From: Gracilinema caldarium
GTDB lineage: Bacteria > Spirochaetota > Spirochaetia > Treponematales > Breznakiellaceae
Direction: 5' to 3'
DNA: 43,558 nt
NCBI RefSeq assembly: GCF_029265695.1
Contig: NZ_JAJUHW010000024.1
Span: forward strand, 1 to 43,558
Shown here: positions 1 through 43,558 of the stretch, one piece after another
Layout of the letters: each line of letters begins with the position of its first letter
Numbering within the stretch: position 1 is the first letter of the stretch
Made by a program: the position numbers and the translations under genes
Notes under the pieces: model-generated
What the model was told of the DNA's origin: nothing
Database searches by the model: none
Seen by the model: the letters and a program-made list of their open reading frames with translations, nothing else

Positions 1-501
1 CTGGGTTTGAAAGGGAAGCCCCGCCATAAGGTCCGCTGAAAAGGATGCGGGGAAATAGCGGGCCGTTTGCGCCAGGGCTATGCGGCATTGGGCTGCTGAA
101 CCGTTTCGGTGAACCGCTTGCCGAGCATCTTTCTCTAAAGATTGAATGCCCAGACTGATCCTGTTCACCCCCCTGTCCTTGAGCATGGCAAGCAAAGCAT
201 CATCCAACGATTCAGGGTTTGCCTCTACCGTGACCTCCATAGGCCATGATGGAAAAAGGCGGTTACAATGGTCAAGAATCATTTTTAGCCTTCGCCAGCC
301 CAGCACCGAGGGGGTTCCGCCTCCGATATAAAGGGTTGGAACTGAACTAATGTTGTAATGATTACATACCCTCTCTAGCTCGGTTTGCAGAACTGCGGCA
401 AATTGATCAAGAGCTGTTGACGGGGCAAGTTCTGAATAAAAATCACAGTAATCGCAATGGGAGATACAGAAGGGAATATGGATGTAGAGGGAAGCAGTCA
501 T
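1..501 (-). CDS. hemW: HemW-like radical SAM protein (coproporphyrinogen III oxidase-like), partial
   Basis: The open frame runs off the left edge of the window, so only the first 167 codons are present. The start is the ATG at 501, 14 bases after the stop of the upstream signal peptidase gene, which suggests one transcript. The N-terminus carries the radical SAM 4Fe-4S motif CxxxCxxC (C12, C16, C19, in CISHCDYC), followed near residues 59-64 by the GGGTPS motif and later by VEANPES and RISLGIQS. This order is typical of the HemW/HemN superfamily. HemW proteins bind heme and are thought to act as heme chaperones. They lack the extra N-terminal residues of true oxygen-independent coproporphyrinogen oxidase HemN, and this protein starts directly at the radical SAM domain, so HemW fits better. 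The family call is secure. The exact role in this organism is inferred. Confidence 0.88.
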   Translation of the reverse strand, partial: MTASLYIHIPFCISHCDYCDFYSELAPSTALDQFAAVLQTELERVCNHYNISSVPTLYIGGGTPSVLGWRRLKMILDHCNRLFPSWPMEVTVEANPESLDDALLAMLKDRGVNRISLGIQSLEKDARQAVHRNGSAAQCRIALAQTARYFPASFSADLMAGLPFQTQ

Positions 502-515
502 TTCAAAGGGCTTTC

Positions 516-1238
516 TTACAATTTACCGATCCTGGGAAAAGGCCAGTATCGGAAAATAGGTTTGCCGCGAAGGTCTGTTATCGGAACAGGACCCCAGGTG
601 CGTGAATCGTTGCAGTCCCTGCGATCGTCAGAAAGCACAAAGCATTCGCCTTCATTGAGGTGCAGCGGCCCGAACTGCGCAGAGAAAGGAAGTTCTTCTC
701 CTGCGGCAGCTGTATTTTCAGGCACAATAATATCATAGGCAACCCCGCTGAGTTCAAACTCAGTTAAGGTATAGTTCTGTTTTGCAGGTTTTATACGGAC
801 CACATTGTTGATGATGGAGACTTCATCCCCGGGAAGGGCGATAATACGCTTTACAAACAGGCGTTTGGGATCTTCAGATGGATTAATTTGTTGGGCAGTA
901 AAAAAGTCAATTATATTATCCCAGAGGCGAATATACCAACTCTGCCGCTCTGTAGTAAAGGATTTTTCAAGCACCACAAGGCTTCCGCGTTTATAGGGGA
1001 ACCATGAATTTTCTTCATCCTTAGGGAAGAGACGGGTAGACAATGCAAAGCCTATATCACCGACCGTAAGGGCTTTTTCCATAGAACGGGATTCTATGCG
1101 AAAAGAAAACACCAGGTAGCTGGAAATAAAAAGATACAAAAAAAAGACCCCAATAATCCACGAAAGGGCTAACAATATCCGATGACGTTGATGCCGCTGT
1201 GCGGTGTAAGAATACCGCTGCCATTTCTTATAAATCAT
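516..1238 (-). CDS. lepB: Type I signal peptidase (second copy, 240 aa)
   Basis: This is a serine-lysine signal peptidase of the S26 family, which cleaves signal peptides from exported proteins on the outer face of the inner membrane. One hydrophobic segment covers about residues 21-45. The nucleophile region SRSMEKAL places the catalytic serine at S52, and the general base is K130 in FVKRIIALPGD. The C-terminal box reads SDDRRDCNDSRTWGP, the equivalent of the usual GDNRxxSxDSRxxGP, with SDDRRD replacing GDNRDN. The start ATG has AAAGG six bases upstream. It lies 9 bases after the larger signal peptidase gene and 14 bases before hemW, so the three genes probably form an operon. It is diverged from its neighbour and may have a different substrate range, which is inference. 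Confidence 0.92.
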   Translation of the reverse strand: MIYKKWQRYSYTAQRHQRHRILLALSWIIGVFFLYLFISSYLVFSFRIESRSMEKALTVGDIGFALSTRLFPKDEENSWFPYKRGSLVVLEKSFTTERQSWYIRLWDNIIDFFTAQQINPSEDPKRLFVKRIIALPGDEVSIINNVVRIKPAKQNYTLTEFELSGVAYDIIVPENTAAAGEELPFSAQFGPLHLNEGECFVLSDDRRDCNDSRTWGPVPITDLRGKPIFRYWPFPRIGKL

Positions 1239-1247
1239 AGTAGACCT

Positions 1248-2234
1248 TTATTTTATAAGCCCAAAACGGGAGAGGGGCCAGTATTTTATTGCACCCTGCC
1301 CCAAGACTCTGCTCAAACGGACTGGGCCGAAATACCGCCCATCCCGCGAATTATCCCGGTTATCGCCCATGGGGAAAATACGGCCCTCCGGAACGTACCA
1401 TCCAAGCCGAAACCGGGTAGACAGCATCGTGTAGCGCCGGTCCTGGGGATTTGCAGCCTGTAAAACCGAAATACGAGATCGTTCATGTTCTAGATAATCT
1501 GGGTAACTCATATTTGCAGCATTTTTTATCTGGTCCTGTAAATACTGGGGAACAGCAAGGCCAAGATCAGAAAAGGCTGCCATTCGCCCCGCGGCCTGAA
1601 GCGCTGGATAGGTCGATACATCCATCAACCTGTTAATAGGGTGTTCTGCATTGTTTGACTTAAGATACTCTCGTTCGGAAACCACCCTGGTCTCGCCGGG
1701 AAAGAGGAAATACATTTCGCCCTGCTTCATGGTTAGGGTATCACCGCTCATGCCGACTGCCCGTTTAATAAGGAAATGGGCTTTCGGAGAACCATTTTCA
1801 TCACGGTCAATATCGACCAGCGAAAGGGTAAGCATATACAGAACCCTTTGAAGCACGTCAAAGGCCGGACCCCGTGAAATATATGAAGGGTTTTCGAAAA
1901 TAATGACCTGGTTCCGCTGGGGCTTAAAAGGGCTGGGAAGCTTACCAAAACCAGGCAGCAATTCGGGGCCATAGACCAATTTGTTTACAAAAATGCGATC
2001 CCCAATCAGCAGTGTGTCTATCATGGAACCGGATGGAATCTGGTACGCTTGAAACAGATATTGATTGATGAGCAGTACCATCCCGGCGGCCCATAAAAAA
2101 GCTTCGATCCAGTCGAGTATGGGGTTTTTAGCCTTTTGTTTTTCCTTTTTTATCCGTAATTTTGCCTTCCGGACCGTAAGGACCCTTTCGGTAAACCGCT
2201 GCACAGTGATAAAAAAATCCTTGCCCTGTTCCAT
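1248..2234 (-). CDS. lepB: Type I signal peptidase (first copy, 328 aa)
   Basis: This is an S26 signal peptidase with a basic cytoplasmic N-terminus, a membrane segment near residues 43-62, the nucleophile box PSGSM (catalytic S about residue 70) and the general base in LIKRAVGMSGD (K about 157). The C-terminal box MGDNRDNSRDGRYFGPV is intact. A long insertion of roughly 100 residues separates the lysine and C-terminal boxes, making it larger than typical 250-residue enzymes. I take the ATG at 2234. A TTG two codons upstream is possible, but AGG sits 8 bases before the ATG. The gene is divergent from the 2298 gene across 63 bases and shares a promoter region with it. Having two unlike signal peptidases side by side is noteworthy. 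Confidence 0.92.
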   Translation of the reverse strand: MEQGKDFFITVQRFTERVLTVRKAKLRIKKEKQKAKNPILDWIEAFLWAAGMVLLINQYLFQAYQIPSGSMIDTLLIGDRIFVNKLVYGPELLPGFGKLPSPFKPQRNQVIIFENPSYISRGPAFDVLQRVLYMLTLSLVDIDRDENGSPKAHFLIKRAVGMSGDTLTMKQGEMYFLFPGETRVVSEREYLKSNNAEHPINRLMDVSTYPALQAAGRMAAFSDLGLAVPQYLQDQIKNAANMSYPDYLEHERSRISVLQAANPQDRRYTMLSTRFRLGWYVPEGRIFPMGDNRDNSRDGRYFGPVRLSRVLGQGAIKYWPLSRFGLIK

Positions 2235-2240
2235 AGACAA

Positions 2241-2269
2241 AACCTACCATGAAGGGCCATCGTTGACAA
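2241..2269 (-). promoter_or_regulatory. Candidate promoter for the signal peptidase operon
   Basis: TTGTCA (2264-2269, minus strand) is followed after 17 bases by TAGGTT (2241-2246), which ends 6 bases before the ATG at 2234. The -35 is the reverse reading of the same TTGACAA heptamer used by the plus-strand promoter. The -10 matches the consensus at only three positions, though these include the first, second and last. The AGG inside it could instead act as a ribosome binding site. Confidence 0.4.
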
Positions 2270-2291
2270 GGTCTATCTGCCAACTTATAAT
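2263..2291 (+). promoter_or_regulatory. Consensus sigma70 promoter, predicted leaderless
   Basis: A perfect TTGACA (2263-2268), a 17-base spacer and a perfect TATAAT (2286-2291) lie directly before the gene at 2298. Only six bases separate the -10 from the ATG, so transcription would begin at or next to the start codon. No Shine-Dalgarno sequence is present. Confidence 0.85.
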
Positions 2292-2297
2292 TCGCCC

Positions 2298-3773
2298 ATG
2301 TTTGGATTTAACAGAAAAAAAATTGAAATTACCCCCGAAGATCAGGTTTCGTTAAAACCCGTGTTTGGCATACAACCTGGAATATATCTTACAGGCCTCT
2401 ATTTGATAGTTCTATTGGGACTGCTTTTTATGCTGCTTGTCTATCCAGGGCTCACCAAACGGGGTTCCTATTACACGATTCGTACCGAACCGTCCGGAGC
2501 TGCAATCAGAATTGATGATGTATACCAGGGAACCAGTCCCTGCACTATATTTGTTCCCCAGGGAAAACGGACTATAACTGCCGTGCTTCCCGGTTTTACC
2601 TCCGCAGAGTCTAAGGTAAATTCAGGTAACCGCCTCTTTGCTTCCCTTCTTTTCCCGATACGGAAGCAATTATTTGTAGAACTAAAAACAAACGACCCTC
2701 TAGAAACCGTACTTGAAGGGGCAAAGGCTTTCAGTGCCTGGAGTTTTGCGGGAGAACCCAGCGCTACCTACCAGGTGCCCATGGTACTTTCCGAAGCCAT
2801 GTACCGCGGAGCACACTTAGCCGCAACAAGCGGCAAAGCCGAAGCACTAAAGGGGATCCTTGCTGCCTCTAGCCGCTTTGCAAACACTTCTGTTGCCTTG
2901 CGGGATCTTTCCCGGGCCATCTTTCTTGCCGCAGCTTCTGGCCAAGCTCCTTCGGGACTTGCACTGCTTTCGGCCATTCAGGATAGCCTCAGCTACCTTA
3001 ATGACAATCCAAGTTCTGCCCGCTGGCTGGGAACCGTACTGCCCTCTAACAGCGCCAAGGTACTTACCGATTCTGCGTGGTATAAGCAAGCCGCATCGGA
3101 CCCACAAATCTCTCTTGGTGTGTTAAAAAAGGAATCGGTGCGTTTAGGGAAAAAAATCAGCATTGGTCCAGTGCAGTTCTGGGAAATTAAAGGGGAAAAT
3201 CAGATCTATTATATGGCTGAACGGGAAATAAGCCAAAAAGACTGGGACGCCTTTGTGGCAGAAAACCCCAAATGGGCAAAAAGCAATAAAAACAGCCTTG
3301 AATCCCAAGGTCTTGTGGGACCCGACTACCTTGAAACGCCAGAAGACAGCGCCTTCCCCGCCGGGGCCGCCCCTGGTGTTTCCCGCTTTGCCGCCGAGGC
3401 TTTCTGCAAGTGGCTCGATACTAAGGTGACGCAGGGAAACCGCCAAGTAAACGGCTCAGTATTTCGGGTAAGGCTTCCCACCGAAGCCGAATGGTATATC
3501 GCCGCAACCCAGTTCGGAAACCAGGCGTTTGCTCATATAAACGGCGGCCTTTGGGAATGGTGTGCTGATCCCTTCGTCCCCTTTCCGGACCTAAAGGCTC
3601 CAGAACTCTACCAGAAAAGCCTTGGGTCCCCTGAATATGTTGTTAAAGGCGGTTCGTGGGCTAATAAAACCCAGAGCATACAGCCTGAAACAAGGGCATC
3701 CCTTCCTCCAGACTCATCTTCTCCCTTTGTAGGGTTCCGGCCAGTGTTCGCAATCGAGGTTCTGAATGAGTGA
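2298..3773 (+). CDS. PEGA-domain and SUMF1/FGE-like membrane protein
   Basis: This 491-residue protein has a short cytoplasmic N-terminus, one membrane anchor at about residues 30-51 and then a PEGA domain (about 57-110, with TEPSGAAIRIDDVYQGTSPC and the GFTSAE turn). A helical middle region follows. The C-terminal half resembles the formylglycine-generating enzyme/SUMF1 fold: EISQKDWDAFV, RVRLPTEAEW, GGLWEWC, VVKGGSW and FVGFRPV appear in the usual order. The stretch between RLPTEAEW and WEWC is much shorter than in typical family members and lacks the usual YPWG region, so enzyme activity is doubtful. PEGA domains are associated with cell-surface or peptidoglycan-proximal proteins. The gene overlaps smpB by 8 bases. 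Function beyond an envelope location is unknown. Confidence 0.8.
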   Translation: MFGFNRKKIEITPEDQVSLKPVFGIQPGIYLTGLYLIVLLGLLFMLLVYPGLTKRGSYYTIRTEPSGAAIRIDDVYQGTSPCTIFVPQGKRTITAVLPGFTSAESKVNSGNRLFASLLFPIRKQLFVELKTNDPLETVLEGAKAFSAWSFAGEPSATYQVPMVLSEAMYRGAHLAATSGKAEALKGILAASSRFANTSVALRDLSRAIFLAAASGQAPSGLALLSAIQDSLSYLNDNPSSARWLGTVLPSNSAKVLTDSAWYKQAASDPQISLGVLKKESVRLGKKISIGPVQFWEIKGENQIYYMAEREISQKDWDAFVAENPKWAKSNKNSLESQGLVGPDYLETPEDSAFPAGAAPGVSRFAAEAFCKWLDTKVTQGNRQVNGSVFRVRLPTEAEWYIAATQFGNQAFAHINGGLWEWCADPFVPFPDLKAPELYQKSLGSPEYVVKGGSWANKTQSIQPETRASLPPDSSSPFVGFRPVFAIEVLNE

Positions 3774-4227
3774 GGCTGTTAAAATCATCGCGGTGAACCG
3801 CAAGGCCCGCCATGACTACTCGGTTGATGAAACCTATGAATGCGGTATTGTCCTCATGGGAACTGAAATTAAATCTATCCGGGATGGAAAAATTTCATTT
3901 CCCGATGCCTGGGCAGAAGTTGAAAATGGTGAAATATGGCTCCGTTCTTTTCGCATTGCAGAAAACCCTTTTTCATCCGTATTCAATCACGATCCGGACA
4001 GGAAAAAAAAGCTTTTACTTCATAAAGATGAAATTAAAAGGATAGCCCGCAAGGTAGAAGAAAAAGGTTATACTCTCATTCCTCTCTCATTCTATTTTAA
4101 AAACGGGAAAGTCAAGGTAGAATTAGGCTTATGCAAGGGGAAAAAAGCCTTTGACAAACGGGCGGATATACGTGAACGGGATATACAACGGGAAGTATCC
4201 AGGGAGTTCAGAGAGAAATTGCATTAA
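3766..4227 (+). CDS. smpB: SsrA-binding protein SmpB
   Basis: This is SmpB, the partner of tmRNA in trans-translation, which rescues stalled ribosomes and tags incomplete proteins for degradation. At 153 residues it has the family's normal length. The N-terminal KIIAVNRKARHDYSVDETYECGIVLMG, the following TEIKSIRDGKISFPDAW, the central FRIAENPF and the C-terminal KGKKAFDKRADIRERD are characteristic. The first ATG overlaps the end of the upstream gene by 8 bases, suggesting translational coupling. The tmRNA gene itself is not in this window. The identification is firm. Confidence 0.97.
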   Translation: MSEAVKIIAVNRKARHDYSVDETYECGIVLMGTEIKSIRDGKISFPDAWAEVENGEIWLRSFRIAENPFSSVFNHDPDRKKKLLLHKDEIKRIARKVEEKGYTLIPLSFYFKNGKVKVELGLCKGKKAFDKRADIRERDIQREVSREFREKLH

Positions 4228-4248
4228 CGAGGAGGGGCTTATAGCACA

Positions 4249-5121
4249 ATGACCAAACGGAATGCTGCCCTGTGGGTTTTGTTTTTCAATATAAGCCTTT
4301 CCATTTTTGCTCAAAAAACGCTACCAGTGCTGGCTATTTTGCCCTTTACGGCCCCTTCAGAGCTGGCTCATGAAGGACAGCAAATCGAAAAATTGGTTCA
4401 AAGCTATACCACCCAGCTTGGGCTTTTCCGTCTTGTTGCCCCGAGCGATCGGGACAAAATACTGTCTGAATGGGAATTTTCTTTAAATATATCGGCCTCA
4501 CAGAAAATCGGAGATCTACTTTCTGCTGATTTCCTTCTGCAGGGGAATCTCGGCACCCTTGGAAGCAACTACCTTCTGACCTTGGAAGTTATAAAAGTTA
4601 AAACGGGAGAGAAAATCAGTTTTTCTTCGATAGAACCGGATATAGATTCACTCTCTGCTAATCTAAAATCTCTGCTATTAAAAACCTATATGCAGCAAGC
4701 GGATACAACAAAGGCGAACTCAGTATCTGTACAAAAAGCGATAACCAGGGAATCTGATATTATTGGCACATGGCAGGGAGATAAAGGTATAGAAATAGTA
4801 CGACTATTTCCCGGTGGGTATGGACAGGCTATTTTTACTTCTGGAGCCAAAATGGAGCTTCGCTATAAAATTGAAAACGGAAGCTTGATCGTAGTTCAGA
4901 CATCGCCTAACATAGACCGATATTACCACCCGCTCCCCTATAAAATAGCAAGTCAAATGGTTAAACAGGCCCAACCCATGCGTTGGATCTTTTCTGAATA
5001 TAATAATACATCTCTTATCGGCAAGAAGATGAGCACCGGTGTCCGTTATGATGGAGAAAAAATAATAGAAATTATCCATGATACGGAGCGCACCGCGGAA
5101 TGGGTGCGTACCGCCAATTAA
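4249..5121 (+). CDS. Secreted protein with CsgG/LpoB-like N-terminal region, function unknown
   Basis: This 290-residue protein begins with a hydrophobic signal peptide (about residues 5-21, ending near FAQ) and has no lipobox cysteine. Residues about 24-150 have the pattern of CsgG/TolB/LpoB-type proteins: PVLAILPFTAPSE, then QLGLFRLVAPSDRDKIL, SASQKIGDLLSADFLLQGNLG and ITLEV-like strands. The C-terminal half (IIGTWQGDKGIEIVRLFPGGYGQAIF) looks like a small beta-rich domain of the lipocalin-like type. GAGGAGG lies about 13 bases before the ATG, a slightly long spacing. It follows smpB by 21 bases and converges with the FtsB-like gene, overlapping it by four bases. The envelope location is well supported. 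The function is not known. Confidence 0.7.
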   Translation: MTKRNAALWVLFFNISLSIFAQKTLPVLAILPFTAPSELAHEGQQIEKLVQSYTTQLGLFRLVAPSDRDKILSEWEFSLNISASQKIGDLLSADFLLQGNLGTLGSNYLLTLEVIKVKTGEKISFSSIEPDIDSLSANLKSLLLKTYMQQADTTKANSVSVQKAITRESDIIGTWQGDKGIEIVRLFPGGYGQAIFTSGAKMELRYKIENGSLIVVQTSPNIDRYYHPLPYKIASQMVKQAQPMRWIFSEYNNTSLIGKKMSTGVRYDGEKIIEIIHDTERTAEWVRTAN

Positions 5122-5570
5122 AACCGCTTTTTTCCAGCCTTCTTAGATCCAGCGCCAAATAAAAGACAGAAAAAGAATGTAATGAGTCCGCTTGCAAAAC
5201 CAATTATGCGCAGTTGCGACTCACCCAGGATAGCCTCAGGGTTTTCCGATCGAACCAGACCGCCGACAACTACACGGCTTTTAAATACCGAATCAGCTCC
5301 TGAAATTCGGATAAAATATTCCCCCGGTTTACCATACCCTAAATCCCGAGCCAACACCTCTAGGGTTTCCCGGTCATATAACAATGAATTGACCGAATAA
5401 CTTAGATTTTGCCGAATTTGTTCAAGTTCTTCTAAATTCTTTTCTAATCTTGCTTTTTGCAATTCCAAGCGCTTCATAGAAGAAAGACCTGTCGGTCCGT
5501 ATAAGTAAGAGAAAGTAGAATATACCGCGACAGCCACCCAGAGGGAAAGCATGATGTATCGAAGCTTCAT
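5118..5570 (-). CDS. FtsB/DivIC-like septum formation initiator family protein
   Basis: Counting from the ATG at 5570, the protein has 150 residues. A GTG at 5594 would add eight. It has an N-terminal membrane helix (about residues 5-25), a coiled coil (MKRLELQKARLEKNLEELEQ and onward) and then the short family motif DRETLEVLARDLGYGKPGEYFIRI. This is the arrangement of FtsB/DivIC, which bridges early and late divisome proteins in the periplasm. Unusually, a second hydrophobic segment (about 120-140) and a basic tail follow, whereas FtsB proteins normally end after the first domain at around 100 residues. Neither start has a convincing ribosome binding site. The family assignment is good, and the role in division is inferred. 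Confidence 0.78.
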   Translation of the reverse strand: MKLRYIMLSLWVAVAVYSTFSYLYGPTGLSSMKRLELQKARLEKNLEELEQIRQNLSYSVNSLLYDRETLEVLARDLGYGKPGEYFIRISGADSVFKSRVVVGGLVRSENPEAILGESQLRIIGFASGLITFFFCLLFGAGSKKAGKKRF

Positions 5571-5615
5571 TACTTGATTTACGGATTTATACACATAAGA
5601 CTTTAGCAGTCTCCA

Positions 5616-5644
5616 TTGACAAGTACAGATAGGTTAGATACGAT
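5616..5644 (+). promoter_or_regulatory. Promoter for the acidic protein/Maf operon
   Basis: TTGACA (5616-5621), 17 bases, then TACGAT (5639-5644), which keeps the first two and last two bases of the -10 consensus. It would give a leader of roughly 105 bases before the ATG at 5758. That ATG, unlike the leaderless genes nearby, has a strong Shine-Dalgarno sequence (GGGAGAAGG). Confidence 0.6.
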
Positions 5645-5757
5645 TAATGAATAGAGATGTATTAATTTTTTCATGCTAGTGTCGATATTTAGAAGTAAAA
5701 GGGCCCCTCTGGCCATTGGGCGAGAGAAACCTTTGTATCCTAAGGCGGGAGAAGGTA

Positions 5758-7989
5758 ATGGCAATCGATAAAGATCCATCTATTTTTACAGATCGTTCAA
5801 CTATAGGCTCATCTGAAGAACTGGACGAATACGGAGTCTGGGTAAAAAGCGAACCAAAGGATGTATCTGACACTATGAAAACCGAAAAAACTACAGAAAT
5901 CGATTCTTTGTTGGACGATTCCTTTGAACCTTCTCTTCCGGACATCGAAGATCTGCCCGATCTGGAGATGGATACTTTTTCAGATCTGGACTTGCCCGAA
6001 GCTAAAGATACGGAAAAAGTATCAGAGAGCACCGAGGCAAAGGCTGAAACCTTGCCTGATTTCGGAGATCTGTCTGAACCGGAGGATTTTTCTGTTGAAG
6101 AATTGCCAAAGGCATCAGAATCTAATAGTCAATTTGAAGAATTAAGTTCCTTTGAAGACTTGGACTTTGCAAGTTTCGAAGAAGGTTCGTCTAAAGCAGA
6201 AGAAAAACAAGAAAGTTCTAAAAATATTGAATATAAAAAAGAAGAAAAAAAATCCTCGTCATCCGATGAATTTACTGAACTTTCAATGGATGATTTTCTC
6301 GACTCCGAAAGCTTTGAAACAGAAACTGTCTCTGAACAAAATGAAAGCGAAGAAGAACCGCTTGACATTGATCTCGAATTTAATGAGTCCGTAGACCTTA
6401 ATATGATGAGCGCTGAACATGCTACGGATATTGGGACAGTCAGCGAAGCAAAGGATACAGATTTAAACCTTGAAACCGTTTCTGATTTTGATGATTTCTT
6501 AAGCGATTTGGGCGAAGAAAGCGAAGAGAGCGAAAAATCACAAGAAGTTCAGAGTCAAGAAGTGCTTTCGGAATCTGAACAAGAAGAAAAACCGAGTGAT
6601 TTTAATGACATAGAGGCGGTTCATAAGGAACTTGAAGAAACCGCTGCGAGTATAGCGGAAAGACCGCAACATGAAAGGATTGTAGCAGCAGAGCCTAAAC
6701 AGGGAACTACGGTTGATCTATCTACTCAGCTGCTCATGAAGATAGCCGATGAGCTTTCATCAATTAAAAAAGAACTCTTTACTTTGAAAGAAGAATTAGC
6801 TGTTTACAAGGGTAATGTTCCTCAAGCTGCTCCTGCCGAAGCAGAACAGGAAGAAAAAAGCAGCGGCTTTTTTGATGATGAAGAGGATGAAAAAATTGCC
6901 CTCACCGGTGATGAACTAGATAATATCCTTAATACTGCCGAGTTTACCGAAGAAGCCGGAGCTGTTATTACCGATGTGGAAGATACAGATTTAATTGATT
7001 CATCCGAAATTGAGCCAAAGGTAGAGGCTGAAACAGTTGAAAGTTTGGAATTACCCAAAACTCCAGAAACTGTTAATGAAACCCTTTCTGAATCCTTCCA
7101 ATTGGATGACTCGGCGTTTCTCAGTGATAAGGAAGATCTAATTTCTGAAGACCTTTCCGATATTTCTGCAAGCATTTCCGAAAGTGCCCCTGTATCTGAA
7201 GTCGAAAAAACAGAACAGATAGAAGAAGAAATTGTTGAATTGCCAATGGATGAAAATCTAGCAACTCTCCAAGAAGAAGGGGTGAGACCAATAACCGAAG
7301 CGCCTGAAGATATCAGCTATCTCGAAGAGGAGCTAGAGTCAACCTCATTCGAAGATTCTTCTCAGCTTGATTTATCTGAGGCTGTTATAGAAGAACCCGA
7401 TTTGAGCGGTATTGTTTTGGAAGAGCACCCCCTGGAAGAACCTTCTATTGAAGATATCCATATCGATCTTGATACTGAAGAAGTACTGCATGTGGAGGAT
7501 CAGGGTTCTGATCTCACTGAAATCGAAGTCCCAGAAGAGGATAATATCGAACTCTTGGATCTTGAGACTCCAAGCATAGAAGAAGAGCCGCTTCCTGCAG
7601 AACCTACAATAGAAGAAACGCTGCCTCGCTTTGAAGATCTTGAAGAAATCTCTACCCCAGTACAGGAAGAAAGTTTCGAAGAAGTCATTCCTGAGGGTTT
7701 TGTAGTAGAAAGCGAAGAAGCTGAGCCAATTGAATTGTCACAGGCTCCCGCAGAAGAAGAGGTACTTGAAGAAATAGAAGAAGTAGCTCCGGCGGTTCAA
7801 CAAGATAGCGCTCCCACTTCTACTGCAAAACCAGCTGTTTCACCGGATTTAACACAGGAAATAAGGGCAGTCCTTTCATATATGGATCAACTCCTTGAAT
7901 CACTGCCTGAAGAAAAAATAGAAGAATTCGCAAAATCCGAGTATTTTGAGACCTATAAAAAGCTTTTTGAAGAATTAGGTTTGGCATAA
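5758..7989 (+). CDS. Large acidic low-complexity protein heading the Maf operon
   Basis: The start ATG at 5758 is chosen because GGGAGAAGG sits just upstream. An in-frame TTG at 5716 lacks this. The 743-residue product is extremely rich in glutamate, aspartate, serine and leucine, with many short motifs such as DLPDL, EELSS, LDLET and EEVLEEIEE, and no visible cysteine. It has no signal peptide or membrane segment and is probably largely disordered. Two parts look ordered: a coiled coil near residues 320-345 (STQLLMKIADELSSIKKELF) and a C-terminal helical tail of about 50 residues (SPDLTQEIRAVLSYMDQLL onward). The stop overlaps the next ATG by one base (TAATG), so it is cotranscribed with the Maf genes. 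A scaffold or adaptor role is a guess from composition and position. Confidence 0.75.
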   Translation: MAIDKDPSIFTDRSTIGSSEELDEYGVWVKSEPKDVSDTMKTEKTTEIDSLLDDSFEPSLPDIEDLPDLEMDTFSDLDLPEAKDTEKVSESTEAKAETLPDFGDLSEPEDFSVEELPKASESNSQFEELSSFEDLDFASFEEGSSKAEEKQESSKNIEYKKEEKKSSSSDEFTELSMDDFLDSESFETETVSEQNESEEEPLDIDLEFNESVDLNMMSAEHATDIGTVSEAKDTDLNLETVSDFDDFLSDLGEESEESEKSQEVQSQEVLSESEQEEKPSDFNDIEAVHKELEETAASIAERPQHERIVAAEPKQGTTVDLSTQLLMKIADELSSIKKELFTLKEELAVYKGNVPQAAPAEAEQEEKSSGFFDDEEDEKIALTGDELDNILNTAEFTEEAGAVITDVEDTDLIDSSEIEPKVEAETVESLELPKTPETVNETLSESFQLDDSAFLSDKEDLISEDLSDISASISESAPVSEVEKTEQIEEEIVELPMDENLATLQEEGVRPITEAPEDISYLEEELESTSFEDSSQLDLSEAVIEEPDLSGIVLEEHPLEEPSIEDIHIDLDTEEVLHVEDQGSDLTEIEVPEEDNIELLDLETPSIEEEPLPAEPTIEETLPRFEDLEEISTPVQEESFEEVIPEGFVVESEEAEPIELSQAPAEEEVLEEIEEVAPAVQQDSAPTSTAKPAVSPDLTQEIRAVLSYMDQLLESLPEEKIEEFAKSEYFETYKKLFEELGLA

Positions 7990-8771
7990 TGGGATTATTG
8001 CAACGGGCCGCAGGCGCTTCTGCCGTTTATAAACCGGATCCAATGGCAGAAGCGCTGGTGGAAAGAATTATACGCTTAGCTCCAGCTAACAACAGAATTT
8101 ACACCGTATTATCTCTTTTAAAAACCTATACACCGTTTCAAGGTGCCATTGTGCTTGAACAAAGGGATAATATATGTACTGCCAAGGAAATTCTTGGGCT
8201 TGATATTCCCTCTTTTTCTGTACCGATGCCCGAGATTACTTCTCTTCTTCCTTCACAAGAAGGTGCTTGGTTTTCAGCGGATTTTATAAAAAATAAGGAT
8301 ATTTTTTCTCATACCTATATAAAATCCGCCCGGGCTTATTTATTGCATAGATCCTCCGAGAGGTCTCTCAGTATAGTATTTCTTGAAGATCCAGAAGAAA
8401 AAATTGCTTACGCTGACCTGTCATGGATACTGGAGCATATTCGCTCTCTTTTTTTAACCGATATAAAAAGCGAAGACAAGCGATGGAATCCTTCTGAATG
8501 GATACACACGGTATTTTCAGAACTACTCCAGCCGGGGGCCACCTTATCCTTTGGCATATTCGAAAAACCTCAGAATCTAGAAGCCCTCGAAAAAGCTCTT
8601 GGTAAAAAAGCCCGTCTTCATATGCTCGACGATCAAAGACTGCTCGTCGTTACAGAAAGCGCTATAGATCCGCAGCTATTATTTCATCGTATTCAAAACA
8701 GCTTTAATATCAAACTACTAGACTCCTTCGAAACTGCCGATAGCCTTGTGGCACTTGAACGTATTGCATGA
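7989..8771 (+). CDS. Conserved hypothetical protein in Maf operon
   Basis: I do not recognise this 260-residue soluble protein. It has no signal peptide or membrane helix. An alpha/beta pattern is visible: helices near residues 17-50, strands in FQGAIVLEQRD and LSIVFLED, and a C-terminal part (LSFGIFEK, ARLHMLDDQRLLVVTES) that could be a separate small domain. The early strands loosely recall a GAF- or PilZ-like fold, but I see no diagnostic motif. Its start overlaps the acidic gene's stop (TAATG), and its end overlaps the next ATG (ATGA), so translation is tightly coupled on both sides. A joint role with the Maf proteins is inferred from this context. Confidence 0.7.
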   Translation: MGLLQRAAGASAVYKPDPMAEALVERIIRLAPANNRIYTVLSLLKTYTPFQGAIVLEQRDNICTAKEILGLDIPSFSVPMPEITSLLPSQEGAWFSADFIKNKDIFSHTYIKSARAYLLHRSSERSLSIVFLEDPEEKIAYADLSWILEHIRSLFLTDIKSEDKRWNPSEWIHTVFSELLQPGATLSFGIFEKPQNLEALEKALGKKARLHMLDDQRLLVVTESAIDPQLLFHRIQNSFNIKLLDSFETADSLVALERIA

Positions 8772-10246
8772 ACTTAAGTTTGGTACCAAGCCGCTCTGGC
8801 CCTCCAACGTTAATTTCAGAAAATAAATATATACATTCTCCCTATGATCCGCTGCATGAAGCGCAGCGGTTTGTAAGAGCACTTGAAATTCCTGAAAATA
8901 CTGATTTCATTATTCTGTTAGAACCTGGGCTTGGTTATATTATTCCTTTTCTTCGTGAAACATATCCATATATAAAATTACTTGTCATACATATTTCTGA
9001 TTTTTTTGTTTCATGCCCTCATACACATGACCGAGAAGGAACAGGGGTCTGGAATCCCTCATGCTATCTTGATGTAATTTCCTTTCTTGAAAAAGAAATA
9101 CCTGAAGGATCTCAGACATATTTGTGTATATGGAAGCCCTCTGAAGCAGCTTTTGGATCCGCATATCAGGTATTGCTCAGGAAAATAAAACAATTTCTTG
9201 ATCGAGAAACAGCAAACAATAGGACCACAAAGGCCTTTGGTAAAACCTGGCTCAAAAACAGCTTTAGGAATTTAACATACTTAAAAAATCCAATCTTTTT
9301 TGAACCTGGTTCAATACCTTGTATCGTAGCTGGCGCAGGGCCAAGCTTGGAGGAGGCTATACCGCTCATTGTCAAAGCGCTGCAGCAAGGCCCCCTTTTG
9401 ATAGTAGCAGCCGCATCTGCAGTGCCAGCATTGCTTGAACATCGTATTGTACCCACTTTATCGGTTGCTACCGATGGGGGGACCTGGGCTGCCTTTCACT
9501 TGTTTGATCAATTACGCAGGGTCCGTCAAATTTCAACGCAACAGTCCAATTCCCTGCCCTTTTCTTTGGCGGTCATGTTGTACGCAAAAACCTGCTCCCA
9601 GGCAGCCCAGGTCCCCCAGATCATCATTAGCGACGGAAGCCAATGGCAACAGAGATTTCTGGCTCTGCTCGGAATACCTTTTTTGCAATTGCCGCAACGA
9701 GGTACCGTGTCTGCAACGCTTATCGATCTAGCTCTTTTTCTTACAACCGGAAAAATCTATATCACTGGTATGGATATGGGCATCCGGGATATTCAAACAC
9801 ATGCACGGCCCTATGGTCTTGATTTTTATCTCGAGGAAAGGGTCAACCACCTATCTCCACTCTATAGTATTAAATTCACAAGATTGCACAATGGTGCAAA
9901 TACTCAAGCCTTGGATGTGTATGCCCACTGGTTCGATTGGTATTTTGCAAATAACCGGGATCGGATCTCCGTTCTCGGATCAAAACATCCCCGTTTCTCG
10001 ATGCTGCCTGCTTCTGAGAACATTTATTGGGATGTATCTACTGAACCGGCATTCTATGGAATGTCAAGTAAAATACCAATAGAGCAGTATAGTCCCACAT
10101 CCTTAGTATCCTTGTTCTGTTCAAACATTTTACATTCCGAAGATAATGAACAAATGCGACAGGAATTAAGCTATCTCATTACAGGAAGAAGAATACATTT
10201 ATCTGTTCCAGAAATTGAAAAAGAATTGACAGAACTATTTACTTGA
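8768..10246 (+). CDS. Maf/DUF115 motility-associated factor, first copy
   Basis: This 492-residue protein has the DUF115 (6-hydroxymethylpterin pyrophosphokinase MptE-like) core: VAGAGPSLEEAIPLI (about residue 188), then LIVAAASAVPALLEHRIVPTLSVATDGG, and later KIYITGMDMG. In other bacteria, Maf proteins with this core are required for motility and transfer pseudaminic or related nonulosonic acids to flagellin. The N-terminal region (FIILLEPGLGYIIPFLRETYP) is the family's Rossmann-like N-terminal part. The start overlaps the preceding stop in an ATGA, and the next Maf gene follows after 10 bases. The call as a Maf-family protein is strong. The sugar donor and flagellin target are not shown by the sequence. 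Confidence 0.85.
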   Translation: MNLSLVPSRSGPPTLISENKYIHSPYDPLHEAQRFVRALEIPENTDFIILLEPGLGYIIPFLRETYPYIKLLVIHISDFFVSCPHTHDREGTGVWNPSCYLDVISFLEKEIPEGSQTYLCIWKPSEAAFGSAYQVLLRKIKQFLDRETANNRTTKAFGKTWLKNSFRNLTYLKNPIFFEPGSIPCIVAGAGPSLEEAIPLIVKALQQGPLLIVAAASAVPALLEHRIVPTLSVATDGGTWAAFHLFDQLRRVRQISTQQSNSLPFSLAVMLYAKTCSQAAQVPQIIISDGSQWQQRFLALLGIPFLQLPQRGTVSATLIDLALFLTTGKIYITGMDMGIRDIQTHARPYGLDFYLEERVNHLSPLYSIKFTRLHNGANTQALDVYAHWFDWYFANNRDRISVLGSKHPRFSMLPASENIYWDVSTEPAFYGMSSKIPIEQYSPTSLVSLFCSNILHSEDNEQMRQELSYLITGRRIHLSVPEIEKELTELFT

Positions 10247-10256
10247 GGAGATCCTT

Positions 10257-11921
10257 ATGAACAGGGCTGAACTCTTTGATCGGAATCTTTTGGCACTGCA
10301 TCTGAAAGCCCCAGATTTATGTGCCAGGCTCAGCAATGCGGAGACAACATTAGGCTTTTATAATCTAGTTAATTCAAAAAGTAATCTTCCTGTACCTTTT
10401 ATTAAAAGAGAGCGACCCCTTCACTCGTTGTTTGATCCCTCTAAAGAGGCCGAACGGCTCATTGCTACGGTACAAAATTCTGGCTTTCTTATTTTATTTG
10501 GTCTTGGCGGAGGCTACCATGCACAGGCAGCGCTTCAACGCAAAGATATTCAGTCTATTGTTATTATAGATTTTAATCTTAACGCCTGTGCAGAGCTCTT
10601 ATCGCTCATCGATTATGTTTCTATTCTCAGTGATCCTCGTGTTACCCTCATTGTGGATCCAAACCCTGAGATGCTTTTTAATTACATAGTTTCCGTATAT
10701 AAACCTGCACTGCACGGAGGAATACAGGTTATTCCCCTCCGATCCCGGGTAGATGCGGATCCAGAACCTTTTAGAGAAGCCTATGAAACGCTGCAAGACT
10801 GTATACATACGATTTCCGAAGATTATTCGGTACAGGCATATTTTGGCAGGCCCTGGTTTTCGAATACGGTAAGAAATATTTTTATTGCCGAAAAACATTC
10901 AAAAGCTATTTCCATGGGACGGGATGTTTCAGTTACCGCGGCGGGGCCTTCCCTTGAAATACAACTTCCTCACCTCTTGCAGAATCGCAAAAAGACATAT
11001 ATTCTTGCAACCGACACATCCTTGCCAGCCCTTTTAGAACATGGGATTGAACCGGATGCGGTGATATCTATTGATTGCCAGCATATCAGTTATTATCATT
11101 TTCTTTCTGGAATTCCTAAACATATTCCCCTCTTTCTTGACCTTTCAAGTCCTCCCGTGGTAGCCAGCGTTTCAGAAAATACCTGCTTTTTTTCTGGCGG
11201 GCATCCGTTTACTCGATATATTTCTGAATATTGGAGACCCTTTCCGCTGGTGGACACCTCGGGCGGTAATGTTACCTATGCCGCGGTAGCCCTGGCTAAC
11301 CAGCTCGGTGCCAGCACTATAACACTGTACGGCGCAGATTTTTCCTATCCAGAAGGTGAATCCTATGTACGGGGCACATATATTCATAAACTCTTTGCTA
11401 ACAAGCAGGATCGTCTGCATCCGGCTGAGTCATCATTCAGTGCCTTCTTATTTAGAAACATACTTCTTACCAAAGTTGATTCAGAAACATCATGGAGATA
11501 TGAAACAAAACCGCTTATAAGCTATCGCAAAAAACTGGAAACCCTTGCAAACCACCTTGAAGCACAGCTTGTCATTATGGAAGGTAAGGGTGCGCCCATA
11601 TCTGTTCCTCAGAAATTACATAGATCCAAAAGGGGGCTTATCAAAAGTGTGTTTACAGCAGGGGCAAGCCATACAACAGGCAGTGAGTTTTTGCATTCCT
11701 ATGCCAAGATAGTAGAAAAAATGCCTGACCTTCTTGTACCGCTCCCACAGTATATGATGCAGCTTTCTGAAACAGAACGGGATGTTTTTACCACCCTACT
11801 CCCCCTTGCAGCCTTTCTCAGAAGAAAAAATCCGGATATCCCGCTTCATATGCTTTTTGCCAAAGTGAAGGATATGACGCTCCAGCAGCTTTCTCCGTTT
11901 TTATCTTTTAGTGCCAAATAA
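10257..11921 (+). CDS. Maf/DUF115 motility-associated factor, second copy
   Basis: A 554-residue paralogue of the preceding gene. It has a GAGGAGA ribosome binding site 5 bases before the ATG. The N-terminal part includes LIATVQNSGFLILFGLGGGYHAQAAL in the usual position (only fragments cited), and the DUF115 core begins at TAAGPSLEIQLPHLL (about residue 225), followed by YILATDTSLPALLEHGIEPDAVISID and ITLYGADFSYPEGESY. The two copies are diverged, sharing mainly the GPSLE, PALLEH and GxD signatures, so they probably have different acceptors or donors. The 3' end overlaps the convergent MEMO1-like gene by 14 bases. The flagellin glycosylation role is inferred from the family. Confidence 0.85.
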   Translation: MNRAELFDRNLLALHLKAPDLCARLSNAETTLGFYNLVNSKSNLPVPFIKRERPLHSLFDPSKEAERLIATVQNSGFLILFGLGGGYHAQAALQRKDIQSIVIIDFNLNACAELLSLIDYVSILSDPRVTLIVDPNPEMLFNYIVSVYKPALHGGIQVIPLRSRVDADPEPFREAYETLQDCIHTISEDYSVQAYFGRPWFSNTVRNIFIAEKHSKAISMGRDVSVTAAGPSLEIQLPHLLQNRKKTYILATDTSLPALLEHGIEPDAVISIDCQHISYYHFLSGIPKHIPLFLDLSSPPVVASVSENTCFFSGGHPFTRYISEYWRPFPLVDTSGGNVTYAAVALANQLGASTITLYGADFSYPEGESYVRGTYIHKLFANKQDRLHPAESSFSAFLFRNILLTKVDSETSWRYETKPLISYRKKLETLANHLEAQLVIMEGKGAPISVPQKLHRSKRGLIKSVFTAGASHTTGSEFLHSYAKIVEKMPDLLVPLPQYMMQLSETERDVFTTLLPLAAFLRRKNPDIPLHMLFAKVKDMTLQQLSPFLSFSAK

Positions 11922-12744
11922 TAGACGCATAACCAACAAAGGAATCAGAAGCATACACATCCCTGCTTGTTCCATAAGCCAGCAGTTCTGGCTTGAGGGT
12001 TTTATTCAGTTCACCAAACCCCATAATTCCGAGGACTGCCCCGACAGAACAGGCTGCTAAATCATTTGTAGCTTTCTGCAATACAGTTTCCCTGTCCATC
12101 GCTAAAATGGCTTTGATGAAGGATGCATCGTTTTCCTTAGTAACCCATTGGTAAGCAGTTTCACCGTCTCCCATGGGGGTAAAATCATAATTCGGCCCAT
12201 AATGGGTGAGATCTGTGGAACCCACAACCCTAATATCTTTGTGGTGAGCGGCAGCTATGGCTGCAATAGTTTTTCCCAGTTCATAGGAAATCATATTAGC
12301 GGGCATACGCATCCATAGTAACTGAGATTCGGGAAACAAGTAGTGCAAAAAGGGTAATTGCACCTCTACGGTATTATCCTGAAACACATCGGCTTTACAT
12401 TGAATTTTTTCTAAAAGAATATTCCTAAAACTTACATCGATGGGAAAAATTCCAAAAGGTGTTTCTGCACCGTCTTCCATAAGCATAAGCGGTTGCTGAG
12501 ACGGGCCAAGATGTCCACCTAAAACAACAATAGTTTCTGGATCTTTTTTAAGGCTTAAAAGTGCGGATAGTGCTATAGAACCAGAAAAAGTCCACCCTGC
12601 GTGAGGTACAATACAAGCGATTGCATCTTGTTCATTGAATTTTTGAGATGAATAGCTAGCCCGTACACGAGAAATAAAGGTTTCTATAGATGCAGGCGTT
12701 TGCGGATACCAACCGGACGGAAGTACTGGTTTTCGTACCCTCAT
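11908..12744 (-). CDS. amrB: AmmeMemoRadiSam system protein B (MEMO1-like)
   Basis: This 278-residue protein belongs to the MEMO1 family, which resembles class III extradiol dioxygenases. Recognisable signatures are PSGWYP near the N-terminus, IVPHAGWTFSGSIAL (histidine near residue 49), VVLGGHLG, the TVEVQLPFLHYLFP stretch, VGSTDLTHYGPNY and a conserved cysteine in DLAACSVGAVLG. AAGGAG lies 6 bases upstream of the ATG. In many genomes this protein is encoded with an AMMECR1 domain and a radical SAM partner (AmrA/AmrS). Neither is present here, so the gene stands alone in this window. Its biochemical role is unsettled in general. Confidence 0.88.
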   Translation of the reverse strand: MRVRKPVLPSGWYPQTPASIETFISRVRASYSSQKFNEQDAIACIVPHAGWTFSGSIALSALLSLKKDPETIVVLGGHLGPSQQPLMLMEDGAETPFGIFPIDVSFRNILLEKIQCKADVFQDNTVEVQLPFLHYLFPESQLLWMRMPANMISYELGKTIAAIAAAHHKDIRVVGSTDLTHYGPNYDFTPMGDGETAYQWVTKENDASFIKAILAMDRETVLQKATNDLAACSVGAVLGIMGFGELNKTLKPELLAYGTSRDVYASDSFVGYASIIWH

Positions 12745-12761
12745 TGGATTCTCCTTTGCTC

Positions 12762-12790
12762 TATACTATTATTGTAGCATGAAATAACAA
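12762..12790 (-). promoter_or_regulatory. Weak candidate promoter for the MEMO1-like gene
   Basis: On the minus strand, TTGTTA (12785-12790) precedes TAGTAT (12763-12768) by 16 bases, leaving a leader of around 12 bases that contains AAGGAG. The matches are partial, so this is tentative. Confidence 0.35.
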
Positions 12791-12797
12791 AAACGTA

Positions 12798-12803
12798 TAT
12801 AAT
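12798..12803 (+). promoter_or_regulatory. TATAAT -10 box, predicted leaderless start
   Basis: A perfect TATAAT ends exactly six bases before the ATG at 12810, and there is no Shine-Dalgarno sequence. The best -35 is a poor TTGTAG at 12772-12777 with a 20-base spacer, so this promoter may depend on the -10 or on an activator. Confidence 0.6.
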
Positions 12804-12809
12804 ATCTGT

Positions 12810-14012
12810 ATGCGGACCAAGTATACTACCATTGTAGCCATAATATGTGGAATTTTGTATGTTTCAGCCCTGCTTTTTGCCATACTTACCATTAGCAATT
12901 CTATTAAAGAAAGAAAAGCTCAAGCACAACAGGATTTTCTTTCCCTCACCGATAAGGCTGCCGCCGCGGCAGTACTCGGCTTTATGGCAGACCCCTTCCG
13001 GGAATCGGTTAAAGATACCTTAGAATCATCCTCAGTATTGGCAGCCGTCATGATTTCAAATGGAGATGGAGTGGTATACGCGATTGAAAAAAAGCCTGGC
13101 TACCTGGTATGGATCGATGCAGAACCTCAATTTGTACAAAATTTTGGACTTACCAAACCTCCCTTTGTTCGTCCTATACCAGTGGAAGGTTACCGAAATG
13201 TCACCGTCAGCGCAGTGGCTGAAGAGATAGATTACAATTTGATTAAGAAAATTTTACTAAATAGCCTGCTTGCTATTCTCATTGCCTTGGTACTGGCTAT
13301 AGGTACGGTAGCATTCTCAGGTACATCTGAAACAGCAGCCGAAACTGAGCCAATCTATGATAGTAAAGGTGTGAATAAGCAAACTAGTCCATCGAATCCT
13401 CTTATGGATGACCTCCCCTTTGAAATTCCAGATATGGATGCTACGGTTTTTAAGCCCGCGGTAGAGGAAGTAGCATCAGATTGTAATTGTAAAGACAGCC
13501 CGCGGGGGCTTTATACCCCACTGCTTTCAGTAAGTTGGGAAGATTACACAAAAGAACGGCTCGAAGCGGAACTGCATCGGAGCGCCTCTTTTGAACAGGA
13601 TTTAACGGTATTGATTATTGCGTTTCCAGAACTTACGTATGCAGATTATCCAGACCTCTTTAAAATGATTGCCGATCATATTGTTGCATTTTTTACATTC
13701 CGGGATCTTATCTTTGAATGGAAAGGTAATGGTTTTTGTATCCTGCTACCAAATATCGATCTGGATCACAGTTTTAAAATGGCAGAAGAGTTCAGCAATA
13801 AGCTTTTTTCAAAAATAAACTCAGAAGTGCTGCGCCGCACGATATGGGGGATCGGTTTAAGTTCCCGATCGGGCAGGCTGCTCGATGCGGACCGGCTTTT
13901 GCTGGAAGCTTCCCGAGCTTTAGAAAAGGCCCTGGAAGATAAAAAATCACCTATTGTGGCCTTTAAAAGCGATCCTGAACGGTACCGGGCATATATTTCT
14001 TCAAAAACCTGA
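12810..14012 (+). CDS. Two-helix membrane sensor with degenerate GGDEF-like domain
   Basis: This 400-residue protein has membrane helices at about residues 7-28 and 148-170 flanking an extracytoplasmic region of about 115 residues (with VLAAVMISNGDGVVYAI, a PAS/Cache-like strand pattern). A linker rich in proline and acidic residues follows. The C-terminal domain (about 240-395) matches the GGDEF fold: LHRSASFEQDLTVLII at the start and FKMAEEFSNKLF after the signature loop. At the active-site loop the sequence is EWKGNGFCILLP, so GGDEF is replaced by KGNGF (residues 305-309). It should not make cyclic di-GMP. It may bind a nucleotide or act as a structural regulator. It stands alone with its own promoter. 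Confidence 0.72.
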   Translation: MRTKYTTIVAIICGILYVSALLFAILTISNSIKERKAQAQQDFLSLTDKAAAAAVLGFMADPFRESVKDTLESSSVLAAVMISNGDGVVYAIEKKPGYLVWIDAEPQFVQNFGLTKPPFVRPIPVEGYRNVTVSAVAEEIDYNLIKKILLNSLLAILIALVLAIGTVAFSGTSETAAETEPIYDSKGVNKQTSPSNPLMDDLPFEIPDMDATVFKPAVEEVASDCNCKDSPRGLYTPLLSVSWEDYTKERLEAELHRSASFEQDLTVLIIAFPELTYADYPDLFKMIADHIVAFFTFRDLIFEWKGNGFCILLPNIDLDHSFKMAEEFSNKLFSKINSEVLRRTIWGIGLSSRSGRLLDADRLLLEASRALEKALEDKKSPIVAFKSDPERYRAYISSKT

Positions 14013-14053
14013 GCCAATTTCAAAAGTCTGTTACTACGCTTTGCGATTGCTTG

Positions 14054-14090
14054 CGGTTGCATACTGATTCACAGAGAAAGCATGCAACCG
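14054..14090 (+). terminator. Candidate terminator hairpin after the degenerate GGDEF gene
   Basis: A perfect 9-bp inverted repeat (CGGTTGCAT at 14054-14062, ATGCAACCG at 14082-14090) with a 19-base loop is followed by TTTT. A second, outer repeat (TTTCAAAA at 14018, TTTTGAAA at 14091) encloses it. The long loop and short T run make termination uncertain. It lies between convergent genes. Confidence 0.45.
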
Positions 14091-14104
14091 TTTTGAAAGA
14101 ACTT

Positions 14105-15073
14105 CTATTGCTCTGTTTTTATAAAATATGCGCTCTCTTTTACAATTTTATTAAATTGCCATTCAGATAGCTGATACATATAGGGAGTGTCAGTAACGGT
14201 TGCCCAATGAGAACGGCTTTCATGGTCGGATATTATAGTTATCTTTTTAGTCCTTCCATCTCCTAGTTCTAGGGTGATGATTGTTTTGTCTACTCGAGCC
14301 TGTTCATTAATAGTGTCGACAAAATCATCGCCGCTGGCATTTATAAGGTCCTGGATATATGAATCAATTTTTTTTGTATCCAGTTCTTTAGAATTAAGGT
14401 TTCCTCCAGCACCGCTCCAAGATGCCTGGCCTGTCCTGCTAAGGCTAAAATTACCCGATGCATTTCCAGAACAGCTTATTTTTTGAACGAGTTCAGATTT
14501 TAAACCCTGTGTACCAGTTTGGGGGAAGAGACGTAAATCATACCAAGACTGGGGACTACTCTGTATGTAGGAGCTAAACTGGTCTTCTATAGATTTGACA
14601 ACATCCGAGTTAGCGGAACGGAAATATATTTCTTTACCCGTTGCATCAGGATTACCAAAATAAAGATCCAAGACAGGCTTTTCTGTATTTTCATCCCACA
14701 TGGTAATATGGCTCGCAGATGCCCCTAGACCGAGCCGCTCATGAGCCTGGGCAGTAGTTGCACGAACAGGAATAATAAATGAATTCCCAAAGGGTTTTAA
14801 CATATCTTCGATACGCTGGTTTTTTACAGGATATTCTTTAGACTCTCGGCTCAGATACCATTGACCGGTTCTTTTAATAAACGTGAGTTCCTGCAAGTCA
14901 GCGTTTTTTATAGCAATTTTTGTTACTTTCTGAATAGTTTGCTTTTCTAGTAATCTGCTAGTAGACTGTCTGACAAATGTGGTATCTGGATTAAAAATAA
15001 AGGTGCCTATCAATAGTAACAACAGTACAACGCCCAGGGCACCAAGGATTTGAATCTTATGCTGATACTGCAT
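14105..15073 (-). CDS. DUF4340 domain protein, last gene of the Gld-like ABC operon
   Basis: This 322-residue protein has one N-terminal membrane helix (about residues 8-28) and a periplasmic region typical of DUF4340: KIAIKNADLQELTFIKRTGQWYL, then YPVKNQRIEDML, RLGLGASASHITMW and LDLYFGNPDATGKEIYFR (family fragments). DUF4340 proteins are commonly encoded directly after a GldG-like protein and a GldF-like permease, as here. The gene overlaps the GldG-like gene by 17 bases. The system probably moves or remodels an envelope component. No substrate is known, and no gliding is implied for a spirochaete. Confidence 0.83.
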   Translation of the reverse strand: MQYQHKIQILGALGVVLLLLLIGTFIFNPDTTFVRQSTSRLLEKQTIQKVTKIAIKNADLQELTFIKRTGQWYLSRESKEYPVKNQRIEDMLKPFGNSFIIPVRATTAQAHERLGLGASASHITMWDENTEKPVLDLYFGNPDATGKEIYFRSANSDVVKSIEDQFSSYIQSSPQSWYDLRLFPQTGTQGLKSELVQKISCSGNASGNFSLSRTGQASWSGAGGNLNSKELDTKKIDSYIQDLINASGDDFVDTINEQARVDKTIITLELGDGRTKKITIISDHESRSHWATVTDTPYMYQLSEWQFNKIVKESAYFIKTEQ

Positions 15074-16673
15074 GATGAGCCTCCTTGGATTGCAGCATAC
15101 GTTTTCGTTTTACATTACGGTATACGCCAAGCCCAATTATAATCAGGGGTATAAAAATTATATTTATCAGCTGAGATAGAAGTGCTGCACGGGACCGCTC
15201 ATCAGGATCGGTAATTTTGTTTAACCGGCTTGTGGCGGGCAACCTTGTACGTATAGATAGAATATCACTGTCATTCCCGAGCCAGTCCGCAGCCTGTACA
15301 AGAAACTCGAGATTGTTGCTGCTGTTTGTATATTGTACCAGTGTAGTCGGAAATTCGCTGTCTCCGATAACGATGAGTCTCCCTTCCTTAGAGTCTTGTG
15401 ACATATCGGGGAGCATTTCCTTTGATCCCTGCTTAAGCGGTTTTGCTTTACCATTAAAATAGCTGGGAAACTTACCAACTAAGGCTGCCCCAAGGGTGTA
15501 CTGGGACTTCGTTTTACCAGATTCACTGGTAAACAAGGACTCCATATCAGGGTTTGTTACAAAATCCTTTGTCATTAACCAGGCATCCTTAGTACTCGAG
15601 AAAAGAGTATCATAACTTATTCCAGCAGGAGGATTTACCGCGATCGGGCTCGCCCAAAAGAGGTCCAGTCCACCGAAGCGGGCCGTAAGCGGATGTTTAC
15701 CGTTACTGTTTTGCGGAAGCACAACAACCCAGTGAGGATACCGTACGAGTTTTACCTGAACCACACCAGAAAGAGCCATAGATTGATAGGGAATCGTAAG
15801 GTTTGCTTTGTCAAGCACAAGCTGTTTTTCAATCCTCACTCCATAGGTTTCAAGCATTTTAAGGAGCCCCTTATCTTCCACAGCCCGAGCTTGCAGATTT
15901 GAACGGGAATCTACAAATACACCATCCACTGCATACAGAATCTTTCCTCCATTCTGTAAATAGTAATCCAGACGGTACAGGTCCCAGTCATCAAAATCTT
16001 CAGTGCCTCCAAATACAAAAATTCCTGAGAGGCTCTGAGGAATTTCATCTCCCTTGTAAAGCTGGCGGACCTTATAGCCTGCCTTTTGAAGCATCTTGTC
16101 TACATACTGATAATCGGTTGTCCAGCTTTTATCCGCGTCTCCGATGAGTACACCGATTTCCCGATCATAGTTTTTTACCATGCTGCGGATACGGGAAGTA
16201 ATATCGTATTCCAACGTATCGGTAGAAAACACCACCGGTAGTACTTCAGTCTTATCAAGATATTCGATAACAATACCCGTATAAACCGTTGCTACGCTTG
16301 CCTGATCCTGTTCTACGGTCTGTATCTGCTGCGGTTGTATTCCAAGCCGTTCAACAGATACGGCCATGCTGGTTTTAACCGGGTCTTTTACAACAAACCT
16401 TATTTTTCCTTTTGACTGGGCTGCATATTCATGGAGCAGGTCCTTTATTTCGCCAGGAACCGGATGCATTTTAACCAATTTATCCGAAACAAAATAAGTT
16501 ATGGTTACCCTTTCTGGTATTTCCTTATAAATATTCCGTGATACTTGAGAAAGTGTAAAAGATTTGTTTCTGGTTATATCAAACCGTACATAGATTCGCT
16601 GTGCATTGAGGAGTCCAAGTACAAGGACCGTTAATGTAAGGATGGTAATGATTATAGCTTGTTGTTTTTTCAT
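15057..16673 (-). CDS. GldG-like ABC transporter auxiliary protein
   Basis: A 538-residue membrane protein with an N-terminal helix (about residues 6-24), a long periplasmic GldG-type domain and a C-terminal helix (about 503-520) followed by a basic tail. Family-typical stretches include RFDITRNKSFTLSQVSR, ITYFVSDKL, VFSTDTLEYDITSRIRSM and LIVIGDSEFPTT. It lies three bases after the permease gene and overlaps the DUF4340 gene. GldG was named in Bacteroidetes gliding motility, but related proteins occur widely with ABC-2 permeases. In this spirochaete the operon should be read as an envelope ABC system of unknown substrate. Confidence 0.85.
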   Translation of the reverse strand: MKKQQAIIITILTLTVLVLGLLNAQRIYVRFDITRNKSFTLSQVSRNIYKEIPERVTITYFVSDKLVKMHPVPGEIKDLLHEYAAQSKGKIRFVVKDPVKTSMAVSVERLGIQPQQIQTVEQDQASVATVYTGIVIEYLDKTEVLPVVFSTDTLEYDITSRIRSMVKNYDREIGVLIGDADKSWTTDYQYVDKMLQKAGYKVRQLYKGDEIPQSLSGIFVFGGTEDFDDWDLYRLDYYLQNGGKILYAVDGVFVDSRSNLQARAVEDKGLLKMLETYGVRIEKQLVLDKANLTIPYQSMALSGVVQVKLVRYPHWVVVLPQNSNGKHPLTARFGGLDLFWASPIAVNPPAGISYDTLFSSTKDAWLMTKDFVTNPDMESLFTSESGKTKSQYTLGAALVGKFPSYFNGKAKPLKQGSKEMLPDMSQDSKEGRLIVIGDSEFPTTLVQYTNSSNNLEFLVQAADWLGNDSDILSIRTRLPATSRLNKITDPDERSRAALLSQLINIIFIPLIIIGLGVYRNVKRKRMLQSKEAHHAVSA

Positions 16674-16676
16674 GAT

Positions 16677-17411
16677 TTAACTCCATTTTCTAAATTGCAG
16701 AATCCTTGTATTCACAAAAAGCAACAGCACTGTAACAAGCAGAAAAAACAACACATCTCTGCTATCAAGAATTCCCTTGGCAAAACTTTCAAAATGAAAG
16801 GCTAGTGAAAAATAATTCAGAAAATCTGCAAGCAACTTTGGTAAATCTATAAAACTCGTAAGCTGGTTAATAAGCATAATCGCCAAAAGAACTACCACAC
16901 CGCCGAGAAAAGCACTAATCTGATTTTTTGCTAAAGAAGAAAAAAGGAGTCCGACGGAAATAGCGGCCATTCCAAGCAGCAGAGTTCCCACATATTCACT
17001 TATAAGGACACCTTTATCAAAGTCCCCAAGCGGAAAGAGGCTTAATGGCACACTGAGGGTTAACAAGAGGGCAATAATAAGAATGACGCAGGCGGATATG
17101 AATTTTCCAAGTACCAGATCCCATTCAGAAAAGGGCATGGTTAACAGAATTTCTGCCGTTCCAGTTTTTCGTTCCTCAGCCCAGCTTTTCATAGTAATGG
17201 CAGGGATTAAAAAGGTATAAACCAGGGGAATAATCTGAAAATAGGGACGCAGGGAGGCAGAATCAAGGCTGAAAAATCTTTGAAGATAAAAGAAACTTAC
17301 ATTGGTAAAAAAGATAAAAAACAACCAGACACCATAGGTTGCTGGACTATTTAAGGCTGATTGCAGCTCCTTTTTGGCGAGGGCTATTGTTTGATTGGAA
17401 AAGCAGTTCAT
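16677..17411 (-). CDS. ABC-2 type permease (GldF-like)
   Basis: A 244-residue integral membrane protein with about six hydrophobic helices. It starts with a cytoplasmic segment (IALAKKELQSALNSPATYG) and contains TMKSWAEERKTGTAEILLTMPF, the conserved cytoplasmic loop of the GldF/ABC-2 permease family that contacts the ATPase, followed by VLGKFISA. It overlaps the ATPase gene by four bases (ATGA) and ends three bases before the GldG-like gene. It is the membrane channel partner of the ATPase at 17408-18379. Confidence 0.9.
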   Translation of the reverse strand: MNCFSNQTIALAKKELQSALNSPATYGVWLFFIFFTNVSFFYLQRFFSLDSASLRPYFQIIPLVYTFLIPAITMKSWAEERKTGTAEILLTMPFSEWDLVLGKFISACVILIIALLLTLSVPLSLFPLGDFDKGVLISEYVGTLLLGMAAISVGLLFSSLAKNQISAFLGGVVVLLAIMLINQLTSFIDLPKLLADFLNYFSLAFHFESFAKGILDSRDVLFFLLVTVLLLFVNTRILQFRKWS

Positions 17412-18379
17412 TTTTCTTCTCCTTCTCGCGTAAGCTGTACAAAGATATCCTCAAGACTAAATTTTTGGTGTTCCATATGGATAATCTTATATCCACAGTC
17501 AACAGCCCAATCAAAAAGGGTTTCACCAAGTATAGGAGCAGTGACAGATGCTCCTTTATTTTCATCAACATGAACTACTTTTAACGAAAGTCCCCCATGG
17601 TCAAGCCTTGCTGAATCTTGAAGTCTAAAGGTATTACCTTTGAAAACAAATTGGGAGGGCAATACTTCTGGGAGCTTTCCCGTTAAAACCAGGTGCCAGC
17701 TTTCCTGGCCTTTGAGTTGTTTTCCGATTTCAGCACTGGTGCCTTGGGCTGCGATCTTTCCCTGGTGAATAATAATAACCTGGGAGCAAACCGCCTCGAC
17801 TTCCTGGAGGATATGGGTAGAAAGGATAACGGTTTTACGCCTTCCCAATTCCCGGATGAGGTTTCGAATTTCTAGAATTTGGTTTGGGTCTAGCCCGGTG
17901 GTCGGTTCATCCAGAATAAGAATCGGTGGGTCATGGATAATAGCCTGGGCAAGCCCAAGGCGCTGACGATAGCCTTTGGAAAGCGTTTCTATGGGTTTGT
18001 TTTCCACGTCCTTAAGAGAACAGATATTAATTACTTCGTTGATACGGTTCGCCCTTTGTTGTTTTGGGATTTCCCGGGCCTCTGCCACAAAAGAAAGGTA
18101 CTCAAGGGGCGTGAGATCCCCATAGGATGGGGCGTTTTCTGGAAGATACCCAATCCGTTTTTTGATTTCTTCTGGGTGTTCTTCCACAGATAGTCCATCG
18201 ATTCGGGCTGTGCCTGAGCTTGGGTAATGATACCCTGTCAGAATTTTCATAATAGTGGTCTTTCCAGCCCCGTTTGGTCCTAATAAGCCAATAACCTGGC
18301 CGGTACCAACCTGGAAAGACACATTCCGAACAGCCTGAACCTTCCCGTACTGTTTTGAAAGTTGCTGCACTTCTATCAT
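17408..18379 (-). CDS. ABC transporter ATP-binding protein (GldA-like)
   Basis: This 323-residue ATPase has Walker A GPNGAGKTT (about residues 34-42), a Q-loop region at IGYLPENAPSYGDLT, the signature LSKGYRQRLGLAQAI (about 134-148), Walker B ILILDEPTTGLDP and the switch histidine in STHIL. The roughly 100-residue C-terminal extension after the ATPase core resembles the regulatory tail of GldA/CcmA-type drug-efflux ATPases. AGGAG precedes the ATG by seven bases. It is the first gene of a four-gene unit and begins 58 bases after rnz ends, so read-through from the metG operon is possible. Confidence 0.93.
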   Translation of the reverse strand: MIEVQQLSKQYGKVQAVRNVSFQVGTGQVIGLLGPNGAGKTTIMKILTGYHYPSSGTARIDGLSVEEHPEEIKKRIGYLPENAPSYGDLTPLEYLSFVAEAREIPKQQRANRINEVINICSLKDVENKPIETLSKGYRQRLGLAQAIIHDPPILILDEPTTGLDPNQILEIRNLIRELGRRKTVILSTHILQEVEAVCSQVIIIHQGKIAAQGTSAEIGKQLKGQESWHLVLTGKLPEVLPSQFVFKGNTFRLQDSARLDHGGLSLKVVHVDENKGASVTAPILGETLFDWAVDCGYKIIHMEHQKFSLEDIFVQLTREGEEK

Positions 18380-18437
18380 GTGTTTTCTCCTATCCTAAAA
18401 GATAAGAAAAAATAAGACACTTCGATGGTTACAATGA

Positions 18438-19367
18438 TCAATCTTCGTATTCTATGGGAAACACAGCTCGATCTCGAGAAAGCACGGTTCTCGGGAAGAT
18501 AGCTTGGGCTTCCTTGAGCAGCTGTTTCAGATTATGTTCCGTATATCGGGGACTGTAATGGATGAGGGCTAATTGCTTTATTCCTCCCGCCTGGGCTGCA
18601 ATGTGGGCAGCCTGCTCTGCAGTCATATGCTTTTTTTCTTTTGCACTTTCAATCAGTTCTCGCTCAAACATTCCCTCGCAAACAAAAAGGTCTGAGTTAG
18701 CGACCTCTTGAGCTATTTCGGGGAATGCAAGCGTATCGGTTACATAGGAAAACTTCCGGCCCTTCCGTATTTCTCCGAGTACTTGTTCCGGGTAAACCAT
18801 TATGCCATCACTTGAAAGCACCGGTTCCCCGTTCTGCAGTTTAGACCACAGCGGACCCCGCGGGACTTTAAGGGCCTCCGCCTTTTCTGGATGAAAAGCC
18901 CCCGGCCGTTCATCCTCTTCAAACACATAGCCTACACAGGGCTTAGTATGCCGTAAGGGGAATGCCCGTATATGAAATGAATCGCCCTCATATACGATGC
19001 CCGGCTCATTGATTTCCTTAACGACAATTTCATAGTTGATGTACATATCAAGAACCCTGCGGCTTGATTCAATGTATTCTGCGATTTTTGGCGGACCGAT
19101 AATTGTTAAGGGATCATCCCTATCAACTTGAGAGGATAGCATAAGAATGCCTGGAAGACCCGTAACATGGTCCGCATGGGTATGGCTAATAAAAATGGCG
19201 GATATTTTTTTCCAGCGCAAATTGAGTTTTCGCAGAGAAACCTGGGTTCCCTCACCCCCATCAAATAGAAACAGTTCACCTTCCCGTCTTAACAGCACGG
19301 AGGTAAGAAATCGGTTGGGAAGGGGCATCATGCCACCGGTACCAAGGATAAAGGCTTCTAAGTTCAT
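18438..19367 (-). CDS. rnz: Ribonuclease Z
   Basis: This is a metallo-beta-lactamase-fold tRNA 3'-endonuclease that removes 3' trailers from tRNA precursors lacking an encoded CCA. At 309 residues it is the usual short form. The zinc-binding motif HTHADH (H62, H64, D66, H67) is intact, and the later ligands appear in FPLRHTKPCVGYVFEE, YVTDT and LIHYSPRY. The N-terminal ILGTGGMMPLPNR and FDGGEGTQ are typical. GAGGA lies upstream of the ATG. The gene follows the FemAB-like gene by 11 bases and probably belongs to the metG transcript. Confidence 0.95.
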   Translation of the reverse strand: MNLEAFILGTGGMMPLPNRFLTSVLLRREGELFLFDGGEGTQVSLRKLNLRWKKISAIFISHTHADHVTGLPGILMLSSQVDRDDPLTIIGPPKIAEYIESSRRVLDMYINYEIVVKEINEPGIVYEGDSFHIRAFPLRHTKPCVGYVFEEDERPGAFHPEKAEALKVPRGPLWSKLQNGEPVLSSDGIMVYPEQVLGEIRKGRKFSYVTDTLAFPEIAQEVANSDLFVCEGMFERELIESAKEKKHMTAEQAAHIAAQAGGIKQLALIHYSPRYTEHNLKQLLKEAQAIFPRTVLSRDRAVFPIEYED

Positions 19368-19378
19368 AGGATCCTCGT

Positions 19379-20467
19379 TTATTGTCCCCTGCTTAGGGCG
19401 CGCAAGGCCTTTCTGAAAGATCGGATATTTTTCCTGAAAGACTCAGCATATCGAAACATATTTGTAATAAGCGGTTTATACGCGTAATCCCAGCTGCCGC
19501 TCCGATGTATTATCTGCCCGCCGAATCCTGTTTTGAATCTATACAAACCAGCCATGGGATGCCGTGGATTTTCTTCCGGGGGAATCCCAAACAAGTCGTA
19601 GCGGAGACAGCCATTTTCATGGGCATCCTGTATAGCCTTCCATTGAAGCGCATAGGGCGCCATGAGGTTGCGTTTTACATCTGATGAAGCACCGTAGAGG
19701 TAGGTTGCTTCTTCTCCTCTGAATAAAACAATAATTGCCGCGAGGGCATCTCCCTCATGGGTGGCCACATAAAGCCTCAGGTCCTGACTTCCATCGCGAT
19801 ATTCTTTACCATGTTCAAATAGCGTTTTGTAGTAATTTATCCCATGAATGGCTATCTTATCGCGCCGCGCGGTGGTCTTATACAGTTCATAAAAAAGATC
19901 AAGCCCCGCTTCGTCCATACGGATTACCGTGACCCCTTTTTTTCCTGCGAGCTTTATATTGTACCGCCATTTTGGTTTCATAGAGGCAAGGATCTCTTCA
20001 GTAGATTTGCTTACATCAATGATAACCGTATCTGGAGGCTGTACATCCGCTCCAGAGCGGACAAAGGGGCCTGTTATGAGAGGGGGTACCGCATATTCTC
20101 CGATGGTAAACCAAGGCGGGTCAAAACGAATAAAAGCCGTATCATGGGGTAATGCATCCCGCAGGGCTTGGGCTAAATCAAGCAGGGCCTGATTCCTTTC
20201 CTCTTGCGAATCGGGAAATTGGGCAGGTAATTCCGGTCCCAGGGGTACATAGGCAAATGAGACTCCTGGACCAAGGCGGCGCCGAATTACCAACAGGGGC
20301 AGCTTTCCCCCTTCCCCCCAATCTACCAGGAATGAACGGGCGTTCCACCCAAAACGGGCCTTAAAGCTGCCCCAAAAGCCGGACTGTAAAAAACTTTTCG
20401 CCCCGTCACAACGACCTAATTCGGTTGGAACTACGGAACGAAGACTATAGGACGCCGTCTGGGGCAT
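19379..20467 (-). CDS. FemAB-like peptidyltransferase (GNAT-fold)
   Basis: This 362-residue protein resembles the FemA/FemB/FemX family, which adds amino acids from aminoacyl-tRNA to the peptidoglycan stem peptide. Typical stretches are FLQSGFWGSFKARFGW at the N-terminus, FIRFDPPW, the central MKPKWRYNIKLAGKKGV, YGASSDVKRNLMAPYALQWKAIQ and CLRYDLFGIPPEEN-like sequence, then GLYRFKTGFGGQI. The start is the ATG at 20467, which shares one base with the metG stop (TGATG). Translational coupling to an aminoacyl-tRNA synthetase gene is notable because the substrate of FemAB enzymes is aminoacyl-tRNA. A peptidoglycan branch role is inferred. No cross-bridge has been shown from this sequence. Confidence 0.82.
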   Translation of the reverse strand: MPQTASYSLRSVVPTELGRCDGAKSFLQSGFWGSFKARFGWNARSFLVDWGEGGKLPLLVIRRRLGPGVSFAYVPLGPELPAQFPDSQEERNQALLDLAQALRDALPHDTAFIRFDPPWFTIGEYAVPPLITGPFVRSGADVQPPDTVIIDVSKSTEEILASMKPKWRYNIKLAGKKGVTVIRMDEAGLDLFYELYKTTARRDKIAIHGINYYKTLFEHGKEYRDGSQDLRLYVATHEGDALAAIIVLFRGEEATYLYGASSDVKRNLMAPYALQWKAIQDAHENGCLRYDLFGIPPEENPRHPMAGLYRFKTGFGGQIIHRSGSWDYAYKPLITNMFRYAESFRKNIRSFRKALRALSRGQ

Positions 20468-22758
20468 CAACCAACCTCGCCTTGGAGTACCCTTTGTGTG
20501 GCTAAAGGTTTGCCGTTACAGATCAGGGGCTCCTTATCCACTAAAATGGTGCCATTTTCAGCCACAATGGGCATAGAGAAGAAGGTATCAATATCAATTT
20601 CTGCAGGTGGAACCGGCAATGCTATGTGGCCAACCTGTATACGAGTTCCTGGTTCAGCAAAACCTGCATCCAGGACTTCTACAGACTCGGTGCCGTCACT
20701 GTTGTGGGCAGAAGCCGCAAGAAGCATGCCCTTGCTCTCGACACCCCGGAGTTTTGCAGGCTTGAGGTTATACACCAGCACAATGTGTTTGCCCAGCAGT
20801 TCCTCTTCTTTGTAATAAGGTACAAGACCAGACACAATCGTTCGGGTCTCTCCTCCTCCTACATCCAGCGTCTCTATATAGAGCTTATCCGCCTTTGGAT
20901 GCCGTTCTATGCTGGTAATTTTTGCAACCCGGAGATCTACCATAGATGCAAATTTATGCGCCAGGTTTTCTGATATTTCGGGAAGCGGCTTATCAGCCTC
21001 ACTGTGAGCTACTGTAGAAGTAATAGTGGCTTTTGATGTGGTATCCATGTTCTGTCCTTTTTCACGGTCATGTCTTTCTTTCTGGCTTCCTGAATATCGA
21101 TCACGGAGGGTTTGCACTAAATCATCTTCCAGTTTGTTGAATAAGACTTCCGGATTATGTACCGCTTCTAGTCCAGTGAGGGTGCCAAGATCCTTACAGG
21201 AAAGGCCTCCTTTACCAATGGTAAGACCAAAGAAGGAAGCAAGCTTTTCCGCACTGCCCGGAATATAGGGATGAATGAGGATTGCCAAGTCCCGTACAAC
21301 ATAGCAAAGGTCGCGGATGAGACTTGCAGCCCGGGCAGGATCTTCCTTTCTAGTCTTCCAAGGCTCACCGTCCTGGAAGGTCTTATTGGCAAAAGATGAA
21401 AGCTCAAACACAGTGCGGAACGCATCCCGTAGTTCCGCCTTGTCAAGTTTCTCTAAGATCGTTTGTTCATAGGCCTGTACGGTTTTCCAAAATTCACTGT
21501 CCGGCTTTCCTTCAGGTACTTTTCCATCATAGTAACGGGAAACAAAGGACAGGGTCCGATTGACCAGGTTTCCAAGGTTACCGATCAACTCGCCATTAAC
21601 CTTCTCTTGAAAATCTTTCCAGGTAAAAAGGGCATCTGCTTTTTCGGGCCGGTTGTAAAAAATATAGAATCTCCATACATCCGCAGGGATACCCGATTCC
21701 ATTGCGTCTGAACCGAAAACACCAATACCCTTGGATTTAGAAAACTTGCCACTTTCATAATTAAGGTATTCAGTACTGGACATATGGTGCAGCATGGTCC
21801 ATTTTTCCCCTGTTCCAAGAAGACTGGAGGGGAAAATAACCGTGTGGAAGGGTATATTATCTTTTCCGATAAACTGGAACAGTTCTACTTCATCGGGATT
21901 CTTCCACCAATCCTGGACAAAGGCTCGCCAGTCCTGCCCCCGATCAGCCGCAAGGTTACCCGTAATGGATATATAGCCGATAGGTGCATCAAACCATACA
22001 TAAAACACCTTGTCTTCGAAACCTGCCTTAGGAACCGGTATACCCCATTTCAGATCCCGTGTAATTGCCCGTTCTTTAAGACCATCCCGTATCCAAGCAT
22101 TGGTCATCTGAATTGCATTGTTAGCCCAGAACCCTTTAACCGAAGCCTCGGTAATCCAGGCTTCAAGCCGCTCTTTAATGCGAGGGAGGTCAATATAAAG
22201 ATGTTTGGTAGACTTGAGTTTTGGCTGAGACCCACAGGTAGAACAGCGGCTTTCCTTGAGTTCCGTGGGTTCGAGCAGCTTCCCGCACTGTTCGCACTGG
22301 TCTCCTCGGGCATCGTTATACCCACAGTGAGGACATACGCCGCGGACATACCGGTCAGCCAAAAAGCGGCCGCATTGTTCGCAATAGAGCTGTTCAATGC
22401 TCCGTTCAACAATAAAACCTTGAGCATCTAGCTTCTTAAAGATATCTTGTACTACTTCAGTCTGAATAGGTGTTGAAGTCCGGCCAAATTTATCAAATGC
22501 AATATTAAACCACTGGTAAATATCCCGATGCAGCGCATGATACCGGTCACAGAGTTCCCGGGGGCTTATACCTTCTTCGGCGGCCCGAGTCTCTGTTGCA
22601 GTTCCATATTCATCGGTACCGCATACATACAGGGTGTCGTAGCCCCGAAGCCGGCAAAAACGGGCAAAAACATCGGCGGAAAGCACCTGAATGAGGTTTC
22701 CCAAATGGGGAACATTATTAACATAGGGCAATGCGGAGGTTACTAATCGTCGCTTCAT
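20467..22758 (-). CDS. metG: Methionyl-tRNA synthetase
   Basis: A 763-residue class I synthetase that charges tRNA-Met. The ATP-binding HIGH motif is HLGN (H18), and the KMSKS loop is KFSKSKG (338-344). The zinc region has four CxxC pairs (C126/C129, C142/C145, C155/C158, C172/C175), the two-knuckle arrangement of the E. coli-type enzyme. After the anticodon-binding helices (around 400-530) and a charged linker, a C-terminal OB-fold tRNA-binding domain begins near residue 640 (VDLRVAKITSIERHPKADKLYIE). About 50 residues beyond the usual end of that domain form an extra tail. The promoter ends 9 bases before the ATG with no ribosome binding site. Confidence 0.97.
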   Translation of the reverse strand: MKRRLVTSALPYVNNVPHLGNLIQVLSADVFARFCRLRGYDTLYVCGTDEYGTATETRAAEEGISPRELCDRYHALHRDIYQWFNIAFDKFGRTSTPIQTEVVQDIFKKLDAQGFIVERSIEQLYCEQCGRFLADRYVRGVCPHCGYNDARGDQCEQCGKLLEPTELKESRCSTCGSQPKLKSTKHLYIDLPRIKERLEAWITEASVKGFWANNAIQMTNAWIRDGLKERAITRDLKWGIPVPKAGFEDKVFYVWFDAPIGYISITGNLAADRGQDWRAFVQDWWKNPDEVELFQFIGKDNIPFHTVIFPSSLLGTGEKWTMLHHMSSTEYLNYESGKFSKSKGIGVFGSDAMESGIPADVWRFYIFYNRPEKADALFTWKDFQEKVNGELIGNLGNLVNRTLSFVSRYYDGKVPEGKPDSEFWKTVQAYEQTILEKLDKAELRDAFRTVFELSSFANKTFQDGEPWKTRKEDPARAASLIRDLCYVVRDLAILIHPYIPGSAEKLASFFGLTIGKGGLSCKDLGTLTGLEAVHNPEVLFNKLEDDLVQTLRDRYSGSQKERHDREKGQNMDTTSKATITSTVAHSEADKPLPEISENLAHKFASMVDLRVAKITSIERHPKADKLYIETLDVGGGETRTIVSGLVPYYKEEELLGKHIVLVYNLKPAKLRGVESKGMLLAASAHNSDGTESVEVLDAGFAEPGTRIQVGHIALPVPPAEIDIDTFFSMPIVAENGTILVDKEPLICNGKPLATQRVLQGEVG

Positions 22759-22767
22759 AATTGTGTT

Positions 22768-22796
22768 ACTATAGGGAGCAGTTACAGGTATGTCAA
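22768..22796 (-). promoter_or_regulatory. metG: Consensus promoter for metG, predicted leaderless or near-leaderless
   Basis: On the minus strand, TTGACA (22791-22796), 17 bases, TATAGT (22768-22773), then nine bases to the metG ATG. The -35 overlaps the stop codon of the upstream GH57-like gene. No Shine-Dalgarno sequence is present. Confidence 0.8.
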
Positions 22797-24658
22797 GCTA
22801 AGGCTGACTTTCCCTGTTTTTTTTCAAAACTCACATAAAAGCTTGTCTCCCATTGTTCTCCTGGAGTAAGCAGTATTTCCTGAATCGGCAGTATACAGGT
22901 AGATTGATAAACAGAGGGCGGTGAAAAGACCTGGTATTGCCAAGCATCAAAGGGAACCACAGATTTTATAGAAATGAGCACATCATTTTTGTTGTCCTTA
23001 TAGATGACTTGTTCAGTATTCCGTACCTCATGGATATCCAAGTCCAATTCCTTGGTTTCTCCGCTTCTTGCAATAAACAATTGATAAGCCTTTGTAGAAA
23101 ACTCACTAAAAGAAAACTCTAGGTGAGGTAAAAAAGTAAATCGTTCTGTTTCAGACCCCTTATTCATTAAGGTATAGGTCAGCATGAGTGTATTCTTTTT
23201 CAGCCCATACTGTTTTTTAATAGATATATTACCAAAGGGCTCAGCTTGATTGGCTTCGAGAATAAAGCTTATTGTATTGTGCGGCTTGTTTATAGATTCT
23301 TCCTGATACAATTCCCTTCCAGTAAAGCGGTTCCGGTGCTGACTATCGGATATAATCTCATGGAGCGAACATCCTGGAGGGCAAAGATATTCTACAAAAG
23401 AAGTCCGTTTTGGAACAGGATAGGGAAGCTCATCCTGCACATAGAATGTATCGGTATAATTAGTAGCAGCTGGCATATAATCAAGCTCAAAAATCGAGGC
23501 TCCCTGAAGACCCACATAACAATTTAATTCATTACCCTGTATTACATATTCAATCTTTCCGTCTAAATTGAAATCAAAGGCTAATATAGAGGGAATGAAT
23601 ACACCCTTTTCTCTCGTTATTTTTTCAGCTTCGATGAGAGCCCGGTACATAGCATTCCTGATAGAGTTGTTTTGTATCCCCTGGGCTGAATCGAGCGCAA
23701 AAGCATCTATTCCTTGGGCTTTCCATAGCTCTTCCCGGGCATTTTTCTTCCGTGCCTTGTCTCCCCTAAGCTGGTTAATGAGCGTATGGACATAAATCAT
23801 TTTGCTATAAAGCCCATTAGCCTCGGAATGTTTAACCAGAGTCTTTCTGAGGTTTACTCCTGTTAAATAGGTTTTGGAAAATGTTAAATCCTGTTTTAAG
23901 TATTTAATCGGAAGGGTTAATTCAAAAGTATCGGAGTCATCTTTTAAATATTTAAAAATCTGGTTTATATAAATCTCTGGATTGTATTTCTCATGCCCAT
24001 CCTCTGATTGAGTCTCTATATCTAAAAGCATTGAAAGGATAGATTCTTTTTGGTTTTTAAGTGCCGCCTTTTTTTTAAATTGTGCTAAATAGGCCAGCGC
24101 TTCATCGGGGGTCGTGACACGATATACAGGAAACAATGTGGTGAGCTTTCCCTGATCTTCGGTGATGAATGCCTGGGAAACAAAAGCACTATCCATGGAC
24201 ACTTCGGTGAACTGAGCGTGATTCACAAAAGTATAGTCAATACCACAGGCATTAAGTACGGATGCAAAGTTTTGTTCCCACACAAGGCCGGGAATCCAAC
24301 AACCTCTGGGACGCTTACCAAAATGTTTTCTTATGTAAGTAGTAAGCAATTCAATCTGACCAATCTTATCGGTTACCGATATGAGGGGTAAAATTGGTTC
24401 ATAAAACCCTCCCCCCAGCAGTTCGATCTGCTTTCGGTTTATCAGTTCCTCAAAAATCATAAAAAGTTCTGGATGACGCCGTTCTAACCATTCAAATAGC
24501 GTTCCAGAACAGTGCATTACCACAGAAAAATAAGGTATTTGATAAAGACTTGTAATGAGAGGTTTTAGGTTCTGGGAATAATATGTCTCAAATACATCTT
24601 CCGAAGAACCAAACGGTATATGATGATGACTGATAATAATTACTTTCACTTTATTCAT
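22793..24658 (-). CDS. GH57-like glucanotransferase/amylase family protein with altered nucleophile motif
   Basis: A 621-residue protein with the order of conserved regions of glycoside hydrolase family 57 4-alpha-glucanotransferases: SHHHIPFG (about residue 10), IELLGGGFYEPILP (78-91), GCWIPGLVWEQNF (119-131), a SEDGHEKY stretch (218-225), and a C-terminal beta domain of the DUF1926 type. In active enzymes the third region reads xERVWEP, with glutamate as nucleophile. Here it is PGLVWEQ, with glycine (G124) at that position. Region 1 also has HIP in place of HQP. The protein may therefore be inactive, or use a different residue. The gene ends over the metG promoter. Links to glycogen (glgA is elsewhere in the window) are inference only. 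Confidence 0.75.
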   Translation of the reverse strand: MNKVKVIIISHHHIPFGSSEDVFETYYSQNLKPLITSLYQIPYFSVVMHCSGTLFEWLERRHPELFMIFEELINRKQIELLGGGFYEPILPLISVTDKIGQIELLTTYIRKHFGKRPRGCWIPGLVWEQNFASVLNACGIDYTFVNHAQFTEVSMDSAFVSQAFITEDQGKLTTLFPVYRVTTPDEALAYLAQFKKKAALKNQKESILSMLLDIETQSEDGHEKYNPEIYINQIFKYLKDDSDTFELTLPIKYLKQDLTFSKTYLTGVNLRKTLVKHSEANGLYSKMIYVHTLINQLRGDKARKKNAREELWKAQGIDAFALDSAQGIQNNSIRNAMYRALIEAEKITREKGVFIPSILAFDFNLDGKIEYVIQGNELNCYVGLQGASIFELDYMPAATNYTDTFYVQDELPYPVPKRTSFVEYLCPPGCSLHEIISDSQHRNRFTGRELYQEESINKPHNTISFILEANQAEPFGNISIKKQYGLKKNTLMLTYTLMNKGSETERFTFLPHLEFSFSEFSTKAYQLFIARSGETKELDLDIHEVRNTEQVIYKDNKNDVLISIKSVVPFDAWQYQVFSPPSVYQSTCILPIQEILLTPGEQWETSFYVSFEKKQGKSALA

Positions 24659-24702
24659 GTATTGTTTCCACTTCTATCGCCGTTCGATTCTTTGAATACT
24701 AT

Positions 24703-24731
24703 ATAATAGACGATATTGTTCACTCTGAAAA
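24703..24731 (-). promoter_or_regulatory. Weak candidate promoter for the GH57-like gene
   Basis: TTTTCA (24726-24731), 17 bases, then TATTAT (24703-24708) on the minus strand, giving a leader of roughly 38 bases. The whole 24659-24799 gap is AT-rich and otherwise holds only a T run that could end the rnf transcript, so the matches may be by chance. Confidence 0.35.
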
Positions 24732-24799
24732 GTAAGAATTCTCACAAATTATTAAAAAATCCGCCCAGCGAGCCTATATAAACCATTGAGTATGAGGCC

Positions 24800-25363
24800 C
24801 TATCTGCTAAAAAGATGTATTACTAAAGGAACGAGGGCTGAAAATAGCATAGACAAAAGACCTGTAGAGATGAGCAATAGGGGCTGACCCTTAAAAAACA
24901 TCGGAACCCCCTCTATTTCTGATCGTTTTTGTATACCATTTAAAATCATTAATACAAACATAAAACCAAGGGCGCCGCCTAATGCAAATAAAAAGGCCTG
25001 CGATAACGATTGGGCAAACATAAGGGTCTGAAACGCACCATAAAAGGCTATACCCTCATAGCCGCTGAATACAGATTTGTCTAAAACATTATCTTTTGTA
25101 TGTTGAATGACCGCACTGAGTCTATCAACCACCACACAACATAAGACAGTGACTGGAAATAAAAAAAATATTCCATATTCTCCAAAACCAATGGGATTAA
25201 ACACGTATGTATATATAAGCCAGCCCATCACGCCCGATAAAAACAGGGAAATAAGAGGAGCCAAAGCCTTTTTTGGATCTTCGGCATACATAATACCAAA
25301 ACCATTTTGGATAATGCCATTAAACATGAAAAATGCAGCAAAAATAGAGAGCAAAATCTGCAT
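24800..25363 (-). CDS. rnfA: RnfA-like membrane subunit lacking iron-sulfur cysteines
   Basis: A 187-residue protein with six hydrophobic helices, assigned to the RnfA/NqrE family by size, the C-terminal stretch IEGVPMFFKGQPLLLISTGLLSM (compare the family's VPxPFRGxxIxLIxAGLMSL) and its position after rnfE. In known RnfA proteins, cysteines in LGLCP and TTNCAVLG hold an iron-sulfur cluster shared with RnfE. Here those places read IIQNGFGIM and IAFYGAFQTLM, without cysteine. The only two cysteines are adjacent (C75, C76) in another helix. The start overlaps the rnfE stop by one base. It is the last rnf gene, and no rnfB follows. The family assignment is good, but cofactor binding is doubtful. 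Confidence 0.78.
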   Translation of the reverse strand: MQILLSIFAAFFMFNGIIQNGFGIMYAEDPKKALAPLISLFLSGVMGWLIYTYVFNPIGFGEYGIFFLFPVTVLCCVVVDRLSAVIQHTKDNVLDKSVFSGYEGIAFYGAFQTLMFAQSLSQAFLFALGGALGFMFVLMILNGIQKRSEIEGVPMFFKGQPLLLISTGLLSMLFSALVPLVIHLFSR

Positions 25364-26001
25364 TACCTGTTCTCCTTTTGAGCATAATAATTCACAAACA
25401 TTGCTCTAAAGATACGGTAAAACCCCACGACAAATCCGAGGAGTATCAATCCACCACCGGTAGTAGCAAATATTCTTACCGACATATCTGCAGCAATTTC
25501 TGAAGTTAAAATTGCTGTAATACCTTCTTTGGTTGGCAAACTAATCGATCCAAAACCAAGGGGTTCACGAATCAAAGAAAGTAGGAGCATGATACCTGAG
25601 AGCACCAGGGCACGAATGATGACCTGATTCAGTGTATCTTTGAACGATTTTTCGGTATTTTTTTCTTCCAGTTCTGAAAATATATAAACAACCGGAACAA
25701 GGGAGAGGGGAAACAAAAGTTCATGAAATAAGAGCGGAGAAAACAAATTTACCAGAAAACCAAAAAGAAAGGACCAGAAGCTGCTGATTAACACAGAGAT
25801 AATTGTCTTGTATGTTTTTGGAATCCATAGATCTGCCGCAAGACAGGTTAAACTTGAAAGTAAATAGGTCCAAATAAGAGCGAGGGTCCCTATAATAGCT
25901 ATAGAAAAACGGGTAGAAGAAACGAGCAGGAACGGAACATATGAAAAATCTGCTAAAGGAGATCGGGTTCCCCAAAAAGGATGAGATTCTAAACGATCCA
26001 T
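25363..26001 (-). CDS. rnfE: RnfE-like membrane subunit lacking iron-sulfur cysteines
   Basis: A 212-residue polytopic membrane protein with about six helices in the RnfE position. Recognisable family features are the central ALVLSGIMLLLSLIREPLGFG (compare the GSLREIIGxG region) and the C-terminal GGGLILLGFVVGFYR. The two stretches that carry cluster cysteines in other RnfE proteins (QLLGLCPLLAVT and IVTNCIVVG) correspond here to LADFSYVPFLLVSS and SLVPVVYIFSE, both without cysteine. The single cysteine (C53) lies elsewhere. The start codon directly abuts the stop of the preceding gene (TAAATG). Confidence 0.75.
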   Translation of the reverse strand: MDRLESHPFWGTRSPLADFSYVPFLLVSSTRFSIAIIGTLALIWTYLLSSLTCLAADLWIPKTYKTIISVLISSFWSFLFGFLVNLFSPLLFHELLFPLSLVPVVYIFSELEEKNTEKSFKDTLNQVIIRALVLSGIMLLLSLIREPLGFGSISLPTKEGITAILTSEIAADMSVRIFATTGGGLILLGFVVGFYRIFRAMFVNYYAQKENR

Positions 26002-26433
26002 TTATTTGCTCCTTTGCTCTGTTAAAAGAGGGTTAGAAATCCATAAATTTACATAAAAATCCATCATCCCATTAGATATACGATGATTAATAAAACGAGA
26101 GTTCATACTCGCAGGATAGAGCGCATCAATATTATTTTTATCATTGATGAAAGCTAAATTAAGAGATAAACCATAGGGTGTGTATATTGGAAAAAGTAAG
26201 ACCCTTCGATTGTTCTTATTGCCCGAAAACAATACTGTCTGGGAAGTCATATCAATAGTGTTTTTTACTATTTCCTTAGTTTCTTGTTTATTGAGTTCCG
26301 CATTACAGGCAGCAACCAGAGCAGTGCTGCGGACCGTCCCTGTAAACCTAACAAGGGACCATGATAAACTTAATAAAACAAGAATCCATACCAACAATAT
26401 CACTATATCCTGAAATAATTGTTTCATGCTCAT
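26002..26433 (-). CDS. Small single-helix protein in the rnfG position
   Basis: This 143-residue protein has one N-terminal membrane helix (about residues 8-29) and a short extracytoplasmic part. It occupies the place of rnfG between rnfD and rnfE, overlaps rnfD by four bases (ATGA) and abuts rnfE. RnfG proteins are usually around 200 residues and carry a C-terminal SGAT motif that bears covalent FMN. No SGA[ST] motif occurs here, and the FMN-binding domain is not recognisable. It could be a strongly reduced RnfG that keeps only a structural role, or an unrelated replacement. I give no gene symbol because the assignment rests on position and topology alone. Confidence 0.6.
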   Translation of the reverse strand: MSMKQLFQDIVILLVWILVLLSLSWSLVRFTGTVRSTALVAACNAELNKQETKEIVKNTIDMTSQTVLFSGNKNNRRVLLFPIYTPYGLSLNLAFINDKNNIDALYPASMNSRFINHRISNGMMDFYVNLWISNPLLTEQRSK

Positions 26434-27479
26434 CTCCGGTTAGTGTATAAAAACTTTATTTCAAGATGACGAATAGCTGGGACAAGGGCATTGGCAACCA
26501 TAATCCCATAGAGTGCGCCAAAAGGAGCGCCGCCAAAAAAACGAAACAAAAATCCGAGAATTGCAGCTATTGCGGCTGTAAGAATACCCGCCTGATATGA
26601 TTTCGTTCCGGTAGCAGGATCTGCTGCAAGGATAAAGGCAGACAAAATAATGCCGCCATTCAAAAGAGCAAAGAGCATATCACCATTGCCAAAGGCACCG
26701 CCGAATGGGATAGCCCCAAACAGGCGGACGAGCAATACATATACACCTATATAAACAGCCGGAATAATGGGCTTATTGATCCGGGTTGCGGTTATGATAA
26801 TCGTGCCAATAATTAAAAATCCGATCCCTCTATCAGCGATAATTCCCGGACCGGTAAATGCAAAGAAGTCCAAATATCCTGCAGGAAGCTCCGCATTTAT
26901 TCGAGAAAAAAGAACATTATTAAACAAATTGGTTAAAAAACTATCCTGTGTGCTGACTTTATAGCCAGCTATTTTTAATATTGCAAGCGGAGATCCAGAT
27001 GGATCAATGAGCCCCCGCTCTACAGCCTGATATAACCGCTGCAAGGCTGAACCATCCAGGGCCTGTTCAAAATTAGGAGGCCAAGAAAGGGATGCAAAAA
27101 GCCATCCACCCAATGCGGGATTCAACCAGTTTGACCCAAGCCCTCCATAAGCATGTTTTACAATACCTATGGCAAAGAGGGCGCTTAAAACCGCAATAAC
27201 CGGATGCACCGAATTAGGGAGCAAAAGGGTCAATACTAGCGCGGTGGTAACTGCGCTCCCGTCATGGAGCGTGAAATTGCCGCGGGCACCATTTATTGCC
27301 AGTTCCATCAGGATTGCAGCAAGAAGGGCTGAAACAGCAATCAGGAGACTATACCAATTATCACTTATGGCCGATTGCAGTATGACCAATCCGGCCATTG
27401 ACGACACGAGCCACATTCTTTGGCTTGTAGAATCAGTGATATGAATCAAAGGCTTGCGGGCAACATGAATGGAGTTCAT
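26430..27479 (-). CDS. rnfD: RnfD-like membrane subunit with altered flavinylation site
   Basis: A 349-residue protein of the RnfD/NqrB family with about nine to ten helices. Family stretches include ALVLTLLLPNSVHPVIA, AIGIVKHAYGGLGSNWLNPALGGWLF (the KxxFGGxGxNxFNPA-type loop) and the C-terminal ILAADPATGTKSYQAGILTAAIAAILGFLFR, all cited in part. Covalent FMN in RnfD attaches to threonine in DxxSGATPLA. Here the aligned segment is DPSGSPLA (residues 159-166), shorter by a residue or two and with serine in place of alanine-threonine. Flavinylation by an ApbE-type enzyme is therefore uncertain but not excluded. It lies 5 bases after rnfC. Confidence 0.85.
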   Translation of the reverse strand: MNSIHVARKPLIHITDSTSQRMWLVSSMAGLVILQSAISDNWYSLLIAVSALLAAILMELAINGARGNFTLHDGSAVTTALVLTLLLPNSVHPVIAVLSALFAIGIVKHAYGGLGSNWLNPALGGWLFASLSWPPNFEQALDGSALQRLYQAVERGLIDPSGSPLAILKIAGYKVSTQDSFLTNLFNNVLFSRINAELPAGYLDFFAFTGPGIIADRGIGFLIIGTIIITATRINKPIIPAVYIGVYVLLVRLFGAIPFGGAFGNGDMLFALLNGGIILSAFILAADPATGTKSYQAGILTAAIAAILGFLFRFFGGAPFGALYGIMVANALVPAIRHLEIKFLYTNRR

Positions 27480-27484
27480 AGGAT

Positions 27485-28792
27485 CTACTTTTTTCCTCTT
27501 TTTATAGAAACCCTAATTGTCGAACTTAAGGGCAACCGGGATGGACAAACCACTTCGCAGCATCCGCAACCGTGACAACTGTTGGCTCGATGGGCCAATG
27601 CTTCAGCATCACGTTCTAGCAATGCCAATTTAAATAAGTATTCCGGATCGAGCCCGACCGGACAAACAGAACGGCATTCACCGCAGTTGGTACAATCATG
27701 GATAATTTCACCGCCAATTTGGTCTTCTGTAAGGGCCACAACCGCAATGGTAGTCTTTGTAACCGGTTCATCCAGGTCCTGCACAGCCATTCCTTTAAGA
27801 GGCGAACCGGTTGCAATTTTCTTGGGCTGTACAAGGAAACCACCGCATTGGGATATCACATCCCCAATTCTGGTTCCAATACGAACCCGGAGCACCTGCG
27901 GATGTTTTATGGAACCGCCGCCGACGGCCACATACCGCTCAAGAATGGGCTTATTCTGAACGACCGCATCAAAAACTGCGGCTAAGGTTGCAGGGCCGCA
28001 AATACACCAGGAACCGAGGTCTATATTTTCGTTCTTCTGATAACTTTTAAGGACCGTTTCAAGTTCCCGCCGGTTCCTTTGGGGATATCGGGATCCGGTA
28101 ACAATGAGCTTTATCTGTATTCCCAGTTCTACAGACCTAATTCTAATTCGCTCCGCAAGCTCCATCTCCTGGTTCGATACTGCAAACACAATATGGGTTG
28201 CACTTGCGGCCTTTGCTGCAATGGAAGCACCAATTAATATTTCATCAAGCCGTTCCAAAGATAGCACATAATCTGCTACGAGCCAGGGATCATCAAATAT
28301 CATCCGCACCACAAGACTGACAGTTTTTGACTGGTTAGCAGCATCCCGGATTATTTCTATAAAGGGCCGGCCAGGTTCTTCCATCTCAACAATGCCCTTT
28401 TCTGATAAAATCCGCTGCAGATCGAAACCAGATAGGCCTTGCCAGATAAAATTTTCCTTTTTTTTCCCTAGTTTATCAAAGGAACCTTCGAGCCGTATTA
28501 AAAAACCTTTAGTTGATCTACCATCAGCCAGTTTCCAAGAAACAATCTTAACGACAGTTCCCGGAATTGAAGCGTGTATATTCGCGGATCCGAGACCATA
28601 ACCGCGGCCAATGAGCATGCCCTCACGGACTTGGCTACCGGCCTCTACAAGGGGCACGGCTTCCGCACCGGGATGCTGGATCAACGGTATTAATGCAAGA
28701 GTAGGAAGATATGCAATCCTACTGGCTTGAACCGGAGGAACCGTAAGGTCCTCTAATTCAAGGCCCCCCTTAGGAAACTGGTAAATTTTCAT
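27485..28792 (-). CDS. rnfC: RnfC-like iron-sulfur subunit
   Basis: A 435-residue peripheral subunit with the RnfC barrel-sandwich start (PKGGLELEDLTVPP, IHASIPGTVVKI), a Rossmann-like middle and a C-terminal ferredoxin part. Two complete 4Fe-4S motifs are present: C367, C370, C373, C377 and C406, C409, C412, C416. An SLBB-like stretch (RVRIGTRIGDVISQCGG) precedes them. The usual YPxGGxKQL loop of the nucleotide/flavin domain is RYPQRNRREL here (235-244), with the glycine pair lost. NADH or FMN binding may therefore be altered. The start overlaps the upstream membrane gene in an ATGA. Of all subunits in this cluster, this one keeps the clearest redox centres. Confidence 0.9.
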   Translation of the reverse strand: MKIYQFPKGGLELEDLTVPPVQASRIAYLPTLALIPLIQHPGAEAVPLVEAGSQVREGMLIGRGYGLGSANIHASIPGTVVKIVSWKLADGRSTKGFLIRLEGSFDKLGKKKENFIWQGLSGFDLQRILSEKGIVEMEEPGRPFIEIIRDAANQSKTVSLVVRMIFDDPWLVADYVLSLERLDEILIGASIAAKAASATHIVFAVSNQEMELAERIRIRSVELGIQIKLIVTGSRYPQRNRRELETVLKSYQKNENIDLGSWCICGPATLAAVFDAVVQNKPILERYVAVGGGSIKHPQVLRVRIGTRIGDVISQCGGFLVQPKKIATGSPLKGMAVQDLDEPVTKTTIAVVALTEDQIGGEIIHDCTNCGECRSVCPVGLDPEYLFKLALLERDAEALAHRANSCHGCGCCEVVCPSRLPLSSTIRVSIKRGKK

Positions 28793-30204
28793 GCTGCAAT
28801 CCGTTTATCTAAATATCCAGATTTATATAGGGCTAACAATTGACCATGCGACGCACGGAATAATATAAAAAGAATTCCACTAATAAATATCACAAGATAT
28901 AGCCCTTGTCCTATAGAATGGGAACGAATAATTGGAGCATTTCCCGAGAGAAGAAGGGATTCTAAAGGGGGCAGTGAAAGGGTTTGGTAAACATTATCAA
29001 TGGCAACTTCATGAGTCTTAGCTGAAATAAGCCCGTCTGCATCCAGCACATAGGTGTAATAACCGCCATTATTCGAACTATCAGGATACAGTGAATCTAT
29101 GGAAAAACGATATTGCCTTTCCATATGGGCTTGATAGTTATCAAAAGAAAGCGGGATAAGATTTGCATCGGTTTTACCTGAAACGCTTTTTGAGCCCTGT
29201 ATCAGGATCGAAAGCACAAAAAACGCCGCCGCACAACTTACAAAGGGCAGTAAAACCCTCAATGGTTCGGCAAAACTTTTAACCGATCGAATCAATTGTA
29301 TTGGAAGAAAAAAACGATGTTCAATTTTTGATGCGGATTCAAAATAAAGAAGAGAAAATAACGTGTCAGTAGATATCAGCACCACAAGGCCTGCAAGGGC
29401 TATTGTCCATGGAATGGTAAGCACAAAACAGCTTAATACATAGAGAATTAAAAAAATTAAACCGTTTATCAGGTCTGTTTTGTACCAATGAAAAAAGGCA
29501 GGAACATGAACCGGTTCTTTTTTATATAATCGGAACATAAAATCCTGCATAGATTGCTCAAGTGCGGTTTTCATAGCTATCAACAAACCGGCCGCAACCA
29601 AACCGCCAAAGCCTGCATTTAGAAATACCAGCATCGTTGGTAATGCTGTCACTATATGTGTCTTCCTGCGGGAAATCAGGGCAAAATAGATTAAAATACC
29701 GGCAAAAACAAGGCCATTTAACCACCAGGGCAACTGAACCTGATTTGATCCAGATACCTGAATAGTTGGCCCATATTCTGAAAGGCTTTTTTCTATTTTA
29801 CGGATAAGAGTATCCATTCTTGTCCAAGGAGAATAGAACGAAAGGGGAATAAAAAAGCGACGTTGACCGCCAGAAACAAAAACGTTTTTTAGCTTATCAA
29901 CATAGCCATCGTTTCGCGGGTCAAGGGGTTCAATATATTTATCAAATTCCTTAAGCGGAATTGAACGGGGCTTTTCAAAATCATCAATGTAAACAAATTG
30001 GGTTGACTCAGATACAACAGGAGACAAATTGAGTTTATCTAGCCGTTCAAAAACCAGCTGTTCTTCAACGTTATCCGGCAGGCTCAATACCAGCAATGCA
30101 GCATTTTTTGTATTGCTGCTACTTTTAAAGCTATACCCAATAAAACCGGCAACACCCAGCATCCAAAGAATGGTATAAAACCATAGGATTCGGCGGCGTT
30201 TCAT
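28789..30204 (-). CDS. Unknown multi-helix membrane protein in the rnf operon
   Basis: I do not recognise this 471-residue protein. It has an N-terminal helix (about residues 8-25), a periplasmic region of roughly 130 residues with alternating strands and helices (VEEQLVFERLDKLNLSPVV; QRRFFIPLSFYSPW), then five or more helices between about 160 and 340. A second extracytoplasmic part follows (YRFSIDSLYPDSSNNGGYYTYVLD), then a final helix (about 430-448) and a basic cytoplasmic tail. GGGGGAG precedes the ATG. It sits 11 bases after the PAP2-like gene and overlaps rnfC by four bases, so it is translated with the Rnf subunits and may belong to that complex. No cofactor motif is visible. Confidence 0.7.
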   Translation of the reverse strand: MKRRRILWFYTILWMLGVAGFIGYSFKSSSNTKNAALLVLSLPDNVEEQLVFERLDKLNLSPVVSESTQFVYIDDFEKPRSIPLKEFDKYIEPLDPRNDGYVDKLKNVFVSGGQRRFFIPLSFYSPWTRMDTLIRKIEKSLSEYGPTIQVSGSNQVQLPWWLNGLVFAGILIYFALISRRKTHIVTALPTMLVFLNAGFGGLVAAGLLIAMKTALEQSMQDFMFRLYKKEPVHVPAFFHWYKTDLINGLIFLILYVLSCFVLTIPWTIALAGLVVLISTDTLFSLLYFESASKIEHRFFLPIQLIRSVKSFAEPLRVLLPFVSCAAAFFVLSILIQGSKSVSGKTDANLIPLSFDNYQAHMERQYRFSIDSLYPDSSNNGGYYTYVLDADGLISAKTHEVAIDNVYQTLSLPPLESLLLSGNAPIIRSHSIGQGLYLVIFISGILFILFRASHGQLLALYKSGYLDKRIAA

Positions 30205-30215
30205 AGCATCTCCCC

Positions 30216-30704
30216 CTACAGGAGGGCAAAAGCAGCCGCAATCAGGATACCCAAAAGAGCGCCAACGAGAACTTCAAGAGGTGCGTGTCCCTGAATTTCC
30301 TTAACCTGATGATAGGGCACATTCAGCCGGTCTGAAACCTCTTTCCCAAGCAAATTGAGAGCCCGGGCCTGAAGTCCTGCGGATCTGCGCACACCCATAG
30401 AATCCCGAATCACGATAAGTGCAAGACAGAGGGTAACAATAAAGATAGTGGATCCCAGGCCTTCTTTAAAACCCACCGAGGTAGCAAGGGCAGTTACAAG
30501 GGATGAGTGGCTGGATGGCATCCCCCCTGTTTTCCAGAGCAATGTAGAGACAATTTCCTTTGCGGACTTTTTCGTACTTTTAAGCAACACAATGACGGCT
30601 TTCAGCAACTGCGCAAAAATAAGACTGGTTACGGCTGAAAGAAATACAGGGTTTTCAATGAAAGCCGAAAAATCTTTAGAACGTAACGGAATTAATGAAA
30701 CCAT
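30216..30704 (-). CDS. Divergent PAP2 family (DUF212) membrane protein
   Basis: Starting at the ATG at 30704 (162 residues), the protein has four to five membrane helices and the divergent PAP2 signatures TGGMPSSHSSLVTAL, VIRDSMGVRRSAGLQA and EIQGHAPLEVLVGALLG. In true PAP2 enzymes the SSH and the later histidine form the phosphatase centre. For the DUF212 branch the activity and substrate are not established. An in-frame upstream codon at 30764 is possible but would run across the promoter and the divergent gene's control region. This is the first gene of the rnf transcript. Confidence 0.85.
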   Translation of the reverse strand: MVSLIPLRSKDFSAFIENPVFLSAVTSLIFAQLLKAVIVLLKSTKKSAKEIVSTLLWKTGGMPSSHSSLVTALATSVGFKEGLGSTIFIVTLCLALIVIRDSMGVRRSAGLQARALNLLGKEVSDRLNVPYHQVKEIQGHAPLEVLVGALLGILIAAAFALL

Positions 30705-30710
30705 TGCCTT

Positions 30711-30739
30711 ACAATCCCCTATGTGGGCTCTTTTGTCAA
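30711..30739 (-). promoter_or_regulatory. Promoter for the PAP2-rnf operon, predicted leaderless
   Basis: Minus-strand TTGACA (30734-30739), 17 bases, GATTGT (30711-30716), then six bases to the ATG at 30704. The -35 is perfect. The -10 is imperfect but keeps the key second and last bases. The heptamer is shared with the divergent promoter. Confidence 0.6.
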
Positions 30740-30759
30740 GAACCAGCTTCTGATAGAAT
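30733..30759 (+). promoter_or_regulatory. Candidate promoter for the RluA-like gene
   Basis: Plus-strand TTGTCA (30733-30738) overlaps the opposite -35 by five bases. TAGAAT (30754-30759) follows after a short 15-base spacer and ends seven bases before the ATG at 30767. There is no Shine-Dalgarno sequence. Confidence 0.5.
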
Positions 30760-30766
30760 ACCATAT

Positions 30767-31762
30767 ATGGCCTATACTGCGCAAATCACCCCCGATGACC
30801 AAAACAGGCGGCTGGATCGCATTTTGCGGAAAGCATTTCCCAGCCTGCCCTTATCGGCAATTCATAAAATGATTAGAAAAGGCCAGGTTCATATTGATGG
30901 AAAGCCGGTTTCTGCGTCCTTTAAGCCCCAAGCAGGTTCGGTGCTCGAAATTCAGGTCTTGGATATTGCTCAGAAAGAGAATACAGCTCCAAGACAGCAG
31001 AAAGAACGGGGTCTATCCCTTTCGATACTATTCGAAAATGAAGCGCTCTTGTGCATCAACAAAAAACGGGGCATCCCGGTGCATGGGAAAAAGAGCGTAG
31101 ATGAGGCAGTACAGGCATATTTGATACCCAAACTACCGCTTTCCCTCTCATTCAAACCGGGGCCCTTGCATCGGATCGACCAAGGGACAAGCGGAATCTT
31201 GTTCTTTTCCAAAAACATCCGCGGGGCCCAAGCCTTTAGTGAAGGGCTTCGGGAACATCGCTTTGCAAAATGGTACCTGGCGGTCCTCCAGGGCCATATT
31301 ACCGAAGCGGCCCAATGGGATGATGTAATCCTGCGAAATCGGGAACAGGGTTTAAGTCATATTGATAAAGATGCAATGGAAGGGAAAAGAGCAACGACCA
31401 CAATGTATCCCATTTTACACAATAGAGATTCCCATACTGCGGCGACACTGGTATGCATCAAACTGGGGACAGGACGGACCCATCAGATTAGGGTGCAAGC
31501 GGCACATCATGGTTCTCCGCTCCTTGGTGATATAAAATATGGCGCAAAGAAACAGCCCTTTCCATGGCTACTTCATGCCTATGAAATGGATGGGCTCGAT
31601 ACATTAAACCTTTCAATACCAGCGGATCTCCGGGCACCGCTCTGGCCAGATCAGCTCGCCCTGCTGCAGCGTCTCTTTCCTGCAAAGGAACAGCATCTTT
31701 TTTTTCAAAGACTAGAGCAAACCCCTCCCCTTTTATCGCTCCTTGATGCTATAATTACCTAA
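30767..31762 (+). CDS. RluA-family 23S rRNA/tRNA pseudouridine synthase
   Basis: The ATG at 30767 gives 331 residues beginning directly before the N-terminal S4 RNA-binding domain (NRRLDRILRKAFPSLPLSAI, RKGQVHIDGKPV). An earlier in-frame start at 30695 would overlap the divergent gene and is unlikely. The catalytic motif HRIDQGTSG (135-143, D138 as nucleophile) and the later GRTHQIRVQAAHHGSPLLGD are diagnostic of the RluA/RluC/RluD branch, which converts uridine to pseudouridine. Which RNA site is modified cannot be told from sequence alone. The last codons contain the extended -10 of the next gene, and the stop shares one base with its ATG. Confidence 0.92.
   Translation: MAYTAQITPDDQNRRLDRILRKAFPSLPLSAIHKMIRKGQVHIDGKPVSASFKPQAGSVLEIQVLDIAQKENTAPRQQKERGLSLSILFENEALLCINKKRGIPVHGKKSVDEAVQAYLIPKLPLSLSFKPGPLHRIDQGTSGILFFSKNIRGAQAFSEGLREHRFAKWYLAVLQGHITEAAQWDDVILRNREQGLSHIDKDAMEGKRATTTMYPILHNRDSHTAATLVCIKLGTGRTHQIRVQAAHHGSPLLGDIKYGAKKQPFPWLLHAYEMDGLDTLNLSIPADLRAPLWPDQLALLQRLFPAKEQHLFFQRLEQTPPLLSLLDAIIT
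31747..31755 (+). promoter_or_regulatory. Extended -10 promoter inside the RluA-like gene end
   Basis: TGCTATAAT is a perfect extended -10 (TGn plus TATAAT) ending six bases before the ATG at 31762. It lies within the last codons of the upstream gene. No -35 is evident, as is usual for extended -10 promoters. No ribosome binding site precedes the ATG. Confidence 0.55.
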
Positions 31763-32628
31763 TGTTTCGTGTACTGAGTGATTTATTTTGGTTCTTCAAA
31801 GGTGTAAAAGTGTATGCCCTGGTAGGCGAGAGCGGTACAGGCAAGAGTTTCCGTGCCAAGCTGGTAGCCCAAAAATACGGAATAGATTTAATTATCGATG
31901 ACGGCCTTTTGATCCGGGACAACCGGATCCTGGCGGGACATTCTGCAAAAAAGGAAAAAACCTTTCTGGCTGCGGTAAAGGTAGCCCTCTTCGATGATAA
32001 AGCCCATCGGGACGAGGTAGCCCGAAAGCTGCAAACTGAGAAATTTAAAAAAATACTCATTCTCGGTACATCCATTAAAATGGTGAATAAAATTGCAGCC
32101 CGCCTGCAGCTTTCTCAGCCATCTAAAATCATCAAAATAGAAGACATCGCAACTCAGGAAGAAATAGAAAAGGCGATCCGGACCAGAAAAATTGAAGGGA
32201 AGCATGTAATTCCGGTTCCCTCCATCGAAGTAAAACGGAACTATCCGAATATTTTCTATGATGCCATCCGGGTCTTTCTAAAACGGGGCGTCCTGCCGCC
32301 GGTTGGAACAAGCACCAAGGTTCACGAAAAATCGGTGGTACGGCCTGAATATTCCAAACGGGGCAAGGTTATCATTTCTGAAGCAGCCCTGAGCCAGATG
32401 GTAATTCATTGTGTTGATGAATTTAACCCCAGCATCAGAATTAAAAAGATTGTGGTCAAGGAGGACGGACAGGGCTATCGGCTCGTGATTACGATCGATG
32501 TACCCTACGGAACCCAGCTTGCAGGCAACATTCACGAGTTACAGCAGTACCTTATTGATAACATTGAGCGGTATACGGGTATACTTATTGAAGAGGTCAA
32601 TATTATAATTGACAAAATCACCCAATAA
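31762..32628 (+). CDS. P-loop NTPase fused to an Asp23/Gls24-like domain
   Basis: This 288-residue protein joins two domains. The N-terminal part has a Walker A motif GESGTGKS (22-29) after a strand VYALV, a short segment DLIIDDGLLI and a later strand KILILGTSIKMV, consistent with a small P-loop NTPase, and lacks a signal peptide. After a linker (about 165-195), the C-terminal 90 residues (RGKVIISEAALSQMVIHCV, RLVITIDVPYGTQL, ELQQYLIDNIERYTGILIEEVNIII) match the alternating pattern of the Asp23/Gls24 (DUF322) alkaline-shock family. Asp23 proteins in Firmicutes are small and membrane-associated and have no NTPase. The gene starts in a TAATG overlap and is followed after 12 bases by the peptidase-MA-like gene. 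Confidence 0.8.
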   Translation: MFRVLSDLFWFFKGVKVYALVGESGTGKSFRAKLVAQKYGIDLIIDDGLLIRDNRILAGHSAKKEKTFLAAVKVALFDDKAHRDEVARKLQTEKFKKILILGTSIKMVNKIAARLQLSQPSKIIKIEDIATQEEIEKAIRTRKIEGKHVIPVPSIEVKRNYPNIFYDAIRVFLKRGVLPPVGTSTKVHEKSVVRPEYSKRGKVIISEAALSQMVIHCVDEFNPSIRIKKIVVKEDGQGYRLVITIDVPYGTQLAGNIHELQQYLIDNIERYTGILIEEVNIIIDKITQ

Positions 32629-32640
32629 ACGGAGGTAATC

Positions 32641-33819
32641 ATGACAAAAAAAGGGATAATGCTGGCACTCTTTGCCATGCTGAGCATGTTGAGCATAGCA
32701 GCACAGACTAATGATATCAATTTCTCTGATGCTTCGGGTACCTACTACCAGGTGTTTGCAGAAAAAGGGAAAGATGCGGCCCTTGCATTGGCCAAAGAAA
32801 TGGACGCTCGTTTCGCTGTGTATAATCGATTGTTCCGCTTTCCCCTCTCCCGGCTCACGAAACCACTGACTGTCCGTTCATTTGCCACCAAAGCAGCTTA
32901 TGATACCTATGTAAATGCAAAGCTGGGAAACACGAGAAATGGAGCGGTATACCTGCATTACAGCAACCGACCTGACCTAAATGAGCTTGTCGTCCTTGAT
33001 GGTTCAGAAGAGGCAAAAATGGTGTTTCCCCACCAGGCATTTATCCAATTTCTGCGGGCCTTTGTACAAAATCCACCGACGTGGTTACAGGAAGGACTGG
33101 CAATTTACTTTACAACCCTCGGATATGACAGCAAAAATGGAGAGCCAACCTATGAAGAAAATCTTTCCTGGCTTGAAATGGTAAAAAGCTGGGGCAATAC
33201 AGCACCAAACCCGGAAGCTGTAATTATGTCGGATATACAGAACCCGCTTGCATCGCCTCAAATTCAGGGGGCTTCCTGGGCGTTTGTCTCATTTTTACTC
33301 AATACGGATAATGAAGAATATCGCCGCTCTCTCTATGAAATCTTTATGGTCCTTTCTCCTACCGAATCCCGGGAGACAAACAGCAAGATCGCCATGGACC
33401 GAATTGTTCCCTGGATATCGATAGAAGAATTAACCATGGAATACCAGAGTTATATAAAAGAACGAAAAACCTTTAGCGAGCTCATAGAAGCGGGACGGCA
33501 GGCCTATGCAGCAAAAGATCTAGCCAAAGCAGAAGTACTTTTCCTTTCTGCCATGAATCTACAGCCCACCCACTACGCAAGCCATTATTATCTGGGGCTC
33601 CTCTCTTATGAACAAAAAAAGTATGATATGGCGGAAAACTATTATCGATCTGCGCTGCTATACGGAGCCGATGAAGCCCTGGTCAACTATGCTTTAGGAC
33701 TAAACGCTGGGGCTGCAGGACGCAAGGCTGATGCGGTACAATACCTAGAGAAAGCCGCTGCGTCTGCCCCAGATCGTTATAAGGCTAAAGTGCAAGAGCT
33801 TTTACCCCGCTTTAAATAA
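32641..33819 (+). CDS. Secreted peptidase-MA-like protein with TPR repeats, degenerate zinc site
   Basis: A 392-residue exported protein with a signal peptide (about residues 4-21, ending in IAAQ). Residues 40-230 resemble the peptidase MA/DUF1570-type gluzincin fold, including RSFATKAAYDTYVN and NPPTWLQEGLAIYF. In active members the helix carries HExxH. Here the matching position is HQAFI (131-135), so the catalytic glutamate and the second histidine are missing, although the downstream WLQEGLA glutamate (E151) is kept. Two to three TPR-like helical repeats follow (about 285-390: EAGRQAYAAKDLAKAEVLF, YYLGLLSYEQKKYDMAENYY). GGAGGT lies 6 bases before the ATG. It is probably a non-enzymatic envelope protein that binds partners. 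Confidence 0.75.
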   Translation: MTKKGIMLALFAMLSMLSIAAQTNDINFSDASGTYYQVFAEKGKDAALALAKEMDARFAVYNRLFRFPLSRLTKPLTVRSFATKAAYDTYVNAKLGNTRNGAVYLHYSNRPDLNELVVLDGSEEAKMVFPHQAFIQFLRAFVQNPPTWLQEGLAIYFTTLGYDSKNGEPTYEENLSWLEMVKSWGNTAPNPEAVIMSDIQNPLASPQIQGASWAFVSFLLNTDNEEYRRSLYEIFMVLSPTESRETNSKIAMDRIVPWISIEELTMEYQSYIKERKTFSELIEAGRQAYAAKDLAKAEVLFLSAMNLQPTHYASHYYLGLLSYEQKKYDMAENYYRSALLYGADEALVNYALGLNAGAAGRKADAVQYLEKAAASAPDRYKAKVQELLPRFK

Positions 33820-33820
33820 A

Positions 33821-33887
33821 CCTGCACGCGGCCAATGCTATTCCCTGCGAATACCTGCAGGGATAGCTCAGTTTGCCGCGCTGCAGG
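33821..33887. terminator. Nested inverted repeats between convergent genes, possible bidirectional terminator
   Basis: The gap between two convergent genes is almost filled by nested repeats. The outer arms are CCTGCACGCGGC (33821-33832) and GCCGCGCTGCAGG (33875-33887), pairing with one bulge. The inner arms are GCTATTCCCTGC (33837-33848) and GCAGGGATAGC (33857-33867) with one bulge and an 8-base loop. On the minus strand a TTTATTT stretch follows, so pcnB transcripts may end here. There is no clear T run on the plus strand. Confidence 0.5.
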
Positions 33888-33904
33888 AAAACCAAACAAA
33901 TCGT

Positions 33905-35095
33905 TTATTGAATAGGTTCTGCCCCGGGCCCTGTTTTCTTACTGCGTCTGCGGCGTCTTTTTTTTGCCCGTGGTTCAACTCCGGGCAGTTTTTCTTCCGC
34001 TGCCGGTTCAGGAACAGACTCTTTATTTTTGCCTTTTTCAAAGGTTCGCGCCTTTTTAATGCCAATCCCATGTTCACGAAACAGCATACGGACAGCATTT
34101 TCTAGTTCAATCCGGGGAGGATTCATCGGCAGAATATAGGACCGGCATGAAGTCAAGGCTGACCGGTAGGCTTCGAGCGGTTCCTGTTTCCAATCAACAA
34201 TGGTATTAAGATAATCCCTAATAAAGTAGCTTATAACTTCGCCGCTTCGCAGTTCTTTTTTAGATTGTATTAACCCATCTAACTTAGAAAGGCTCTCAAG
34301 ATAGCTTTGCTTAAAACCTGGCCTCGTCTGCATGAGGCGTACCGCTTCAGGCTGTAAATATTGATACAATGAATAGGCAAGCAGCTTTTCCACTATCTGT
34401 CTTGAATAACCAGAATTGATTATTTTAAAGATTTCTTCTGTTCTTCTAGATGGGGATACTGAATCAAGCAGTGGGGCACTCTTTTTAATTTTCCATGCTA
34501 CAACAAGAGGGATCCTGAAGCCCGTCGTGGCTGCATATTTGACCGCCCTGATCATACGCACCGGATCGTCTTTAAATATGAGATTGAGCGGAATAATCGG
34601 ACGAATAATTTTAGATTTTATATCCTTTAGGCCTCCCACATAATCCACAACAACCTGCTCTCTCGGATCGTAGAACAACGCATTTAATGTAAAATCCCGG
34701 CGCAGTACATCTTCTTCTATGGTACCAAAGGTATTTCCTGTGTGTCCGTCCTTTATGGATCGAAAGGTGGCAACTTCAAAAATATTATCTCCAACATAGA
34801 TATGTACAAGCCGGAAACGGCGGCCGATGATCCGAGAATTACGGAAAAGACGCTTAATTTGCGATGGGCTTGCGCTGGTTACAATATCAAAATCTTTAGG
34901 TTTCTTTCCAACCATAAGGTCCCGTACTGCGCCGCCTACAATGTAGCTTTCATGTCCTGCCTGTTTAAGGCGGCTTACGATACGTACAGCCTCATAGTCA
35001 ACATTGGAGCTTTTAATATTATGTTCTTCTGCAGTATATACAATAGCTTTCTTTACTGGCCGCCCCTGCTGATCGGTAGAATATCTGATACGCAA
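33905..35095 (-). CDS. pcnB: Poly(A) polymerase / CCA-adding enzyme family (PcnB-like)
   Basis: A 396-residue class II nucleotidyltransferase. The N-terminal catalytic motif is GGAVRD (54-59) followed by the metal-binding DFD (68-70). Further family features are RRFRLVHIYVG, a basic RRDFTLNALFYD and the DDPVRMIRAVKYAATTGF helix. The PcnB-like features are the R at RFRLVHIY and the highly basic C-terminal tail (KKRRRRRSKK), as in poly(A) polymerases, which tag RNA 3' ends for decay. The start is a TTG with GAGG six bases upstream. A TATAAT box lies at 35135-35140. A pure CCA-adding role cannot be excluded by sequence alone. Confidence 0.88.
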   Translation of the reverse strand: MRIRYSTDQQGRPVKKAIVYTAEEHNIKSSNVDYEAVRIVSRLKQAGHESYIVGGAVRDLMVGKKPKDFDIVTSASPSQIKRLFRNSRIIGRRFRLVHIYVGDNIFEVATFRSIKDGHTGNTFGTIEEDVLRRDFTLNALFYDPREQVVVDYVGGLKDIKSKIIRPIIPLNLIFKDDPVRMIRAVKYAATTGFRIPLVVAWKIKKSAPLLDSVSPSRRTEEIFKIINSGYSRQIVEKLLAYSLYQYLQPEAVRLMQTRPGFKQSYLESLSKLDGLIQSKKELRSGEVISYFIRDYLNTIVDWKQEPLEAYRSALTSCRSYILPMNPPRIELENAVRMLFREHGIGIKKARTFEKGKNKESVPEPAAEEKLPGVEPRAKKRRRRRSKKTGPGAEPIQ

Positions 35096-35165
35096 ATGTT
35101 GCCTCGTCTGAAAAAAGAATTACCTTTAGAGCCAATTATAAAAGTCGGGCGCAATAACATCTCAT

Positions 35166-36113
35166 TTACAGATGTCTATTAATCCACGCAAGAAGGTTCT
35201 GAATTACCTCTTCCCGATTAATTTCATTCAGCATTTCATGCCGGCCTTCGGGATACAAGATAAACTCAAGATCCTTTATGCCCTGCTGCTTATAGGCTTC
35301 TACCAGCTTAGTCGGGCTTTTTCCCATATCTCCGACCGGATCTGCGGAGCCTGCAAAGACAAATAGTGGCAGATTTTTAGGGATTCTGTCCAGAGCTTCC
35401 TTACGATGAATACTCTGTAAACCCCGGGCCAGATCCCGGTAAAAAGCTACCGAACAGGGGAAACCGCAGAGCGGATCGGCCACATAAGCATCCACTTCCC
35501 GCTCATCCCGGGAAAGCCAGTCGAAATTGGTGCGATTAGGCTTGAACGCCTTGTTGTAAGGACCGTCTGCTAAATTGTAAACCAGGGGAGAAAATTTCCT
35601 GCATCCCCGAATAAGCGCAATAAGGCTTGCCAAAGCAGCACCAACTGGGACTTCAGGACCGCCGGGGCCGCGGGTACCGGAGAGTATACAACCGGCTAAA
35701 TTATGTCCTGATCGCTCAATATAAGCTTGAGCGAGGAAGGATCCCCATGAATGGCCGAATAGGAACAGGGGCAGATTTGGTCGTTCCTGTTTTATAGAGG
35801 CGCTTATCATTTCCAGATCCGCTACAACCTTGTTGAAACCATCCTTGTCAGCACAATGCCCCAAAAGTCCGCCAGATTCGGGAGCATTTTTGCCACCCTG
35901 GACAGTCTGTCCATGCCCTCGATGATCATCAGCCCAGACCTCATAACCGGCCTTACAAAGCGCTTCTGCCAGCCGCCCATACCGCTGTGAATGTTCAGCC
36001 ATACCATGAACAACCTGCACAACCGCCTTTGGCGCTGCTTCCGGGCTCCAAATACGTACAAACAGTTGAATTCCATCTTTTGCGGTAATATATCTTGTGA
36101 GTTCTTTCATCAT
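35166..36113 (-). CDS. Alpha/beta hydrolase, monoacylglycerol lipase/lysophospholipase type
   Basis: The ATG at 36113 gives 315 residues. An earlier in-frame start would lie across the promoter. The fold signatures are VVQVVHGMAEHSQRYGRLA and VWADDHRGHGQT, the nucleophile elbow GHSWGS (S122), an acid in FAGSADPVGD and the final histidine in YPEGRHEML, giving a complete Ser-Asp-His triad. This pattern (Hydrolase_4 family) is typical of lysophospholipases and monoglyceride lipases such as PldB. There is no signal peptide, so the enzyme should be cytoplasmic. The substrate is inferred from the family. The gene is divergent from the TrmA-like gene across 54 bases. Confidence 0.87.
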   Translation of the reverse strand: MMKELTRYITAKDGIQLFVRIWSPEAAPKAVVQVVHGMAEHSQRYGRLAEALCKAGYEVWADDHRGHGQTVQGGKNAPESGGLLGHCADKDGFNKVVADLEMISASIKQERPNLPLFLFGHSWGSFLAQAYIERSGHNLAGCILSGTRGPGGPEVPVGAALASLIALIRGCRKFSPLVYNLADGPYNKAFKPNRTNFDWLSRDEREVDAYVADPLCGFPCSVAFYRDLARGLQSIHRKEALDRIPKNLPLFVFAGSADPVGDMGKSPTKLVEAYKQQGIKDLEFILYPEGRHEMLNEINREEVIQNLLAWINRHL

Positions 36114-36119
36114 GAGAAC

Positions 36120-36149
36120 ATTGTAAACCCTATACCATCGTTCTGGCAA
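36120..36149 (-). promoter_or_regulatory. Promoter for the hydrolase gene, predicted leaderless
   Basis: Minus-strand TTGCCA (36144-36149), 18 bases, TACAAT (36120-36125), then six bases to the ATG at 36113. Both boxes match the consensus at five of six positions. No Shine-Dalgarno sequence is present. Confidence 0.65.
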
Positions 36150-36152
36150 TCA

Positions 36153-36161
36153 TGATATATT
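36153..36161 (+). promoter_or_regulatory. Extended -10 promoter for the TrmA-like gene, predicted leaderless
   Basis: TGATATATT (TGn plus TATATT) ends exactly six bases before the ATG at 36168. No convincing -35 or Shine-Dalgarno sequence is seen. Confidence 0.55.
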
Positions 36162-36167
36162 CTGCTT

Positions 36168-37334
36168 ATGGCGATTGGAGAAAAAGTTTATGGTCACATT
36201 GAATCAATAGCAGCCGGTGGCGCAGGAATTCTTCGCTGGCAAGGTAAAACAGTCTTTGTAGATTATACCGCACCGGGGGACTATATACAGGGTGTCATTT
36301 TTGATGAAAGTCCTTCCTGGGCGCGGGCATCGCTGCAAAAAATTGAAAATTATTCATCTCTTAGAACAGAAAGTCCCTGTCCTCATTATGGCCGCTGCGG
36401 AGGCTGCAGTCTCCAACATATCTCGTATGAAGCTCAATTGGATATAAAAAGGAAGCTTATCGCAGACCTTTTTGAAAGAATCGGTGCTGTAAAAGATTTG
36501 CCTCCCATTACAGCAGTCCCCTCTGAACCCTATGGATACCGGAATAGGATGCAATTTCACCGGCTACCAAAACCAAAAACGGGGCAGAGCCGGGTAGGAC
36601 TTAAAGAACGAGGCAGTGAACATGTCATTTCCATTGATTCTTGCCCTATTGCAGACTTAGGCATACAGCGGGCACTTCAGAACAAAGAACTGGTACCACC
36701 GCCATCTCTCGATCGTTTTACGGTCTACTCCCGGGGGCCAACTTTTTTACAAGAGGGAAAACAAGAGCGGGGTACGGTAAACCTTCTGGATGCACGTATT
36801 AAAATGGATGCGAGTGTATTTTTCCAAAGCAACGGCCAGGTACTGGAAATCCTCCTCAAAAAAATTCGTTCATTGGCTCACGAAGCAGACCGAAGTCTTC
36901 CTGCAGCGGACCTTTACTGCGGCGTCGGGACCTTTGCCCTGTTTATCCAGGATCTGTTCCCTGCCCTGGACCTCATGGAAGAGAACCCTCGAGCCCTTGC
37001 CCTGGCAAAAGAAAACATCACAAATACCGCGGCCCGTTTTTTTTCTTATAGCGACGAACAATGGGCAAGACAGGCCGAAAAAATGGCTCATGAGCACCGG
37101 TATGGTTTTATCGTGCTGGATCCTCCCAGACAGGGACTTTCCGCTCCGCTGAGAAATTTTTTAAGTAAATCAGGCTCCCCGCTTGTAGCCTATGTATCAT
37201 GTGATCCGGTTACTCAAGCCCGGGATTGCAAAACCCTTATCCAGGCTGGTTACCAACTAGAGAGTCTCGACCTCTATGACTTTTATCCGCAAACCGCCCA
37301 TATGGAAAGCCTCGCGGTCTTAAGGAAAAGCTGA
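36168..37334 (+). CDS. rlmD: TrmA/RlmD-family RNA uracil-5-methyltransferase
   Basis: A 388-residue SAM-dependent enzyme that methylates uracil at C5, most likely in 23S rRNA (RumA/RlmD-type). The N-terminus is a TRAM-like RNA-binding domain (KVYGHIESIAAGGAGIL, VFVDYTAPGD). Iron-sulfur ligands appear as CPHYGRCGGC (C71, C77, C80) with a further cysteine in SIDSCPI. The SAM-binding motif is DLYCGVGTFAL, followed by LDPPRQGL and the catalytic cysteine in AYVSCDP. The site modified (U747 or U1939 equivalents) is not certain, so the symbol marks the family. The stop shares one base with the next ATG (TGATG). Confidence 0.88.
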   Translation: MAIGEKVYGHIESIAAGGAGILRWQGKTVFVDYTAPGDYIQGVIFDESPSWARASLQKIENYSSLRTESPCPHYGRCGGCSLQHISYEAQLDIKRKLIADLFERIGAVKDLPPITAVPSEPYGYRNRMQFHRLPKPKTGQSRVGLKERGSEHVISIDSCPIADLGIQRALQNKELVPPPSLDRFTVYSRGPTFLQEGKQERGTVNLLDARIKMDASVFFQSNGQVLEILLKKIRSLAHEADRSLPAADLYCGVGTFALFIQDLFPALDLMEENPRALALAKENITNTAARFFSYSDEQWARQAEKMAHEHRYGFIVLDPPRQGLSAPLRNFLSKSGSPLVAYVSCDPVTQARDCKTLIQAGYQLESLDLYDFYPQTAHMESLAVLRKS

Positions 37335-39094
37335 TGCACGGGTCCGCTTTTGTTAAACCAACAAAAAAGGTTTTGTTCAGAGTGAGGCTATTCATTTTTT
37401 TATTACTAACAATAAGTAGTCCAATATTACTCACCGCCCAAGTGGAAAACTCTGAGGCAAAATGGCGCCAAGCACTCGGAGGCAAGGTACTCAGTATACC
37501 GGCCGCTCAAGCAGAATCGGTGGTGATGGTTACCGATGACGGTATGCTCCGCTGCTACAGTTACGCAGGCCGGCTGCTCTGGCAATTTGATGCTCAAGGG
37601 AAATTAACACCCTTTGTAAGCCGTTCTCAGGAAGGTACGAGTTATATTTGCAAAATCGACGGCACCTTAATGGCAATAAACCGATCAGGAAGGCTGCTTT
37701 GGACAAAAAAACTGTCTGATCCCCTTGCGGCCACTCCCCTCATTGGTTGGGACGGTCGCATCTTTATTCCCCAGGAACAAGAAGTCCTCTGTATCAGTGC
37801 CGCAGGGGACCAGCGATGGATCCTCAAACTCGACGCGCCCCTTGCATTGCCCCCAGTTCAGGACAGCAAGGGTGGAATACTTATAGCCCTAAAATCTGGC
37901 CAGGTACTGAATATTTCAGCTATCGGCGACATACAAAGCATTACCGTAAAAGAAGCTCCTGCTGTGCTCGTCGATTTTTCTGAATCTGTCGGTATTGGTC
38001 CAGGCGTTATAGTCTATTACCGGAACGGAAACGGAGAAATAATACCTTTTTCTGGCCCCTCAAAGCCGCTTCCAAGCATTTCAGGTTTACCCATCGCAGC
38101 AGGCCGACATGGTTCACAGTTAGCAATCCTCCTTGAATCGGGGTCACTGGTCTCCATTTCTCTTGAAACGATGCAAATTATTTGGCAAGGGACGGGGCCA
38201 GTAAAATCAAATAGCGAAAATATGGCCTTTCCTCTTTCCGGAAAGACCAATACCCGTCCTTCCATTCTTTTTGATGAACGAGGTATTTATGCCCTCAGGT
38301 TGTCCGGTGCTGCGGGCTTTACCGCCGATGGCAGACGACTTTGGTCCATTGCAATACAGGGAGCCGCATCAAGCCCCAGCTTTTCCGACGAAGGAATCCT
38401 CTATTCGGGGGGCAATGACTGGATACTCTATGCCTACAAGCTTGAGGATCGAGTTCGCCTCGTTTCACGCTCGCTCTACGGCCCCGCACCTGATGGAACC
38501 TATCAATTTGAAAAACGTGCAGATCCTCAGATCGTCTCTGATCCATTCTTTTTTGAAGAAACTAATATCATTCGTATCCTTTCTCAGATTGAATCACTGC
38601 TCAACAAAGGCACAGTAGGCCCAGAAGAGCCTGCAAGTTTATTGATGTTAATGCATATTGCATCCGGAGGGATGCATAGTTCTAGTATACCATTCCGCTT
38701 ACAGCCCCTCGTACAAGCCAATTACCGAGTATGGGCCATACAGCTCCTTGCGCGGCTGGGGTCCCGGGAAACCATTCCTTTTTTTACAAACCTTGCGCGG
38801 AATGAACAGGATAGCCTTATCGTCTCAGAAATCGCCGCAGCAATTGGCCATATCGGTGTTGATCCCGAAGGGCTCGCTCTTGCAGTCTATGAACGGATCA
38901 TGCATTCTGGCCAATATCGCCAGGATGAACGGGTACTCACCGCCATAGCCCAATCAATTGGAGCTCTCTGCCGTTTTTCTGGACCACCCTTAAGCAGCGC
39001 AGGTATTCCTTATCTCATCAAATTATCTGAAACAGACAAGCCTCCGGTGGTTCGACATAACGCGCAACAAGCACTTCAGCGTTTGCTTAATTAG
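37334..39094 (+). CDS. Secreted PQQ-like beta-propeller protein with C-terminal HEAT-type helices
   Basis: This 586-residue protein has a signal peptide (basic start, hydrophobic about residues 17-35, ending near TAQ). Its first 380 residues carry repeated blade motifs of the PQQ-like/WD40-like type, such as YAGRLLWQFDAQGKL, RSGRLLWTKKL, AAGDQRWILKLDAP, ADGRRLWSIAIQG and GGNDWILYAYKL. The C-terminal 170 residues look helical and HEAT-like (RVWAIQLLARLGSRETIPFF, IAAAIGHIGVDPEG). Beta-propellers of this kind act in envelope scaffolding, as BamB does. The arrangement here is not BamB itself. It is translationally coupled to the methyltransferase. The function is unknown. Confidence 0.75.
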   Translation: MHGSAFVKPTKKVLFRVRLFIFLLLTISSPILLTAQVENSEAKWRQALGGKVLSIPAAQAESVVMVTDDGMLRCYSYAGRLLWQFDAQGKLTPFVSRSQEGTSYICKIDGTLMAINRSGRLLWTKKLSDPLAATPLIGWDGRIFIPQEQEVLCISAAGDQRWILKLDAPLALPPVQDSKGGILIALKSGQVLNISAIGDIQSITVKEAPAVLVDFSESVGIGPGVIVYYRNGNGEIIPFSGPSKPLPSISGLPIAAGRHGSQLAILLESGSLVSISLETMQIIWQGTGPVKSNSENMAFPLSGKTNTRPSILFDERGIYALRLSGAAGFTADGRRLWSIAIQGAASSPSFSDEGILYSGGNDWILYAYKLEDRVRLVSRSLYGPAPDGTYQFEKRADPQIVSDPFFFEETNIIRILSQIESLLNKGTVGPEEPASLLMLMHIASGGMHSSSIPFRLQPLVQANYRVWAIQLLARLGSRETIPFFTNLARNEQDSLIVSEIAAAIGHIGVDPEGLALAVYERIMHSGQYRQDERVLTAIAQSIGALCRFSGPPLSSAGIPYLIKLSETDKPPVVRHNAQQALQRLLN

Positions 39095-39114
39095 AAAAAA
39101 GTTGCTTTTTTCTA
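39092..39114 (+). terminator. Hairpin terminator after the beta-propeller gene
   Basis: A perfect 10-bp inverted repeat, TAGAAAAAAG and CTTTTTTCTA, is separated by a 3-base loop and begins at the stop codon. The descending arm supplies a T run. It is AT-rich and therefore weak, but well placed before the separately transcribed P83/100 gene. Confidence 0.5.
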
Positions 39115-39144
39115 TTAGCTCATCAATATTTTATAAAAATAGAG

Positions 39145-39150
39145 TATAAT
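39145..39150 (+). promoter_or_regulatory. TATAAT -10 box of the P83/100 gene
   Basis: A perfect TATAAT lies 23 bases before the ATG at 39174. An AGGAG ribosome binding site sits between them, so this transcript has a normal leader. I see no good -35 upstream in the AT-rich stretch. Confidence 0.45.
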
Positions 39151-39173
39151 GCTTTTAGCAGGAGAACCAATTA

Positions 39174-40823
39174 ATGAATGTTATACGTAAGTTTTTAGCG
39201 GCTTTAGTATTTTTTGCTTTTGCTGTCTACAGTTTTTCCATCGAAGTAGACAAAGCAGAACTTGAGTCCACTCGAAACAGCAATATTATTTTTATTAATT
39301 ATGAAGGTCCCCATGCCCGCATTGAAACAAGAGAAGATATCCGCGGTATAGGTTATGCCCTGGGACGAGTTATTAAAGCTGGGGCCCTTCGGGCTGGAAA
39401 CACGAACCGCTATTTTGCGGTCCATTCAGTCTCCTCCAACAAAGCATTGCTGGATGCAGACATTTTTGGTCTTGGAATTGATGTTGGTGTGGATCATATA
39501 CGAAACCTGCGCCTTATTTTACAGGGTTATCTTGAAGGAGCCTACGATTACAGTGCCGCCGATGCAGCCCTGCTTGCCCAATTCATCACTATTTACAACG
39601 CAGTGTATCGGGGAAACTGGAACTATTTTACGACCCGCTATGCCCCGAATGTCGTAGCTGAATTAACAAAAGAAAAAGCTGGTCTTTCTATTCGTTTTGA
39701 TGAATGGCCTGGGAAAGCGTTGATTATTATTCCCCTCGCTACAGGACAAGCCGGATCTCTCAGCGCGGTAGATACAAGTAAAATTACCGAAAAACCAGTC
39801 ATTGAGCAGCTAAAAAAAGATGAAAATCTTGGGCTCGATGCTAGGAAAGACATGGTAGATCTTAAGGAACGGGAAGCCCAGGAGGCAAAACAGACTGCCC
39901 AGGTACAAAAGGAAGCCATAGCCCAGGAAGAGGCAAAACTGGCGGCGGAAAAGGCAGCCCTTGAAGCGGAAAAAGCCCGCCTGGCGGAGGAAAAAGCTCA
40001 GGCAGCAAAGGCTGAAGCTGCACAAACGGGCAGCTCAGCGACCGGAGCAGCCGCTGAAGGACAAGCAGCCACCGGCAGCACGGCTCAAGGAAGCGCCGCT
40101 CAAGCCGGAACTGAAAAGACCGCAACAAGCCAAGAAATAACAGCAAAAGAAGAGGCTATAAAAGCCCAAGAGCAGGCTATAGCACAAAAAGAACAGGCCC
40201 TGGAAGCACAGAAACAGGATGCTGCCGCTGCGGAAGAGCGGGCCCAGCAAAAAGAAGCGGAAGCTAAGGCCGAACGAGCAGAGATTGCTAAGGACCAACA
40301 GCAGGTCATTAAGGCCCAGGAGGCAGCAAAAACCGAACCGGAAGGGATTCTAGGCATTAGCTTATTGCAGAATACCAATGCCCTAGGCCGACTCGTACTA
40401 GTAAATCCTGCAAATGGATCAGTGTTAAAGCAATCCACACTGAACACCATTAACAGCAGAGCTATGGTAATAGTGGCGGATAAAATCATCGCTATCGCTG
40501 GCCAGGCTCAGGGGACCGGAGCGGTTCGTCTTGTCCAGATAGACTCTAAGAGCCTCGAAATGCTCAAACAAGGCGATGTAGACATCGGCTCTTCTAGCCT
40601 TCTCTGGCTCCAAGACAATGACCTGTACGCTCTATCGAATACGGCTGGAAAATTATACCTCGCCCGGTTTGATCCGAATTTGCAGCTGCAAAGCAAATCT
40701 GCAGTCGAAGTACATCCCTTTGCTTCAGTACTCTTCTATGGGGAAACCCTTCTCACCCAGAGACTCGACGGATCACCCTTAGTTCTTAACAGCAAGGACC
40801 TCACAGAAAAGAAAGGCCAATAA
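39174..40823 (+). CDS. P83/100-family protein
   Basis: A 549-residue protein with a signal peptide (about residues 4-22, ending near SFS) and homology in pattern to the spirochaetal P83/100 antigen known from Borrelia. The N-terminal domain has INYEGPHARIETREDIRGIGYALG and LDADIFGLGIDVGVDHIRNLRLIL, both family-typical. A long alanine-, glutamate-, lysine- and glutamine-rich segment (about 215-390) should form coiled coil. It contains the low-complexity GSSATGAAAEGQAATGSTAQG stretch near 285. The C-terminal part (about 395-549) is beta-rich with repeated LVLVNPANGS-like strands, consistent with a small propeller. The role in the cell envelope is inferred. No enzymatic motif is visible. Confidence 0.85.
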   Translation: MNVIRKFLAALVFFAFAVYSFSIEVDKAELESTRNSNIIFINYEGPHARIETREDIRGIGYALGRVIKAGALRAGNTNRYFAVHSVSSNKALLDADIFGLGIDVGVDHIRNLRLILQGYLEGAYDYSAADAALLAQFITIYNAVYRGNWNYFTTRYAPNVVAELTKEKAGLSIRFDEWPGKALIIIPLATGQAGSLSAVDTSKITEKPVIEQLKKDENLGLDARKDMVDLKEREAQEAKQTAQVQKEAIAQEEAKLAAEKAALEAEKARLAEEKAQAAKAEAAQTGSSATGAAAEGQAATGSTAQGSAAQAGTEKTATSQEITAKEEAIKAQEQAIAQKEQALEAQKQDAAAAEERAQQKEAEAKAERAEIAKDQQQVIKAQEAAKTEPEGILGISLLQNTNALGRLVLVNPANGSVLKQSTLNTINSRAMVIVADKIIAIAGQAQGTGAVRLVQIDSKSLEMLKQGDVDIGSSSLLWLQDNDLYALSNTAGKLYLARFDPNLQLQSKSAVEVHPFASVLFYGETLLTQRLDGSPLVLNSKDLTEKKGQ

Positions 40824-40846
40824 GCCAATTTCATCAAATAAAAAAA

Positions 40847-40879
40847 GGGGATGTCCACGAATACTTATAGGACATCCCC
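40847..40879 (-). terminator. Strong rho-independent terminator of glgA
   Basis: A perfect 10-bp stem (GGGGATGTCC at 40847-40856, GGACATCCCC at 40870-40879) with a 13-base loop. Read on the minus strand it is followed by seven T residues, ideal for ending glgA transcripts. On the plus strand it follows P83/100 and is flanked by a weaker tail, so it may act both ways. Confidence 0.85.
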
Positions 40880-40886
40880 CAATTGT

Positions 40887-42365
40887 TTACTTAAAGCGTG
40901 CGAGGGTTTTTTCGTATACTTCTATATATTTTCTTGCGGACTGTTCCCATGAAAAGTTTTTCTGCATCCCCCGTTTTCTCATGGCTACAATATGTTCATG
41001 GCGGTTATAATAAGCCCAGAGGGCCCATCCAACCGTATCATAGATAGACCGCGGGGTCAGGTCATCGAACATGAAACCTGTTCCCTCTCCAGTATCCTGG
41101 TTGTAGTTTTCTACCGTGTCTGCAAGACCTCCTGTACGATGCACAATGGGAGGCGTTCCATAGGCTAGGGAATACATTTGGTTAAGGCCGCAGGGTTCGT
41201 AGCGGCTTGGCATAAGGAAGAAATCGCTCCCTGCTTCGATAAGGTGGCTCAGCCGTTCGGAGTATCCAATCTGCACCTTAAAATTAGGAAGCTGGCTGCT
41301 TAAGCTGCGAACCTCCTGCTCGCACCATTTTTCGCCGGAACCTAATAATACAAATTGCAATTTCATGTCATGGCAAATAGACCAGGCAGAACCATAGGCC
41401 GGACCAAAGAGCTCGCCGATACCCTTTTGTTCAGTCAGCCTTGTTACCATGCCAATAACGGGAATTCCCGGATCCACCGGAAGACCATATTCTTTCTGGA
41501 GTGCTGCTTTTGCGACCTTCTTCCCTTCCAAATTTTTATAGCTATAGTGTTCTGGTATATAGGGATCCTTTTCAGGATTCCAAACATCGGTGTCGATACC
41601 GTTTAAAATACCCACATAATCTGATGCTCGCTGGCGAAGTACACCGTCTAACCTGAATCCATAGGCCTGAGTCTTTGTCTCCTCCGCATAGGTGGGTGAA
41701 ACGGTAGTAAGGAAGTCAGCGCTGGTCAGCCCCGCTTTAAGGAGGTTCATCCGGTCCCAATCATCGAAACCCGCTTGTACAAACAAATCCCATCCTAACT
41801 GGGTATAGGGATAAAAATCCTTGCTGTAGACACCTTGATATCCAAGGTTGTGTATCGTAAAGACCGATGCTGTATGAGAAAACTCATTCTGCCGTTCTCT
41901 ATATTTGAGGTATACCGGCACAAGAGCTGTAGGCCAGTCATGGGCATGCATTATGTCAGGGTACCATGCAAGTTTTCTACAAAGTTGGAAGGCTCCGCGG
42001 CTTAAAAAGGTGAAGCGGCGAGGATTATCTGAAAAATCGGGCTCAAAAGGAGTCCCATAGACACCATCCCGGCCAAAAAAACCTTCATGATCTAAAAAAT
42101 ACACATGGACTGGATTCTTTTCATCCGAACCGGGAAGTGGCGCCTCATACACGGCACACCATTCTTCACCATAACCGACGGGCACCCCTAGGGGACCTTC
42201 CAGCTTAGATAGCTTGTCCCGGGAAATTGCATAATACCGTGGCAATACAAGGCGAACATCATGGCCAAGTTTTGAAAGGGCGATTGCGAGAGCTGAGACA
42301 GCATCTGCGAGCCCTCCGGTTTTTGCGAAGGGCACCGCTTCGCTGGTTGTCATAAGTATTTTCAT
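40887..42365 (-). CDS. glgA: Glycogen synthase (ADP-glucose type)
   Basis: A 492-residue GT5 glycosyltransferase that extends alpha-1,4-glucan chains from ADP-glucose. The N-terminal KTGGLADAV motif (K15-V23) binds the donor. Further typical stretches are VRLVLPRYYA, HAHDWPTALVP, FTIHNLGYQGVY, VSPTYAEE, GILNGIDTDVWNPEKD and the C-terminal MPSRYEPCGLNQMYSLAYGTPPIV, shown in part. The family length is normal. A candidate -10 box TAGAAT sits eight bases before the ATG, and no ribosome binding site is apparent. Glycogen storage is implied. No other glg gene is present in the window apart from the doubtful GH57-like protein. Confidence 0.96.
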   Translation of the reverse strand: MKILMTTSEAVPFAKTGGLADAVSALAIALSKLGHDVRLVLPRYYAISRDKLSKLEGPLGVPVGYGEEWCAVYEAPLPGSDEKNPVHVYFLDHEGFFGRDGVYGTPFEPDFSDNPRRFTFLSRGAFQLCRKLAWYPDIMHAHDWPTALVPVYLKYRERQNEFSHTASVFTIHNLGYQGVYSKDFYPYTQLGWDLFVQAGFDDWDRMNLLKAGLTSADFLTTVSPTYAEETKTQAYGFRLDGVLRQRASDYVGILNGIDTDVWNPEKDPYIPEHYSYKNLEGKKVAKAALQKEYGLPVDPGIPVIGMVTRLTEQKGIGELFGPAYGSAWSICHDMKLQFVLLGSGEKWCEQEVRSLSSQLPNFKVQIGYSERLSHLIEAGSDFFLMPSRYEPCGLNQMYSLAYGTPPIVHRTGGLADTVENYNQDTGEGTGFMFDDLTPRSIYDTVGWALWAYYNRHEHIVAMRKRGMQKNFSWEQSARKYIEVYEKTLARFK

Positions 42366-42373
42366 AGGAAACT

Positions 42374-42401
42374 ATTCTATGCTTTTTTTAAAATTTTTCC
42401 A
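42374..42401 (-). promoter_or_regulatory. glgA: Candidate glgA promoter
   Basis: Minus-strand TGGAAA (42396-42401), 16 bases, TAGAAT (42374-42379), then eight bases to the glgA ATG. The matches are moderate. The spacing fits the near-leaderless pattern seen elsewhere in the window. Confidence 0.4.
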
Positions 42402-42804
42402 GTACCGATAGTCCATGTTCCTGGACAATACGAAGACCATGCTGTATGTCTTCTACCTTAAAGATTACAACCGCCTTACCAGGAGATCCTTCAAGAGATG
42501 CATAAAGGTATTCAATGTTTACCTTTGTGGACTGAAAGAGTTCCATAACTTTTGCAAGGCTTCCTGGCTTGTCATCAATTTCCACGGCAAGGACATCGGT
42601 CGTTCGGGCGGTAAGGCCCGCCTTAGACAGGGCTTCCATGGCAGTATCGACTTGATCTACGATAAGCCTTAAGATACCAAAGTCGGCGGTATCTGCAATT
42701 GAAATAGCCCTGATATTCACTTTTGCATTTGCAAGAACCTTTGTAACCTCAGCAAGCCGACCCGCCGTATTTTCTAAAAAAACCGATATCTGCTTAATCT
42801 GCAT
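42388..42804 (-). CDS. Tandem ACT-domain protein
   Basis: A 138-residue protein with two ACT domains (about residues 3-65: QISVFLENTAGRLAEVTKVL, NIRAISIADT; and about 70-135: VLAVEIDDKPGSLAKVMELF, NIEYLYASLEG). ACT domains bind small ligands, often amino acids. In many anaerobes such a small tandem-ACT gene lies directly after a phenylacetate-CoA ligase gene, as here (9 bases downstream), and is thought to regulate or accompany aromatic amino acid fermentation. It has no catalytic domain. The ligand is not known. Confidence 0.88.
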   Translation of the reverse strand: MQIKQISVFLENTAGRLAEVTKVLANAKVNIRAISIADTADFGILRLIVDQVDTAMEALSKAGLTARTTDVLAVEIDDKPGSLAKVMELFQSTKVNIEYLYASLEGSPGKAVVIFKVEDIQHGLRIVQEHGLSVLEKF

Positions 42805-42813
42805 ACCTACCTC

Positions 42814-43558
42814 CTACAGGGTCCGTCTATCGATAACCCGTTTTGCCTTACCGATGGAACGTTCGATGGTTTTCGGTTCCACCAGTTTAACCCGCAATGC
42901 TATTCCCAGTTTGGACTTCATGACATTTTCGATCTTGGTTTTAAGAGATTCAAGGCTCTTTGTTTCGTCTCCAAAGAGTTCTTTCTTAACCTCCACCTGC
43001 AATTCTACTTCATCCAGGTGGCTCGGTCCACGATCTACGATAATGAGATAGTGAGGATCGGTCCCTTCAATTTCGATGAGGGCATGCTCAATCTGGCTGG
43101 GGAACACGTTCACCCCTCGAATGATCAGCATGTCATCGGTGCGACCGAAGAGCCTGTTCATTTTCACTGTGGTCCGTCCACAGGAACAGAATTCTCTGCG
43201 AAGAAAGGTAACATCTCGGGTTCTATACCGTATGAGAGGAGTTCCTTCTTTTACCAAAGTGGTAAAGACTAATTCACCCTTTTCACCATCCGGAAGAACT
43301 TTTCCCGTAGTGGGATCTATAACTTCAGGATAAAAGAAATCTTCGTTAATGTGGAGGCCATTTTTTGCTTCGCATTCAAAGGCTACACCGGGACCGGTGA
43401 TCTCTGTAAGGCCGTAAATATCATAAGCATCGATACCATATTTAGCTTCGATCTCCTTGCGCATGTTTTCGCTCCAGGGTTCGGCACCAAAGCAGCCTGC
43501 CCTAAGCTTCATGGCCTTAATATCGATCCCTGATTCGGCAGCTTCTTCGGCCATATAC
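42814..43558 (-). CDS. Phenylacetate-CoA ligase (PaaK-type), partial
   Basis: The frame is open to the right edge, so only the C-terminal 248 or so residues are present. These include [19 protein letters not shown], the adenylate-forming core motif [58 protein letters not shown] and the C-terminal lysine region [12 protein letters not shown] (all cited as short fragments). These are diagnostic of the PaaK/COG1541 family, which makes aryl-CoA from aryl acids using ATP. The gene lies 9 bases before the ACT-domain gene. In anaerobes the pair often accompanies indolepyruvate ferredoxin oxidoreductase. That neighbour, if present, is outside the window. Confidence 0.93.

Follow-up and report, generated by a model that had tools for sequence, protein, structure and literature searches.

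In the Rnf complex (RnfCDGEAB), RnfC holds one FMN and two [4Fe-4S] clusters, RnfD holds riboflavin and a covalent FMN, RnfG holds a covalent FMN, RnfA and RnfE bind one [2Fe-2S] cluster through four cysteines, and RnfB contains [4Fe-4S] (PMC12174285). The proposed origin of the Na+-NQR is a duplicated rnf operon without rnfB (PMC4014512), and NqrM and ApbE are helpers co-transcribed with NQR (PMC12174285). A 'noncanonical RNF' has been proposed in T. pallidum (PMC7512555), and TPANIC_0153 is a divergent PAP2 protein of the same species (PMC8525777).

The window analysed here, a stretch of 43,558 nucleotides from Gracilinema caldarium, contains a minus-strand cluster that resembles these systems in part. 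Its first gene encodes a DUF212 protein of the divergent PAP2 family (30216-30704), with a full-length match to PF02681 (E=2.4e-42, 144.5 bits, cut-off 26.5). The longest reading frame of this gene was 30764-30216, and the start at 30704, used in the preliminary description, gives 162 aa, which is also the length of DUF212 in a relative from the same genus (L092). It is followed by a polytopic membrane protein of 471 aa, here called protein X (28789-30204), and by RnfC (27485-28792, 435 aa). The layout agreed with the preliminary description, with an 11-base gap between DUF212 and X (30205-30215) and a four-base overlap, ATGA, of the X stop with the rnfC start (28789-28792). Further genes on the same strand encode RnfD (26430-27479, 349 aa), a protein in the position of RnfG (26002-26433, 143 aa), an RnfE-like protein (25363-26001, 212 aa, PF02508) and an RnfA-like protein (24800-25363, 187 aa). 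A 621-aa protein (22793-24658), given the working label 'GH57', closes the conserved cluster in relatives. On the plus strand, a divergent pseudouridine-synthase-like neighbour (30695-31762, working label RluA) is part of the conserved context and lies outside the operon. The single promoter suggested for these genes could not be demonstrated, as promoter-like matches in the window were at chance level (13 found against 13.3 expected). An Rfam search of the window gave no match.

The order CDGEA and the recognisable RnfC, RnfD, RnfE and RnfA justify the name 'Rnf genes' that had been given to this cluster, but only in part, as it has no rnfB and most cofactor sites are gone. RnfC retained both [4Fe-4S] motifs (CxxCxxCxxxC), whereas its FMN/NADH loop (GxGGxGFP) and ECEP motif were lost, with EMEEPGRP for GMGGAGFP and RMIFDDP for NGAECEP. 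Both cysteines of the membrane [2Fe-2S] site were replaced in RnfA as well as in RnfE. The protein in the RnfG position had neither a Pfam match to FMN_bind nor the flavinylation motif [ST]GA[ST], and RnfD read SGSPL at the covalent FMN site, where SATPL or STPL is found elsewhere. The cluster thus differs from the Rnf complex in the lost sites of RnfC, RnfA/E and RnfG, in lacking rnfB and in having DUF212 and X placed in front. Since nearly every tested step of the electron path is interrupted, save the [4Fe-4S] motifs of RnfC, the window complex would hardly be able to run as a ferredoxin:NAD+ pump.

A second, canonical rnf set was found in the same genome, with rnfC at a contig end (G000:C36:45084-46400) and rnfDGEAB, including the RnfB of this genome, at the start of contig C13 (L146:190-3848). 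The genome has a single X, and neither X nor DUF212 lies beside the canonical set. The absence of rnfB, the loss of the NAD/FMN site of RnfC and the intact second copy are all shared with the route proposed for the origin of Na+-NQR. Unlike NQR, the window RnfC has [4Fe-4S] motifs, and the [2Fe-2S] cysteines, which NQR retained, were lost. Inspection of the cluster ORFs by eye revealed no candidate for an NqrF-like gene.

Protein X had been described as an unrecognised multi-helix protein with two large extracytoplasmic parts, and both statements were borne out. Searched against Pfam and NCBIfam, neither the single sequence nor its 77-member family scored above cut-off, and the profile found no relative among solved structures (PDB). 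Both hydropathy and the AlphaFold2 model (mean pLDDT 81.6, pTM 0.73) place an N-terminal helix ahead of a first outer part; the membrane core follows, then a second outer part and one last helix. The first outer part (about residues 25-159; 29728-30132, minus strand) was modelled mostly with pLDDT above 90. Its alpha/beta fold resembles the ferredoxin-like one, with structural matches near Z 8 and an rmsd of about 2.6-3.6 over some 75 residues. The second outer part comprises about residues 336-430 (28915-29199, minus strand). Residues conserved in the family include DPRxDxY in the first part, YxxHxxxQ in the second, and HRLFxP.

In whole-chain fold searches the top matches of X were RND-type transporters (best Foldseek E=0.011, TM 0.20-0.24), and the best Z against such entries was 9.9, at an rmsd of 8.5 over 237 residues. 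Transporters of this type (HpnN, MmpL, NPC1, PTCH1) share with X the succession of one membrane helix, a ferredoxin-like outer domain and further helices. The fold matches are too weak to indicate homology of X with them, and the sequence searches gave no family match.

A short form of X, of 229 aa, was found at L147:5014-5703, adjoining a complete rnfCDGEAB. It has a signal-like start, and its first outer part is joined directly to the second, the membrane core being gone. Because this X consists of both outer parts without the core, it is they that seem to do the work of the protein, although few genomes stand behind this claim. The fully secreted form was seen in one genome (L147), and another X is likewise short (L165, 213 aa). 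An apparent 920-aa fusion of X with RnfC in L047 proved to be a reading-frame artefact, the true X lying in another frame.

With the 77-member profile, X was found in 150 of the 198 Spirochaetia genomes and in 68 of the 93 genera. A search at BLAST level alone detected it in 28 of the 198 genomes, and a pattern scan of genome contigs with a narrow alignment (A4) recovered three Treponema records only. In genomes with rnfC among the matches listed, rnfC was immediately downstream of X for 92 of 98 X genes. The preliminary description had asked whether both genes precede rnfC in other spirochaetes; they were not mostly unlinked, X lying directly before rnfC almost everywhere and in most of the spirochaete families. 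The six X genes without a listed adjacent rnfC are largely artefacts of listing or contig ends, since a linked rnfC was visible in the loci of four (G033, G052, G038 and G012, at L043, L106, L040 and L112), and the X of G170 bordered the end of its contig (L035). Of 65 adjacent loci, 41 had the ATGA overlap, the nearest start being chosen. The recurrent order in relatives was DUF212-X-rnfC-D-G-E-A-(B)-'GH57', with the same divergent neighbours. Since gene order and overlap recur in more than 20 families, they are not due to chance, and the linkage of X with rnfC is ancient. Adjacency and overlap are conserved, which supports the coupling of these genes proposed earlier.

RRKRQEA, a conserved tail at the C-terminus of X, was considered as a docking motif and rejected, being explained mostly by the Shine-Dalgarno (SD)-like sequence of rnfC and the ATGA overlap. 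Of 47 loci, 29 had an SD-like sequence within the last 20 bases ahead of the overlap, and ATGA is consistent with the terminal Ala of the tail. Tails of this type were absent where X does not precede rnfC. The conserved X ends in relatives thus mostly reflect the ribosome-binding site of rnfC together with the overlap. The end of the window X (28789-28812) itself had no SD-like match within the last 20 bases.

X was associated with two kinds of Rnf. Complete sets were found beside it in about ten families (f4, f8, f14, f19, f23, f26, f27, f28, f31 and f32), with the full-length f14 member counted as complete while its RnfA cysteines were not read. These sets had intact RnfC motifs, RnfA/E cysteines and RnfB, and most also had the flavin motif of RnfG. 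Stripped sets accompanied X in f1, f2, f3, f10, f15, f17, f22, f30, f33, f36, f41 and f43. A second rnfC elsewhere in the genome was detected in 22 of 26 genomes with a stripped linked set, as against 1 of 24 with a complete one (Fisher 3e-9), counts that were read by hand from genomes that are not independent, and that leave out the genomes of f17 and the Borrelia-like ones, whose sole copy is the stripped one. A locus-level Fisher comparison of X with redox state (p=0.049) was left unused, the loci having been chosen partly by X. In the genomes that we take to be Borrelia-like, the order was DUF212-X-(RnfC fused to RnfD)-RnfA-like, and no Fe-S motifs remained in RnfC. The fusion ORF, of about 772 aa, was located at L083:10268-12589, L085:9892-12213, L086:5553-7871 and L087:5327-7642. 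The one Borrelia-like genome searched for them (G149) had no ApbE and no FMN_bind protein.

It had been suggested that X could replace outer domains that RnfG, RnfD or RnfB are missing. X does have two outer parts, and in the window RnfB is absent and the RnfG-position protein reduced. However, RnfG, RnfD and RnfB are all complete beside X in the redox-complete families listed above. X was unrelated to RnfG by hhalign (probability 0.5%), the [ST]GAT flavinylation motif occurred in 0 of the 77 X sequences, and no cysteine was conserved across them. Replacement is thus very improbable. That X is coupled to rnfC and persists with complete and stripped Rnf alike argues for its belonging to the membrane core of Rnf, and it probably works with that core rather than as a substitute for missing parts.

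The association had exceptions in both directions. In f5, f6, f11 and f20 the orthologous locus contained a complete rnfCDGEAB with neither X nor DUF212, so that complete Rnf does not need X. The genome G077, which appears to be T. pallidum-like, partly from its DUF212 gene, had the order DUF212-rnfC-D-E-A with a stripped Rnf. Its locus (L084) is the same as that of the window, with DUF212 in front, but differs in having no X. The only rnf locus found in this genome (L084:7287-12013) was without rnfB, the NADH/FMN motifs of RnfC and the RnfA/E cysteines. In family f9, the place of X, immediately before a partly stripped rnfC, was taken by a 699-aa ORF without a Pfam match (L155:8797-10896). 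In the opposite direction, X was present in family f12, where no convincing rnfC was found. In G027, DUF212, X and 'GH57' followed one another without any rnf gene among them, and the canonical rnf set of that genome was at another site (L096, L161); X lay apart from rnfC in G113 and G146; and in G429 X and a stripped rnf set were on separate contigs (L139, L160).

A mirror-tree comparison showed no X-specific, subunit-like signal. The partial correlation of X with RnfC was 0.33-0.42 when RluA or KH served as control and fell to 0.09 with the 'GH57' gene as control. For RnfC and RnfD it was 0.72-0.89, and 0.76 with the 'GH57' control. X tracked the 'GH57' gene at least as well as it tracked RnfC. 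With complete rnf lacking X in four families, X occurring without Rnf in one, and no subunit-like co-evolution, strict stoichiometric assembly is not supported, and for the same reasons X is unlikely to be an obligate Rnf subunit.

The persistence of X without rnf in f12, and of X or DUF212-X away from rnf in G027, G113, G146 and G429, would fit a separate role of X and DUF212 in the envelope or in lipids, with a place in the operon owed solely to an old gene order that has been preserved. The close tracking of 'GH57' and the conservation of unrelated flanking genes fit as well. Against such independence, the adjacency of X and rnfC outlasts the departure of DUF212 from the locus (in nine loci X and rnfC were adjacent and DUF212 was not found nearby), and it is with rnfC that X has its start-stop overlap. 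The f12 X, moreover, lacks the HRLF motif, and DUF212 lies elsewhere in that genome. We consider a merely positional association improbable.

Extra operon genes with a presumed accessory role are also known as RnfH, RnfX, RnfY, RseC, NqrM and ApbE. X differs in being a large polytopic protein; RnfH, RnfX, RnfY, NqrM and ApbE are named here from the literature. A match to RseC_MucC was obtained with just 1 of the 77 X sequences and was weak (E=0.009). X could be a factor that helps to assemble or insert the membrane subunits in this branch of Rnf rather than a lasting subunit, in a role like that of NqrM or ApbE, which are themselves co-transcribed helpers (PMC12174285). Its place behind DUF212 where the cluster begins, its translational coupling to rnfC, its retention with complete and stripped cores and its weak co-evolution with RnfC and RnfD all suit such a factor. 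Cofactor insertion, however, is impossible in the Borrelia-like genomes, where no tested cofactor site remains; complete Rnf occurs without X; and X in genomes without Rnf is left unexplained. We regard an assembly factor as unlikely.

Our best explanation, to which we give an even chance, is that X serves as an accessory protein, on the outside, of a branch of Rnf specific to spirochaetes. X would be made in step with RnfC through the overlapping genes and would act mainly on the inner membrane, at its outer face. Both extracytoplasmic parts may form one unit, most likely placed over the core of RnfD and RnfA/E, where RnfG normally moves. This placement, and physical contact of X with Rnf, are inferred. 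X would carry no electrons, nor would it substitute for RnfB, RnfG or RnfD. The ferredoxin:NAD+ reaction could be left to the second, intact rnf set of the same genome. As the electron path is broken and this second set is intact, the retained core with X would most likely have a non-redox role, such as gated passage of ions or solutes, or a structural one, a suggestion drawn from the lost residues.

X is a widespread and uncharacterised candidate partner of Rnf, reaching the treponemes and the Borrelia-like genomes. In many spirochaetes the genes named rnf beside it are without electron-transfer residues. Such losses bear on the proposal that an Rnf pump provides T. pallidum with additional ATP, and those in L084 sit badly with that pump as proposed (PMC7512555). 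A stripped rnf set beside a second copy is also similar to the way in which NQR has been proposed to originate, by rnf duplication. We tentatively suggest, at somewhat less than even chance, that in spirochaetes the Rnf core has repeatedly become a membrane complex that transfers no electrons, made up of X, DUF212, RnfC, RnfD and RnfA/E, with X as its outer module, and that the 'Rnf pump' of T. pallidum is no redox pump. The retention of the stripped complex in many lineages raises the question of what job the Rnf membrane core performs without electrons.
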